Shown one piece after another: positions 1-49,091 of a stretch of DNA of 49,091 nucleotides (its first letter is position 1; each line of letters opens with the position of its first letter). The DNA lies in the NCBI GenBank assembly GCA_021324595.1, contig JAJPIV010000068.1:1-49091 (forward strand). The letters run 5' to 3'. The notes beneath the pieces are model-generated. The model did no database searches, was not told where the DNA came from, and saw nothing but the letters and a program-made list of their open reading frames with translations. The translations under genes and the position numbers were made by a program. The stretch is from Actinomycetota bacterium. Its GTDB lineage: Bacteria > Actinomycetota > Actinomycetes > Streptosporangiales > Streptosporangiaceae.

Positions 1-1642
1 CCAGGTAGGCCCACATGGCGAGCATGCCAAGGCGGCGGCCGAGGGACATCTGCACCGGGGCGAGCATGGCCAGCGGCGGCATCCGCCACGCCTCGCGCCC
101 GGGCGCGGCCCGGTCCCGCCGGTCACGCCCGGCCCGCGCACCGCGCGCCGCCGCGGCCGCCCGGCGGCTCCCGCCCGCGCGCCGGCGGGCGAGCCAGCCG
201 CGCAGCAGCACCACGGCGGCGGCCAGCCCGCCCGCCGCCGCGCACCCGATCATGATCATCATGATCTGGCCGGACGAGATGCCCGGGAAGAGGACCGATG
301 CCGTGAGGATCACCGACAGCATGACGAGGACCCCGACGACCACGGTGCCGAACGCGTTCGTCGCCCTGCCGTTCACCCAGGGGCCGAGGACCTCCTTGTC
401 GTTGCAGAGCATCAGCAGGAACACGGTCGCGCTCGGCAGCAGCACCCCGGCGAGCACCTGCACCCCCTCGGTGAGCAGCCCGAGCGGCGATCCGGGGAGC
501 AGCACGACCGTCGCGGCGAGCGCGATCAGCGCGGCGTACATCGCGTAGAAGCCCTTCGCCTGGCGCACGCCGCGGTGCAGCGAGTGCTTCAGGCCGAGCA
601 CGTCGCCGAGCGCGTAGGCGGTGGCGAGCGAGACCGCGAACGCGCCGATCATCGAGGCGTCGAGCAGCGCGATCGCGAAGATCACCCCCGCGGCGCGGCC
701 CGCGTGGGCCGCGATGCCCGCCGCCAGCCCGGCGGCGTCGGTGAACTGCGCGTGCCGCGTCCCCGCGAACGCCGCGGCCGTGGCGCCCATCAGCGCGGCG
801 CCGCCGATCACGGCCACCAGCAGCCCGATCCACAGGTCGCCCTTCTCGTACCGCATGAACCGCGGCGTGATCCGCTTGTCGATGACGTAGGACTGCTGGA
901 AGAACAGCTGCCACGGCGCCACTGTCGTGCCGACGATGCCGATGATCAGCAGCATCACCGTTCCCAGGTGCGCCGATCCGCCCGGGACCGACGGGGCGAG
1001 GAAGCCGGCCGCCACCTGCCCGGCGGGCGGGTGGACCATCACGTAGAGCGGCACGAGCAGCAGCGACCCGGCGCAAAACGCCATCGCCACCCGCTCGAAT
1101 CGCCGGAAGCTCCCGGTCGAGGCCGCGGCCACGATGACCAGCCCGGCCAGGATCACCGCGAGTATCTTCGGAACGCCCAGGTAGCTCGCCGCGAGGGCGA
1201 TGCCGATGAACTCGGTGATGATCGTGAGCGCGTTGAGCGCGAACAGGTCGATGACGCTGAACGCGCCCCAGAACCGGCCGAAGCGCTCCAGGATCAGCCT
1301 CGCGTGGCCGACCCCGGTCACCGCGCCGAGCCGCAGCACCATCTCCTGGTTCACGTATAGGACCGGGATCAGCAGCAGGAACGTCCACAGCAGCCTGGTG
1401 CCGTAGGCCTGGCCGGCCTGGCCGTAGGTGGAGAACGCGCCCGCGTCGTTGTCACCGACCATCACGATCAGGCCGGGGCCGACGATCGCCAGCAGCGTCC
1501 GCAGCCGCGCCCGCCGCGACGAGCGGGCGCCGGCGTCCTCATGCGAGATCGTGCCGAGCGCGCCCCGGATGTCTCCCACGTGCGCCTCGTCGAGCACGGC
1601 GGAGCGACCGGGCGCGGCCAGCCTCGAAGTCGTGGCAGTCAT
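1..1642 (-). CDS. Nramp-related (NRMT-type) Mg2+ transporter, 3' end cut by window edge
   Basis: Polytopic inner-membrane transporter of the SLC11/Nramp fold, 547 residues visible. By comparison with the paralogue at 2171-4054, about 20 C-terminal residues lie outside the window. The TM1 metal motif, DPGN in Mn/Fe Nramps, is GDNDAG here (residues 63-68), and the TM6 MPH motif is replaced by APW. Loss of the soft-metal methionine is typical of Nramp-related Mg2+ transporters (NRMT), so Mg2+ import is the inferred role. The ATG at 1640-1642 has a GAAAGGGG-like ribosome site about 9 bases upstream. The gene is preceded by its own promoter, M-box riboswitch and proline-rich leader ORF, which independently points to Mg2+. 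It lacks the long Pro-rich N-terminus of its paralogue. Substrate is inferred, not shown. Confidence 0.85.
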   Translation of the reverse strand, partial: MTATTSRLAAPGRSAVLDEAHVGDIRGALGTISHEDAGARSSRRARLRTLLAIVGPGLIVMVGDNDAGAFSTYGQAGQAYGTRLLWTFLLLIPVLYVNQEMVLRLGAVTGVGHARLILERFGRFWGAFSVIDLFALNALTIITEFIGIALAASYLGVPKILAVILAGLVIVAAASTGSFRRFERVAMAFCAGSLLLVPLYVMVHPPAGQVAAGFLAPSVPGGSAHLGTVMLLIIGIVGTTVAPWQLFFQQSYVIDKRITPRFMRYEKGDLWIGLLVAVIGGAALMGATAAAFAGTRHAQFTDAAGLAAGIAAHAGRAAGVIFAIALLDASMIGAFAVSLATAYALGDVLGLKHSLHRGVRQAKGFYAMYAALIALAATVVLLPGSPLGLLTEGVQVLAGVLLPSATVFLLMLCNDKEVLGPWVNGRATNAFGTVVVGVLVMLSVILTASVLFPGISSGQIMMIMIGCAAAGGLAAAVVLLRGWLARRRAGGSRRAAAAARGARAGRDRRDRAAPGREAWRMPPLAMLAPVQMSLGRRLGMLAMWAYL

Positions 1643-1713
1643 GGTCAGCACCCCTTTCACCGCCGGTCATGGCGGGATCGGGGGCACGCGGGCGGCGCGG
1701 CCAGGCGCTGCGG

Positions 1714-1833
1714 TCAGGCCCGGCGCGGTCCGGCGGCGAGCGCGGGGGGACCGGGGCGGCGCGCCCGCGTGCCCGGGACGGGCGGGAAGGACGGCGGATG
1801 GGGCCGGTTCCGGCCCGGTCTATCGTGTTCCAC
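1714..1833 (-). CDS. Proline-rich leader peptide (uORF) between M-box and transporter
   Basis: A 39-codon ORF starting with GTG at 1831-1833 and ending with TGA at 1714-1716, in the leader between the M-box and the transporter start at 1642. It has the best Shine-Dalgarno in the region, GGAGGGAGG at 1840-1848, six bases before the GTG. Eleven of 39 residues are proline, including PP pairs at 13-14, 17-18 and 29-30. Proline-rich leader peptides take part in Mg2+ control of Salmonella mgtA and mgtCBR (MgtL/MgtP), where slow proline translation changes Rho access. A similar role here is inference. Random ORFs in DNA this rich in G+C are also rich in Pro and Arg, so the evidence is the ribosome site and the position, not the composition. 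Confidence 0.5.
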   Translation of the reverse strand: MEHDRPGRNRPHPPSFPPVPGTRARRPGPPALAAGPRRA

Positions 1834-1923
1834 GACTCGCCTCCCTCCGCGTCAGTGCTCCGGCACTCCTGGCTCCGGCACCCGTCCGGGAGGCTCGTCC
1901 CCGCGATCGCGCTCGGGGGCAGG

Positions 1924-2096
1924 CACCCCTCTCGTAAGAGCTTTGGCACTCCACGGCGTAGCGCGACCCGATGTCCGCCTGCGCAGCCACTTGGCCTCAC
2001 CCCTTGGGCCGGGGAGAGGTGTCCTGATCCGGAGCGTCTCTCGACGGTTGGGATCAGTGGCCTGTGTCCGTGAAGACGCCTCACCGAACGAGGTGT
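1924..2096 (-). promoter_or_regulatory. M-box (ykoK-type) magnesium riboswitch
   Basis: On the minus strand the two conserved M-box blocks are present in order. The 5' block contains GGTGAGGC (2078-2085). The 3' block contains AGTGCCAAAGCTCTTACGAG, which matches the family signature AGUGCUAAAGCUCUACGA with one substitution and one inserted T. The ends can pair as a closing stem (CACC..CGT at 2088-2095 with ACG..GGTG at 1924-1935). M-boxes bind Mg2+ and repress Mg2+ transporter expression. The aptamer lies about 280 bases upstream of an Nramp-related transporter. No strong intrinsic terminator is visible in between, so the expression platform may be Rho-dependent or act through the leader ORF. 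Confidence 0.88.
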
Positions 2097-2114
2097 CCTT
2101 GTCGACCGCCTTCG

Positions 2115-2144
2115 AGGATGCCCGACGCGGGTGCTGGCTGTCAA
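2115..2144 (-). promoter_or_regulatory. Putative promoter of the M-box transcript
   Basis: A perfect -35 hexamer TTGACA (minus strand, 2139-2144) is followed 18 bases later by CATCCT (2115-2120), a weak -10. The predicted start near 2108 falls about 12 bases before the M-box closing stem. This would let the distal transporter be transcribed independently of the upstream operon. Confidence 0.45.
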
Positions 2145-2170
2145 TTCGGCGCCGCCGGGCGCCCGCTTCG

Positions 2171-4054
2171 TCAGCCGCCGCCGAGCTGCACGGCCTTGAC
2201 GATCAGCAGCAGCACCGAGACCACGAGGTAGCCGCGGAGCACCAGGACGCCGAGCCTGGTGCCCGGTGACCATCGCACCGGCGCCAGCAGGGCGAGCGGG
2301 GGCATCCGCCAGCTGGCCCGCTCCGCCGGCGTCATCGCCGCGCGCGCGCGCTCCCGCTGGAGCGCCGCGCTGGTGGTCGCGTGCCTTCCCGGGCCGAACC
2401 GCAGCCAGGCCGCCGCGGCCAGCGCGCCGGCGAGCACCACCGCCGCCAGGCCGACAGCCACGCCCCCGGCGCTGACCCCGGTGAACAGCGTGGTCACCAC
2501 CAGCGTGCCGGACAGGATGAGCAGCACCGCGATGATCACCCCGGTGACGGCGTTGAGCCAGCGGGGATTCACCCACGGTCCCAGCACCTGCGGGTCGTTG
2601 CAGAGCAGCAGCAGGAACACGCTGGCGCTGGGCAGCAGCACCCCGGCAAGCGCCTGGACGGCCGTCGTGAGCAGCCCGAGCGGCGCGCCCGGCAGCAGGA
2701 CGATCGCCGCGGCGAGCACCACGAGCGTCCCGTAGCTGGCATAGAAGGCCTTCGCCTCCCGGAACGAGCGGTGCAGCGAGTGCCGGATCCCGAACACGTC
2801 GCCGAACGCGTAGCTGGTCGACAGCGTGACCGCCGCCGCGCCGATGATGCTCGCGTCCAGGAGGATCAGCGCGAATACCCCGCCGAGGAGCCGGCTCTTG
2901 GCCCGGAACGCGTCCGCCACCCCGAGCGCGTCCGTGAAGTGCCCCGCGGCCGGAGTGCCGCGGACCGCGTACCACGTGGCGATCACGATGATGGCGGCGG
3001 AGACGACCACCACGAGCGAGCCGAGGAACGTGTCGGCGCGCTCGTACCTGATGAACCGCGGCGTGATCCGCTTGTCGATGACGTTGGACTGCTGGAAGAA
3101 CAGCTGCCACGGCGCGACCGTCGTGCCCACGATCGCGATGATCAGCAGCACCGCGTCCGAGCTCACGCCATGCTCCACGCCCGGCACGACGAAGTGGTAC
3201 GCGATCGGCCCGGCTTGCGGGTGCGAGAACACCACGAGCGGCACGAACAGGGCCAGGCTGGCGGCGATGAACGCGAACATCGCCCGCTCCCAGCGCCGGA
3301 AGCTGCCGCTCGTGGTGATGCCGATCAGCAGCGCGGCCGCGACCGGCACGGAGACGTAGGAGCTGATCCCGAAGTAGCTCATCGACAGCGAGACGCCGAT
3401 GAACTCAGTGACGATCGTGAGGAAGTTCAGGATGAACAGGTCGCCGACGCTGAACGCGCCCCAGAACCGGCCGAAGCGCTCATTGATCAGCCGGGCGTGG
3501 CCTACGCCGGTCACCGCGCCGAGCCTGACCACCATCTCCTGATTGACGATCAGCACCGGGATCAGCAGGAGCAGCACCCACAGCAGGCTGTAGCCGTAGT
3601 CCTGGCCGGCCTGGGCGTAGGTGGCCACCCCCCCGGCGTCGTTGTCGCCGATCATCACGATCAGGCCCGGGCCGACGATGGCCAGGAACGTCACCAGGCG
3701 CCGGCGCAGGCCCGAGGGCGGCTCCTCGCCCAGGCGCACCCGGCCAAGCGCGCCCTCGATGTCACCGAGGTGCGCCTCGTCGAGCACCGCGCTCGGCCGC
3801 TCGAGCCTGGCGGGCGGGGCGGCCGGCCGCGGGTTGCCCGGCACCGCCGGCCGCGGGCTCCCCGGCACCGCCGGCCGCGGGCTCCCCGGCACCGCCGGCC
3901 GCGGGCTCCCCGGCACCGCCGGCCGCGGGCTCCCCGGCACCGCCGGCCGCGGGCTCGGCCGGGACGGCTCGGGTCCCGGACCCCGCTGGGGAGGCTCCGG
4001 GCCGGGCCGGCCGCCCGGCTCCGGCTCCGCGGGCCGGCCTGGCGGCGGCGTCAC
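2171..4054 (-). CDS. Nramp-related (NRMT-type) Mg2+ transporter with Pro-rich N-terminal extension
   Basis: 627-residue membrane transporter, paralogue of the product of 1-1642. Residues 1-85 are a cytosolic Pro/Gly-rich extension built on an 8-residue SPRPAVPG repeat. The Nramp core follows from about 118. TM1 carries GDNDAGG (136-142) in place of DPGN and TM6 carries VAPWQ (313-317) in place of the MPH motif, so Mg2+ rather than Mn2+/Fe2+ is the likely substrate. The GTG start at 4052-4054 overlaps the stop of the MgtE-N/CBS gene (GTGA), implying co-translation with that putative Mg2+ sensor. No M-box precedes this operon, unlike the second copy downstream. Confidence 0.85.
   Translation of the reverse strand: MTPPPGRPAEPEPGGRPGPEPPQRGPGPEPSRPSPRPAVPGSPRPAVPGSPRPAVPGSPRPAVPGSPRPAVPGNPRPAAPPARLERPSAVLDEAHLGDIEGALGRVRLGEEPPSGLRRRLVTFLAIVGPGLIVMIGDNDAGGVATYAQAGQDYGYSLLWVLLLLIPVLIVNQEMVVRLGAVTGVGHARLINERFGRFWGAFSVGDLFILNFLTIVTEFIGVSLSMSYFGISSYVSVPVAAALLIGITTSGSFRRWERAMFAFIAASLALFVPLVVFSHPQAGPIAYHFVVPGVEHGVSSDAVLLIIAIVGTTVAPWQLFFQQSNVIDKRITPRFIRYERADTFLGSLVVVVSAAIIVIATWYAVRGTPAAGHFTDALGVADAFRAKSRLLGGVFALILLDASIIGAAAVTLSTSYAFGDVFGIRHSLHRSFREAKAFYASYGTLVVLAAAIVLLPGAPLGLLTTAVQALAGVLLPSASVFLLLLCNDPQVLGPWVNPRWLNAVTGVIIAVLLILSGTLVVTTLFTGVSAGGVAVGLAAVVLAGALAAAAWLRFGPGRHATTSAALQRERARAAMTPAERASWRMPPLALLAPVRWSPGTRLGVLVLRGYLVVSVLLLIVKAVQLGGG
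3821..3956. repeat. 24-bp tandem repeat coding for SPRPAVPG units
   Basis: About five near-identical copies of a 24-bp GC-rich unit lie inside the N-terminal extension of the Nramp-related gene. The unit is a multiple of three, so copy-number change keeps the frame. The encoded Pro-rich segment is probably disordered. Confidence 0.9.
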
Positions 4055-5361
4055 CGCGCGCGTCCCCGGCGCGAGTCGGGCGGCTCGGCCGCCTCCCGCC
4101 GGCGCCAGTCGTCGGGGAGCGTGGCCTCGAGCACGTCGTCGACGGTGATCAGGCCGATCATCGTCCGCTCCTCGTCCACGACCGGGACGGTGATCAGGTT
4201 GTAGTCGCTCATCAGCACCGCGACGTCCACGACGTCGGTGTCGGTGCCGACCCGGACCGGGTCATCGTCGTAGACCTCGCGCAGCGACGCCGACGGGTCG
4301 GCCTGGAGCAGCGTGACCAGCTTGGCCACGCCGCACAGGTGGCCCTTGTCGTCCAGCGCGTGCACGCTGGTCAGCGCCTCGGGCTGCAGGCCGGCCGATC
4401 CCGACACCGCGGCGATCGCCTCGCCGACGGTGGCCTCTGCGGGCACGGCGACGAACTCCACCCCCATCAGCCCGCCGGCGCTGGCAGGGTTGAAGCCCAG
4501 CAGCGTCAGCACCTTGGTCCGCTGCCCGATCGGAAGCAGGTCGATCACGGCCTGCCGGCGGCGCTGGGGAAGCTCGGAGATCGCGTCGGCGGCGTCATCG
4601 GCCCGCATCCGGCTCAGCACCTCGGCGATCTCCGCGTCGGTCCGGGCGCCGAGCAACCGGGTCGCCAGGTTCTCATCGAGCTCTTCGAAGACATCGGCCT
4701 CAAGCTCGGGGTCGGCGTGGACCTGCCCGAGGATCTCGGTCTCCTCCGCCTTGGACGCCTCCTCGAGCAGGTCGGCGATCTGGGCGGGCTTGAACCGCCG
4801 GATCCGGCCGAACGGCCCGCGCACGAGCGCGCTGGACGCGTGGCCGATCAGCGGCTCGAAGTTCGACCAGTCCTCGTACTTGTGCCAGCCCGCGGGCGAG
4901 GGCGCGAGCAGCCGCCGCACGCCGCGCGGCCGCCGGTGCGTGTCCACCCCGGCCAGCACCCACTCGCGGCCCCGCAGGCGCAGCTCCAGGTCGGCCGCCT
5001 TGACCAGGTGGGCGCGGGGCACGTCGATCAGGCGATGCCCGAGCACGTCGGCGCGCAGCAGCACCTCGCCGTGGCGCCGCTCGAACCTGCGCAGGTCCAG
5101 CCGGGCGCTGGTCAGCCGCAGCTCCTCACCGTCGAACGAGCTGACCTGCTCAAGCGGCACGAACACCTCGCGGTTGCCGAACGCGCCTACCAGCCCGGTC
5201 ACCAGCGGCGGCTCGGCACCGCGGAGCCGCACGATCACGTCGGCCAGCCTGCCGATCGACTCTCCCCGCTTGTCGGTGATCGGCCGCCCGACCAGCTCGG
5301 ACAGGTGCAGGACCCGGACCTGATCACCGGCTCCGTCCCCGGCCGCAGATGGTGTGCTCAC
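4051..5361 (-). CDS. Soluble PRC-barrel / MgtE-N / CBS-pair protein
   Basis: About 436 residues, no membrane segments. Two PRC-barrel-like regions (about residues 15-150) are followed by an MgtE N-terminal helical domain (about 215-315) and two CBS domains (about 320-425). These are the cytosolic Mg2+-sensing parts of MgtE channels without the pore. The gene overlaps the downstream Nramp-related transporter by GTGA, so the protein is probably a Mg2+-responsive partner or regulator of that transporter. The chosen start is GTG at 5359-5361, just before a run that aligns with the PRC domain; GGAAGGG lies 14 bases upstream, which is long. An in-frame ATG at 5509-5511 would add 50 Arg/Pro-rich residues with no domain character. 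Function in Mg2+ homeostasis is inferred. Confidence 0.82.
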   Translation of the reverse strand: MSTPSAAGDGAGDQVRVLHLSELVGRPITDKRGESIGRLADVIVRLRGAEPPLVTGLVGAFGNREVFVPLEQVSSFDGEELRLTSARLDLRRFERRHGEVLLRADVLGHRLIDVPRAHLVKAADLELRLRGREWVLAGVDTHRRPRGVRRLLAPSPAGWHKYEDWSNFEPLIGHASSALVRGPFGRIRRFKPAQIADLLEEASKAEETEILGQVHADPELEADVFEELDENLATRLLGARTDAEIAEVLSRMRADDAADAISELPQRRRQAVIDLLPIGQRTKVLTLLGFNPASAGGLMGVEFVAVPAEATVGEAIAAVSGSAGLQPEALTSVHALDDKGHLCGVAKLVTLLQADPSASLREVYDDDPVRVGTDTDVVDVAVLMSDYNLITVPVVDEERTMIGLITVDDVLEATLPDDWRRREAAEPPDSRRGRAR

Positions 5362-5635
5362 TGTCGTCCACGCAGCCCTTCCGTCTCGCCGCTGCCGTTC
5401 GCCAAGCTCTGGTCGCGGTTGCCGCGGCCGCGGGCACCGCCCGGCACCGGGCCGGCCGTGGATGACCGGCGCATCAAGGGGAACACCAACGGTGCCGGGC
5501 GCGCCACCCATGGCTCACTCTGCCACCGCCCGCGGCCGCGAGCGCCCCGGAATGCTCCCGGTTGCCGCAGGTCGCGGGCGTGGTGGTATGAAGGGCCACG
5601 TCCGGGAAGTGGCCGGCGAGCGGAGGAACGCGGGC

Positions 5636-8185
5636 GTGGCGAGAAGGAGCGGCACGGGGCTGCCGAGTCGCCAGGGGACCCTGGCCGACGGCCTCGGATA
5701 TGCCGTCAAGCGCCGGCTGCTCGGCCCGCCGCTGGTCACCGAGCAGCTCAGCGAGGAGCGGCTGTCCAAGCCGCTCGCGCTCGGCGTGCTCGCACCGGAC
5801 GGGATATCGTCCTCGGCCTACGGCACCGAGGAGATCCTGATCGAGCTGATCAGGGGCGGCCTGGGGGTGGCCGCGTTCGCGCTGATCCTGCCGCTCACCG
5901 GCGTCGTCCTGTTCGTGATGGCGCTCGTGGTGCTCTCCTACCGCGAGGTCGTGACGGTCTACACCCGGGCGGGCGGCTCCTACGTGGTGGCGCGGGAGAA
6001 CTTCGGCCCCAGAGTCGCGCAGGTCGCCGCCGTCGCGCTGCTGATCGACTACGTGGTGACCGTCGCCGTCCAGATCGCCGCCGGCACCGCGGCGGTCGCC
6101 TCGGCGATCCCCGCGCTGAACCACCCGGACGTGCTGACCGCGATCTCCATCGGCGTCGTGCTGCTCATGCTCTACGGGAACCTGCGCGGCATCCGCGAGG
6201 CCGGCCGGATGTTCGCAGTGCCGACCTACCTGTTCGCCGGCGTGATGATGCTGGTGATAGTCGTGGGCCTGGTCCGCGAGTTCTTCTTCGGCGGGCTGCC
6301 CGTCTACCATCCCCACGCCGGCGTCTACACGCCGGTGAACGGGCCGGACCACTCCAGCCTGATCTCGATCGCGCTGATCTTCGTGCTGCTCCGCGCGTTC
6401 GCCAACGGCGGCTCCTCGCTCACCGGGATCGAGGCGGTTTCCAACGCGGTGAGCGCGTTCCGCCCGCCCGAGGGGATCAACGCGCGGCGGGTGCTCGTCA
6501 CCGAGGGCCTGATCCTGGGCACGCTGGTGGCCGGGGTCTCCTGGCTTGCCCACGTCACCCACGCCACGCCGTACCAGACCGGCGTGCCCACGGTAATCTC
6601 GCAGGAGGCCGGCCAGGTCTTCGGCACGTCGCTGTTCGGCCACGTCATGTACTGGATCGTGCAGGCGGCCACCGCGCTCATCCTCTACACGGGCGGCAAC
6701 ACCAGCTTCAACGGGTTCCCGTTCCTGGCCAGCTTCGTCGCCGCCGACGCCTTCCTGCCGCGCTGGCTCACCAAGCGCGGCCACCGCCTGGTCTTCTCCA
6801 ACGGCATCGTGGTGCTGGCGATCCTGTCGATCGCGCTGCTCGCGTTCGCCGGGTCCAACGTCAACGCGCTGGTGCCGTTCTACGCGCTCGGCGTGTTCAC
6901 CGCGTTCACCATGGCGGGCTTCGGGATGGCCCGCTACCACCACGTTCACCGCGAGCCCGGCTGGCACCACAAGCTCGTGATCAACTTCTCGGCCGGCGTG
7001 ACGTCGCTGATCGTGGTCCTGATCTTCGCCGTGGTGAAGTTCACCGAGGGCGCCTGGCTCGTCGTGATCCTGTTCGCGATCGGGGTCCCGGCCCTGATCC
7101 GGCTGAACCGGCAGTACCGGCTGGAGGCCGAGGTCCTGGCCCGGATCGAGGCGCGGCGCGGCGAGGGGGAGCCGGCGGAGCCGCCCACCTACGCCCGGCG
7201 GACCGTGTACGTCTTCGTCGACGACTTCGACCTGGCGACGCTGGCCGGCCTTCGCTACGCGCGGAGCCTGCGGCCGACCAGCCTGCGCGCGGTCCACTTC
7301 GTGCTCGACAGCGCCCAGGCCACCCGGCTGCGGCAGGACTGGCTGCGGGCGAACACCGGCATCGTGCTGGAGCTGGTGGACTGCCCGGACCGGCGGATCG
7401 CCCGCGCGGCCGCCGAGATGGTGCAGGCCGAGGCGCTGCTGCCGGGGGTCGGGGTGACCGCCGTGCTGCCTCGGCGCAGCTACAGCCCGCTGTTCGGGCG
7501 GCTGCTCCACGACCGCACCGCCGATCAGATCGCCAGCGTGGTGAGCCACATACCGCACGCGGCCGCCACGATCGTCCCGTTCGACGTGCGCCACCGCGTC
7601 GAGCTGCTCGCCGCCAGGGAGCGCGAGCGCGCCGCCCGCCTGCACGCGGCGCGCCTGCAGGGCGAGCCAGGCCCGGCGGGGGCCGGGCTGAGCGCCGGGG
7701 CGCCGGCGCAGGCGGTGCCGCCGCACCAGGCGCCGCCGGCCGGGCAGCCGGCCCTGCCCGGGGCGCCGGCCCTGCCCGGGGCGCCGGCCCGCGTCCCCGA
7801 GGCCGGGCAGCCCGGCCCGCCCGGCGCGCCGGCCCGCGTCCCCGAGGCTGAGACGGCCGTGCCCGGCTACCAGCGGCCGGTCCCGTCGGCCGCGGCGACG
7901 CCGATCGGCGAGCTTCCCGCCCGCGGCAAGGCCGTGGTGGAGGGCCGGGTCCACGCGGTGGAGATCCGGCCGGTGGAGCAGAACACCGTGCTGGCCTGCG
8001 AGATCATGGACTCGACCGGCCAGCTCACCGCGATGTTCTATGGCCGCTCGCACATCCCCGGGCTCAACCCCGGGGCGCGGGTCAGGTTCACCGGGCACCT
8101 GGGCCTGCGGGACGGGGAGCACGTCATGGTCAACCCGGCCTACGAGCTCATCGCACCTGGCACGGGCGGCTCCTCGCCGCCATGA
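5636..8185 (+). CDS. KimA-like APC permease with C-terminal OB-fold domain
   Basis: 849 residues. Residues about 30-500 form an APC-superfamily permease core (about 12 helices) with the early motif SSSAYGTEE, closest in type to KimA/YdaO K+ importers. A soluble region follows (about 510-660), then a Pro/Ala-rich linker with short repeats (about 680-760). The last 80 residues are an OB-fold-like domain (VEGRVHAVEI ... MVNPAYEL). OB-fold proteins usually sit as a separate gene beside actinobacterial APC/Trk genes, so the fusion is notable. GTG at 5636 has GGAGGA eight bases upstream, which decides the start over an in-frame ATG at 5588. It overlaps the next gene by ATGA. K+ or amino-acid substrate is not resolved. 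Confidence 0.8.
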   Translation: MARRSGTGLPSRQGTLADGLGYAVKRRLLGPPLVTEQLSEERLSKPLALGVLAPDGISSSAYGTEEILIELIRGGLGVAAFALILPLTGVVLFVMALVVLSYREVVTVYTRAGGSYVVARENFGPRVAQVAAVALLIDYVVTVAVQIAAGTAAVASAIPALNHPDVLTAISIGVVLLMLYGNLRGIREAGRMFAVPTYLFAGVMMLVIVVGLVREFFFGGLPVYHPHAGVYTPVNGPDHSSLISIALIFVLLRAFANGGSSLTGIEAVSNAVSAFRPPEGINARRVLVTEGLILGTLVAGVSWLAHVTHATPYQTGVPTVISQEAGQVFGTSLFGHVMYWIVQAATALILYTGGNTSFNGFPFLASFVAADAFLPRWLTKRGHRLVFSNGIVVLAILSIALLAFAGSNVNALVPFYALGVFTAFTMAGFGMARYHHVHREPGWHHKLVINFSAGVTSLIVVLIFAVVKFTEGAWLVVILFAIGVPALIRLNRQYRLEAEVLARIEARRGEGEPAEPPTYARRTVYVFVDDFDLATLAGLRYARSLRPTSLRAVHFVLDSAQATRLRQDWLRANTGIVLELVDCPDRRIARAAAEMVQAEALLPGVGVTAVLPRRSYSPLFGRLLHDRTADQIASVVSHIPHAAATIVPFDVRHRVELLAARERERAARLHAARLQGEPGPAGAGLSAGAPAQAVPPHQAPPAGQPALPGAPALPGAPARVPEAGQPGPPGAPARVPEAETAVPGYQRPVPSAAATPIGELPARGKAVVEGRVHAVEIRPVEQNTVLACEIMDSTGQLTAMFYGRSHIPGLNPGARVRFTGHLGLRDGEHVMVNPAYELIAPGTGGSSPP
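7738..7850. repeat. GC-rich tandem repeats in permease linker
   Basis: An 18-bp unit coding for ALPGAP occurs twice, then a longer unit ending in GAPARVPEA occurs twice. These form the flexible linker between the permease and its OB-fold domain. All units are in frame. Confidence 0.75.
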
Positions 8186-9228
8186 CCGGAGCCGATGCCG
8201 GCGGGCCGGGGGCATCCGGCTGCGGGCCGGCACCGGAGGCGGGCGCGCACGACGGGCGAGCCGGCCTCCTCGCCACCGGAGGCGGCGGTGACCGCGCGTC
8301 CCGCCCCCCGGGCAGCGGCCACGTCCACCGTTCCCGGCTCACGCTGACCGGCGAGCATCGCGGGGCGCTCGCCATCGCCGCGCTGATCGCCGTCGCGGTC
8401 GCGGCGGCCGAGGCTGCCGGCGCCTTCGCGAGCGGGGCCCTGGTGCTGCTCGCCGACGCCGCCCACATGGCCGCCGACGCCGGCGCGATCGGGCTGTCCC
8501 TGCTCGCCGTGGCCTTCGCGGCCAGGCCGGCCACCCCGCGGCGGACCTTCGGGTACGCCCGGGCGGAGATCCTCGCGGCGGTCGCCAACGCCGTCATCCT
8601 GTTCGCCCTGTCGGTCTTCATCGTGGTCGAGGCGGTCCGCAGGCTGATCTCGCCGCCGGCGGTGATGCCATCCACGGTCCTGGTGTTCGGCCTGATCGCG
8701 CTCGCGGCGAACGTGGTCAGCCTGCTCGTGCTCCGCCGGGGCCAGTCGGGGAGCCTGAACGTCCGCGGCGCGTTCCTCGAGGTCGCCTCGGACGCGCTCG
8801 GCGCGCTCGCGGTGATCGTCACCGGCCTGGTCGTCGACCTGACCGGATTCACCAGGGCCGACCCGATCGCCTCGCTGCTGGTCGGCGCCCTCATCGTGCC
8901 GCGGACGCTGCGCCTGCTCGCCGACGCCGTGGACGTGCTGCTGGAGGCCAGCCCGCGCGGCGTGGACCTGGGCGAGGTCAGGCGGCACCTGACCGCCCTG
9001 GACGGCGTGCTTGACGTGCACGACCTGCACGCGTGGACGATCACGTCGGGCCTGCCGGTGCTCTCGGTCCACGTCGTCGTCGAGCCCGAGGTGCTCACCG
9101 GCGGCCGGAGCGCGCCCATGCTGGACGCCCTGCAGGAATGCCTGCGCGGCCACTTCGACGTCGCGCACTCGACCTTCCAGCTCGAGCCCGCGGGGCACGC
9201 GGAGCACGAGCGGCCGATGCACGAGTAG
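8182..9228 (+). CDS. CDF-family divalent cation efflux protein
   Basis: 348 residues. A His/Gly-rich cytosolic N-terminus (1-58) precedes six predicted helices and a C-terminal cytosolic ferredoxin-like domain (about 255-340). TM2 has the metal-site residues D92/H95/D99 (ADAAHMAAD). TM5 has E200 and D204 (LEVASD), so the usual His of the HxxxD pair is Glu, which may widen specificity beyond Zn2+. The protein exports Zn2+ or a similar ion in exchange for protons. The ATG overlaps the upstream permease stop (ATGA), so the two are translationally coupled. Confidence 0.9.
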   Translation: MTGADAGGPGASGCGPAPEAGAHDGRAGLLATGGGGDRASRPPGSGHVHRSRLTLTGEHRGALAIAALIAVAVAAAEAAGAFASGALVLLADAAHMAADAGAIGLSLLAVAFAARPATPRRTFGYARAEILAAVANAVILFALSVFIVVEAVRRLISPPAVMPSTVLVFGLIALAANVVSLLVLRRGQSGSLNVRGAFLEVASDALGALAVIVTGLVVDLTGFTRADPIASLLVGALIVPRTLRLLADAVDVLLEASPRGVDLGEVRRHLTALDGVLDVHDLHAWTITSGLPVLSVHVVVEPEVLTGGRSAPMLDALQECLRGHFDVAHSTFQLEPAGHAEHERPMHE

Positions 9229-9304
9229 GCAGGGCCTCCAGGCGCCCTGGCGCAGCGGGCTACCGGCGAGTAGCATCCGGGGTAACGGGTCGCTGGGAGT
9301 CGCC

Positions 9305-10414
9305 ATGAGCACCTACGAGCGCTATGTCACCGACGTGCCGCGCGGCACCTGGGACGTGCCGGCGGCCGGCGCCGCGCGGTTCAGCTGGGAGTACGACGAC
9401 GGGCGCGGCCGGCTGCTCGACCTGTACCAGCGCGGCAAGGACAAGCAGTGGGACGCCACCAGGCGGATCGACTGGAGCCTGCCGGTCAATCCGGCGAACG
9501 TGATGGAGCAGAGCGAGGAGCTCAGCCCGATCTACGGCTCCCGGCAGTGGCAGAAGCTGAGCCAGGCCGAGCGCGACGAGCTCGGCGTCCACCTGTCCTC
9601 CTGGCTGTTCAGCCAGTTCCTGCACGGCGAGCAGGGCGCGCTGACCGTCGCGGCGCGGATCGTGGAGTCCGTGCCCGACCTGGACAGCAAGTTCTACGCG
9701 GCCACCCAGGTCATGGACGAGGCCCGGCACGTCGAGATCTACTCCAGGTTCATCAAGGACAAGATAGGGATCTACTACCCGATCAACGACGACCTGGCCC
9801 GGCTGCTGGAGCAGGCCCTGTCCGACGGCCGCTGGGACTACCCCTACCTGGGCATGCAGGTGCTGATCGAAGGACTCGCGCTCGCCGCCTTCGGCGTGCA
9901 CCGGGACATGTCCAACAACCCCCTCGTCACGCAGGTGCTCGCCTACGTGATGCAGGACGAGGCGCGCCACGTCGCGTTCGGCCGGCTCGCGCTGCGTGAC
10001 TACTACGCGCAGCTGAGCCAGGCCGAGCGGGCGGAGCGCGAGGAGTTCCTCATCGAGGGCTGCTACCTGATGAACAACAGGTTCCGCGCCCAGGAGGTCT
10101 GGGAGCGGCTCGGCTTCGACGTGGCCGAGTGCATGGAGTTCACCGACAAGTCGCCGGTGCAGCAGGCATTCCGGTCGCTGCTGTTCACCAGGATCGTGCC
10201 GTGCGTGCGGGACATCGGCCTGTGGGGGCCGAAGGTGCGCCACGCCTTCGCCGACCTCGGCGTCCTCTCCGCCGCCGACGGCGACCTGGAGCAGCTCATG
10301 AGGTCCGACGAGGAGATGGCCGAGCGGATCGACGAGCGGAAGCACGCGGCCGAGCTGGCCGCCCGGCAGGCCGAGGTGAACGAGGTGATCGCCTCCGCCG
10401 AGGCCCAGGAGTGA
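9305..10414 (+). CDS. Ferritin-like diiron protein (R2/oxygenase-like)
   Basis: 369-residue helical protein with all six expected carboxylate/histidine ligands of a diiron four-helix bundle: a Glu in HGEQGAL, ExxH in MDEARHVEIY, a Glu in IEGLALAAFG and ExxH in QDEARHVAFG. This is the ribonucleotide-reductase-R2/fatty-acid-desaturase/AurF type of site rather than a storage ferritin. The substrate cannot be told from sequence. ATG at 9305 has GGGAG five bases upstream. The gene stands alone, 76 bases after the CDF exporter. The C-terminal 40 residues are charged and probably coiled. Confidence 0.8.
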   Translation: MSTYERYVTDVPRGTWDVPAAGAARFSWEYDDGRGRLLDLYQRGKDKQWDATRRIDWSLPVNPANVMEQSEELSPIYGSRQWQKLSQAERDELGVHLSSWLFSQFLHGEQGALTVAARIVESVPDLDSKFYAATQVMDEARHVEIYSRFIKDKIGIYYPINDDLARLLEQALSDGRWDYPYLGMQVLIEGLALAAFGVHRDMSNNPLVTQVLAYVMQDEARHVAFGRLALRDYYAQLSQAERAEREEFLIEGCYLMNNRFRAQEVWERLGFDVAECMEFTDKSPVQQAFRSLLFTRIVPCVRDIGLWGPKVRHAFADLGVLSAADGDLEQLMRSDEEMAERIDERKHAAELAARQAEVNEVIASAEAQE

Positions 10415-10590
10415 CCAGCGCGCAGCGGCGACCTGGCGGCACCCGCCCGCGCCAGGCCCGCGGGCCGCGCGGCGGGCGAGCCGCGCCGGGGCGCGGTCGC
10501 GCGCTCCGGCCAGGGGCCGGGCCTCGGTAGTCTGAAGCGCACGCACGCCACCGGCGCCCCGCGCGCGCGGCGGCCGCGCGCGCGGCGACC

Positions 10591-10650
10591 GCGCGGGAGG
10601 GCGGCGCGCGGGAGGGCGGCGCGCGGGAGGGCGGCGCGCGGGAGGGCGGG
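10591..10650. repeat. 15-bp tandem repeat carrying ribosome-binding sequence
   Basis: Four consecutive copies of GCGCGGGAGGGCGGC (the last with one change) end three bases before the ATG of the FHA-PrsW gene. Every copy contains a GGGAGG ribosome-site core, so the start codon follows an array of four Shine-Dalgarno sequences. Confidence 0.9.
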
Positions 10651-10653
10651 CGG

Positions 10654-12210
10654 ATGAACGAGCTCAAGGTGACATTCGCAGGCCAGAGCCGCGTGTTCGA
10701 GCCGGGCGAGCGCGTCGGCATCGGCCGCAGCCCGCAGAACGCCGTGGTCGTGCCCGACCCGACCGTCTCGCGCCAGCACGCGAGCGTCACCTGGCAGGAC
10801 GATGGCTGGGTCCTCGACGACCTCGGCAAGGGCCGGACGTTCATCGGCGGGCTCGCGGTCGGCTCAGCGGTGGTGCGGCAGCCGCTGGACGTCCGGCTGG
10901 CCTCGCCCCTCGGCCCCGCGATCATGCTGGAGGTGCTCGGCCCGGAGCGGCCTGGCCGCCAGCCCGGAGGGGGCGACGGCAGCGGGACCGGGGACGGCGC
11001 GGCCGGCGGGATCCCGGGCAGGGGCGCCGGGGCCGCGGACGGGGTCCCGGCGGGCCCGGCCGCCGCCCGGAGCCCGGCCCCCGCGCCGGCGGGCGCGGCC
11101 CCTGTCCCGGCTGGCGATGCCGGCCCCCACGAGCCCCGTCCGCCGGGAGCCCACGCGGGCCGGGTTCGCCACGCCAGCGCGGTCCACCGGTCGCGCCTGT
11201 GGCACGGCGATCCCTCCGCCGGCCACGCCCCGCCGCCGACCCATGCCTACCGGCGGCAACGGACCGACCTTCCCGGCGGGGACTTCGCCGCGGCGGTGCA
11301 CATCCTCGTGCCGCTCCGCAGCTGGCTGAAGGACCCGGGCTGGAAGCAGGGTTCGCGCCTGCTCGTGATCGCCTACGGCCTGCTCCCGTCCCTGTTCGTG
11401 GTGCTGTTCTCCGACACCACGAACGCCAGCGCCCCGGGCTGGGCCTACAGCCTGGCGATTGCGCCGCTGTGGGCGGTTGCCTTCTGGCTGCTGATCCGGC
11501 CCGGCCACATCACCAGGCTGATCGGCTGGCTGGCGGTGGGCATCGTCGCCGCGGTCATGATCCTGCTGCCGACTCTGGCTGTCCCGTGGGAGAACGCGCT
11601 CGACAGGACCGCAGACCCGCGCGGCGTGCTGCCCTGGATCTACGGGGTCGGCTTCGCCGAGGAGGTCACCAAGGCGCTGCCGGTTCTGGCCGCCGCGCTG
11701 CTGCTGCGGTGGATCGCGAAGACCACGCTCGACGTGCGGGTCTGGATGTTCCTGGGGACGATCGCCGGGCTCGCCTTCGGAGTCCGCGAGTCGGTGCTCT
11801 ACACCACCAGCTACCTGACCGAGGGGAACGGCCGGGCGGGCCTGGACGTGCCGCTGATCCTGACGTTCGCCCAGCGCGTCTTCGTCGACGGGCTCCAGCA
11901 CGCGGTATGGGCCGGGATCGCGGCGTTCTTCATCGGGATGGGCGTCAACTACCGCCGGCGGCGGATCCCGCTGATCCTGGCCGGCATCACGCTCCCCGCG
12001 GTGCTGCACGGGCTCAACGACTGGGCCACGCAGCTGGCCTCGCACTGGCTGTGGATCGTCATCGAGGCCGTGTCGCTGCTGCTGTTCATCGGGCACACGA
12101 TGTCGGCGGCCACGATCGAGCGGCAGGTGCGGGACACGCCGCTGTTCCGGGGCGAGTCCATGATCATGGAACGGGCCGACCTGGCGGGCGAGCCGGACCA
12201 GCGGCAATGA
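10654..12210 (+). CDS. FHA domain-PrsW family intramembrane protease fusion
   Basis: 518 residues. The N-terminal FHA domain (about 5-95) has the phosphothreonine-binding SRQHA (39-43). A low-complexity Ala/Pro/Gly linker runs to about 215. The C-terminal PrsW/M82 metalloprotease domain (about 225-505) has several membrane helices, the EExxK motif in FAEEVTKALP (near 333-342), the downstream GVRES segment and two late His motifs (HAVWAG and VLHGLND). PrsW proteins cut anti-sigma factors in the membrane. The FHA domain suggests recruitment by Ser/Thr kinase phosphorylation, which is inference. The start follows a 15-bp repeat array. The stop overlaps the GH1 start (ATGA). Confidence 0.87.
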   Translation: MNELKVTFAGQSRVFEPGERVGIGRSPQNAVVVPDPTVSRQHASVTWQDDGWVLDDLGKGRTFIGGLAVGSAVVRQPLDVRLASPLGPAIMLEVLGPERPGRQPGGGDGSGTGDGAAGGIPGRGAGAADGVPAGPAAARSPAPAPAGAAPVPAGDAGPHEPRPPGAHAGRVRHASAVHRSRLWHGDPSAGHAPPPTHAYRRQRTDLPGGDFAAAVHILVPLRSWLKDPGWKQGSRLLVIAYGLLPSLFVVLFSDTTNASAPGWAYSLAIAPLWAVAFWLLIRPGHITRLIGWLAVGIVAAVMILLPTLAVPWENALDRTADPRGVLPWIYGVGFAEEVTKALPVLAAALLLRWIAKTTLDVRVWMFLGTIAGLAFGVRESVLYTTSYLTEGNGRAGLDVPLILTFAQRVFVDGLQHAVWAGIAAFFIGMGVNYRRRRIPLILAGITLPAVLHGLNDWATQLASHWLWIVIEAVSLLLFIGHTMSAATIERQVRDTPLFRGESMIMERADLAGEPDQRQ

Positions 12211-13637
12211 GCGCCCCGATGCCCGCCTTCCCCCAGGGATTCCTGTGGGGGGTCGCGACCTCCGCGTATCAGATTGAGGGCGCCGTCCGCGAGGATGGCC
12301 GGGGCGAGTCGGTCTGGGACACGTTCTGCCGCAGGCCCGGGGCGATCAGGGACGGCCACACCGGGGACGTGGCGACCGATCACTATCACCGCTGGGCCCG
12401 GGATGTCGCGCTCCTGGCCGAGCTGGGCGTGGACGCCTACCGTTTCTCGATCGCCTGGCCGCGGATCCAGCCGGACGGCGCCGGGCCGCCGAACCCGGCC
12501 GGGCTGGACTTCTACGACCGGCTCACCGACGCGCTGCTCGCGGCCGGGATCATCCCGGTGCCCACGTTGTACCACTGGGACCTGCCGCAGGCGCTGGAGG
12601 ATGGCGGAGGCTGGCTGAACAGGCAGGCCGCGCAGCGGTTCGCCGACTACGCGGCGCTGGCCGCCGGGCGCCTCGCCGACCGCGTCGGGACCTGGATCAC
12701 GCTGAACGAGCCGTTCGTCGTCACCGCGTTCGGCTACGCGCTGGGCATCCACGCGCCGGGCCGGACGCTGATGCTCGGCGCGCTGCCGGCCGCGCATCAC
12801 CAGCTCCTCGGGCACGGCCTGGCCACCGCCGCGCTGCGCGCAGCCGGGGCGCGCGAGGTCCTGATCGCCAACAACTACTCGCCCGCCTGGCCGGCGAGCG
12901 AGGGCGACGCCGACCGTGAGGCGGCGAGGGCCTACGACACCTTGCACAACCGGATGTTCACCGATCCCATCCTGCTCGGCCGGTACCCCGACCTTTCGGC
13001 GTTCGGGATCGGCCCGGAGGGCCTGCCGTGCGTGCGCGACGGTGACCTGGCGGTGATCTCGGCGCCGCTGGACGGGCTCGGCGTGAACTACTACATGCCG
13101 ACCCGGCTGTCCGCGCTGCCGGGCTCCCCGCTGCCCTTCCAGATGCAGCCGATCCCCGGGTACCCGGTCACCGCGTTCGGCTGGCCCGTCGTCCCGGCCG
13201 GGCTCACCGAGCTGCTGACCACGCTCGCCGGCCGGTACGGCGGCGCGCTGCCCGCCGTCTACGTCACCGAGAACGGCTGCTCCCAGGCCGACCAGCCGGG
13301 GCCAGGCGGCGGCGTGGCCGACCCCGGCCGCATCGGCTACCTCGACGGCCACATCCGGGCGGTCCATGACGCGATCGCGGCCGGGGTCGACGTGCGCGGC
13401 TACTTCCACTGGACGCTGGCCGACAACTTCGAGTGGAGCGAGGGATATCACCAGCGCTTCGGCCTGGTCTACACCGACTTCGAGACCCTGGAGCGGTCTC
13501 CGAAGGCCTCGTTCGCCTGGTACCGGGACCTGATCGCCGCCCAGCGCGCGGGAGCGCGGGACGACCGGGGCGCCCGGGCCCGGGATGCCCGCGGCTCCGC
13601 GGTGCCCGGCCCCGGGGTGCCCGGCCCCGCGGAGTAG
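12207..13637 (+). CDS. GH1 family beta-glucosidase
   Basis: 476-residue cytosolic (no signal peptide) glycoside hydrolase family 1 enzyme. It starts with the family N-terminal signature FLWGVATSAYQIEGA. The acid/base is E168 in TLNEP and the nucleophile E355 in YVTENG. The late DNFEWSEGY substrate-site motif is present. Length is usual for the family. It hydrolyses beta-1,4-linked disaccharides or aryl-beta-glucosides and related substrates. The ATG overlaps the upstream protease stop. The C-terminal 25 residues are repetitive (PGPGVPGPAE) and run into the tandem repeat that follows, so the tail appears to be repeat-derived. Confidence 0.93.
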   Translation: MSAPMPAFPQGFLWGVATSAYQIEGAVREDGRGESVWDTFCRRPGAIRDGHTGDVATDHYHRWARDVALLAELGVDAYRFSIAWPRIQPDGAGPPNPAGLDFYDRLTDALLAAGIIPVPTLYHWDLPQALEDGGGWLNRQAAQRFADYAALAAGRLADRVGTWITLNEPFVVTAFGYALGIHAPGRTLMLGALPAAHHQLLGHGLATAALRAAGAREVLIANNYSPAWPASEGDADREAARAYDTLHNRMFTDPILLGRYPDLSAFGIGPEGLPCVRDGDLAVISAPLDGLGVNYYMPTRLSALPGSPLPFQMQPIPGYPVTAFGWPVVPAGLTELLTTLAGRYGGALPAVYVTENGCSQADQPGPGGGVADPGRIGYLDGHIRAVHDAIAAGVDVRGYFHWTLADNFEWSEGYHQRFGLVYTDFETLERSPKASFAWYRDLIAAQRAGARDDRGARARDARGSAVPGPGVPGPAE

Positions 13638-13703
13638 CCGCGCCCCGCGGGGTAGCCGCGCCCCGCGGGGTAGCCGCGCCCCGCGGGGTAGCCGCGCCCC
13701 GCC
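13638..13703. repeat. 18-bp palindrome-containing tandem repeat after GH1 gene
   Basis: Three full copies and one partial copy of CCGCGCCCCGCGGGGTAG. Each copy contains the perfect palindrome CCCCGCGGGG. The array begins directly after the GH1 stop codon and each copy carries a TAG. It may fold into multiple hairpins. Confidence 0.9.
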
Positions 13704-13719
13704 ACCCCGCACGCCTCAC

Positions 13720-13746
13720 GTGCCGCTTGCGGCTCGCGAGTGGCAC
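13720..13746 (+). terminator. Hairpin, possible terminator of the 5.6-13.6 kb gene run
   Basis: GTGCCGCT (13720-13727) pairs with AGTGGCAC (13739-13746), one G-U pair, 11-base loop. No U-tract follows, as is common in actinomycetes. Confidence 0.4.
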
Positions 13747-13820
13747 CTGATCACGCCACCCGCCCGCGCGCCTGCGGGGACCGGTCGATTTGCCCGCAGC
13801 GGTCCGTCATACTTGCGTTC

Positions 13821-14213
13821 ATGCCCGAGGAGCACCTCCAGGCCGTGCCGGATCCGGACGAGTTCGACCGCGAGCTCCGGGATCTGACCAGCGGCCGGGC
13901 CGAGCCGGCCAGATTCCGGGAGCCGTCCGCGGCCGAGCGCGCCAAGCTCGCCCCGCTTCCGGGCCGCGCGCCCCGCCCGGGCTGGCGCCGGGTCCCGATC
14001 GCTCGCCGGCCGCGTCCGCGCGCCGCGGGAGGCAACCGCCAGGCCTCCCGCCGGGCAGCCGGCGCTGCCCGCCGGGCCGGCGGCGCCACGCGAGGGCGGC
14101 CAGGGACGGCACGGCGGCAGCGGGTCCGCTCGATCGCCAGGGCGGTCGCTCTGCTCGTGGCGTTCGCCGCGCTCCTGTACGCCCTGCACCTGCTCGGCTT
14201 CGGCCCGCGCTGA
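13821..14213 (+). CDS. Small basic protein with one C-terminal membrane helix
   Basis: 130 residues of unknown function. An acidic N-terminus (EEHLQAVPDPDEFDREL) is followed by a long Arg/Ala/Pro-rich basic middle. One predicted helix near the C-terminus (about 108-126, VALLVAFAALLYALHLLGF) would place the chain in the cytosol as a tail-anchored protein. ATG at 13821 was chosen because the acidic, ordered start begins there and upstream sequence looks non-coding. It stands alone between a hairpin and the HD gene. Confidence 0.6.
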   Translation: MPEEHLQAVPDPDEFDRELRDLTSGRAEPARFREPSAAERAKLAPLPGRAPRPGWRRVPIARRPRPRAAGGNRQASRRAAGAARRAGGATRGRPGTARRQRVRSIARAVALLVAFAALLYALHLLGFGPR

Positions 14214-14405
14214 CGGCCGCGCGGCGGCGAGCAGGCACGCCGCCGGGCCGCGCGGAGCGGGCCGCGCCGGCGCCGCCGGGGTCGCGCGGCGACCCCGGCG
14301 TGACCGCGTGCATGGTCCGCCCGAGACGGCGCCTGCCTCGCGGGCGCGCTGCCTCGGGCGGGGGCGCGGCTCGCGCAGCCGGCCGGGGCCTGGTCGAATG
14401 GCCCC

Positions 14406-15071
14406 ATGACCCGGCTTGACCAGCAGATGGCGTTCGTCACCGAGGCTGGCCGCCTCAGGGGCGTGCTCAGGCAGACCGTCCTCGCCGACCTGGGCCGGCG
14501 GGAGAATTCCGCCGAGCACTCCTGGCACCTGGCGGTGATGGCCCTCGCCCTCGGCGAGCACGCGCCGCCGGGAACCGACCTGGCGAAGGTGGTGAGCATG
14601 GTGCTCCTGCACGACCTGGTCGAGGTCGACGCGGGTGACCTGTTCCTGTATGCCGATTCCGGCGAGCACGAGCGCCAGGCCGCGGCCGAGCGGGCGGCCG
14701 CCGACCGGATCTTCGGGCTGCTCCCCGCCGACCAGGGCGCCAGGCTGCGCGGGCTGTGGGATGAGTTCACCGACCGGGTGACCCCCGAGGCCAGGTTCGC
14801 CCGGGCCATTGACCGCCTTCAGCCGATGCTGGAGAACCTGATGGCCGGCGGGGGCACCTGGCAGCGGCACGGAATCACCGCGGACCAGGTGCTTGAGAAG
14901 GTGAGGCTGATCGAGGAAGGCTCGCCCGCGCTCGGCGAGGTCGCCGCCGAGGTGGTGAGGAAGGCGGTGGACGCGGGCTTCCTCGCGCCGGCGCGGCGCG
15001 CGCATCGCCGCCAGGGAAGCTCCGGCGATGGCCGCCGTCTGCGCGCTACCCGCCCCGGCCCCGGCACATGA
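14406..15071 (+). CDS. HD-domain phosphohydrolase, YfbR/HDDC2-like
   Basis: 221 residues. HD-domain metal ligands are visible: EHSWH (37-41), HD (69-70) with E73 nearby, and a late D in AIDRLQ. The pattern RxENSAEHSW ... LLHDLVEVDAGD is that of the 5'-nucleotidase-type YfbR/HDDC2 proteins, which dephosphorylate deoxynucleoside monophosphates. The last 30 residues are basic and low-complexity. It converges on the ABC ATPase gene. Confidence 0.8.
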   Translation: MTRLDQQMAFVTEAGRLRGVLRQTVLADLGRRENSAEHSWHLAVMALALGEHAPPGTDLAKVVSMVLLHDLVEVDAGDLFLYADSGEHERQAAAERAAADRIFGLLPADQGARLRGLWDEFTDRVTPEARFARAIDRLQPMLENLMAGGGTWQRHGITADQVLEKVRLIEEGSPALGEVAAEVVRKAVDAGFLAPARRAHRRQGSSGDGRRLRATRPGPGT

Positions 15072-15142
15072 GGCGACCGTAGGGTTGCGGCCGGCCCGGT
15101 TCCCTCGCGGGAGGGTGCCGCCGCGGGCGCTCGCGTGGCGGC

Positions 15143-15937
15143 TCAGCGCGGCGGGACTGCCCTGGCCATCCAGCGGGTCGCCAGGCGCTCCACGATCAGC
15201 GGCACCCCGAAGCACCGCGAGAGGTTCTTCTCGGTGAACACCTCGCCGACCCGCCCGGCGGCGAGCACCATTCCCCGGCGCATCAGCATCGCGTGGGTGA
15301 AGCCGTCGGGCACCTCTTCGACATGGTGCGTGACCAGCACCAGCACCGGGGAGCGCGGATCGTGCGCGAACGCGGCGATCCGGCCGAGGACGTCCTCGCG
15401 CCCGCCGAGGTCCAGCCCGGCGGCCGGCTCGTCGAGCAGGAGCAACTCCGGGTCGGCCATGAGCGAGCGGGCGATCTGCACGCGCTTGCGCTCGCCCTCC
15501 GACAGCGTGCCGAAGCGGCGCCTGATCAGGTGAGCGCACCCGAATGCGTCAAGCAGCTCGACCGCGCGGATCACGTCGAACGAGTCGTAGTCCTCGCCGC
15601 CGCGCCCGAGCAGCCCGTAGCTCGCGGTGAGGACCAGGTCGATCACCTTCTCGCCGCGCGGGACCTGATCGGCCACGGCGGCGCTGGCGATCCCCACTCG
15701 GCTGCGCAGCTCATCGAGGTCGGCGTGCCCGACCGGCTCGCCGAGCACCTCGACGAGTCCCTCCGTGGGCAGGATCAGGCCGGCGGCGACCTGCAGCAGG
15801 GTCGTCTTGCCCGCGCCGTTCGGCCCGACGATGACCCACCGCTCGTCCTCGTGGACGACCCAGTCGACGTCGGCCAGCATCATCGTGTCGTCACGGCGGA
15901 CCCCCACACCGCGCAGGCGCAGCACCTCGGCCGGCAT
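15143..15937 (-). CDS. ABC transporter ATP-binding protein
   Basis: 264 residues, a single nucleotide-binding domain with Walker A GPNGAGKTTLL, signature LSEGERKR, Walker B LLLLDEPAAGLD and the H-loop THH. The start is ATG at 15935-15937, with GGGAGGGAGG just upstream; an in-frame ATG seven codons earlier has no comparable site. No permease gene is adjacent, so the transport role and substrate are unknown. A translation or regulatory ATPase role is also possible. Confidence 0.83.
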   Translation of the reverse strand: MPAEVLRLRGVGVRRDDTMMLADVDWVVHEDERWVIVGPNGAGKTTLLQVAAGLILPTEGLVEVLGEPVGHADLDELRSRVGIASAAVADQVPRGEKVIDLVLTASYGLLGRGGEDYDSFDVIRAVELLDAFGCAHLIRRRFGTLSEGERKRVQIARSLMADPELLLLDEPAAGLDLGGREDVLGRIAAFAHDPRSPVLVLVTHHVEEVPDGFTHAMLMRRGMVLAAGRVGEVFTEKNLSRCFGVPLIVERLATRWMARAVPPR

Positions 15938-16002
15938 CGGCCTCCCTCCCGGGCACACTTGCTGACCAGACCGAACCTACGGCACGCGCGGCCGAGTGCA
16001 CG

Positions 16003-16497
16003 TCACGACCCGGCCTCGCGCGGGCGCCACGACGCGACCAGCTCGGCCCTGGCGCCGGCGAGGCCGCGCCACGGGCCCGGCAGCCCGAGCACCGCGATCG
16101 CCGAGGTCGGCAGCTCCACGGCCCGGCCGAGGAGGACCCCGGCCAGGTCGGCGGCCGCGGGGTTGTGCCCGACGTACATGACGGTCCGGGCGCCGGGGTC
16201 GGCCTCCGCGAGGATGCCGGCCAGGTCGCCCGCGCCGGCGCCGTACAGCCGGTCGTCGAACACGACCTCCGGATGGCCGTCCAGCTCCTCGCTCACGCAC
16301 CGCCACGTCTGCCTGGCGCGGCTGGCCCCGGAGCAGAGCACCAGGTCCGGGACCAGGCCCCGCCCGGCGAGCCAGCGGCCGGCCGCCGCCGCGTCCCTTC
16401 GCCCGCGCGGGCGCAGGGTGCGCTCGAAGTCCGGGCCTGCGGGGAGCTCGCCGGCCTTGGCGTGGCGCATGATGATCAGCTGCCGTCGCGCGGTCAT
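16003..16497 (-). CDS. SixA-like histidine phosphatase
   Basis: 164 residues. The RHG-type motif MRHAKAG (10-16) gives the phospho-acceptor His, LCSGASRARQT holds the second Arg, and YVGHNP holds the second His. This matches SixA, which dephosphorylates phosphohistidine on signalling proteins; the actual substrate is unknown. ATG at 16495-16497 was chosen. An in-frame GTG at 16513-16515 would add six residues and cannot be excluded. Confidence 0.83.
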   Translation of the reverse strand: MTARRQLIIMRHAKAGELPAGPDFERTLRPRGRRDAAAAGRWLAGRGLVPDLVLCSGASRARQTWRCVSEELDGHPEVVFDDRLYGAGAGDLAGILAEADPGARTVMYVGHNPAAADLAGVLLGRAVELPTSAIAVLGLPGPWRGLAGARAELVASWRPREAGS

Positions 16498-16566
16498 GAA
16501 CCCATGCTCCGTCACGGCGCCCGCCGGGCACAGGCCGCCACGCGGTGCGCGGAGGCCGGATGTCCG

Positions 16567-18909
16567 TCAGGCCGTGGCGGTCTTCGCCGACTGCTCTTGG
16601 TGCTCCGCGCCCGCCGAGCCGCCGGGCCCGGTGGCCTCGCCCGCGGCGCCAGGGCCGCCCGTCGCCGCGTGGGACGAGCGCCGCTTGGCGATCACGATCG
16701 AGCCGACCACGATCACCAGGGCCACGACCGTCACCGCGACCCGCAGCCCGACGTTGCCCGAATACTTGACCACGCTGGTGGCGATCAGCAGCGAGACCAG
16801 GTTCATCACCTTGATGAGCGGGTTGATCGCCGGGCCGGCCGTGTCCTTGAACGGGTCACCGACCGTGTCCCCGATGACGGTGGCCGCGTGCGCCTCGGAG
16901 CCCTTGCCGCCATGCACGCCGTCCTCGACGAGCTTCTTGGCGTTGTCCCAGGCGCCGCCGGAGTTGGCCAGGAAGACGGCCATCAGCACCCCGGCAGCGA
17001 TCGCGCCGGCGAGGTAGGAGCCGAGCGGCGCGTACCCGAAGGCGAAGCCCACCGCGATCGGGGTGAGCACGGCGAGCAGGCCGGGCGTCGCGAGCTCGCG
17101 CAGCGAGTCCCTGGTGCAGATGTCGACCACCCGCCCGTACTCGGGCTGCTCGGAGTAGTCCATGATCCCGGGGTGCAGCCGGAACTGCTCGCGCACCTCG
17201 ACGACCACGCGCTGTGCCGCGCGCCCCACCGCCCGGATCAGCAGGCTGGCGAACAGGAAGACCACGGCCGCGCCGACCATCAGCCCGACCAGGTCGTTGG
17301 GCCGGTCGATGGACAGGCTGAAGGAGCTCGCCCTGGCCAGCGCCGACGTGACGGCGGTGCGGAACGCCCCGTACAGCGCGGTCGCCGCCAGGACGGCGGT
17401 GGCGATCGCGATGCCCTTCGTGATGGGCTTGGTGGTGTTGCCCACGGCGTCGAGGTGCGTCAGCACCTGGGCGCCCTCGCCGGTCACGTCGCCGCTCATC
17501 TCCGCGATGCCCTGGGCGTTGTCCGTCACCGGGCCGAAGGAGTCCATGGACACGATCACGCCGACGGTCGTGAGCAGGCCCGTGCCCGCCAGCGCGACGG
17601 CGAAGAGCGCGAGCGTGGCGTTCCCCGTGCCGAGCAGGAACGCGCCGTAGACCGCGGCGCCGATCAGCAGCGCTGAGTAGACGCCGGACTCCAGGCCGGT
17701 CGACACGCCCGACAGGATGACGGTCGCCGGCCCGGTGGTGGAGCTGTCGGCGATGTCACGGACCGGCCGGCGGGTCGTCTCGGTGAAGTACCCGGTGAGC
17801 AGCTGGATGGTGCTGGCGAGGACGAGCCCGATCAGGACTGCGCCGATGGCCAGCACGCGCGGGCTGCCGGCGTGGCCCAGGATCCCGGCCTCGGCCCCGG
17901 TCAGGCCGCTGAACCTGGCCGGCAGGAACACGAACGCCGCCCCGGCGACCAGGATCGCGGAGATGACCGCGGACACGAAGAACCCGCGGTTGATCGCTGA
18001 CATGCCGCTCCGGTCCCGCTGGCGCGGGGCGACGACGAAGATCCCGATGATCGCGGTGATCACGCCGATCGCCGGGACGATCAGCGGGAACACCAGGCCG
18101 ATGTTGCCGAAGGCCACCTTGCCGAGGATCAGCTAGGCGACGAGCGTGACCGCGTAGGACTCGAACAGGTCGGCGGCCATCCCCGCGCAGTCGCCGACGT
18201 TGTCGCCGACGTTGTCGGCGATCGTCGCGGCGTTGCGCGGGTCATCCTCGGGGATGTGCTTCTCCACCTTGCCGACCAGGTCCGCGCCCACGTCGGCGGC
18301 CTTCGTGTAGATCCCGCCGCCGACCCGCATGAACATGGCCAGCAGCGCGGCGCCGAAGCCGAAGCCCTCAAGGACGCTCGGCGCGTTGCCGCGGTAGATC
18401 AGGACCACGAGCGCGGCGCCGGCCAGGCCGAGCCCGACCGTGAACATGCCGGCCACGCCCCCCGTCCGGAAGGCGATCCGCAGGGCTGACCGCTCCCCGG
18501 CGCCCCTGGCCGCAGCGGCCACCCGGACGTTCCCGCGCACGGTCAGCGACATCCCGGTGAAGCCGGTCAGCCCCGAGAAGAGCGCGCCGACGAGGAAGAA
18601 CGCCGACCGGCCCCAGCGCACCGAGGCCGAGTCGGCGGGCAGCAGGAGCAGCACGAAGAAGATCACAACGACGAAGACGCCCAGCGTCTTGAACTGGCGC
18701 CGCAGGTAGGCGGCGGCGCCCTCCTGGACGGCGCGGGCGATCTGCTGCATCTTCTCGGTGCCCTGGCTGGCCGCGAGCACCTCCCTGACCAGCCAGCCCG
18801 CCACGGCGAGGGCGAGCAGGGCCACGACGGCCACGATTACCACCCAGGTCAGGTTGGACCCGGTTACGGTGGCCCCTCCGCTCGCCAGAGCGGGACCGAG
18901 CCTTCTCAT
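16567..18909 (-). pseudogene. hppA: H+-translocating pyrophosphatase hppA with in-frame amber codon
   Basis: A 781-codon reading frame for a membrane-bound proton pump driven by PPi hydrolysis. It is interrupted by one TAG at 18133-18135 (codon 259); the frame is identical on both sides. Upstream lie the PPi site [11 protein letters not shown] (206-216) and [19 protein letters not shown]. Downstream lies GNTTKPITKGIAIATA, whose Lys marks the K+-independent class. The amber sits in SYAVTLVA-stop-LILGK, normally a small residue, so TCG to TAG is the simplest change. Start is ATG at 18907-18909 with AGGAGG five bases upstream. No other damage is visible. It could be a recent null mutation, a sequencing error or readthrough. 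GTG at 18117 could restart the second part. Confidence 0.9.
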
Positions 18910-19202
18910 CTGTCCTCCTAGGCGGGCAGGGCCAGGCCGCGGGCACCAGCCATCCCCGGCGGGCCGGTGCGGCTGCCCTGCCACGTCACGTCATCAGGAA
19001 AAATCACACGTCGATGCGGCAGTGCCGGGAGTCTACGCATGCGAGCCAGGCCATCCTAAGGCGGGTCCGGCTGTCACCATGCGGCAACCCGATCGCGATC
19101 AGACGGTAACCGATGCGCGGCCCGCCCCGCCACGCCGCCCGGCTGGCGTGGCCGGATGCGCGCCGCGGCTGGCCCGCCCCCGGCGCGGCGCCCGCCGCGG
19201 GG

Positions 19203-19637
19203 TCAGGCCGGGGAACCCGCCGCGAGCGATCCGGACAGGGGCCAGCTCATGGTCACGCGGGTGCCCGCGGGGCTCTCGCTGATCCGCACGTCGTCGGCGA
19301 GCCCCGCGATCACGGCCAGCGAGAATCCCGGTGCCGCGGCCGCCCCCGCCACCGGGTCGGATGCCGGGCCGGAACCGCTCGGTGCCACCAGGCCGGCGTT
19401 GGCGACCTCGATCTCGAACCTCCCGTCGTGGCTGTCGAACGCGACCCGGACCGGCTCGCCCGGGTACTGCTCCCGGTGCGCCTCGACGGCGCGGGAGCAC
19501 GCCTCCCCGACGGCGAGCCTGACCTCGTCCAGGAGCGACTCGTCGACCCCGCTGCGCCGTGCGACCGCGACCGCGATCAGCCGGGCCGTGCGCACGTGGG
19601 CCGGCAGCGGCGTGAAGCTGACCTGTACCGTCGTCAT
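19203..19637 (-). CDS. RsbW-like anti-sigma regulatory factor (SCO3548-type)
   Basis: 144-residue HATPase-fold regulator. The N-box-like segment EVRLAVGEACSRAV (about 38-51) and a later G-box region (about 103-112) mark the serine-kinase/anti-sigma fold. In Streptomyces the matching neighbour of bldG (SCO3548) binds BldG and acts against it. Here it starts 25 bases after the bldG stop, in the same operon. The expected role is to phosphorylate or sequester BldG and hold a sigma factor. The sigma partner is not in the window. Confidence 0.82.
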   Translation of the reverse strand: MTTVQVSFTPLPAHVRTARLIAVAVARRSGVDESLLDEVRLAVGEACSRAVEAHREQYPGEPVRVAFDSHDGRFEIEVANAGLVAPSGSGPASDPVAGAAAAPGFSLAVIAGLADDVRISESPAGTRVTMSWPLSGSLAAGSPA

Positions 19638-19662
19638 CTGCGCACCACCGGCGGCCGGCGCC

Positions 19663-20013
19663 CTAGCGTTCCGACTTCCGCTCCTCGATGGCCTTGTCGA
19701 CGGTCTCGTAGATCCCGAACACCTTGGTCAGGCCGGTGATGCGGAAGATCTTCAGTATGCGCTCCTGAGTGCAGACCAGGTCCAGCGATCCGTCGTGCGC
19801 CCGCACCCGCTTGAGCCCGCCGACCAGCACGCCGAGCCCGGTGGAGTCGAGGAACTCGACCTTCTCCATGTTCACGACGAGCCGGTAGTGCCCTTGGGTG
19901 ACCAGCTCGATGAGGAGCTCACGCAGGCGCGGCGCGGTGTAGACGTCGATCTCGCCTCCCACGTCGACGATCTCGATGCCGTCCTTGTTGTAGTGATCCA
20001 GCTTCAGCTCCAC
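19663..20013 (-). CDS. bldG: STAS anti-anti-sigma factor BldG
   Basis: 116-residue STAS-domain protein with the phosphorylation motif [19 protein letters not shown] and the tail [15 protein letters not shown], very like Streptomyces BldG. The start is GTG at 20011-20013, four bases after GGAGGG. With this start the acceptor serine is residue 57, the position known for BldG; the in-frame ATG six codons upstream would break that. BldG switches between phosphorylated and free forms to release sigma factors in development and stress. A -10-like TATAGA lies about 135 bases upstream. Confidence 0.9.
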
Positions 20014-20147
20014 AGGTCCCTCCAGCGCCATGCATCCATTGTCCCGGCCATTGGCCCCCGCTGGCCCCGGCCGGCGCGCGAGCCGCGATGATCAGCATCG
20101 CGTGCGCGAGGAGCTCCCGCAGGCGTTCGACCACGCTCCGTCCCATG

Positions 20148-20153
20148 TCTATA
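20148..20153 (-). promoter_or_regulatory. Possible -10 element for bldG
   Basis: TATAGA on the minus strand, within an otherwise GC-rich gap between divergent bldG and the helicase gene. It would give a leader of about 130 bases. No good -35 hexamer is visible. Confidence 0.3.
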
Positions 20154-20203
20154 CCAGATCACGGCAGACGGCACCCAGCCGCTGATGACAAACTTCAGAT
20201 GCC

Positions 20204-22711
20204 ATGCCCGACCTGTCACCCGCGCCGGCCGCCTCGGGTCGCCGCGCCCCCGCTCGGCGGCGGCGGGCCGGCACCGGGCCGCCGCAGGCGCCTCCGGCCC
20301 CGCGCCAGGGGCCTCCCGGGCAGCCGCCCCCGGCCCAGGGGCAGCCACCCCCGGCCCCGGCCCTGAGGCTGCTCGAGCGGGCCGAGGCGGCAGGCCGGCT
20401 GACGCACGTGACCCGGCTGCCCGCCCGCGAGGGCCGGGCCGTCCCCTGGCCGTCCTGGGTGCCGGCCGGGCTCGCCGCCGCGTTCGCGCGCACCGGCGTC
20501 CCGCTGCCCTGGGAGCACCAGGCCGCCGCCGCAGAGCACGCCAGGGCCGGAAGAGGCGTCATCCTGGCCACCGGCACGGCATCGGGCAAGTCGGTCGGCT
20601 ACCTGGCGCCCGCGCTCACCGCGATCGGCGAGGGGGCCACCGCGCTCTACCGGGCGCCGACCAGGGCGCTGGCCGCCGACCAGCTACGCCTGGTCGAGGG
20701 GCTCGCGGCGGCCTGGGATCACGGCCCGGGCCCGGAAGGCCGCCAGGCGCCCGCGGCCGGGCCGCGGCGGGCGCGGGGATCGTGGCCGGGCCCGCGGGCG
20801 GCCGTCGTGGACTCCGACACGCCGCCGGGGCAGCGGGCCTGGGCCCGGCAGCACGCGACCTACCTGCTGACCACCCCGGACATGCTGCACCACGCGCTGC
20901 TGCCGCAGCATCGCCGCTGGCACGGGTTCTACCGGCGGCTCCGGTACGTGATCGTGGACGAGTGCCACGGCTACCGCGGCGTCTTCGGCTCGCATGTGGC
21001 GCAGGTCCTGCGCCGGCTCCGCCGGGTCGCCGAGCATCACCGCGAGCCCGGTGCCCCGGGCCTGACCTTCGTGCTCGCGTCCGCGACGATCGGCGACCCG
21101 GCCGCGTTCGCCGAGCTGCTCACCGGACTTCCGGCGGTCCCGGTGACGGGGGACGCCTCGCCGCGCCCGGACCGCACGTTCGCGCTGTGGCAGCCGCCGC
21201 TCACCGCCCCGGCCAGACCGGGCCCGGCGATCCGCCGGTCCGCGGTCGCGGAGGCCGGGGACATGCTCGCGGACCTGGTGCGCGCCGGCGTCCCCGCACT
21301 GGCGTTCGTCCGGTCCCGCCGCGCCGCCGAGGAGGCCGCCGCCGCGGCGAAGGGCCGGCTCGCGGACCTGGGAGCCGCCGGGCTGGCGGGCCGGGTGGCG
21401 GCCTACCGGTCGGGCTACCTGCCGAACGAGCGCCGCCAGCTAGAACGGGCACTGCGGTCCGGCCAGGTCACCGCGCTCGCCGCCACATCGGCGCTCGAGC
21501 TCGGGGTAGACATCACCGGGTTGGACGCGGTGGTGATCGCCGGCTGGCCCGGCAGCCGCTCGGCCCTGTGGCAGCGGGCGGGCCGGGCGGGCCGGGCTGG
21601 CCGTCCCGCCGTGGCCGTGCTCATCGCCGGGGACGACCCTCTCGACACCTACCTGGTGCATCACCCGGATGCCCTGTTCGGCCAGCCAGTGGAGTCGGCG
21701 GTCCTCGACCCGGGCAACCCCTACATCCTCGCCCCGCACCTGTACGCGGCCGCGGCCGAGCTTCCGCTGACCGAAGCCGACCTGGCCATGTTCGGCGCGC
21801 CCGCGCGCGCCGCCGTCGCCGGGCTGGTGGCGGCCGGCCGGATGCGCGACCGCGGCGGCCGGTGGCACCCGGCCGGCCCGCGCCGCCCGGTGCCGGCGAG
21901 CCTGCGCGGGGCGGCCGGCCGGCCGGTCCGGATCGTCGAGCGATCGACCGGCCGGCTGATCGGCCTGATCGACGAGCCGTCGGCGCACGTCTTCGCCCAC
22001 GCCGGGGCGGTCTACGCGCACCAGGGCGAGCCCTATCTGATCACCAGCCTCGACCTCGGCGACCGGGTCGCGCTGGCCGAGGCCGGCGACCCCGGCTACG
22101 TCACCGCGGCGCGCCAGCGGACAGGGCTGGCCGTCGCGGCCGAGCGCCGGGGCGAGGCCTGGGGCGAGGCGACCGTGCACTTCGGCGACGTCGTGGTCAC
22201 CAGGCAGGTCACCTCCTTCACCCGCAGGGAGCCGCGGACGGGGCGGGCGCTCGGCGAGGAGCCGCTTGACCTGCCCGAGCGCACGCTGCGCACCAGGGCG
22301 GTCTGGTGGACGCTCTCCGCGGGACAGCGGGCGCGCCTCGCGGGCCAGGGCGTGGACCTGGCCGGGGCGGCCCATGCCGCCGAGCACGCCGCGATCGGCC
22401 TCCTGCCGCTGGTGGCCGCCTGCGACCGGTGGGACGTCGGCGGCTTGTCGGCGGACTCGCACCCCTCGACCGGCCGGCTGACGATCTTCGTGTACGACGG
22501 CCACGACGGCGGGGCCGGGTTCGCCGAGCGGGGCTTCGCGGCGGCCGCTCACTGGCTGAGGGCGACGGCGCAGGCCATCGCCGGCTGCGAGTGCGCCGAC
22601 GGCTGCCCGTCCTGCGTTCAGTCGCCCAAGTGCGGAAGCGGGAACGACCCGCTCTCCAAGCCCGGGGCGGCCGCGCTGTACGCGGCCCTGCTCGCCGTCG
22701 CGCCCGGGTGA
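20204..22711 (+). CDS. MrfA/YprA-like DEAH helicase with Cys cluster
   Basis: 835 residues. After a Pro-rich head (1-55) come a RecA-like domain with motif I ATGTASGKS (122-130) and motif II VDECH (251-255), then SATIGD (motif III) and domain 2 with AATSALELGVDITGLD and QRAGRAGRAG. The C-terminal domain ends in a Cys cluster, C795, C797, C801, C804 and C810 (CECADGCPSC), as in MrfA/YprA and Hrq1-type 3'-5' helicases, where it stabilises the enzyme. MrfA acts in repair of mitomycin-type DNA damage. Divergent from bldG, as in Streptomyces (SCO3550). The start has no clear ribosome site. Confidence 0.87.
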   Translation: MPDLSPAPAASGRRAPARRRRAGTGPPQAPPAPRQGPPGQPPPAQGQPPPAPALRLLERAEAAGRLTHVTRLPAREGRAVPWPSWVPAGLAAAFARTGVPLPWEHQAAAAEHARAGRGVILATGTASGKSVGYLAPALTAIGEGATALYRAPTRALAADQLRLVEGLAAAWDHGPGPEGRQAPAAGPRRARGSWPGPRAAVVDSDTPPGQRAWARQHATYLLTTPDMLHHALLPQHRRWHGFYRRLRYVIVDECHGYRGVFGSHVAQVLRRLRRVAEHHREPGAPGLTFVLASATIGDPAAFAELLTGLPAVPVTGDASPRPDRTFALWQPPLTAPARPGPAIRRSAVAEAGDMLADLVRAGVPALAFVRSRRAAEEAAAAAKGRLADLGAAGLAGRVAAYRSGYLPNERRQLERALRSGQVTALAATSALELGVDITGLDAVVIAGWPGSRSALWQRAGRAGRAGRPAVAVLIAGDDPLDTYLVHHPDALFGQPVESAVLDPGNPYILAPHLYAAAAELPLTEADLAMFGAPARAAVAGLVAAGRMRDRGGRWHPAGPRRPVPASLRGAAGRPVRIVERSTGRLIGLIDEPSAHVFAHAGAVYAHQGEPYLITSLDLGDRVALAEAGDPGYVTAARQRTGLAVAAERRGEAWGEATVHFGDVVVTRQVTSFTRREPRTGRALGEEPLDLPERTLRTRAVWWTLSAGQRARLAGQGVDLAGAAHAAEHAAIGLLPLVAACDRWDVGGLSADSHPSTGRLTIFVYDGHDGGAGFAERGFAAAAHWLRATAQAIAGCECADGCPSCVQSPKCGSGNDPLSKPGAAALYAALLAVAPG

Positions 22712-22882
22712 GCCGGTGCCACGGCGCGCCGGCGTGACGGCAGCCCAGGGGCGCGGGCGGCAGGCGGCCGGGTGCGGCCATGGCGCCCGGGGGCGCGGGG
22801 CGGAGGGGCGCGGCGCGGACCAGCGGGCGCCGCGCGGAGCGGTGTGGGCAGCCGTGACCAGGGAAAATGATCAGAGAATGGG

Positions 22883-22957
22883 GCGACCCCCGCCGGGGGG
22901 GAGAGCGGGGGTCGCGGTACGGGCCCGACTCCGGGGGGACAGAGCGGTTCCGTAACT
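22883..22957 (-). ncRNA. 6C small RNA
   Basis: Two hairpins with C-rich loops lie in tandem on the minus strand. Hairpin 1 (22918-22954): TACGG/CCGTA and CCGCTC/GAG.CGG stems enclosing six C (22933-22938). Hairpin 2 (22883-22915): an 11-bp perfect stem GCGACCCCCGC/GCGGGGGTCGC enclosing seven C (22895-22901), which would also end transcription. This is the defining layout of the actinobacterial 6C RNA (B11 in M. tuberculosis). Position supports it: it lies upstream of and divergent from a HAD-IB hydrolase gene, as in Mycobacterium. In known cases the C-loops base-pair with G-rich ribosome sites of target mRNAs. Confidence 0.85.
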
Positions 22958-22963
22958 TACGAA

Positions 22964-22992
22964 ATCCTACGCGCAGGGGGGCAAAGTTACTA
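22964..22992 (-). promoter_or_regulatory. Promoter of the 6C RNA
   Basis: TAGGAT (minus strand, 22964-22969) is a good -10 and puts the start at about 22957, at the base of the first hairpin. TAGTAA sits 17 bases upstream as a poor -35. The palindrome CGTAAGTTACG covers the start point (22951-22961). The same region should also hold the divergent HAD promoter. Confidence 0.5.
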
Positions 22993-23048
22993 GCCGGTTC
23001 AGGCTGACGGGGATTGGTTTTCACGATGGTCCCCTATGCTGCCGGACC

Positions 23049-23792
23049 ATGGACACTCCCGCCGATGGCACGGCGAGGGCGGCCGCGGCCTTCTTCGATC
23101 TTGACAAGACGCTGATCTCGCGGTCGAGCACGCTGGCGTTCGTGCCATCGTTCTACCGGCACGGGCTGATCAGCCGCGCGCAGGCGATCCGCGGCGCATT
23201 CGCCCAGCTCGCCTTCCGGCTCGGCGGTGCAGATCACCGCCAGATGGAGCGCATCAAGGAGCAGCTGACGCGGCTGTGCCGCGGCTGGCCCGCCGAGCGC
23301 GTGAGCGAGATCGTGACCACCTACCTCGGCCAGACCATCGGCCCGATCGTCTACCGGGAGGCGCGCTGGCTCGTCGACGAGCACAAGCGCGCCGGCCGGG
23401 ACGTGATCATCGTATCGACCGCCGGAGAGGAGATGGTCGGGCCGATCGGCGGCATGCTCGGGGCCTCCGAGGTCATCGCCACGAGGATGCGGCTGGCCGA
23501 CGGCCGTTACACCGGCGAGGTGGAGTTCTACGCCTACGGCGAGGCCAAGGCGAGGCGGATGCGCGAGCTGGCCGGGGAGCGCGGCTACGACATGGCCCAG
23601 TGCTTCGCCTACAGCGACTCGGTGACCGACCTGCCGATGCTGGAGGCGGTGGGCCACCCGCACGCCGTCAACCCCGACCGCGAGCTGCGCAGGGTGGCCT
23701 GCGAGCGGGGCTGGCCGGTGCTCGCGATCGCCCGCCCGCCGGGCGCTGGCCGCCGCTCGCACGCCATGGCATCCGGAGAGATCACGACTTGA
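23049..23792 (+). CDS. HAD-IB family phosphatase (SerB-like)
   Basis: 247 residues. The HAD nucleophile motif FFDLDKTL (about 16-23) is followed by a helical cap, motif II VSTAGE (about 120-125) and motif III/IV YSDSVTDLPML (about 193-203). These place it in subfamily IB with phosphoserine-phosphatase-like enzymes; the substrate is unknown. It lies beside the 6C RNA, as does its Mycobacterium counterpart. A possible -10 TATGCT sits 9 bases before the ATG, so the leader may be very short. A strong hairpin at 24005-24037 follows. Confidence 0.85.
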   Translation: MDTPADGTARAAAAFFDLDKTLISRSSTLAFVPSFYRHGLISRAQAIRGAFAQLAFRLGGADHRQMERIKEQLTRLCRGWPAERVSEIVTTYLGQTIGPIVYREARWLVDEHKRAGRDVIIVSTAGEEMVGPIGGMLGASEVIATRMRLADGRYTGEVEFYAYGEAKARRMRELAGERGYDMAQCFAYSDSVTDLPMLEAVGHPHAVNPDRELRRVACERGWPVLAIARPPGAGRRSHAMASGEITT

Positions 23793-24004
23793 TCACGCCA
23801 GGCACTTCCCAAGCACGGCGATCCGGCGTAGAAATGAGACACGGACCACTCGGTCCCGGCACGGCAGCCGGGTACCCACGCGCGACCAGCCGCGGGAGGC
23901 GGCCGAGACAGGAGCATCGAGCCGGAGCGCGCACAGCCGAGGCGAGGCCGGTGCCCTGCCCGGCGGATGGGTGCACGCATGGTAGCCCGGAATTGACGTG
24001 GCCT
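23793..24004. other. Intergenic region, no gene seen
   Basis: About 210 bases after the HAD gene. Reading frames on both strands are short and lack coding-like third-position bias or ribosome sites. A TTGACG hexamer occurs near 23994 on the plus strand without a convincing partner. A terminator hairpin follows. Confidence 0.4.
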
Positions 24005-24037
24005 GGCGGCGGCGCCCCGTACCGGGGCGCCGTCGCC
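24005..24037 (+). terminator. Strong hairpin terminator
   Basis: A 14-base arm (24005-24018) pairs with 24024-24037 apart from one mismatch or wobble, with loop GTACC. It lies between the HAD gene and the holin-like gene. Confidence 0.6.
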
Positions 24038-24191
24038 CTGTTCCGGCCGTCGCCACTCCCGACCGGTACGCCGCCGCGCCGGGCGGTCCCGCGCGCCACG
24101 GCGCGCGGGGCGCGGGATCCCGCCGGGGCGTGACGCGATTGCCCGGGCAGGCGGTGCGGGAGACTGGACGTGACAGCGGAAGGGAGTGAGC

Positions 24192-24635
24192 ATGGCCGAA
24201 CCGACGACGCGCGGCCAGTCCGACATGTCGCGGGCATCTCTCGGCGACCTTGTCGCGCTCGCAGTCAGCGATCTCTCGCAGCTCGTCAAGTGCGAGGTCG
24301 ACCTCGCGAAGCAGGAGCTGAAGCAGGACGCCCGCCGCCTGGGCGCGGGCGGCGCGCTGCTGGGCGTGGCCGCGTTCGCTGGTTGCCTGGTCCTGGTGCT
24401 GCTCTGCTTTGCCTACGCCTACGGCCTGCAGGCCGCCGGCATCTGGCCCTGGGCCGCGTTCCTGATCGCCGCGGGCACCTGCGTGCTGCTCGCCGGCGGG
24501 GCGATCGCGATCGGCTTCGCCAAGTTCCGCGGCCTGTCCGGGCTGCGCCGCACCCGGAGCACCGTGTCCGGTGACCTTGCGCTGATCAGGCGAGACGGCG
24601 GCGCGCCGACGGCCCGGCTCCCGGGGAAGAGCTAG
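24192..24635 (+). CDS. Actinobacterial phage-holin-like membrane protein
   Basis: 147 residues. A charged amphipathic helix (about 15-50, LVALAVSDLSQLVKCEVDLAK) precedes two membrane helices (about 54-76 and 85-107) and a basic tail. This matches the Phage_holin_3_6 type widely present in actinomycete chromosomes, where no lysis function is known. ATG at 24192 has GGGAG five bases upstream; a GTG two codons earlier is less likely. The next gene starts two bases after the stop. Confidence 0.78.
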   Translation: MAEPTTRGQSDMSRASLGDLVALAVSDLSQLVKCEVDLAKQELKQDARRLGAGGALLGVAAFAGCLVLVLLCFAYAYGLQAAGIWPWAAFLIAAGTCVLLAGGAIAIGFAKFRGLSGLRRTRSTVSGDLALIRRDGGAPTARLPGKS

Positions 24636-24637
24636 CC

Positions 24638-25561
24638 GTGGGGCCGGGCGGCGAGGCGTCCATCTACCTGGACGGGCCTTGGTCCCACCGGTCGGTGAGC
24701 GCCAACGGCACCCGCTTCCATGCGGCGGAGAGCGGCGACGGGCCGCTCGTGCTCCTGCTGCACGGCTTTCCCGAGTTCTGGTGGACCTGGCGGAGCCAGC
24801 TGCCCGCCCTCGCCGATGCCGGGTTCAGGGCGGTCGCGGTGGACCTGCGCGGCTACGGGGGCAGCGACAAGCCTCCCCGCGGCTACGACCTGATCACGGC
24901 GGCATCGGACGCCGCGGGGCTCATCCGGTCCCTCGGCGAGGCCAACGCGGTCGTGGTGGGGCACGACTGGGGCGGCATGATCGCCTGGACGATGGCGGCC
25001 TACTTCCCGAAGGTGGTGCGGCGGCTCGCGGTGGTCAGCGCGGCGCATCCCCTTCGGCTGCGCGCGGCCGTGCTCGCCGATCCGGCCGGCCAGGGACGCG
25101 GCAGCGCCCACGTGCTGCGTTTCCAGCTGCCTGTGCTGCCGGAGCGCCAGCTGCTCCGCGACCGGGCGCGTGAGGTGGGCCGGATGCTGGAGGCCTGGTC
25201 GCGGCCCGGCTGGCCGGACGCGGCGACCGAGCGCGCCTACCGGGCGGCGATGTGCGTGCCCTCGGTCGCCCACTCGGCCCTTGAGTATCACCGCTGGCTG
25301 CTCAGGTCCCGGCTGCGGCCCGATGGCATGCGGTACGCGCGGGTGATGCGCACGCCCGTCCAGGTGCCGACGCTCCAGATCCACGGCGCGCTCGACACCT
25401 GCGTGCTGCCCCGGACGGCGCGCGGATCCGGCCGGTTCGTGGAGGGGCCGTACCGCTGGCGCCTCATCGACGGCGCCGGGCACTTCCCCCACGAGGAGGT
25501 GCCGGGCAAGTTCGACCTGGAGCTGCGGTCCTGGCTGGCCGATCCGGAGCCGGAGCGCTGA
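24638..25561 (+). CDS. Alpha/beta hydrolase, epoxide-hydrolase-like
   Basis: 307 residues. Oxyanion motif HGFPEFWWTWR (about 42-52), nucleophile elbow GHDWGG with Asp as nucleophile (about 108-113), and a late catalytic His in GAGHFPHEE (about 279-287). An Asp nucleophile with HGFP is typical of soluble epoxide hydrolases and haloalkane dehalogenases. The physiological substrate is unknown. GTG start two bases after the holin-like stop, and a TGATG overlap with the next gene, suggest one operon. Confidence 0.85.
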   Translation: MGPGGEASIYLDGPWSHRSVSANGTRFHAAESGDGPLVLLLHGFPEFWWTWRSQLPALADAGFRAVAVDLRGYGGSDKPPRGYDLITAASDAAGLIRSLGEANAVVVGHDWGGMIAWTMAAYFPKVVRRLAVVSAAHPLRLRAAVLADPAGQGRGSAHVLRFQLPVLPERQLLRDRAREVGRMLEAWSRPGWPDAATERAYRAAMCVPSVAHSALEYHRWLLRSRLRPDGMRYARVMRTPVQVPTLQIHGALDTCVLPRTARGSGRFVEGPYRWRLIDGAGHFPHEEVPGKFDLELRSWLADPEPER

Positions 25562-26151
25562 TGGCGACGCGGGACCGCGACGCGGCCGGCCGTCCCAGGA
25601 ACGCGCGCCCCCGCGACGCCCTCGGGCGCCCGCTCGGCCGGGGCGCGGCCGGGGTGCCGGCCCTCCCCGAGGGGATCCGCCCGGACCCGGCCCGCGCGCT
25701 TGCCCTTGCCCAGGAACTGATCGACGCGGGGCGCCCGTTCCACGCGCACGAGGTCCTCGAAGCCGCGTGGAAGGCATCGGCGCCTCCCGAACGCGCCCTG
25801 TGGCGGGGCCTGGCCCAGATCGCGGTCGGCCTGACGCACGCCCTGCGCGGGAACGAGCGCGGCGCGGTGGCCCTGCTGCGGCGCGGGGCAGAATCGGCCG
25901 GCGCGGCCGCCCGGGCCCGGCCCGACCTCCTCGATGCCCGCCGGGCCGCCCGCGCGGCAGCCCGGCTCGCCGACCGGATTGCCGACTCGGGTCTCGCCTG
26001 CGTCCCCGCGGCGCAGCTCCGGCTGCGCCTCGCCGGGCCGGCGCGGGCGGACCGGACCGGGGCGGCCGGGGCCGGGAAGGACGCCGGGGACGCCGGGAGC
26101 CCGGCCGCCAAGAGGGACGCCGCGGGCGCCGGGAGCGCGCAGGGCGACTGA
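25561..26151 (+). CDS. DUF309 domain protein
   Basis: 196 residues. The DUF309 core (about 38-125) has the signature DAGRPFHAHEVLEAAWK and a following helix with WRGLAQIAVGLTHALRGN. These are small all-helical proteins without an assigned reaction. The C-terminal 45 residues are Ala/Gly/Asp-rich. Its ATG shares a base with the upstream stop (TGATG), so it is coupled to the hydrolase gene. Confidence 0.82.
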   Translation: MATRDRDAAGRPRNARPRDALGRPLGRGAAGVPALPEGIRPDPARALALAQELIDAGRPFHAHEVLEAAWKASAPPERALWRGLAQIAVGLTHALRGNERGAVALLRRGAESAGAAARARPDLLDARRAARAAARLADRIADSGLACVPAAQLRLRLAGPARADRTGAAGAGKDAGDAGSPAAKRDAAGAGSAQGD

Positions 26152-26152
26152 G

Positions 26153-26171
26153 CCGGGCGCGTGGCGCCCGG
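26153..26171. terminator. Bidirectional hairpin between convergent genes
   Basis: CCGGGCGC and GCGCCCGG flank a three-base loop, between the DUF309 stop and the converging marP stop. Confidence 0.55.
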
Positions 26172-26228
26172 GCCGGGCCCATGGCACGCCCGACTGCCGG
26201 GTCACGGCGGGCCGGCTCCCCGGGAGCG

Positions 26229-27422
26229 TCACTGGCAGCCGCCGGTCGGGGTGGCGGCGGTACGGTGCTCCCCGGCCCTGACATCCGCGGCGATCTCGCT
26301 GCTCGTCAGCGCGTAGCCGGTGCCGGGGACGGAGATCGCCGCCGCGAACACCATGCCGTAGACCAGGCCGTCCGGGGCGATCAGCGGGCCCCCCGAGTTC
26401 CCGGGCTTGACGACCGCCCGGATCGGATAGATGTCCCGGACCACCCGCTCGTTGCCGTAGATGTCGGGGCCGGTCGCCTGGACCGCGCGGCCGACGCGCG
26501 CGGCGACCGCGGTGAGCGAGGCGTCGAGCGGGTAGCCCGCGACGATCGCGCTGGCACCGAAGGGCGCTGCGCGCGCGAAGCGAAGCGGGGGCAGGTCGAG
26601 CCCGGGAACGTAGAGCACCGCGACGTCGCGGCTCGGGTCGAACAGGACCACGCGCGCCGGGAACTGCGTCTGGAACCGGTCGTAGACCTCCGGCCCCTCG
26701 GTCACCCCCGCGACCACGTGAGCGTTCGTGACCACCCAGTTCCTGGCGACCACGAAGCCGCTGCCCTCAATGGTCCGCGAGCAGGACCCCGCGACGCCCT
26801 CGATCTTCACCACGCTGCCCTCATCCCGGGCCAGGCCCGGGGATCGCAGCACGGCGGGATCCGGCTCGGGCACGCTCAGCGCGGCGTCCGCGCCGAGCGC
26901 GCCGAAGACCTGCGCGTAGGGAGGCGTGCCGAGCAGGCGCCGGAGGGCGAGGAACTCGGGCCTGGCCTGCCGGGGGATTAGGCGGCCGACGCTCCTGAGC
27001 AGCACCGAGTCCCTGACCTGGGCGGCGATGGACGCGGACGGCGGCGCGTAGGCGATGAGCGTGCCGATCATCCACGCCAGGAGCAGGATCGCGGTCACGT
27101 TCACGGCCGCGCCGCCGATCGAGTCCAGCACCGTGCCGCGCCTGCGGCGGACCTTGGACCGCAGCAGCGCGCCGGCGCCGGAGGCGATCAGCATCCCGGT
27201 CACCGCCGTTCCGAAGATGACCAGGATGGTGAACACCGCCCGTGGCGCCGGGCTCCGCGCGAACGCGCCGGCGACGCCGGGGGCGAAGTACAGGCCGGCC
27301 AGCGCCCCGCCGATGAAGCCGCCGAAGCTCAGGATCCCGATGATGAAGCCCTGGCGGTACCCGGCCACCGCGAAGGCGGCCGCGAGGACCAGCAGCACCA
27401 CGTCGAGCATGTCACCGGGCAC
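26229..27422 (-). CDS. marP: MarP-type membrane serine protease (CvpA plus trypsin domain)
   Basis: 397 residues. A CvpA-like membrane domain with four helices (about 5-125) is followed by a periplasmic chymotrypsin-fold domain (about 200-395). Catalytic residues are H235 (VTNAHVV), D266 (SRDVAVL) and S343 (GNSGGP); Cys214 and Cys396 can form the disulfide known in mycobacterial MarP. With the GTG start at 27420-27422, His, Ser and the first Cys fall at the same numbers as in M. tuberculosis Rv3671c, which supports that start over the ATG four codons on. MarP protects against acid and oxidative stress. The neighbouring nudix and nth genes match the mycobacterial order. Confidence 0.9.
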   Translation of the reverse strand: MPGDMLDVVLLVLAAAFAVAGYRQGFIIGILSFGGFIGGALAGLYFAPGVAGAFARSPAPRAVFTILVIFGTAVTGMLIASGAGALLRSKVRRRRGTVLDSIGGAAVNVTAILLLAWMIGTLIAYAPPSASIAAQVRDSVLLRSVGRLIPRQARPEFLALRRLLGTPPYAQVFGALGADAALSVPEPDPAVLRSPGLARDEGSVVKIEGVAGSCSRTIEGSGFVVARNWVVTNAHVVAGVTEGPEVYDRFQTQFPARVVLFDPSRDVAVLYVPGLDLPPLRFARAAPFGASAIVAGYPLDASLTAVAARVGRAVQATGPDIYGNERVVRDIYPIRAVVKPGNSGGPLIAPDGLVYGMVFAAAISVPGTGYALTSSEIAADVRAGEHRTAATPTGGCQ

Positions 27423-27489
27423 GGTTCACCACGGTATCCCGCCATGCCGGCGGCGGCTCCCGATACCGGGCGGCAGGCCCCGCATGGCG

Positions 27490-28167
27490 TCAGCTCGGTC
27501 CGGGGCCGGCCAGCGAGATCCCGCCGGGCGGCTCGCTGACCGTGGCGGCGTCCCAGGGCAGCTCCCACCCGCCGAGGGCCAGCAGCCGGTCGAGCAGGAA
27601 CGCGGTGAACCCCCAGACCAGCATCGGCCCGGCGCGGAACGCCGGGCCCGGCTGCCCCGAGGGGTACCTGACCATCATCCGGTTCGCGGGGTCGGCGAGG
27701 TCGGCCAGCGCCACCCGCGCGACCGCGGTCACCTCGGCCGGGTTGCCCGGCGCGACCGGGCCTGGCTCCCGCCACCAGGCGAGGACGGGAGAGACCCGGT
27801 ACCCGCTCCGGGAGATGTACATCTCGGGCAGCACGGTGAGGACCTGGACCCCGGCGGGGTCGACGAGCGCCTCCTCGGCCGCCTCGCGCAGCGCGGCGGC
27901 CACAGCGCCGTCGTCGCCGTCGTCCACGGCGCCGCCGGGGAACGCGGGTTGCCCGGCATGGTTGCGCAGCGACGCGCTGCGCTGCACGAGGAGCACGTCC
28001 GGGCCAGCTGGCCCGGTGCCGAGCAGGATCAGGATCGCGGAGCGCCGCCCTCCGCCCGGCGGCGGGCGCATCGCGTCGGGGACCGCCATCGCCCTCGCCG
28101 ACCTGGCCAGGTCGGCGAGCCAGCCCGGAACCCCCGGCTCCGCGCGGCCCGCCTGGGCGGCCGTCAC
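27490..28167 (-). CDS. NUDIX hydrolase, CoA pyrophosphatase type
   Basis: 225 residues. The CoA-type signature [15 protein letters not shown] runs straight into the Nudix box ending [12 protein letters not shown] (about 100-135), as in NUDT7/NUDT8 and YeaB enzymes that split CoA into phosphopantetheine and 3',5'-ADP. The start is GTG at 28165-28167, which overlaps the nth stop as GTGA; longer in-frame readings enter the nth gene. It lies between nth and marP, as in Mycobacterium. Confidence 0.87.
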
Positions 28168-28925
28168 GAGAAGGGCCCGGCCTTGACCAGGCGGGCGGCC
28201 ACCACCGGGTCCGTGGGGCCCATGCCGTAGGACGGGCAGAGCGTCCCGACGCCGCACGCACCGCAGGCCGGCCGGCGGGAATGGCAGACGCGCCGGCCAT
28301 GCCAGATCAGCCGGTGGGACAGCACGGTCCACTCCGACCTGGGGAACAGCGCCCCGACATCGCGCTCCACCTTCTCCGGATCCTGCTCGGCCGTCCAGTG
28401 GAAGCGCCGCGCCAGGCGGCCGAAGTGCGTGTCCACGGTCAGGCCCGGTATCCCGAACGCGTTGCCGAGCACCACGTTCGCGGTCTTCCTGCCGACGCCG
28501 GGCAGGGTGACCAGGTCGCCGAGGCTGGCTGGGACCTCACCGCCGAACCGGTCGCACAGCGCCTGGCCGAGCCCGATGATGCTGGCGGCCTTCGCGCGGT
28601 AGAACCCGGTCGGCATGATGAGCTTCTCCAGTTCCTCGCGGTCCGCCGCGGCGTAGTCGGCGGCGGTGCGGTACCGGGCGAACAGCAGGGGCGTGACCTG
28701 GTTCACGCGCCGGTCGGTGCACTGCGCGGACAGGATGGTCGCGATCAGCAGTTCGAGCGGGGAGCGGAAGTCCAGCTCGCAGTGCGCATCGGGGTAGAGC
28801 TCGGCCAGCTTCCTGCCGATCCGCCGCGCCCTGCGGACCAGCGCCGTCCGCGAGGGTTGCGCGGGCGGCTGGCTCGGCGCGGGCGGCTGGCTCGGCGCGG
28901 GCGGCTGGCTCGGGACGGGCACCAT
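28164..28925 (-). CDS. nth: Endonuclease III
   Basis: 253 residues. DNA glycosylase/AP lyase of base-excision repair for oxidised pyrimidines. The helix-hairpin-helix [11 protein letters not shown] holds the catalytic Lys147, VDTHFGR holds Asp165, and the iron-sulfur ligands are C214, C221, C224 and C230 with the usual Cx6Cx2Cx5C spacing. A 24-residue Pro/Gln/Ser-rich N-terminal head made of PSQPPA repeats is not part of the fold. The stop overlaps the NUDIX start. Confidence 0.94.
28863..28914. repeat. 18-bp tandem repeat in nth N-terminus
   Basis: Nearly three copies of an 18-bp unit coding for PSQPPA. The units are in frame and form the disordered head of Nth. Confidence 0.88.
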
Positions 28926-28998
28926 GGCATCAGCCTACGGTCAAGCCGACCGCGGCCAGGCAGCCCGGCGCGGGAACGCCCTGCGGCGCGCGGCGCGG

Positions 28999-29919
28999 TC
29001 ACCCGGGGCCGGCGTGGACCGCGCACGTCCCGGGCTGGAACGGGAGCTCCCGCGGGCCGAACCCGGCGGGCGGTGCCGTCACGCCGGCCCGGCCCACGTG
29101 CCTGCCGAGGATCACGGTGGCGACCCGCCGGGCGCCGGCGCGGCGCAACGCCATCGCGGCCGACTGCGCGCTGGCCCCGGTCGTCCAGGTGTCGTCCAGG
29201 AGGAGCACCCGGGCACCGGGAAGGGGCGCCGCCTCGAAGCGGGCGGGGTCGAGGTCACGCCCGCGCCACGGAACGGGGCGTGCCACCAGGTGCGCCCACC
29301 GGCAGGACAGGTAAGGGGCGAGGAGCGCGCGGAGCGGGTGCTGGCCCGGCCGCGACCGGGCCGTGGGAACGACGGCCAGGTGCGTCGGGCCGGCGGGCAT
29401 GCCGGCTGCCCGGCAGACGCAGGCGCGGTGATCGCGCAGGAACACCAGGAGCAGCGCCCGCAGCAGGACCGCCGCCGCAGCCGCGGCGGGGCCGGGCGAC
29501 TTGTACTGCCAGAGGCGGCGCGCGTGGCTGCCTCCCTTGACCGCGTAGGCGACCGGCACCACGACGTCGGCGAGGCTCCCCGCCGCGCACTGCTCGTGCA
29601 GTTCGCACTGGAAGCAGCGGGCGCGGCCGTCCGACGGCCCGCGGCAGACCAGGCACCGGCCCCGGGCATCGGAGCCGCCGCCCGTCAGGCCGGCGCGGCC
29701 GGCGGGCGGCGCGCTGAGCGATGCCGCCTGCAGCCGGACCAGGCCCTCGAGCTCCGGCCAGGACAGCCCGCGGGATGCCCCGCCCGGCGCGCTGCATCCG
29801 CCCGGCCGGCCACGCCCGCCAGGCGGGACCGGCGCCAGGGACGGCACGGCGGTATCGGCGGTCACGGCGGCCAGGCTAGGCCCCTGCTCGGACACTGGCG
29901 GAACGCCTTCGGCCGGCAT
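28999..29919 (-). CDS. ComF family phosphoribosyltransferase-like protein
   Basis: 306 residues from ATG at 29917-29919. A Cys-rich zinc-finger-like segment (CLVCRGPSDGRARCFQC) precedes the PRTase domain, whose PRPP-binding loop is VLLLDDTWTTGAS. ComF proteins are linked to DNA uptake and recombination repair, although the reaction is not established. The start is uncertain: a TATACC -10-like element lies about 20 bases before this ATG, and an in-frame GTG at 29865 is another option. The N-terminal 80 residues are low-complexity. It lies 73 bases upstream of nth on the same strand. Confidence 0.78.
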   Translation of the reverse strand: MPAEGVPPVSEQGPSLAAVTADTAVPSLAPVPPGGRGRPGGCSAPGGASRGLSWPELEGLVRLQAASLSAPPAGRAGLTGGGSDARGRCLVCRGPSDGRARCFQCELHEQCAAGSLADVVVPVAYAVKGGSHARRLWQYKSPGPAAAAAAVLLRALLLVFLRDHRACVCRAAGMPAGPTHLAVVPTARSRPGQHPLRALLAPYLSCRWAHLVARPVPWRGRDLDPARFEAAPLPGARVLLLDDTWTTGASAQSAAMALRRAGARRVATVILGRHVGRAGVTAPPAGFGPRELPFQPGTCAVHAGPG

Positions 29920-30129
29920 GTCGGCCCCGGCAGGGCGAGAAGGTATAAACTGCCGCCCGAGCGCCGACCCGGCCGTGCGCGCAGCGGCCGCGACCCGGTG
30001 GTCCGGTAGGCTCGGCACGGCAGCCGGCGGGCGCGAGCCGCGGCCCCGGCCACGCCGCTCGTCGGCATCATGGTCACAGGAGCACTGCGTCCAGCGGAGC
30101 AGGGCCAGTCACGATCGGGACTACCGCCA

Positions 30130-31707
30130 ATGTCACAACCACAGCCGGCCGCCGGGGCACCCATCGAGCGACGGCCCGCCAAGGCGCTGCTGGCGTCGGC
30201 GCCCGGCATTCTCCGGCGCCACTGGCTCGCCACGGTCCTGGTGATCGCCGGCGTGGTGCTGCGCGCGGTCACCTGGATGGCCTACCACCCGGCGATCATC
30301 TACATCGACACGCTCAAGTACCTGTACGGCGCGTGGCCGGGCTCCGACCCGATCGCCTACAAGATCCCGCTCCGGCTGATCCTCGCGTTCGGCGACCTCG
30401 GGACAGTCGGGATCATCCAGCACCTGCTCGGCGTCGCGATGGGCGTCACGATCTACGTGCTGCTCATCCGGCGCGGCGCCCCGCGCTGGCTCGGCGCGCT
30501 GGCCATGGCGCCGGTCCTGCTCGACGCCTACCAGCTCCAGACCGAGGCGATGATCATGCCCGACGTCTGGTTCGAGGCCCTGATCGTGGCCGGCGTCGCC
30601 CTCCTGCTATGGCAGCCAAGGCCGCGCCTGGCCGCGCTGGTCCTCGGTGCCGCGATGCTGGGCGCCTCGACCGGGCTGCGGCAGGTCGGCGAGGTGCTGA
30701 TCGTGCCGCTGCTGGTCTACGTCGTGGCGCTCGGCGGCCGGTGGCGGGCCGTGCTCAAGAACGCGGTGGCCGTGACGGCCGCCTTCTCCCTGGCCGTCCT
30801 CGCCTACATGGCCGCCTCATACGCCCGGTCCGGCCATTTCTGGATCTCCCGCTCCTCGACCAGCCTCACCTATGGCCGGATGGCCGAGGTGGCGGACTGC
30901 GCGACGCTGAAGATCCCTGCGGTGGAGCGGCCGCTGTGCCCGACCAAGGCCGAGCAGGCGAAGGGCCCGGACTGGCTGGAGCACGACGCCGCCGGACCGT
31001 ACCGCAGCCTCGCGGCGACGCTCCCGCCGAGCCTGCAAGGTCACACCGACGAGGTCACCGCGCGCTTCAACCGCGCGGTCGAGCTCCAGCAGCCCCTGCG
31101 CGTCCTGGCCGGCATCGCCAGGGACGCGGTCAAGCTCTTCGCCCTGACCAGGCGCACCAGCCCGGGTGACACGCCGATCTGGCGGTGGCAGTTCCAGGGG
31201 AACTTCCCCTCCTACCATCCGTACATCTTCGTCCGGCCCGATGGCATCTGGCTCAACTTCCCGCCCTCCGGCCCGCTGCACGCGCAATCGATCAGGAAGC
31301 TCAGCCCCGCCTACGGCGGGCCGCCGCAGGTGGACGCCGACCTGGCCAGCTTCCTGCGGCGCTACCAGCTGGGCGGCGGCTACACGCCCGGGCCGCTGCT
31401 GGCCCTGTTCGTGATCACCGGGCTGGCCGGATCGGTGCTGCTCCTGGCGCGCAAGCGGCTTCCCAGGAAGGCCATCGACCTGGCCGCGGCCTGCTCGCTG
31501 TTCTTCGTCGCGGGCGTGGCGATCCTCGGCGCGTCGGACTTCTTCGAGTTCTCCTGGCGCTATCAGATGCCCGCCGTCGTCACCCTGCCGCCGGCCGGGG
31601 CGCTCGGCATCGCGGTCCTGATCGCCGTCGCCCGCAAGTCCCGGACCCCGGCGGCCGGTGACGCCGTTCCGGGCAGGGCGCCGGAGCTGGCGGCGCCGGC
31701 CTCGTGA
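30130..31707 (+). CDS. Polytopic membrane protein, GT-C glycosyltransferase-like (copy 1)
   Basis: 525 residues with about 10-11 membrane helices. The first extracytoplasmic loop has IIYIDTLKYLYGAWPGSDP, with an Asp just after TM1 as in GT-C enzymes that use lipid-linked sugars. Further shared landmarks with the next gene are MPDVWFEALIVAG, CATLKIPAVERPLCPT, the exposed loop around WRWQFQG, and GGGYTPGPL before the last helices. ATG at 30130 was chosen; an in-frame ATG at 30070 is possible and neither has a clear ribosome site. The stop overlaps the paralogue start (GTGA). Likely envelope glycan or glycolipid assembly, by inference. Confidence 0.6.
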   Translation: MSQPQPAAGAPIERRPAKALLASAPGILRRHWLATVLVIAGVVLRAVTWMAYHPAIIYIDTLKYLYGAWPGSDPIAYKIPLRLILAFGDLGTVGIIQHLLGVAMGVTIYVLLIRRGAPRWLGALAMAPVLLDAYQLQTEAMIMPDVWFEALIVAGVALLLWQPRPRLAALVLGAAMLGASTGLRQVGEVLIVPLLVYVVALGGRWRAVLKNAVAVTAAFSLAVLAYMAASYARSGHFWISRSSTSLTYGRMAEVADCATLKIPAVERPLCPTKAEQAKGPDWLEHDAAGPYRSLAATLPPSLQGHTDEVTARFNRAVELQQPLRVLAGIARDAVKLFALTRRTSPGDTPIWRWQFQGNFPSYHPYIFVRPDGIWLNFPPSGPLHAQSIRKLSPAYGGPPQVDADLASFLRRYQLGGGYTPGPLLALFVITGLAGSVLLLARKRLPRKAIDLAAACSLFFVAGVAILGASDFFEFSWRYQMPAVVTLPPAGALGIAVLIAVARKSRTPAAGDAVPGRAPELAAPAS

Positions 31708-33296
31708 CCGGCCGGACGCGCCAGGACCGCGCGGACCCGGACGCGCCGGCTGGTGCCGTCCCGCGGGCCGGATGGCGGGCCCGGCTGGCCAAGGCCCGGC
31801 GCGAGCTTGGCCCGGCGGCGCGCCGGAACTGGCTCGCCGTCGCCCTGCTCGCCACGGGCCTGGCCCTGCGGGTGCTGGCGCTGGCCGCCTACCGCCCCGC
31901 GCTGCTGTACGTGGACTCGCTGAAGTACCTCTACAACGCCTATCCCGGCTCGGATCCGCTCGGCTACGAGCTGCCGCTCAAGGCGATCCTCGCCGTCGGC
32001 AACCTCACCGTGGTCGTCGGGGTCCAGCATCTGCTCGGCCTGGCGATGGCCGTGGTGATCTACGGGCTGCTCAGGCGCCGCCAGGTGCCGCGATGGCTGG
32101 CCGCGCTGGCGATCGCGCCGGTCCTGCTCGATGCCTACCAGGTGCAGATCGAGCAGAACATCATGCCCGATGTCTGGTTCGAGGCCCTGATCGTGGCCGG
32201 GGCGGCCGCATTGCTCGCCCGCCCCGCGCCCGCCGCGCGCGCCGTCATCCTGGCGGGCCTGCTGCTTGGCGCATCCGCGACCGTCCGCCAGGTCGGGGAG
32301 ATCCTCGTCGTGCCCGGCGTGGCCTTCCTGCTGGCCGCGGCCGCCGGCTGGCAGGCGGCCTTCCAGCGGGCGTTCGAGTTCGTCGTGGCGTTCGCCGTGC
32401 CCGTGGCCGGCTACATGATCGGCTCGTACGTGATCACCGGGCACCTGTGGCTGGCGAGCGCGACGCCGAGCCTGTCGAGCTACGGCCGGATGGCGACCGC
32501 CGCCGACTGCGCCACGCTCCGCATCCCCGCCTACGAGCGGCCTCTGTGCCCGACCGCGCGAGAGCGCCGGTACGGCATCGACTGGCTCGACCACGACTCC
32601 CGCTCGCCGCTGAAGTCGTATGTCGCGCCACCGGGCATGCAGCGGTACGCGGTCATCGCGAACTTCGATCATCAGGTGGCCGAGCAGCAGCCCGGCCGGG
32701 TCCTCGGCGCCATCGCCGCCGACGGCGCCCACCTGTTCGCCCTCACCCGGACGGCGAGCCAGGACGGCACGCCGATCTCGCGGTGGCAGTTCCAGGACTC
32801 CTATCCCACGTTCGGCACCTGGGTGCGGGTGCGCCCGGACGGCCTGATCATGCTGGGCCTGTACCTGCGGCCCGGCGGCGGGCCGGAGGTCACTCGCCCG
32901 CTCGACCCCGGTTACGGCGGCCGCGCGTCCGTGATCCGGCCGATCGCCGCCTTCCTGCGCGCCTACCAGCTGGGTGGCGGCTACACGCCCGGGCCGCTGA
33001 TGGCCGTGTTCGCCCTGGCCGGCCTGGCAGGCTCGCTGCGCCTGGTCATCCGCAGGCCGTCCGGGCCGCGGCGCGGGCAGGCCCAGGCGTGCCTGCTCTT
33101 CTTCGGCTGCGCCGCGGCGGTCCTCGCCGTCTCCGACGCCTTCCAGTTCACCTGGCGGTACCAGCTTCCCGCGCTGGTCACGCTCCCCGCCGCCGGGGCG
33201 CTGGGCGCCATGGCGCTCATGCCGCGCGCGGCCGGGCGGCCCGCGACCGAGGGGGAACGCGAGCCTGACCGCCCGGCGGCGACCCCGGCAACCTGA
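31704..33296 (+). CDS. Polytopic membrane protein, GT-C glycosyltransferase-like (copy 2)
   Basis: 530 residues, clear paralogue of the upstream gene over its whole length: LLYVDSLKYLYNAYPGSDP after TM1, NIMPDVWFEALIVAG, CATLRIPAYERPLCPT, SRWQFQDSYP and GGGYTPGPLM. The first-loop Asp is conserved. The extracytoplasmic loop after the TPGD/QDGTPI motif differs most, which may reflect different acceptors. GTG at 31704 overlaps the upstream stop. A tandem duplication kept as a coupled pair suggests that the products act together or on sequential sugars. No named family can be assigned safely. Confidence 0.6.
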   Translation: MTGRTRQDRADPDAPAGAVPRAGWRARLAKARRELGPAARRNWLAVALLATGLALRVLALAAYRPALLYVDSLKYLYNAYPGSDPLGYELPLKAILAVGNLTVVVGVQHLLGLAMAVVIYGLLRRRQVPRWLAALAIAPVLLDAYQVQIEQNIMPDVWFEALIVAGAAALLARPAPAARAVILAGLLLGASATVRQVGEILVVPGVAFLLAAAAGWQAAFQRAFEFVVAFAVPVAGYMIGSYVITGHLWLASATPSLSSYGRMATAADCATLRIPAYERPLCPTARERRYGIDWLDHDSRSPLKSYVAPPGMQRYAVIANFDHQVAEQQPGRVLGAIAADGAHLFALTRTASQDGTPISRWQFQDSYPTFGTWVRVRPDGLIMLGLYLRPGGGPEVTRPLDPGYGGRASVIRPIAAFLRAYQLGGGYTPGPLMAVFALAGLAGSLRLVIRRPSGPRRGQAQACLLFFGCAAAVLAVSDAFQFTWRYQLPALVTLPAAGALGAMALMPRAAGRPATEGEREPDRPAATPAT

Positions 33297-33374
33297 CCGC
33301 GCGGGTTGCCGGCCCGTTCCGGGGAGCGTCGGCGGCGCGCGAGGCGTCAGCGCGGCCCGGCGCGGCGCGTGGCG

Positions 33375-34202
33375 TCAGCGCAGCCCGGCGAAGAGGTCGG
33401 CCTCCGGGAGGGGCGCCCCGGTCCTGTCCTGGGCCCTGATGAACATCTCCACGCCGAAGGCGGCCTGCGCGACCTCGGGCGGGATCTTGGTGAACCAGGA
33501 CGTCTCGCTGATCTGGCTGGCATGCGCGAGCAGGGCGGCTCGCTTCCGGTCGAGGAAGCTCGTGATGTCGACCGTGGTGGTGATCCGCTCCTCGGACTCG
33601 CGCATCACCCGCTCCTCCTCCTCGGTGATCTCCCAGTCCGGCAGGTTCTCCCCCTGCTCCCGCAGCGCCTCGAAGACCTGGCGCCAGCTGCTGCGCCGCA
33701 TCGCCGTCAGGTAGAGCTTGGCCGGGATCCCCGTCCGCGTGACCGCCTCGATCGCCGCCCGGCTGGCGTGAACATGATCAGGATGCTGATAGGCGCCATC
33801 GGGGTCATAGGTGACCACGACCTGAGGCTGGTACCGGCCGAGCAGCTCTCCGATCCGGCCGGCGACCGCGGCAAGGGGAACGTTGCAGAACGCCTCGGGA
33901 CGGTGCCGGTACTCCCAGTCCGGCATGCCGGAGTCGTGGTAGCCGAGCAGCTCCAGCTCGGAGACCCCCAGGTGCTTGCATGCCTCGCGCAGCTCGGCCA
34001 GGCGGGTCTGGGCCACGTCGGTGGTGTCGTGACCATCGTGACCGGGCTTCACCCCGCCCGGGCCGTCCCCGAACTCGCCGTTGGTGCACGTCACCACGAT
34101 CGTCCGGATGCCTTCGTCCGCGTACTTGGCCAGCACCCCGCCGGTGCTCGACGCCTCGTCGTCGGGGTGCGCGTGGACGGCCATGAGGGTCAGCTCGGTC
34201 AT
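33375..34202 (-). CDS. PIG-L family deacetylase, mycothiol-conjugate amidase-like
   Basis: 275 residues. Zinc-site motifs AHPDDE (11-16) and HPDHVHA are intact. This LmbE/PIG-L fold removes acetyl or acyl groups from amino sugars; Mca and MshB of mycothiol metabolism are the best known actinobacterial members. The C-terminal region with TTTVDITSFLDRKRAALLAH resembles Mca-like proteins. MshB versus Mca versus another GlcNAc-type substrate cannot be decided here. ATG at 34200-34202 was chosen because the fold begins directly after it; a GTG ten codons earlier is possible. Confidence 0.82.
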   Translation of the reverse strand: MTELTLMAVHAHPDDEASSTGGVLAKYADEGIRTIVVTCTNGEFGDGPGGVKPGHDGHDTTDVAQTRLAELREACKHLGVSELELLGYHDSGMPDWEYRHRPEAFCNVPLAAVAGRIGELLGRYQPQVVVTYDPDGAYQHPDHVHASRAAIEAVTRTGIPAKLYLTAMRRSSWRQVFEALREQGENLPDWEITEEEERVMRESEERITTTVDITSFLDRKRAALLAHASQISETSWFTKIPPEVAQAAFGVEMFIRAQDRTGAPLPEADLFAGLR

Positions 34203-34335
34203 GCGGGCCAATCTACCTGGCTGGTCCGACACCCCGGCGCGCGTCGCCAGGGTCCCCGGGGATCCGGGCAGGGCGGGGGCCGGGCAGGGCGGGATCCGGG
34301 CAGGGCGGGGGCCGGGCGGGGCCGGGGGGCCGGGC
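34203..34335. repeat. G-rich degenerate repeats between two minus-strand genes
   Basis: A GGGCAGGGCGGG-type unit recurs with variation from about 34266 to 34334. No gene is seen. The runs of G could form quadruplexes on the plus strand. Confidence 0.6.
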
Positions 34336-35511
34336 TCAGCAGGAGACCGGCCGGCGGCCCCTCGGGGAGGCCAGCGGACCCGCCTGGCTGATCTCGCGGC
34401 GGAACGCCGCGAGGGCCGCCTGGTTGTCCTGCAGCCTCCAGTCCTGGTGGAACTGCCGCAGGCCGGCCCGGTAGTGCTTGGTGAGCTGGTTGCGGTCGAA
34501 CCAGATCAGCCCGCCGAGCCCGTACTTGCTGATCCCCGCGAACAGGTCCTTGATGTCGGCGACCTGGCGATCGAGGCTGGGCTTGTTGAACTCCGGCCCG
34601 GCCGCCACCTCTCCGATCATGATCGGGGTCCTGGGCGCCAGCTTCCTGAGCATCTTGATCGTCGGGCCGAAGATCACGTCGAAGGTGTCGTCCCGGTAGT
34701 AGTAGTAGCCGTCAAGGCCGATCTCGCCGACGTAGCGGGCGCCGGGCCAGTAGGGCTTCGGGCTCGGGGTGCCCTTGGTGACCGTGGTGCCCGCCGGGCC
34801 GGGCACCACCCGGGTGTGCATCGCGGATGGCTGCCACATCCAGGTGACCAGCGGGCCCGCGATCTTGCCGATCACGTCGTGCACGTGAACGAACGCGGCC
34901 CTGTACCTGGCGGGGGTGGCGCCCTTGTGGCCGTGGCCGTAGTTGTACCAGGTGCCGTTCATCTCCGGGGCGAAGGACAAGATCACGTGGTCGCCCAGGC
35001 CGAGGATCTGCCGGGCGAAGCTCCTCAGCCAGCGATCCTGGCTGCCGTCGGCGATCTGGGCCAGCGACGGGCGCTCCTTGGGCATTAGCTCGATCATCGT
35101 CTCCGACCCGCGGCCGGCCGCGCTGGCCACGTAAGCCTGGGGGAAGAGCTCCCCCCACTTGACGTACCTGAGGGTGATCGACACCGCGGGGCAGCCGATG
35201 GCGGCGTCGAAGTCGGCCAGCCCGGTCGTCGCAGCCGGAGGCGCGGTCCGGGATGCCTTGCGCGCCTTCCCCTTGCCGCCTCCCGTGGCGGGCGCAGCGG
35301 CCGGGCCTGGCGTCGGCGCGTAGACGCCCAGGAGGAACCCCCGCTGGCCGAGCACATCCTTGACGAGCGGATCCTTCGGAAACGGCCGGTATGTTCCCAG
35401 CGGGATCGGGGGCTGGGTCCGGTAGTCGTAGACCGACCACCCGGCGGCCACGATGACCGGCAGCAAGGTGATCACGAGGAAGAGCCGCGCCGCGAAGGCC
35501 GCGCGATTCAT
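34336..35511 (-). CDS. GH26-like glycoside hydrolase, membrane-anchored
   Basis: 391 residues. One N-terminal helix (about 8-25) anchors the protein in the membrane with the catalytic domain outside. The GH26-type acid/base is E183 in SFAPEMNGTWYNYG and the nucleophile E301 in IMIGEVAAG. A WQPSAMH segment and the late LIWFDRNQ ... QDWRLQDN region are shared with the lipoprotein at 38265-39425. GH26 enzymes are mainly beta-mannanases, so a beta-mannan-like or mixed glycan is the likely substrate. The ATG overlaps the stop of the GT2 synthase gene (ATGA), linking hydrolysis to synthesis of the same polymer. Confidence 0.8.
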   Translation of the reverse strand: MNRAAFAARLFLVITLLPVIVAAGWSVYDYRTQPPIPLGTYRPFPKDPLVKDVLGQRGFLLGVYAPTPGPAAAPATGGGKGKARKASRTAPPAATTGLADFDAAIGCPAVSITLRYVKWGELFPQAYVASAAGRGSETMIELMPKERPSLAQIADGSQDRWLRSFARQILGLGDHVILSFAPEMNGTWYNYGHGHKGATPARYRAAFVHVHDVIGKIAGPLVTWMWQPSAMHTRVVPGPAGTTVTKGTPSPKPYWPGARYVGEIGLDGYYYYRDDTFDVIFGPTIKMLRKLAPRTPIMIGEVAAGPEFNKPSLDRQVADIKDLFAGISKYGLGGLIWFDRNQLTKHYRAGLRQFHQDWRLQDNQAALAAFRREISQAGPLASPRGRRPVSC

Positions 35512-37112
35512 CCGTGGAGCCCTCCATAGCCGTCCGGCCAGGCGTAACTGTCGTGACCGGGCCGATCCGACCGCCCGATCGCGCCGGCGGCCAGGCCGGC
35601 CAGCGCGGGCCGGCGGCCTCCGGGGCCGCGGTCGTGGTAGCGGTCCCCGTAGGCGACGTACCGCTCCTGACGCGGCCGGGGGCGCGCGGGCGTGACCTCC
35701 GGGATGAGGTGCTCGTGCCCGGCGGCGCCGTCCTCCTCGGGGCCGGCCGCGCCGGCGGGCTCGCCGGCGCCATCAAGCCGCACCTCGACCTGCTGCCTGG
35801 TCACCCAGCCCTGCCGCCAGCAGGTGGCGATGCCGTAGAAGCGGATCTGCCGCAGGACCACCAGGTACCACAGGGCGGCCAGGGGCAGCAGCGCGACCCC
35901 GATGAGGCGGTTGCCCAGGCTCTGGTCGGTGCGGTGGATGGTCGCGAGCCGCACCGCGATCGCCCACGGCCAGATGATCATGGCGGCGAGGGAGGCGATC
36001 AGCAGGCTCTCCGTCGATGGCCAGGCCAGCGGGATGACGAGCGTCATCGCGACCGAGGTGAGGAACGACCCGATCGTGTAGAAGGTGAACAGCCAGCCGT
36101 AGGACAGGATCGGCAGGTACCGGGTCCGCCACAGCATGCGGATCGTGGAGGCCCGCATCCACCTGGTCCACTGCCGCAGGTGGTGGGTGAGGGTCTCCGG
36201 GTAGACCGGCATCGACACCGCCGTCGGCTGGTGCACCGCCCGGCCGTGGAGCAGCGCGTACATGGTGAGCGCGGTGTCGTCGCCGAGGGTGACCGGCACG
36301 CCGAAGAAGGTCTCGCCGAGGTAGGCGGGCACGATCTTGCGGATCAGCGGGGCCCAGTACAGGGAGAAGGCTCCCGGGTTGATCAGCACGTTGCCGCGCG
36401 CGACGGACTGCGCGCTCATCGCGAAGAGCTGGAAGACGATCGAGCGGTGGCCGATCGCCCTGGTCAGCAGGTTCCGGTCGATGTTGATCGCGGTCTCCAG
36501 GCCCGCCACGGAGACCACCCTCGGGTCGGCGAAGGGCTTGAGCCCCTCGTCGATCGCCTTCCGGTCCAGCGCGGAATCCGAGTCGATCGTGACGAAGATG
36601 TGCGCCTTGGCGTCGGTGGTGAACGTCACCGCCTGCGCGTGCTTCTTGCCGGCGTTCTTCTGCCTGACCCAGGTGAACCGCACGCCGTCGGGCCGGTTGA
36701 GCAGCCAGTAGTCCCGGATCTCCGAGTAGTCGACCGAGGAGCCGTCGTCGACCACCTCGACGTGGTTGGGCAGCCTGGTCTGGCGCATCAGCGACAGGAT
36801 CGTCCGGTCGAGGATCTTGGGATCCTCGTTGTAGCACGGGATCACCACGGTGACGTAGAGCCGGTCCAGCTCGGCCTGCTGCCTCCGGTTCACGGTGAAC
36901 GGCCGTTGCATCCACGCCAGCGCGAGCTGAGCGAGGATGAACGCGACCGTGATGACCCAGCTCGCCAGCAGCACCGGGTCCTTGAGCACCGAGGAGCCCA
37001 GGCCGGTCCGGTGCAGGTAGACCGAGCCGCCGGCGATCGCGACCACCGGGATCGCCGCCAGCCACCGGCGGGGCCGGAACGTGACCTCGGGGATCTCGTA
37101 ATCGTGGGTCAG
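35508..37112 (-). CDS. Processive family 2 glycosyltransferase (hyaluronan/cellulose-synthase-like)
   Basis: About 534 residues. Two N-terminal helices (about 18-35 and 48-67) precede a GT-A domain with VVIPCYNED, DDG (122-124), DSD (177-179), the GDD catalytic-base motif (277-279) and QWTRW (314-318), the QxxRW of processive synthases. Several helices and a charged tail follow. This is the layout of enzymes that polymerise and export a polysaccharide. No ATG, GTG or TTG exists between the preceding TGA and the first helix. CTG at 37110-37112 overlaps that TGA as CTGA, like the ATGA/GTGA joints elsewhere, so a coupled CTG start is proposed. An internal GTG at codon 23 is the alternative. Coupled to the GH26-like gene. 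Confidence 0.8.
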   Translation of the reverse strand: MTHDYEIPEVTFRPRRWLAAIPVVAIAGGSVYLHRTGLGSSVLKDPVLLASWVITVAFILAQLALAWMQRPFTVNRRQQAELDRLYVTVVIPCYNEDPKILDRTILSLMRQTRLPNHVEVVDDGSSVDYSEIRDYWLLNRPDGVRFTWVRQKNAGKKHAQAVTFTTDAKAHIFVTIDSDSALDRKAIDEGLKPFADPRVVSVAGLETAINIDRNLLTRAIGHRSIVFQLFAMSAQSVARGNVLINPGAFSLYWAPLIRKIVPAYLGETFFGVPVTLGDDTALTMYALLHGRAVHQPTAVSMPVYPETLTHHLRQWTRWMRASTIRMLWRTRYLPILSYGWLFTFYTIGSFLTSVAMTLVIPLAWPSTESLLIASLAAMIIWPWAIAVRLATIHRTDQSLGNRLIGVALLPLAALWYLVVLRQIRFYGIATCWRQGWVTRQQVEVRLDGAGEPAGAAGPEEDGAAGHEHLIPEVTPARPRPRQERYVAYGDRYHDRGPGGRRPALAGLAAGAIGRSDRPGHDSYAWPDGYGGLHG

Positions 37113-37231
37113 ACGTCCAGCGCGTCCATCCCGCGCCGGAACAGGAACCGGATCGCGATCGCGATCACGACCGTCGTGCCGGCGATGATGCCGATCAGCA
37201 CTGGCAGGAAATGAATGAATGGCTGGTGCAT
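37109..37231 (-). CDS. Small single-pass membrane protein of the synthase operon
   Basis: 40 residues from ATG at 37229-37231: MHQPFIHFLPV, a membrane helix rich in Ile/Val/Ala (about 10-30), then FRRGMDALDV. The third-position G/C bias is high in this frame and low in the other two, so it is probably real. Its TGA overlaps the proposed CTG start of the GT2 gene. Upstream in the same frame, coding-like sequence (VTEWAA) continues before the ATG, so the protein may be longer, see 37232-37370. Small membrane partners are known for several polysaccharide synthases; that role is inferred. Confidence 0.55.
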   Translation of the reverse strand: MHQPFIHFLPVLIGIIAGTTVVIAIAIRFLFRRGMDALDV

Positions 37232-37370
37232 GGCGGCCCACTCCGTGACGGGGCGGCGCGGCGAGGTTGGTGAGCACGGACAGCCCTGCCGCCTGGCGGT
37301 CGGCGAGGCGCTCCCACTCGGCGTAGCTCACCGCGTAGTGCCCGTGCCGGGCAGGCGCAGCCTGCGTCAT
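37232..37370 (-). other. Coding-like N-terminal segment in a different frame, possible frameshift
   Basis: ATG at 37368-37370 has GGAGG about ten bases upstream and opens 40 codons with strong third-position G/C bias (HYAVSYAEWERLADRQAAGL and on to TNLAAPP). The bias then moves to the frame of the small membrane protein at a run of four C (37250-37253). Removing one C would join both parts into a single 86-residue protein. A sequencing slip, a real mutation or programmed frameshifting would all explain it. Confidence 0.45.
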
Positions 37371-37585
37371 GCCCGACCCACCTCCGATGCTAGCGGCGCC
37401 TGCCGAAGAAAATGCGGCTTCCGGAATCTGCCAGGAGGATACCGGATCAACCATGACGTCGCTCCCGACTCCGATCGTTACCCGGATCATCAGGAGCATC
37501 ACGTCCGCCCGCCGCCCGGGACCCGGGCGGCTCCGCAGGTCAGCGGCAAAGTCCCGGCCGGCGTCCCGCCCGGCGTCCCGCCCGG

Positions 37586-38056
37586 TCAGCCCGGCGGTTC
37601 GGGGCGCCGCGGGACCTCGGCCGCCGACAGCGCGCCCGCGACGTCGCGCAGCACCGCCCGGACGGTTGCATCGGCGACCCGGTGCAGGAGCGCCCGGTCC
37701 AGGCGGGCCCCGAGCCCGGCGAGGGGCGGCCGGTAGGCGCCGTCCAGGGCGAGCAGGCAGCCGCCGGCGCCGTGCGGGCGCAGCGTGATGTCCGCGTCGA
37801 GCGCCGGGAACAGGCGCCCTCCCGCCCCGGTGGCCTGCCATCGCATCGTGAGCACCGCGACGCCGTCTCGGACGATCACGTCCCGGACGTCGACCCGCAC
37901 GAGCTTCGAGATTCCCGGCATGGCCCCACGCGGGCCGACCCGCATCAGCCCGGCCACCGAGGAATCGTAGGCGCCCTCCGATGCGTTCATGAGCCAGCCG
38001 CCCCGCGCCAGCGCCGCGAGCCGGGGCTCGGCGACCTCAAAGGCGACATTCAGCAT
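37586..38056 (-). CDS. SRPBCC-like protein of unknown function
   Basis: 156 residues from ATG at 38054-38056. The C-terminal half (LDADITLRPHGAGGCLLALDGAYRPPLAGLGARLDRALLHRVADATVRAVL, shown here only in outline) has the strand-then-long-helix ending seen in actinobacterial SRPBCC/START-like proteins, which bind hydrophobic ligands. No catalytic residues can be named. It precedes the synthase operon on the same strand, separated by 215 bases, and is divergent from the GH26-like lipoprotein gene. Confidence 0.5.
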   Translation of the reverse strand: MLNVAFEVAEPRLAALARGGWLMNASEGAYDSSVAGLMRVGPRGAMPGISKLVRVDVRDVIVRDGVAVLTMRWQATGAGGRLFPALDADITLRPHGAGGCLLALDGAYRPPLAGLGARLDRALLHRVADATVRAVLRDVAGALSAAEVPRRPEPPG

Positions 38057-38264
38057 GATTTCTGCTCGGACGAACACCGGCGCAGCAAATCCCGCGGTCA
38101 CCGCCGCCCGGCAGGGCCAAAGGTCCCGACGTCCAGGGCCGCAGGTCCCGCGCGGCACCGGGAGCGGGGCGAAAACGGGCAAACTGCCGCCGGTTTCGCG
38201 GATCGGCTGCGACCGGCCTCGAATCCCGTGACAATGGCCCCGACGCCGAGGACATGGAGGTCCC

Positions 38265-39425
38265 GTGAGCACCGCAGCAGCCCGGGGGCGCGCGCCGGCC
38301 AGGGCGGTCGCCGCCCTGGCCGCCACTGCCGTGACCACGGCGGCCGTGGCGGCGTGCGCCGCCGCCCCGGCCAGCCCGGGACCGTCGCGGCCGCGCATCG
38401 TCCCCGCCGCCGCCGGCGGCGGCCAGGGCGGGGCCCAGCGCTCGGCGCGCCGGCAGCCCCCGAGCCAGGCCCCGGTCAGCCCGTCGCGCCCGGCCAGCCG
38501 CCCGGCCGGGACGCGCCGGCCGCCGTCCCCCGCGCCGGGCGGGTCGTCCGCCCCAGGCCCGGCGTGGAGCCACCCGGCGGGGGCGTTCACCCCCGGGCTG
38601 CGCCTGGGCGCGTTCACCGCCGGGCAGAGCCTGTGGGGATTCGACGCCCAGGTCGGCCACGCCGCGCTGACCGTGAGCTACGTGCCGTGGGGGACGCCGC
38701 TGCGCTGGCTCGCGCGCGTGATCGCCAGGGCGGTCCGCAGCCACGCCGAGGCCCTGTTCGACCTGTACCCGGGCCGGCTCGGACGTGACGCGAGCCAGAT
38801 CGCGGCCGGGACCGGCGGTTCCGACGCCTGGCTGAGGGGGCTCGGGCGGCTGCTCGACCGGATGCGGGACCCGCTGGCGGTCTCGTTCTTCCCGGAGATG
38901 AACGGCCCCTGGCGCAGGTCGTGGACGCACGGCCCGGCCAGTTACATCGCGGCCTTCCGGCACGTCCACGCGGTGCTGTCGCGGGTGGCCGGGTCGCGGG
39001 TCACGTTCTACTGGCAGCCGTCGGCGATGCACAACGCGAACCCGGACCCGATGCCCTGGTTCCCCGGCCGGGGTTACGTCCAGGTGGTGGCCTTGGATGG
39101 CTACTACTACTTCCCCCACGACACCTTCGGCGCGATCTTCGGCGCGACCATCCGGCTAGTCCGGCGCGCCGACCCGACGGTCCCGATCATGGTGGGCGAG
39201 ACCGCGGCCGGCCCGATGTACGGCAGGCAGGCCTGGGAGATCAGGAACCTGTTCGCCGGCATCCGGCAGGACCGGCTGCTCGGGCTGATCTGGTTCAACC
39301 AGCGCCAGCACTTCGCCCCCTATCAGTTCCACAAGGACTGGCGGCTGCAGGACCACCCCGGGGCGCTGGCGGCGTTCCGCGCCTGCCTGGCCAGGTACGG
39401 CCCGCTCGCCCGGCTGGTGAAGTAA
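38265..39425 (+). CDS. GH26-like glycoside hydrolase, lipoprotein
   Basis: 386 residues. An N-terminal signal with lipobox VAAC (Cys31) marks it as an exported lipoprotein. A Pro/Ser-rich linker (32-105) leads to the catalytic domain. E211 in FFPEMNGPW and E312 in IMVGETAAG match the acid/base and nucleophile of the membrane-anchored homologue at 34336-35511. WQPSAMH, LDGYYYFPHDTF and the end KDWRLQDHPGALAAFR are also shared. GTG at 38265 has GGAGGT four bases upstream. It probably acts outside the cell on the same glycan as its homologue. Confidence 0.8.
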   Translation: MSTAAARGRAPARAVAALAATAVTTAAVAACAAAPASPGPSRPRIVPAAAGGGQGGAQRSARRQPPSQAPVSPSRPASRPAGTRRPPSPAPGGSSAPGPAWSHPAGAFTPGLRLGAFTAGQSLWGFDAQVGHAALTVSYVPWGTPLRWLARVIARAVRSHAEALFDLYPGRLGRDASQIAAGTGGSDAWLRGLGRLLDRMRDPLAVSFFPEMNGPWRRSWTHGPASYIAAFRHVHAVLSRVAGSRVTFYWQPSAMHNANPDPMPWFPGRGYVQVVALDGYYYFPHDTFGAIFGATIRLVRRADPTVPIMVGETAAGPMYGRQAWEIRNLFAGIRQDRLLGLIWFNQRQHFAPYQFHKDWRLQDHPGALAAFRACLARYGPLARLVK

Positions 39426-39471
39426 CGCCCCGCCGTCCCGGCGGACCGGGCGAGCGCCCGGCGGCGGGGCG
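39426..39471. terminator. Bidirectional terminator hairpin
   Basis: Outer arms CGCCCCGCCG (39426-39435) and CGGCGGGGCG (39462-39471) pair perfectly, with a further CCGGGCG/CGCCCGG stem inside. It fills the gap between convergent genes. Confidence 0.7.
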
Positions 39472-39476
39472 CGGGT

Positions 39477-40052
39477 TCAGCGCAGGTGCCGCTTGATGCC
39501 CGGGGCGGTGAGGGCGGCGATCTCGTCCGGGCCGGCGGAGGCGAGCGGCTCGGCCCGGACGACGTGCCGCAGCATCGCGATCCCCACGAGCTGCGCCGCG
39601 ACCAGGCAGGCCCTCAGGCGGGCGTCGGGATGGTCAGACCGCCCGGCGATCACCGGCAGCAACTGCGCGGTGACGAACTCGCGCAGCGTCGCGGCGGCCT
39701 GCTCATGTGAGACTGCCGAGCGGACCAGCGCCAGGATCGAGTTGCGGCTCCGGTCGCTGTCGACCACCCCCAGGTAGGCGCGGACCAGGGCCTCGGCGAA
39801 GTCGGCGTCCGGCAGCCCCGCGACCGCCTGGAGCAGCAGGGGCAGCCCGGACGGCAGCCCGGTGGCGATCGCGAACAGGCGGTCCTTGCTGCCGAAGTAG
39901 TGGATCAGCAGCGCGGGGTCGACCCCCGCCTCGCGCGCGATCGCGCGCAGCGTGGTCGCCTCGTACCCGTGCGTCGCGAAGGCGCGGCGGGCCACCGCCA
40001 CGATCGCGTCCCGGGTCGCGGGGGCGCCGGGGCGCCGGCCGGCGCGCTTCAT
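39477..40052 (-). CDS. TetR family transcriptional regulator
   Basis: 191 residues. The N-terminal helix-turn-helix (about 14-58) reads ATRDAIVAVARRAF ... TLRAIAREAGVDPALLIHYF, the classic TetR pattern. The C-terminal half is the ligand-binding and dimer domain. It is the last gene of the ABC exporter operon, its start overlapping the upstream ATPase stop (ATGA). It therefore probably represses the whole operon through the palindrome at 42875-42910 and is released by an exported compound. Confidence 0.9.
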   Translation of the reverse strand: MKRAGRRPGAPATRDAIVAVARRAFATHGYEATTLRAIAREAGVDPALLIHYFGSKDRLFAIATGLPSGLPLLLQAVAGLPDADFAEALVRAYLGVVDSDRSRNSILALVRSAVSHEQAAATLREFVTAQLLPVIAGRSDHPDARLRACLVAAQLVGIAMLRHVVRAEPLASAGPDEIAALTAPGIKRHLR

Positions 40053-40915
40053 GCCCCCTGCGGGCCGGCGACCATGGCCACGAACGCCTCCTCCAGCCCG
40101 GCCGGGACGACCTCGACGGCCGCGGCGATTCCCTCGCGGGCGAGCAGCGCGCTCACCTCATCCGCCGGGGCCGCCGCCCGCAGGTCCCGGCCGTGGACCG
40201 CGACCGGGACCCCGCTGGCGTCGAGGATGGTGAACGCGCGGTTCCAGTCGGGGCAGCGCACCCGGGCGACCGTGCGCCCGCCGATGATCTGCGCGACCGT
40301 CCCCCGCGCCATCACGGCTCCGGCCGCCATCACCACGAGGCGGTCGCACTGCTCGGCCTCCTCCATGTTGTGAGTGGTCACCAGCACGCCGGCGCCGCGT
40401 TCGGCCGCGCGCCTGATCTCGTCCCACAGGCGGGCCCGGCCCAGTGGCCCGACGCCCGAGGTCGGCTCGTCGAGCACCAGCAGGTCGGGCCGGTGGGAGA
40501 GCGCGAGCGCGAACGCCACCTGCCGCTGGGTGCCGAGCGGCAGCCGCCCGGCCAGCTCGTTCCGCCAGCCGGCGATGCCGCCGGGCACCGGGGCGCCCCG
40601 GTCGCCGAACGCGCCGGCGCTGAACCGCCAGTTCTCCGCGACGGTCAGGCCCGCGTACAGGCCCAGCGTCTGGGGGACGTAACCGACCCTCCGGCGGCTG
40701 GCCCGCGACGGCACGGCGCCGAGCAGGCGCACCGCGCCGTCGCTCGGGGTCAGCAGGCCGAGCAGCATCCGGATGAGGGTGGTCTTCCCGGCGCCGTTGG
40801 CGCCGAGCAACCCGACGACCTCCCCCTTCCCGACCGTCAGGTCCACCGCGCGGACCGCGGTGAACGAGCCGAACCGCCTGGACGCCCCGCGCGCCTCGGC
40901 CAGGGCGCCGCTCAC
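40049..40915 (-). CDS. ABC exporter ATPase, YbhF C-half-like
   Basis: 288 residues. Walker A GANGAGKTT, Walker B LLVLDEPTSG and the H-loop TTHNMEEAE are intact. The signature is LPLGTQRQ, as in the second ATPase half of YbhF-type exporters, instead of LSGGQ. The D-loop reads GVGPLG where GVDP is usual. The start is GTG at 40913-40915, overlapping the stop of the first ATPase gene (GTGA). The C-terminal 80 residues form the DrrA-like accessory domain. It should pair with the ATPase at 40912-41787 on the one visible permease. Confidence 0.85.
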   Translation of the reverse strand: MSGALAEARGASRRFGSFTAVRAVDLTVGKGEVVGLLGANGAGKTTLIRMLLGLLTPSDGAVRLLGAVPSRASRRRVGYVPQTLGLYAGLTVAENWRFSAGAFGDRGAPVPGGIAGWRNELAGRLPLGTQRQVAFALALSHRPDLLVLDEPTSGVGPLGRARLWDEIRRAAERGAGVLVTTHNMEEAEQCDRLVVMAAGAVMARGTVAQIIGGRTVARVRCPDWNRAFTILDASGVPVAVHGRDLRAAAPADEVSALLAREGIAAAVEVVPAGLEEAFVAMVAGPQGA

Positions 40916-41787
40916 CGGGCGCCGCCCGCCTCGTGCGCGAGGGCGGCGATCATCACGGCGTCGTCGAAATCCGGCTCGGCCGGCTCCGCGCCCTCGGGGA
41001 GCTCGCCGTCTGGCGCCCACACCCGCCACGCCGGCCCGCGCCGCCACCACCGCGCCGGCCGGGCGGCCGCGGTGCCCGCCCCGGCCGCGGTGCCCGCCGC
41101 CCCGGGCACGCCGCCCGCCGCCCCGGGCACGACGCCCACCGCCCCGGGCACCGCGCGCAGGATCTCCTCCGGCGAGCCGCTGGCCAGCATCCGGCCGGAT
41201 TCGAGCAGGACCACGCGCTCCCCGCGGGCCGCCTCGTTCACGTAGGCGGTCGCGACGGCGACCGCCGTGCCGCCGGCTGCCGCGCCGGAGATCAGCCGCC
41301 AGAGCTCGGCCCGGCTCACCGGGTCGACGCCCGTGGTCGGCTCGTCGAGGACGAGCAGCTCGGGCGAGTGGAGCAGGGCCAGCCCGACGGCGAGCTTGCG
41401 CTGCATCCCGCCGGACAGCTGCCCGCCCAGGCGGCGGAGCGCCTGATCCAGCCCGGTCCGCCCGAGGATCCGGGCCGCCCGCCGGTCGCGCTCGCCGCGC
41501 CCCACGCCGTAGGCCAGCGCGGCGAACTCGATGTTCTCCGCCACGGTCAGGTCGGGGTAGATCCCGCAGGTCGCCGGCACGTACCCGACGCGCTCCTTCG
41601 GCGGGCGCCGCACCGTGCCCGACTCCGGCTCGACGAGGCCGACCAGGGCCTGCAGGCAGGTGGACTTGCCCGCCCCGTCACCGCCCACGACCACGGTCAC
41701 GCCGGACCGGCCGACGGGCACCGTGACGCCGTCCAGGGCCAGCACCCGGCCCCGCCTGACGCGGACGTCCGCGAGGCCCCAGCTCAT
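40912..41787 (-). CDS. ABC exporter ATPase, YbhF N-half-like
   Basis: 291 residues. Walker A GGDGAGKST (the G-D-GAGK form of YbhF N-halves), signature LSGGMQRK, Walker B LLVLDEPTTGVDP. Near the C-terminus lies an Ala/Gly/Pro repeat stretch (about 210-235) from local tandem repeats. The two ATPases match the two halves of YbhF, here as separate genes. Start overlaps the permease stop (ATGA). Confidence 0.87.
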   Translation of the reverse strand: MSWGLADVRVRRGRVLALDGVTVPVGRSGVTVVVGGDGAGKSTCLQALVGLVEPESGTVRRPPKERVGYVPATCGIYPDLTVAENIEFAALAYGVGRGERDRRAARILGRTGLDQALRRLGGQLSGGMQRKLAVGLALLHSPELLVLDEPTTGVDPVSRAELWRLISGAAAGGTAVAVATAYVNEAARGERVVLLESGRMLASGSPEEILRAVPGAVGVVPGAAGGVPGAAGTAAGAGTAAARPARWWRRGPAWRVWAPDGELPEGAEPAEPDFDDAVMIAALAHEAGGAR

Positions 41788-42860
41788 GCCGGCGTCACCT
41801 CCCGCGCGGCCGCCCGCGCCTTCGCCCTCCCGGCGCCGGGGGCGAGGTCACGGCGGAACCTCGCGATCGCCAGCGCGAGCACGACCACCGCCAGCAGCGC
41901 GAGCAGCCCGATCGGCTCCCACAGCGCCGAGATCGGCGTCGCCTTGAGCATGACGCCCCGGCTGATCTCGATGAAGTAGGTGAGCGGCAGGATGTAGGAG
42001 ATCCAGCGCACCCCGGCCGCCATCGAGGACACCGGGAAGATCAGGCCGGAGAGCAGGACCTGGGGCAGCAGGATCATGAACGCGAGCTGAATCGCCTGGC
42101 CCTGGTTCTGCGAGACGGTCGAGACCAGCACGCCCATGCCCAGGGTCACGAGGAGGAACAGAGCCGCCCCCACGATGAAGACGGCCGGGTTGCCGGTGAA
42201 CGGCACGCCGAACAGCCCCATCCCCACCACGACGACGAGCGCCAGGTCGAGCGCCGCCACGATCAGGTAGGGGGCGATCTTGCCCGCGATGACGTCCCAG
42301 GCCCGGAACGGCATCACTGCGAGCTGCTCCAGGGTGCCGGCCTGGCGTTCCCGCACCACGCCGAGGCTGGTGATCAGGGTGCCGACGAAGACCAGGATCA
42401 GCCCCGCCAGGCCGGGCACCATCACCCACGAGGTGGTCAGGCCGGGGTTGTAGAGGATCCGCAGGCTCACCGGCGGCGCGGCGGCGCCGGCCTGGCGGGC
42501 CATCCGCCCCAGCGCGCCCTCGGCGGTCTGCACGGAGAACAGCTGGGTCCCGTCCATCAGCACCAGCGGCCGCGCCCGGCCCGTCACCACCGCGACGACC
42601 GCCCGGCCGTCGCGCAGCCGGTCCCGGGCCACCGGCTCGCCCGCCCCGGGGTCGACCTCGTTCACCTGGAACGGCGCGCGCAGCAGCGCGGCGGCCTGCC
42701 GCGCGCCCGGCCCGACGACCACGGTCGGGATGTCCTTGACATTGAAGCTCGCCGCGTAGCCGAACACGATCAGCAGCACGACCGGCAGCAGGATCATCAT
42801 CGCCACCGTCCGCCGGTCCCTGCGCAGCTCGCGGAACTCCTTCGCCACCACCGCCCACAC
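41784..42860 (-). CDS. ABC-2 type exporter permease, YbhS/YbhR-like
   Basis: 358 residues. One N-terminal helix (about 22-40, MMILLPVVLLIVFGYAAS), a large extracytoplasmic domain (about 40-160), then five helices. The conserved VVRERQAGTLEQLAVMP loop of ABC-2 permeases is present. The start is GTG at 42858-42860 with GGGAGG five bases upstream; a TTG seven codons earlier lies inside the operator palindrome and lacks a site. First gene of the operon permease-ATPase-ATPase-TetR. Substrates of this family are drugs or other hydrophobic compounds. Confidence 0.88.
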   Translation of the reverse strand: MWAVVAKEFRELRRDRRTVAMMILLPVVLLIVFGYAASFNVKDIPTVVVGPGARQAAALLRAPFQVNEVDPGAGEPVARDRLRDGRAVVAVVTGRARPLVLMDGTQLFSVQTAEGALGRMARQAGAAAPPVSLRILYNPGLTTSWVMVPGLAGLILVFVGTLITSLGVVRERQAGTLEQLAVMPFRAWDVIAGKIAPYLIVAALDLALVVVVGMGLFGVPFTGNPAVFIVGAALFLLVTLGMGVLVSTVSQNQGQAIQLAFMILLPQVLLSGLIFPVSSMAAGVRWISYILPLTYFIEISRGVMLKATPISALWEPIGLLALLAVVVLALAIARFRRDLAPGAGRAKARAAAREVTPA

Positions 42861-42874
42861 GCTGGCCTCCCGAG

Positions 42875-42910
42875 AATTCAACGGTCAGTGAACTCTACGC
42901 TCGTTGAATT
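42875..42910. promoter_or_regulatory. Operator palindrome for the TetR regulator
   Basis: A perfect 9-bp inverted repeat AATTCAACG ... CGTTGAATT, 18 bases apart, lies directly upstream of the permease ribosome site. It is AT-richer than its surroundings. A second, nested TTCA/TGAA pair overlaps the left arm. Placement at the first gene of a TetR operon fits autoregulation. Confidence 0.7.
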
Positions 42911-43065
42911 GCAGGGGTCAAGGGCCGCCCGGGACGGCGGCGGGGCGGGCGGCTCGTTCACCCTCGCCCGCTTCACCCTCGCCCGCCGCCGGGCCGCTGG
43001 CGCGCTCCTGCGCGAAATGGCAGCATGGATCCCGTGTCGCCCGCGATGCACCAGGCGAGCCGGCG

Positions 43066-43935
43066 ATGACGGCGCTCGCCACGGCGCCGCTGCCCGCCAT
43101 TCCCAGGCACATCAAGGTGAACGGGCACCGCATCCACCTGCGGCTGGTCCAGCAGCTGGCCTGGTCGCTGGTCGCGGCGACCGCCGGCGCCTACGCCGTC
43201 TCCGCGGTGTACTACCTGCTCACCCAGGTGGACTGGACCAGCGGCGGCCATACGGTCCTCTACCTCAGGCCGGGGTGGAACGGGCTGCTGAGCACCCCGT
43301 GGTGGCCGGTCGCCCGGCATGACATCCGGGACGTGTACGAGGGCGTGCTCGCCACGCTGCTCGTCAAGTCCCTGATGGCGAACTGGAAGAAGGCTCACGG
43401 CGAGCGGGCCGGCGCGTTCCGCCTGCTCACCGCCCCGCTGGTGATCGTCGTCGCCGCGCTGCCGATCGTCCTGGCCGGGATCTGGGTGATCAATTTCGCC
43501 GGGCCGTGGCTGTGGCACCTGGCGTTCGGCCACAAGGTCGTCCGCCTGTCCGTCGCCATGCCGTCCTGGCTGTCCGCGTACCTGTCCACCTGGAACTGGC
43601 AGCCGCTGGTCATCGGCGTCATCGCGGGCCAGGTCGTGCACCGGATCTACCGGCCGGCCGGGAACACGGTCCAGCTGTTCTTCATCGAGTCGGCGGTGAG
43701 CAGGGCGCGCCGGACCGGCCGGGTCCCCGCGTGGGTGCGCCACCCCCTCGCGCCGCCGGTCGTGCGGGAACGGTTCTCCTGGATGCTCGACAACGATGTC
43801 CCGGTGGGTCGGCACGGCCCGTGGATCCGGATCCTCGCCCCGGTCATGAGCGCCATTCTCGCGGTGCTCGCCGTGTACGGGGGGTTCATCCGGCTCTGGC
43901 TCGCCAAGCACGGCGTTCCCGGTCACCTCCTGTGA
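43066..43935 (+). CDS. Membrane protein of unknown function
   Basis: 289 residues with about five membrane helices: about 28-47, 113-135, a hydrophobic stretch near 155-180, 180-190 and 262-282. The cytosolic loops carry KVNGHRIHLRLVQQLAW at the start and VVRERFSWMLDNDVPVG near the end. No family motif was recognised. ATG at 43066 was chosen; the upstream sequence is Ala/Arg/Pro-rich and weak as coding. It is divergent from the ABC exporter operon and could share its operator region, though 155 bases away. Confidence 0.6.
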   Translation: MTALATAPLPAIPRHIKVNGHRIHLRLVQQLAWSLVAATAGAYAVSAVYYLLTQVDWTSGGHTVLYLRPGWNGLLSTPWWPVARHDIRDVYEGVLATLLVKSLMANWKKAHGERAGAFRLLTAPLVIVVAALPIVLAGIWVINFAGPWLWHLAFGHKVVRLSVAMPSWLSAYLSTWNWQPLVIGVIAGQVVHRIYRPAGNTVQLFFIESAVSRARRTGRVPAWVRHPLAPPVVRERFSWMLDNDVPVGRHGPWIRILAPVMSAILAVLAVYGGFIRLWLAKHGVPGHLL

Positions 43936-44210
43936 CCGGCCGCACCCGCCCGCCCTGGCCGCCCTCGCCAGCAGCGGCCGGGCGACCAGGCCCCCGGGCT
44001 GGGCAGAACCGCGAGGGCGCCCCGGTCAGCGAGATGCGATCGCCCGGCGGCTGAGCGGGCGCGCATCACGTCAGCGCGATGCGCTGAGTCCCGCCCGGCC
44101 CGCGGGCTGGCACCTGAGCGAGGTCGGCGCGCGTCCGGCATGGGACCGCCGGGATATCCGCGCTTGCAGGCACAATCTGGGTTGACCGGCCGGGACGCGG
44201 GAGGCGGCAC

Positions 44211-45194
44211 GTGGGCGAGCTGACATCGGTGGAGATCTGCGCCGGCGCCGGCGGCCAGGCGCTCGGCTTGGAGCAAGCCGGGTTCGCGCACGAGGCCGCA
44301 GTCGAGATCGACCCGGACGCGTGCGAGACGCTGCGCCGCAACCGCGGCCCGGCGTGGAAGGTGATCGAGGACGACGTGGCCAACGTGGACGGCCGTGCCT
44401 TCGCGGGCGTCGACCTGCTCGCCGGCGGGGTGCCATGCCCGCCATTCTCCGTCGCCGGCAAGCAGCTCGGCGCCGGCGACGACAGGGACCTGTTCCCCGA
44501 GGCGCTGCGCCTGGCCGGGGAGATTGCTCCCCGCGCCGTGCTGCTGGAAAACGTGCGCGGCCTCGCGGCGGCGCGGTTCGACGGCTACCGCGCCCAGGTC
44601 CTGGCCAGGCTTCACGAGCTCGGCTACCAGACCTGGTGGCGGCTGGTCAACGCGAGCGACCACGGCGTCCCGCAGCTGCGGCCCCGGTTCGTCCTCGTCG
44701 CCATCCGCCAGCCCTGGGCCGGCTCCTTCCGGTGGCCTGACCCGCTCCCCGGCCCCCCGCCGACCGTCGGCCAGGCGGTCGGCGACCTCATGGCCTCTCG
44801 CGGCTGGCCCGGCGCCGCGGCCTGGGCCGCCAGGGCCAGCGCGATCGCGCCCACCATCGTCGGGGGCAGCAAGAAGCACGGCGGCCCGGATCTCGGCCCG
44901 ACCCGCGCCCGGGCCGCCTGGCGGGATCTGGGCGTGGACGGGCTCGGCATCGCCGATGACGTCCCCGGGCCTGGTCATCCAGCCACGGTGCTGCCGAAGC
45001 TGACCGTGCGCATGGTCGCCCGGCTGCAAGGCTTCCCGGACTCGTGGCAGTTCGCGGGCCGCAAGACCGCCGCGTACCGGCAGGTCGGCAATGCCTTCCC
45101 CCCGCCCGTCGCACGAGCGGTCGGCGCCGCGGTCGCCAGCGCCCTGCGGGCAGGAGCCATGCGCGGACCCGGCGGACGATCAGCAGGGCGGTGA
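44211..45194 (+). CDS. C5-cytosine DNA methyltransferase
   Basis: 327 residues. Motif I EICAGAGGQALGLEQAGF (8-25), catalytic motif IV GGVPCPPFS with Cys76, motif VI ENV (113-115), motif VIII QLRPRF (155-160) and the end motif RQVGNAFPPPVA are intact. The target-recognition region between about 185 and 265 is short. GTG at 44211 has GGGAGG six bases upstream. No endonuclease gene is adjacent, so it is an orphan or a remnant of a restriction-modification or phage-type system. It opens the decayed mobile region. The last residues overlap sequence matching the edge of an IS remnant. Confidence 0.9.
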   Translation: MGELTSVEICAGAGGQALGLEQAGFAHEAAVEIDPDACETLRRNRGPAWKVIEDDVANVDGRAFAGVDLLAGGVPCPPFSVAGKQLGAGDDRDLFPEALRLAGEIAPRAVLLENVRGLAAARFDGYRAQVLARLHELGYQTWWRLVNASDHGVPQLRPRFVLVAIRQPWAGSFRWPDPLPGPPPTVGQAVGDLMASRGWPGAAAWAARASAIAPTIVGGSKKHGGPDLGPTRARAAWRDLGVDGLGIADDVPGPGHPATVLPKLTVRMVARLQGFPDSWQFAGRKTAAYRQVGNAFPPPVARAVGAAVASALRAGAMRGPGGRSAGR

Positions 45195-45704
45195 CCTGCT
45201 GTCCCTTCCGCTCCGACGTGAACGCTTCGCGTGCCCGAACGGGGCGCCCTGCCTGGCGGGCCCGTGCACCCGCCGCGGGTCCAGTCCGCGTCGGCGCACG
45301 CCAGGGCCCCCGCGCCGGGCAGCAGGCCCGCGCGGCGGGCCGGCCAGCAGCAGCCTGCCCGCCCTGCCCAGCCAGGCGACGCTGCCCCAGGTCCACGACC
45401 GCAGGAGCCACACCAGCGCGGACCGCGCCCGCACCCCGTCGGACAGGTTCGTCATCGCGCCGTGCCGTAGCACGCCCATGTCCCCGGCCGAATCGGCGCC
45501 CCCCGCCATCCCGGCGGCCAGGCACCCGAACATCGCCCCCGCATTCACCCCGCACGGCCCGCCGACCCTCACCCGCTCGCGGGCCAAGGCGGACAGCCCC
45601 GCCCTCTCGCCCAGGCCCATCACCGGCACCAGCCCCGCCCGCCGCACCAGATTCAGGTCATCAAACGATGCGGGCGTCTTCAGCCGGCCATGAGGCAATC
45701 GCAC
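45195..45704 (-). pseudogene. IS1380-type transposase, N-terminal remnant
   Basis: From GTG at 45702-45704 the frame reads like the N-terminus of IS1380-family transposases: SFDDLNLVRRAGLVPVMGL, GANAG-like GVNAGAMFGCLAAGMAGGA, DMGVLRHGAMTNL and a later RQGAPFGHAK. About 170 of some 460 codons remain, and the C-terminal catalytic part is absent. The remnant ends at the methyltransferase 3' end. No terminal repeats were identified. Confidence 0.7.
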
Positions 45705-45810
45705 CAGCCAGGTGCCCTCCCGGCCCGTGACCACGCTTCCAGGGGAACCCCGAATGATTGCGCCGGGACGAGCTTGCGGACGGGCACGGAACCGGTCCGG
45801 CGCCTTGCGG

Positions 45811-46086
45811 TCATACGAGTTCGAGGCGCTTTTCAAGGGCGCTGGCCAGACGGTGCAGCGTGGCTTCGGTGGGGTTGCCAGCGCCGCGTTCGATGCGGCT
45901 GATGTCGGCTTGGCGGACTCCGGACTGCTCCGAGAGTTCGCGCTGCGACCAGCCGCGGGCCACGCGGGCGTCGCGGAACTGCAGGCCAAGCTCGATGGCG
46001 GCTTCGAACCTGCGGCGCAGCTCGGCCTCGCCGGGCATCTCTGCCGCTTCGTGCCCGGCTGCCCAGTCGTCGAACCTGGTCCCCAC
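45811..46086 (-). CDS. XRE-family antitoxin, HigA-like
   Basis: 91 residues. The helix-turn-helix (about 38-88) reads VARGWSQRELSEQSGVRQAD ... IERGAGNPTEATLHRLASAL. GTG at 46084-46086 has GGGAGG six bases upstream. It follows the HigB-like toxin gene on the same strand after 92 bases, the toxin-first order usual for higBA. It should bind and neutralise the toxin and repress from the repeats at 46113-46154. Confidence 0.87.
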   Translation of the reverse strand: MGTRFDDWAAGHEAAEMPGEAELRRRFEAAIELGLQFRDARVARGWSQRELSEQSGVRQADISRIERGAGNPTEATLHRLASALEKRLELV

Positions 46087-46112
46087 GGCTGCCCTCCCAG
46101 TCCACGGTCCAT

Positions 46113-46154
46113 ACGCTTCAACGCATCACCCTCACTATGCGCTTTAACGTATCA
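46113..46154 (-). promoter_or_regulatory. Direct repeats, putative antitoxin operator
   Basis: On the minus strand TGATACGTTAAAGCGC and TGATGCGTTGAAGCGT lie 26 bases apart, start to start, between toxin and antitoxin genes. They match at 12 of 16 positions and lie in an AT-richer gap. Confidence 0.55.
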
Positions 46155-46178
46155 TCGAGTCAAGGCCTTCCCGTCCGG

Positions 46179-46634
46179 CTATTGCCGCTTCCCGGCCTGC
46201 TTGTGCGCATCGCGGTACGCCGCCAGCAGCTTGCGGGCCCTGGCGATCTCCCGCTGCTGCCGCCGGCCGCTGGGGTCACGTGCCTTGTCGTAACCGCTCA
46301 GCAGCAAAATGACCTTGCGGCCGGCGATGCAGAAGAACACCCGCAGCACGACCGCCTCGGGCGCGCCGCCGACGTCCCCGGACGGCAGCCCTTCCACCTT
46401 GTGGCGGATCTCAGCCGCGGTCCATCGGACCCGGAACTCATACAGCCCGTTTCCCAGCGCCTTGCCGTACTCGGTCTCGACGACATCCAGCCCGCGCCGG
46501 GCCAGCACCAGCCGGACCGCCGCGGTGAACGCGGCACGCTTCTGCGGCGAAAGGTCATCAGCCCACTCGCGGCACGGCTCGCGCCCCCGCTCGTCGGCGT
46601 AGAACTCGACCTCCCACCCGTCATCACCGGCCAC
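46179..46634 (-). CDS. RelE/HigB-type toxin (phage-derived Gp49-like family)
   Basis: 151 residues. EVEFYADERGREPCREWADDL at the start (cited in part), a central YEFRVRW and the end motif RVFFCIAGRKVILLLSGYDKA follow the Gp49-like/HigB RelE-fold pattern. Such toxins cut mRNA on the ribosome. It is longer than usual (100-120 residues), owing to an insertion near 80-100 and a Lys/Arg-rich tail. Intact, and paired with an XRE antitoxin downstream. Confidence 0.82.
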   Translation of the reverse strand: MAGDDGWEVEFYADERGREPCREWADDLSPQKRAAFTAAVRLVLARRGLDVVETEYGKALGNGLYEFRVRWTAAEIRHKVEGLPSGDVGGAPEAVVLRVFFCIAGRKVILLLSGYDKARDPSGRRQQREIARARKLLAAYRDAHKQAGKRQ

Positions 46635-46732
46635 GGCAGCCCAACCTAGCCCGCCATGGCGACAGCCGGCCGGCCGTCACGCCCGCTGTGGATACCAGCC
46701 GCAGATGACTGCGGGGCAGCGGCCCGCGGGTT

Positions 46733-48044
46733 CACGCCGCTCCCTCGTGCTTGCTGGCGAGGCTGGCGGTGATGGCGGCGTTGGCTGCCTCGGCCTGGCC
46801 GTCCAGGCAGTGCGCGTAGATCTTCAGCAGCACCGCGACGCCATGCCCGGCGCGGCGGGCCACCTCGGCAACCGGGACACCGGAGTTCAGCCACAGCGAC
46901 ACCGCCGCGTGCCGAAGATCATAAGGGCGCCGGCACAGCGGCGACGCCTGCCGGGCGCTGGTGAGCGCTGCGGTGCGGGCGGCCTGCCGCACCTTGCTGT
47001 AGGCGCTTTCCTGGACCAACCCGCCGCGGGCGGTGCGGAACAGCCGCCCGTCCTCGGCGGTGTGTCGTATCGGGCCAGGTGCGCTCGCAGGAGCCCGACC
47101 AGGACGGGCGGGATGGGGATGCTGCGGGTCTCGGCGGCGGCGCGGTGCTTGAGGCCGCGCACCTGGTGGGCGGCACCGTCATCGGTCCACGCCCGGCCAG
47201 GCCGCGGCGCGGACCCGGCGAGGTCGATCCGCCCCCAGCCCGCTTCAGGCAGGTGGCAGTCGGCTGCGCGGAGCGCGATCGCCTCGGCCGGCCGCAGCGC
47301 GGCGTAGTACAGGCAGCCGAAGAAGCCTCCAGGTGCGCTCCGCGCTCGCCCTGGGCGCGGACGGCAGCCAGCAGTGCCGCGGCCTGCGCCGCAGTGACCA
47401 CCACCCGCCGGTCGACGGTCTGGGCGACCTCCGGGGTAGTCCAGCGGATCTTGTCGGGCGGGTTGGCGGCAAGCAGGCCCTGCTTGAGCGCGTAGCCGAG
47501 CGCGTTCGTGGAACACCGCGCGCTTGCGCCGCGCCGTGGTCGCCGCGGCGGGCTGCCCCCCAGGGTCCGCGAGCACGCATCCAGCGCCGCACGCACGACC
47601 GCCGGGCTCTCCAGCGCGGTGACCGGCAGCGACGCGCGGGAGGCCCCCGCCAGCGCCGCCGCCACATCCGCCGGAGGCTCGGCGGCGCAGCCGGGGTTGA
47701 ACGCCCAGCCGAACAGCGCCGAGGGCAGCGCCGCCAGCTCCGGGGCGCCCCGGCGCAGCGCCGCCAGCGCTACGGTGACGGTGGTCAGCGCCTCGGCGAC
47801 CGACCGGCGCGAGGTGCCGGCCAGCTGCGGCCACTTCAGCTACGCGTAGGCACGAGCGTGCTCATACCAGCTCGGCGCCGCCGCCGCGAGCGGCATGGCC
47901 GGGGCGGGCACGCCCGTGGTCTCGTCGAACCGCCGTCCGCTGCTCGCGTCCGGCGACGCGCCACCGCACCCGCCAGCGGCCCTTCGCGGTGTCCCCGATC
48001 CTGCGGGGCTCCCAGAACCTGGCGTCGTATCCGCTCACGCTCAC
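46733..48044 (-). pseudogene. Tyrosine recombinase/integrase, frameshifted
   Basis: Homology runs the full length of an integrase of actinomycete integrative elements but changes frame at least three times. Start is GTG at 48042-48044 with GGAGG seven bases upstream (VSVSGYDARFWEPRR). The frame then shifts to WYEHARAYA, a TAG at 47840-47842 and LKWPQLAG. Another shift leads to FGCLYYAALRPAEAIALRA. The last part (from about 47019) holds RPYDLRHAAVSLWLNSG, RRAGHG and the catalytic Tyr in KIYAHCLDG. All three catalytic blocks can be seen, but no single frame joins them. A dead integrase marks this as an old integrative element. Confidence 0.85.
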
Positions 48045-48159
48045 GCCGCAGCCTCCTCGCCGAGGCCGCCGCCCTGGGCACCGGTATGCGGGCGCTGCCC
48101 AAGGACTACCGCGAACTGTCCCGGCCAGCGCGGCACCCTGGCCCAGACACCCTGGCCCG

Positions 48160-48771
48160 CCGGGGTCTTCTCCCCCGTGGAGTAGGAGCCGCAGGCCGCG
48201 GCGGTCAGCGCCCGGGCGCCGCACTCGGCCAGGGCGAGCAGCCGGGCCTGCGGGAACGCCCCGCGCAGCTTCCTTCCCGAGGGCTCCTTCGTGGACGGCC
48301 CGCCGAAGTGCCCCCGGTTCGCCTCGGTGTCCTGCAGGTCCAGCGTCGTGCCGTCCAGCGACGCCAGCCGCGGGCCCCGCCAGAACGCACCCGGGCTGCC
48401 CGGCTCCGCCAGCGGCCCCGCCGCGTTCTCGAACAGCAGCCGAAGCGGCGCGCTCCCCAGCCGGGCCCGGACGTTGCTCAGCGCCTCCTCCGACGGCACC
48501 GTCACCATCACCCCGCGCCCGGCCCACGCCAGCGTCCCGGCCAGCCTGCGCATCACCCGGCCCGCGCCCATGCCCTGAACAGCGCCAGCCCCAGCACGAA
48601 GTACACCGTCAGCCACGCCGGCAGCACCCGGTTCCGCCGCTCCCGCGCGCCCGCCGCTCCGGCCGCTTCCTCGACCGCCTCCCGCGGGAACGCCCTGGCC
48701 AGCACCCCCACCAAGACCCGGTCCCCCAGCCTGCCCTCACCCCGCAGCACCCGCTGCCCCGCCCTGGCCAC
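48160..48771 (-). pseudogene. IS4-type transposase, truncated and frameshifted
   Basis: GTG at 48769-48771 opens a frame typical of Streptomyces IS4-family transposases (LPAWLTVYFVLGLALF). At about 48575 the frame shifts and continues with RVMRRLAGTLAWAGRGV, PSEEALSNVRARLGSAPLR, SLDGTTLDLQDTEANRGHFG and ACGSYSTGEKT. Homology ends there, before most of the DDE catalytic core, next to the integrase start. The AT-rich stretch near 48785-48812 may hold the outer end of the element. Confidence 0.75.
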
Positions 48772-48784
48772 ACGGCGATCTTAC

Positions 48785-49091
48785 AACCAAGTAACTTAAG
48801 TAGAAGGTATTGCCGGGGACCCGCAGGCGATGGTCCTCGAACCCGTCCCGGGTGCTCGCAGACAGCGACGGCTCGGGCAGGTCTGGCTAACGGCCAGCTA
48901 GGACTCGACCTTTACCGAGCATGCCACGACGAGGCAGGACTTCAGCCGGGGAAACGAGTAAGCATGGTGGCTGTCAGCTGGCTCTGCCGCTGGGCTCGTA
49001 GGGGACCTCGCCAAGCTGGCCGATCTCGACGCCGCCGTCGCCGCCCAGGTGCGGGCAGCCGCTGGCGATAGCGATCGCGGCATCCATGTCG
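48785..49091. other. Right edge: IS end and partial coding-like segment
   Basis: 48785-48812 is unusually AT-rich (AACCAAGTAACTTAAGTAG) and borders the IS4 remnant. From about 48960 a plus-strand frame without a visible start reads GLVGDLAKLADLDAAVAAQV and stays open to the window end. It has coding-like codon bias but no recognisable family. It could be a truncated gene or a shadow. Confidence 0.35.

Follow-up and report, generated by a model that had tools for sequence, protein, structure and literature searches.

Organization of the locus

The question raised by this locus is whether the synthesis of a probable Mg2+ transporter is set by a riboswitch only, or also by the translation of a short open reading frame (uORF) that lies between the riboswitch and the transporter gene. 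The locus was found in a stretch of 49,091 nucleotides of a Streptosporangiaceae genome (GCA_021324595.1, contig JAJPIV010000068.1), hereafter called the window, and all features described below lie on its minus strand. The initial annotation had placed a leader ORF of 39 codons with 11 prolines between an M-box and the transporter gene, and this ORF was confirmed. It starts with GTG, occupies positions 1714..1833, begins 86 nt after the M-box and is preceded by a strong Shine-Dalgarno (SD) region, GGAGGGAGGCGAG (1836..1848), several columns of which are invariant or nearly so in our alignments (A1 and A2). Codons 4-6 carry the conserved GATAGACC / GTAGTCC motif (1817..1824; alignment A2). At least 11 prolines are found for 13 of the 1924 start codons in the window that are followed by 39 open codons (0.7%). 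The C-rich and G-poor character that had been ascribed to positions 1741-1800 also held, with 34 C against 18 G on the transcript strand. Ranked among all 60-mers from the two strands of the window, this C excess falls at the 99.2 percentile. Rho could possibly load at this segment.

The gene behind the uORF (2..1642, continuing past the end of the window) encodes an NRMT-like transporter of the Nramp type (PF01566), with its start at 1642 and the SD sequence AAAGGGG at 1651..1657. Its best solved relative is 7qia (164 bits), which we take to be the Mg2+ transporter EleNRMT. In helix 6, GTTVAPW of the window protein aligns to GTTIAPW of 7qia and provides a TxxA motif; helix 1 reads DAGA, against DAGG in 7qia, and lacks the DxxG motif. 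According to the available text of PMC8806188, NRMTs carry TxxA/T in helix 6, replacing the Met motif, and DxxG in helix 1. Because 7qia is the closest solved relative and helix 6 has TxxA, a role in Mg2+ transport is likely despite the DAGA in helix 1. Upstream of the M-box lies a paralogous Nramp gene (2171..4054), 63% identical to the downstream one, and upstream of this paralog a gene for a protein with matches to the MgtE_N, CBS and PRC domains (4051..5511). Read by eye, the paralog has a proline-rich N-terminus (3838-3955) made of repeated RPAVPGSP units, encoded by 24-nt direct repeats.

The M-box (ykoK) Mg2+ riboswitch aptamer (1920..2099) matches Rfam model RF00380 over its full length (positions 1-169), with 134.1 bits against a gathering score of 44, and is the single RF00380 match in the whole genome. 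M-boxes were recovered in 4 of 5 genomes of the genus, 57 of 341 of the family, 41 of 297 of the order and 34 of the 396 genomes drawn in a sample of the phylum.

Occurrence of the uORF in related leaders

To collect uORFs from other leaders, a picker was used that combined an SD threshold with a bonus for the N-terminal motif and a minimum length cut. A uORF of 15-62 codons with an SD sequence was picked in 71 of the 74 loci having an anchorable Nramp start. These loci have the M. tuberculosis-type arrangement of an SD sequence and a uORF between M-box and target gene, the M-box being unrecognised in six loci of the Nramp set. Two of the misses (L113 and L131) are 13-codon ORFs, under the length cut; the third (L048) gave none by the picker rule, yet it has a 46-codon ORF nearer its aptamer. 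Among the best 80 named loci listed in the scan for transporter relatives, both an M-box and a uORF are present in many of those from Streptomyces, Kitasatospora, Streptacidiphilus and further actinobacteria. Two Streptosporangiaceae MAGs (L071, 77%, and L136, 78% identity) are among the best named relatives listed for the transporter, which agrees with the family of the window. Alignment A1 comprises 62 of the 71 loci; L102, L121, L122, L138, L146, L172, L174, L176 and L178 were omitted, being too divergent or having a doubtful transporter start. L066 and L136 are near-identical and probably represent one organism.

A model of the start region (R1), whose seed includes mycobacteria-like rows, had hits in 13 of 394 genomes of the class; 9 of these belong to a single family, which we take to be Mycobacteriaceae on account of a PPE-like protein encoded downstream in L194. 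The sensitivity of R1 is low, as it did not recover G016, the genome of its own seed row L009. The model finds further mycobacteria-like genomes beyond its seed, and uORF starts from genomes inferred to be mycobacterial align with window-type uORFs over a very short piece (A2).

Short ORFs with an SD sequence behind the M-box were also seen outside the class, within the same phylum (L034, L039, L045, L055, L059 and L179). In L034, L039 and L045 the ORF is preceded by a hairpin and T run resembling a terminator, and it has a start (MDSEPG / MESDPG) that resembles the window-type uORF; if these ORFs are truly homologous, the element predates the class. No obvious short ORF was seen behind the M-box in L038, L040, L044 and L054, likewise from outside the class. 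In several loci (L138, L002-L005, L009, L013, L014, L016, L019, L021, L026 and L027) the uORF is followed, as judged by eye, by a small protein starting with MTITI/MSITI, directly followed in L138 by the Nramp gene.

The end of the uORF pairs with a downstream arm

The main feature of these leaders, absent from the initial annotation, is that the end of the uORF constitutes one arm of a covarying helix (helix A) that competes with the sequestration of the transporter SD sequence. The last codons of the uORF, GGCACGCGG, are complementary to a downstream arm, CCGCGTGCC, which ends 35-45 nt ahead of the transporter start in 57 of the 62 loci. In the window, the 5' arm or antisequestor (GGGCACGCGGGCG, 1762..1774, inside the uORF) and the 3' arm (CGCCCGCGTGCCC, 1682..1694) form 13 bp with zero mismatch (1774-1762 with 1694-1682), a helix that is part of the minimum-energy fold of leader 1860-1630 (z -2.9).

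All nine positions of the aligned arms pair in 37 of the 62 loci and eight of the nine in another 18. The fraction of paired cells is 93.7%, against a mean of 88.2% after swapping arms between loci (0 of 5000 swaps reaching the own value), and two-sided, thus compensatory, changes number 29 where 6.9 are expected from the swaps (0/5000); for the 34 distinct arm pairs these changes number 14 against 4.2 (0/5000). The number of further pair types, 15 against 12.8 in swapped arms, is not beyond the swaps at 1% (357/5000; 128/5000 for distinct arms). The signal is weaker in the named loci, where 13 (pairing) and 4 (two-sided changes) of 5000 swaps reach the own value, against none for the remaining genomes. 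In terms of energy, own arms form duplexes of -19.6 kcal/mol against -16.9 kcal/mol for swapped arms (0 of 5000 permutations as low), and the own duplex lies below the shuffled mean in 62/62 loci. Since arm swaps ignore relatedness, the arms were also mapped on a tree of the Nramp proteins (56 of the 62 loci, the protein piece being too short in 6). In tree order, the pair at position 5 has changed from C-G to U-A in apparently three separate places (Streptacidiphilus L087/L100, L089 and L025), and the U-G forms of L028 and L156 adjoin L025.

The arms were joined without guidance by RNAalifold in three self-defined subsets (15/17, 20/20 and 25/25 loci); on the joint 62-row alignment it returned only three pairs, and helix A was not among them. 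With the MAFFT register left unadjusted, the signal weakens (86.3% paired against 83.4%, 0/500), and sliding the 3' arm by -2 raised the covariation score from 0.189 to 0.217, yet left 64.9% paired, an effect that we think stems from one group being aligned two columns off. The register underlying our counts uses the final [TC]G[CT][CT] in the aligned block and is blind to the uORF arm; it was devised after the MAFFT-register and sliding results. It mis-assigns L064 (5/9 pairs), which was retained in the counts. An earlier motif rule, which often took a more 5' arm, scored 59 of the 62 loci at 75.9% paired against 73.4% swapped and was replaced after this result. In addition, 15 held-out loci were tried, in 12 of which a uORF was taken; L153, L182 and L184 were missed by the filter though uORFs exist there. 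The expected arm formed the best helix in 5 of the 12 (L164, L165, L167, L088 and L097), with weak shuffle support (5 to 11 of 100 shuffles reach them), and not in 6; in L082 it is visible by eye, second to another stem.

The reading frame is kept up to this arm. The initial annotation had named missing conservation of the frame among relatives as an outcome that would refute its reading; in 57 of the 62 loci, however, start and arm lie a whole number of codons apart, and in 55 of the 62 the stop codon directly follows the 9-nt paired arm. In the five loci whose uORF has lost the frame at the arm (L018, L020, L022, L032 and L168), 9/9 helix A pairs are retained throughout. Within the genus of the window, the stop is found at the arm in L031, 15 nt later in L011, 48 nt later in the window itself (L001) and, frame-shifted, 44 nt after the arm in L022 and L032. 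With its stop 48 nt beyond the 5' arm, the window uORF would therefore not place a terminating ribosome on the arm. Likewise, as the stop lies past the arm in four of the five loci of the genus, the window among them, ribosomes would pass through the arm there and not stop on it, and a step involving a parked ribosome may not apply to these four.

Predicted sequestration of the transporter Shine-Dalgarno sequence

In the window, the putative sequestor consists of a 5' strand, GTGCCCC (1681..1687), that overlaps the 3' arm of helix A, a 3' strand, GGGGTGC (1648..1654), that overlaps the transporter SD sequence (own against swapped 0/5000 over the 62 loci), and an inner hairpin, CCGCC ... GGCGG (1660..1675), that was read by eye. 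Over the 62 loci, pairing between the transporter SD and the 3' arm, extended by the C-rich sequence that continues it, is stronger within the same leader than after swapping (0/5000), and stronger than for shuffled sequence in 46. In 55 of the 62 loci, letters of the helix A arm take part in the best SD-hiding pairing, and because both structures require the same letters, helix A and the SD pairing are mutually exclusive in those 55. In silico, the leader thus has what characterizes MgtL/CorL, mutually exclusive structures linked to a uORF, and also what characterizes translation attenuators, an overlap between the uORF arm, its partner and the SD sequestor.

When the uORF arm was forced to be single-stranded, the predicted cost of opening the transporter SD went up in 38 of the 62 loci and down in 8 (p 9e-7), and in the window it rose by 4.0 kcal/mol. 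Forcing 9 nt elsewhere, as a control, raised the cost in 3 loci and lowered it in 7. An earlier, looser form of the test, in which several helices were wrong, gave 34 up and 13 down of 60 loci. Placing a 30-nt ribosome footprint over the arm rather than over the uORF start gave 28 up and 22 down among the 62 loci, which is not significant (p 0.14). The RNA pairing and the predicted sign of SD opening are supported by these comparisons and folds; the ribosome as the agent, the direction in the cell, the link to Mg2+ and the part of Rho are inferred.

The opposite sign has to be weighed at this point. Translation of the uORF could activate the transporter gene by shielding the transcript from Rho, with helix A bringing the stop codon near the transporter SD for re-initiation. 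This would fit the stop codons directly behind the arm in 55 of the 62 loci, the C excess (99.2 percentile) within the window uORF and the account of M. tuberculosis in the available text of PMC12810186, in which the pe20 M-box leader ends by Rho and both pe20 and rv1535 carry expressed uORFs. However, the folds predict that the SD sequence closes once the uORF arm is occluded (38 against 8 loci), and the frame-shifted uORFs terminate elsewhere and still keep helix A; we consider positive coupling rather unlikely. In three loci that were taken as mycobacterial (L189, L191 and L195) the end of the uORF carries, as seen by eye, GCCTCCAG, which is complementary to AGGAGGC in the SD region of the small gene that follows, and therefore the coupling in those loci may have the opposite sign.

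Selection on the peptide and on the nucleotides

The prolines of the window uORF had originally been put forward as the signal that is read. This was not borne out by the comparison, as proline makes up 28% of the window uORF against a median of 12% elsewhere, PP occurs in 8 of the 71 uORFs (window included) and pN/pS of the uORF frame is 0.97 (mean over all pairs of 57 rows, the 5 frame-shifted of the 62 being excluded), against 1.02 and 0.86 in the other frames. Given the overall pN/pS, no clear signal of purifying selection on the peptide was obtained in the 57 rows. An MgtL-like start, acid-x-acid-x-P, is present in 15 of the 71 uORFs, that of the window included, and conserved proline or acidic signal codons such as those of MgtL/CorL were not found among the 71. 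A sensor based on ribosomes that pause or drop off at Pro or acidic codons when Mg2+ is low, the mechanism implied by the initial annotation's analogy, could appeal to the 11 prolines in 39 codons, to these 15 starts and to the inverse relation between uORF and transporter that is described for MgtL/CorL in the available parts of PMC11552253 and PMC11282234. Against it stand the poor conservation of the prolines, the scarcity of PP, the pN/pS value and the fact that Streptomyces uORFs are typically acidic at codon 2, followed by Ser/Cys, and we regard it as improbable; a proline-run sensor as a conserved feature was rejected on proline fraction, PP count and pN/pS.

The start of the uORF is a different matter for the suggestion that it encodes a functional small protein, like that proposed for Rv1805A. 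An N-terminal S-P(-G) motif is conserved over several families, and in the N-terminal part pN/pS is 0.92 and third positions change slightly more often than the other two (0.323 against 0.264 and 0.255). The middle, between both paired elements, has a pN/pS of 1.09, however; the C-termini are out of frame in 5 of the 62 loci; and none of the nine uORF peptides tried had a Pfam or NCBIfam match. Moreover, Ser is written as AGT in 134 of 184 cases in uORF codons 2-10, against 8 of 89 in Nramp codons 2-20, a preference that is a nucleotide-level constraint near the uORF start. We therefore deem a functional peptide very improbable. Along the same stretch, AGT for Ser (or AGA for Arg) before CCG in codons 4-6 (window 1817-1824; A2) is conserved to a far greater extent than the amino acid. 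What the loci retain is the start, the frame, the stop position and the RNA pairing, and from the alignments it appears that translation and RNA shape are under selection, and not the peptide.

Two further features near the start were followed and rejected. An out-of-frame TAG or TAA occurs near the uORF start in 65 of the 71 loci, stops in the other frame in 10 of the 71; an additional uORF (uORF1) coupled to the uORF via this stop was dismissed, as a start with an SD sequence was present in just 6 of 31 loci. The counts of a TAG[T/A]CC–GG[A/T]CT pairing seemed to covary; by position, the matches proved to be aptamer sequence common to one clade and, in another clade, a local pairing close to the start.

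Other pairings in the leader

Inside the uORF, the minimum-energy fold contains a hairpin (H1, 1801..1816) of 6 bp with a 4-nt loop. Its covariation is modest, with 84.2% of the cells paired (40 of 500 shuffles reach this) and a covariation score reached by 1/500; a 5-bp version gave 0/5000. In the same fold the uORF SD pairs with a 3' partner within the uORF (helix S, 1783..1797); own helices have -17.5 kcal/mol against -16.3 for swapped ones (0/5000) and lie below shuffled sequence in 46 of the 62 loci. Following the M. tuberculosis model, GCCTCCC (1888..1894) is a candidate anti-SD to the uORF SD, and in the window the two form a 7-bp pairing with a duplex energy of -24.1 kcal/mol. Over the 62 loci such an anti-SD was not recovered (2482 of 5000 swaps reach the own value; own below shuffled in 25/62) and the candidate was rejected. 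The tail of the aptamer pairs with the platform better than when swapped (2/5000).

Loci without a recognised M-box

The uORF may conceivably be a passenger and the M-box alone control the gene, as with the ykoK M-box of B. subtilis, which uses an intrinsic terminator alone (as described in the available text of PMC12810186). The conservation of SD, start, frame and stop and the covariation of helix A argue against this, and so does the retention of the uORF in loci without a recognised M-box; we give this view hardly any credence. In L075, L076, L082, L088, L097 and L108 an M-box was not found at E values up to 0.1, and these loci, like L186, have kept the uORF; some Streptomyces are among such cases. 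A recheck of the loci matched by R1 found an M-box at gathering score in 15 of 17, L186 and L196 being without.

Fragments of the M-box are apparently kept in L075, L076, L097 and L108, as seen by eye, and the leader of L186 is Streptomyces-like. By eye we also noted a palindrome, TTGCG-N6-CGCAA, before a TATGCT box upstream of the uORF in L076, L082, L088 and L186, a candidate repressor operator that possibly has replaced the riboswitch in those Streptomyces(-like) Nramp leaders. L196, of family f5, is a weak match of R1, perhaps by chance; its 24-codon ORF ends in GAR-stop and is followed by a gene with an MFS drug transporter-like start.

A proposed two-stage leader

The window uORF is real and conserved and, judging from the comparison of leaders, probably translated. 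With such an ORF behind an M-box and before an Mg2+-type transporter gene, the suggestion made at the outset of a leader with two inputs, Mg2+ and translation, is plausible. Since the last codons of the uORF pair with RNA that otherwise would hide the transporter SD, translation of the uORF probably sets the amount of transporter. More explicitly, we propose a leader of two stages, an M-box followed by a uORF whose end acts as antisequestor of the transporter SD and whose full translation would repress, a scheme to which we grant an even chance. In the first stage, by homology to M. tuberculosis, the M-box would set transcript survival and/or uORF initiation in response to Mg2+. In the second, the last codons of the uORF, when free, would pair with the CGUGCC arm in helix A, leaving the transporter SD open for translation; a ribosome over these codons would melt helix A, upon which the arm would pair with the SD and switch the transporter off. 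Complete and efficient translation of the uORF would thus repress, stalled, aborted or absent translation would derepress, and control would act at least partly on translation initiation. One consideration speaks against this: should uORF translation increase in low Mg2+, as the M. tuberculosis proposal has it, then simple repression by the uORF would run counter to the M-box, unless abortion of translation or Rho dominates. A broader reading, in which the uORF and helix A form a general actinobacterial module for sensing translation that can be separated from the sensor preceding it (mostly an M-box in the loci seen, but apparently a palindromic operator in some Streptomyces), is tentative and in our estimate somewhat short of an even chance.

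In the translation attenuators of erm and cat genes, the position of the ribosome in the leader ORF decides the sequestration of the downstream SD. The proposed leader would resemble these in that the ribosome in the leader ORF governs SD sequestration, and differs in that the pairing arm is the end of the uORF, a riboswitch lies upstream and no inducing drug or stall peptide is known. A study of the interplay between a B12 riboswitch and the uORF following it has reportedly been made in M. tuberculosis (PMC11260477); the combination of riboswitch and uORF in an actinobacterium is alike, while ligand and genes differ.

Another related system is the pe20/rv1535 leader of M. tuberculosis, described as the first M-box with a translational platform (D'Halluin et al. 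2026, PMC12810186, as are the following statements, all from its available text). Termination of the pe20 leader is by Rho, rv1535 responds marginally to Rho depletion, and mycobacterial M-boxes include a Mn-transporter class. Both leaders consist of an M-box, a strong SD, a short uORF and the target gene, and most peptides of both have a proline at codon 7. The joining of M-box and uORF is therefore not unique to the window. The present target is an NRMT-like Nramp gene, however, and the end of the uORF forms helix A against the SD sequestor. The peptide of uORF2/Rv1805A is conserved, termed mycobacterium-specific and left open as to its role, whereas we found the element in other Actinomycetes, with a peptide under no detectable selection and an anti-SD without covariation support in the 62 loci, unlike the uORF2 proposal.

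MgtL and CorL of the enterobacterial mgtA and corA leaders, in the available text of PMC11552253 and PMC11282234, share with the present leader an Mg2+ transporter, a short uORF and two exclusive structures. The inverse relation of uORF translation and transporter is reported there and predicted here. Differences are that no M-box is described in those texts, that their output is Rho termination and that the proline/acidic signal is not conserved in our set. Whereas the combination of M-box and uORF is already known from M. tuberculosis, a search of open-licence papers returned none on the uORF outside mycobacteria or on helix A.

If the proposed scheme is true, a riboswitch and a ribosome acting one after the other would determine the Mg2+ supply in several actinobacterial families, and the conserved uORF behind the M-box in M. 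tuberculosis may serve through its translation as such, not through its peptide. The two arms of helix A lend themselves to clean compensatory mutants in Streptomyces.
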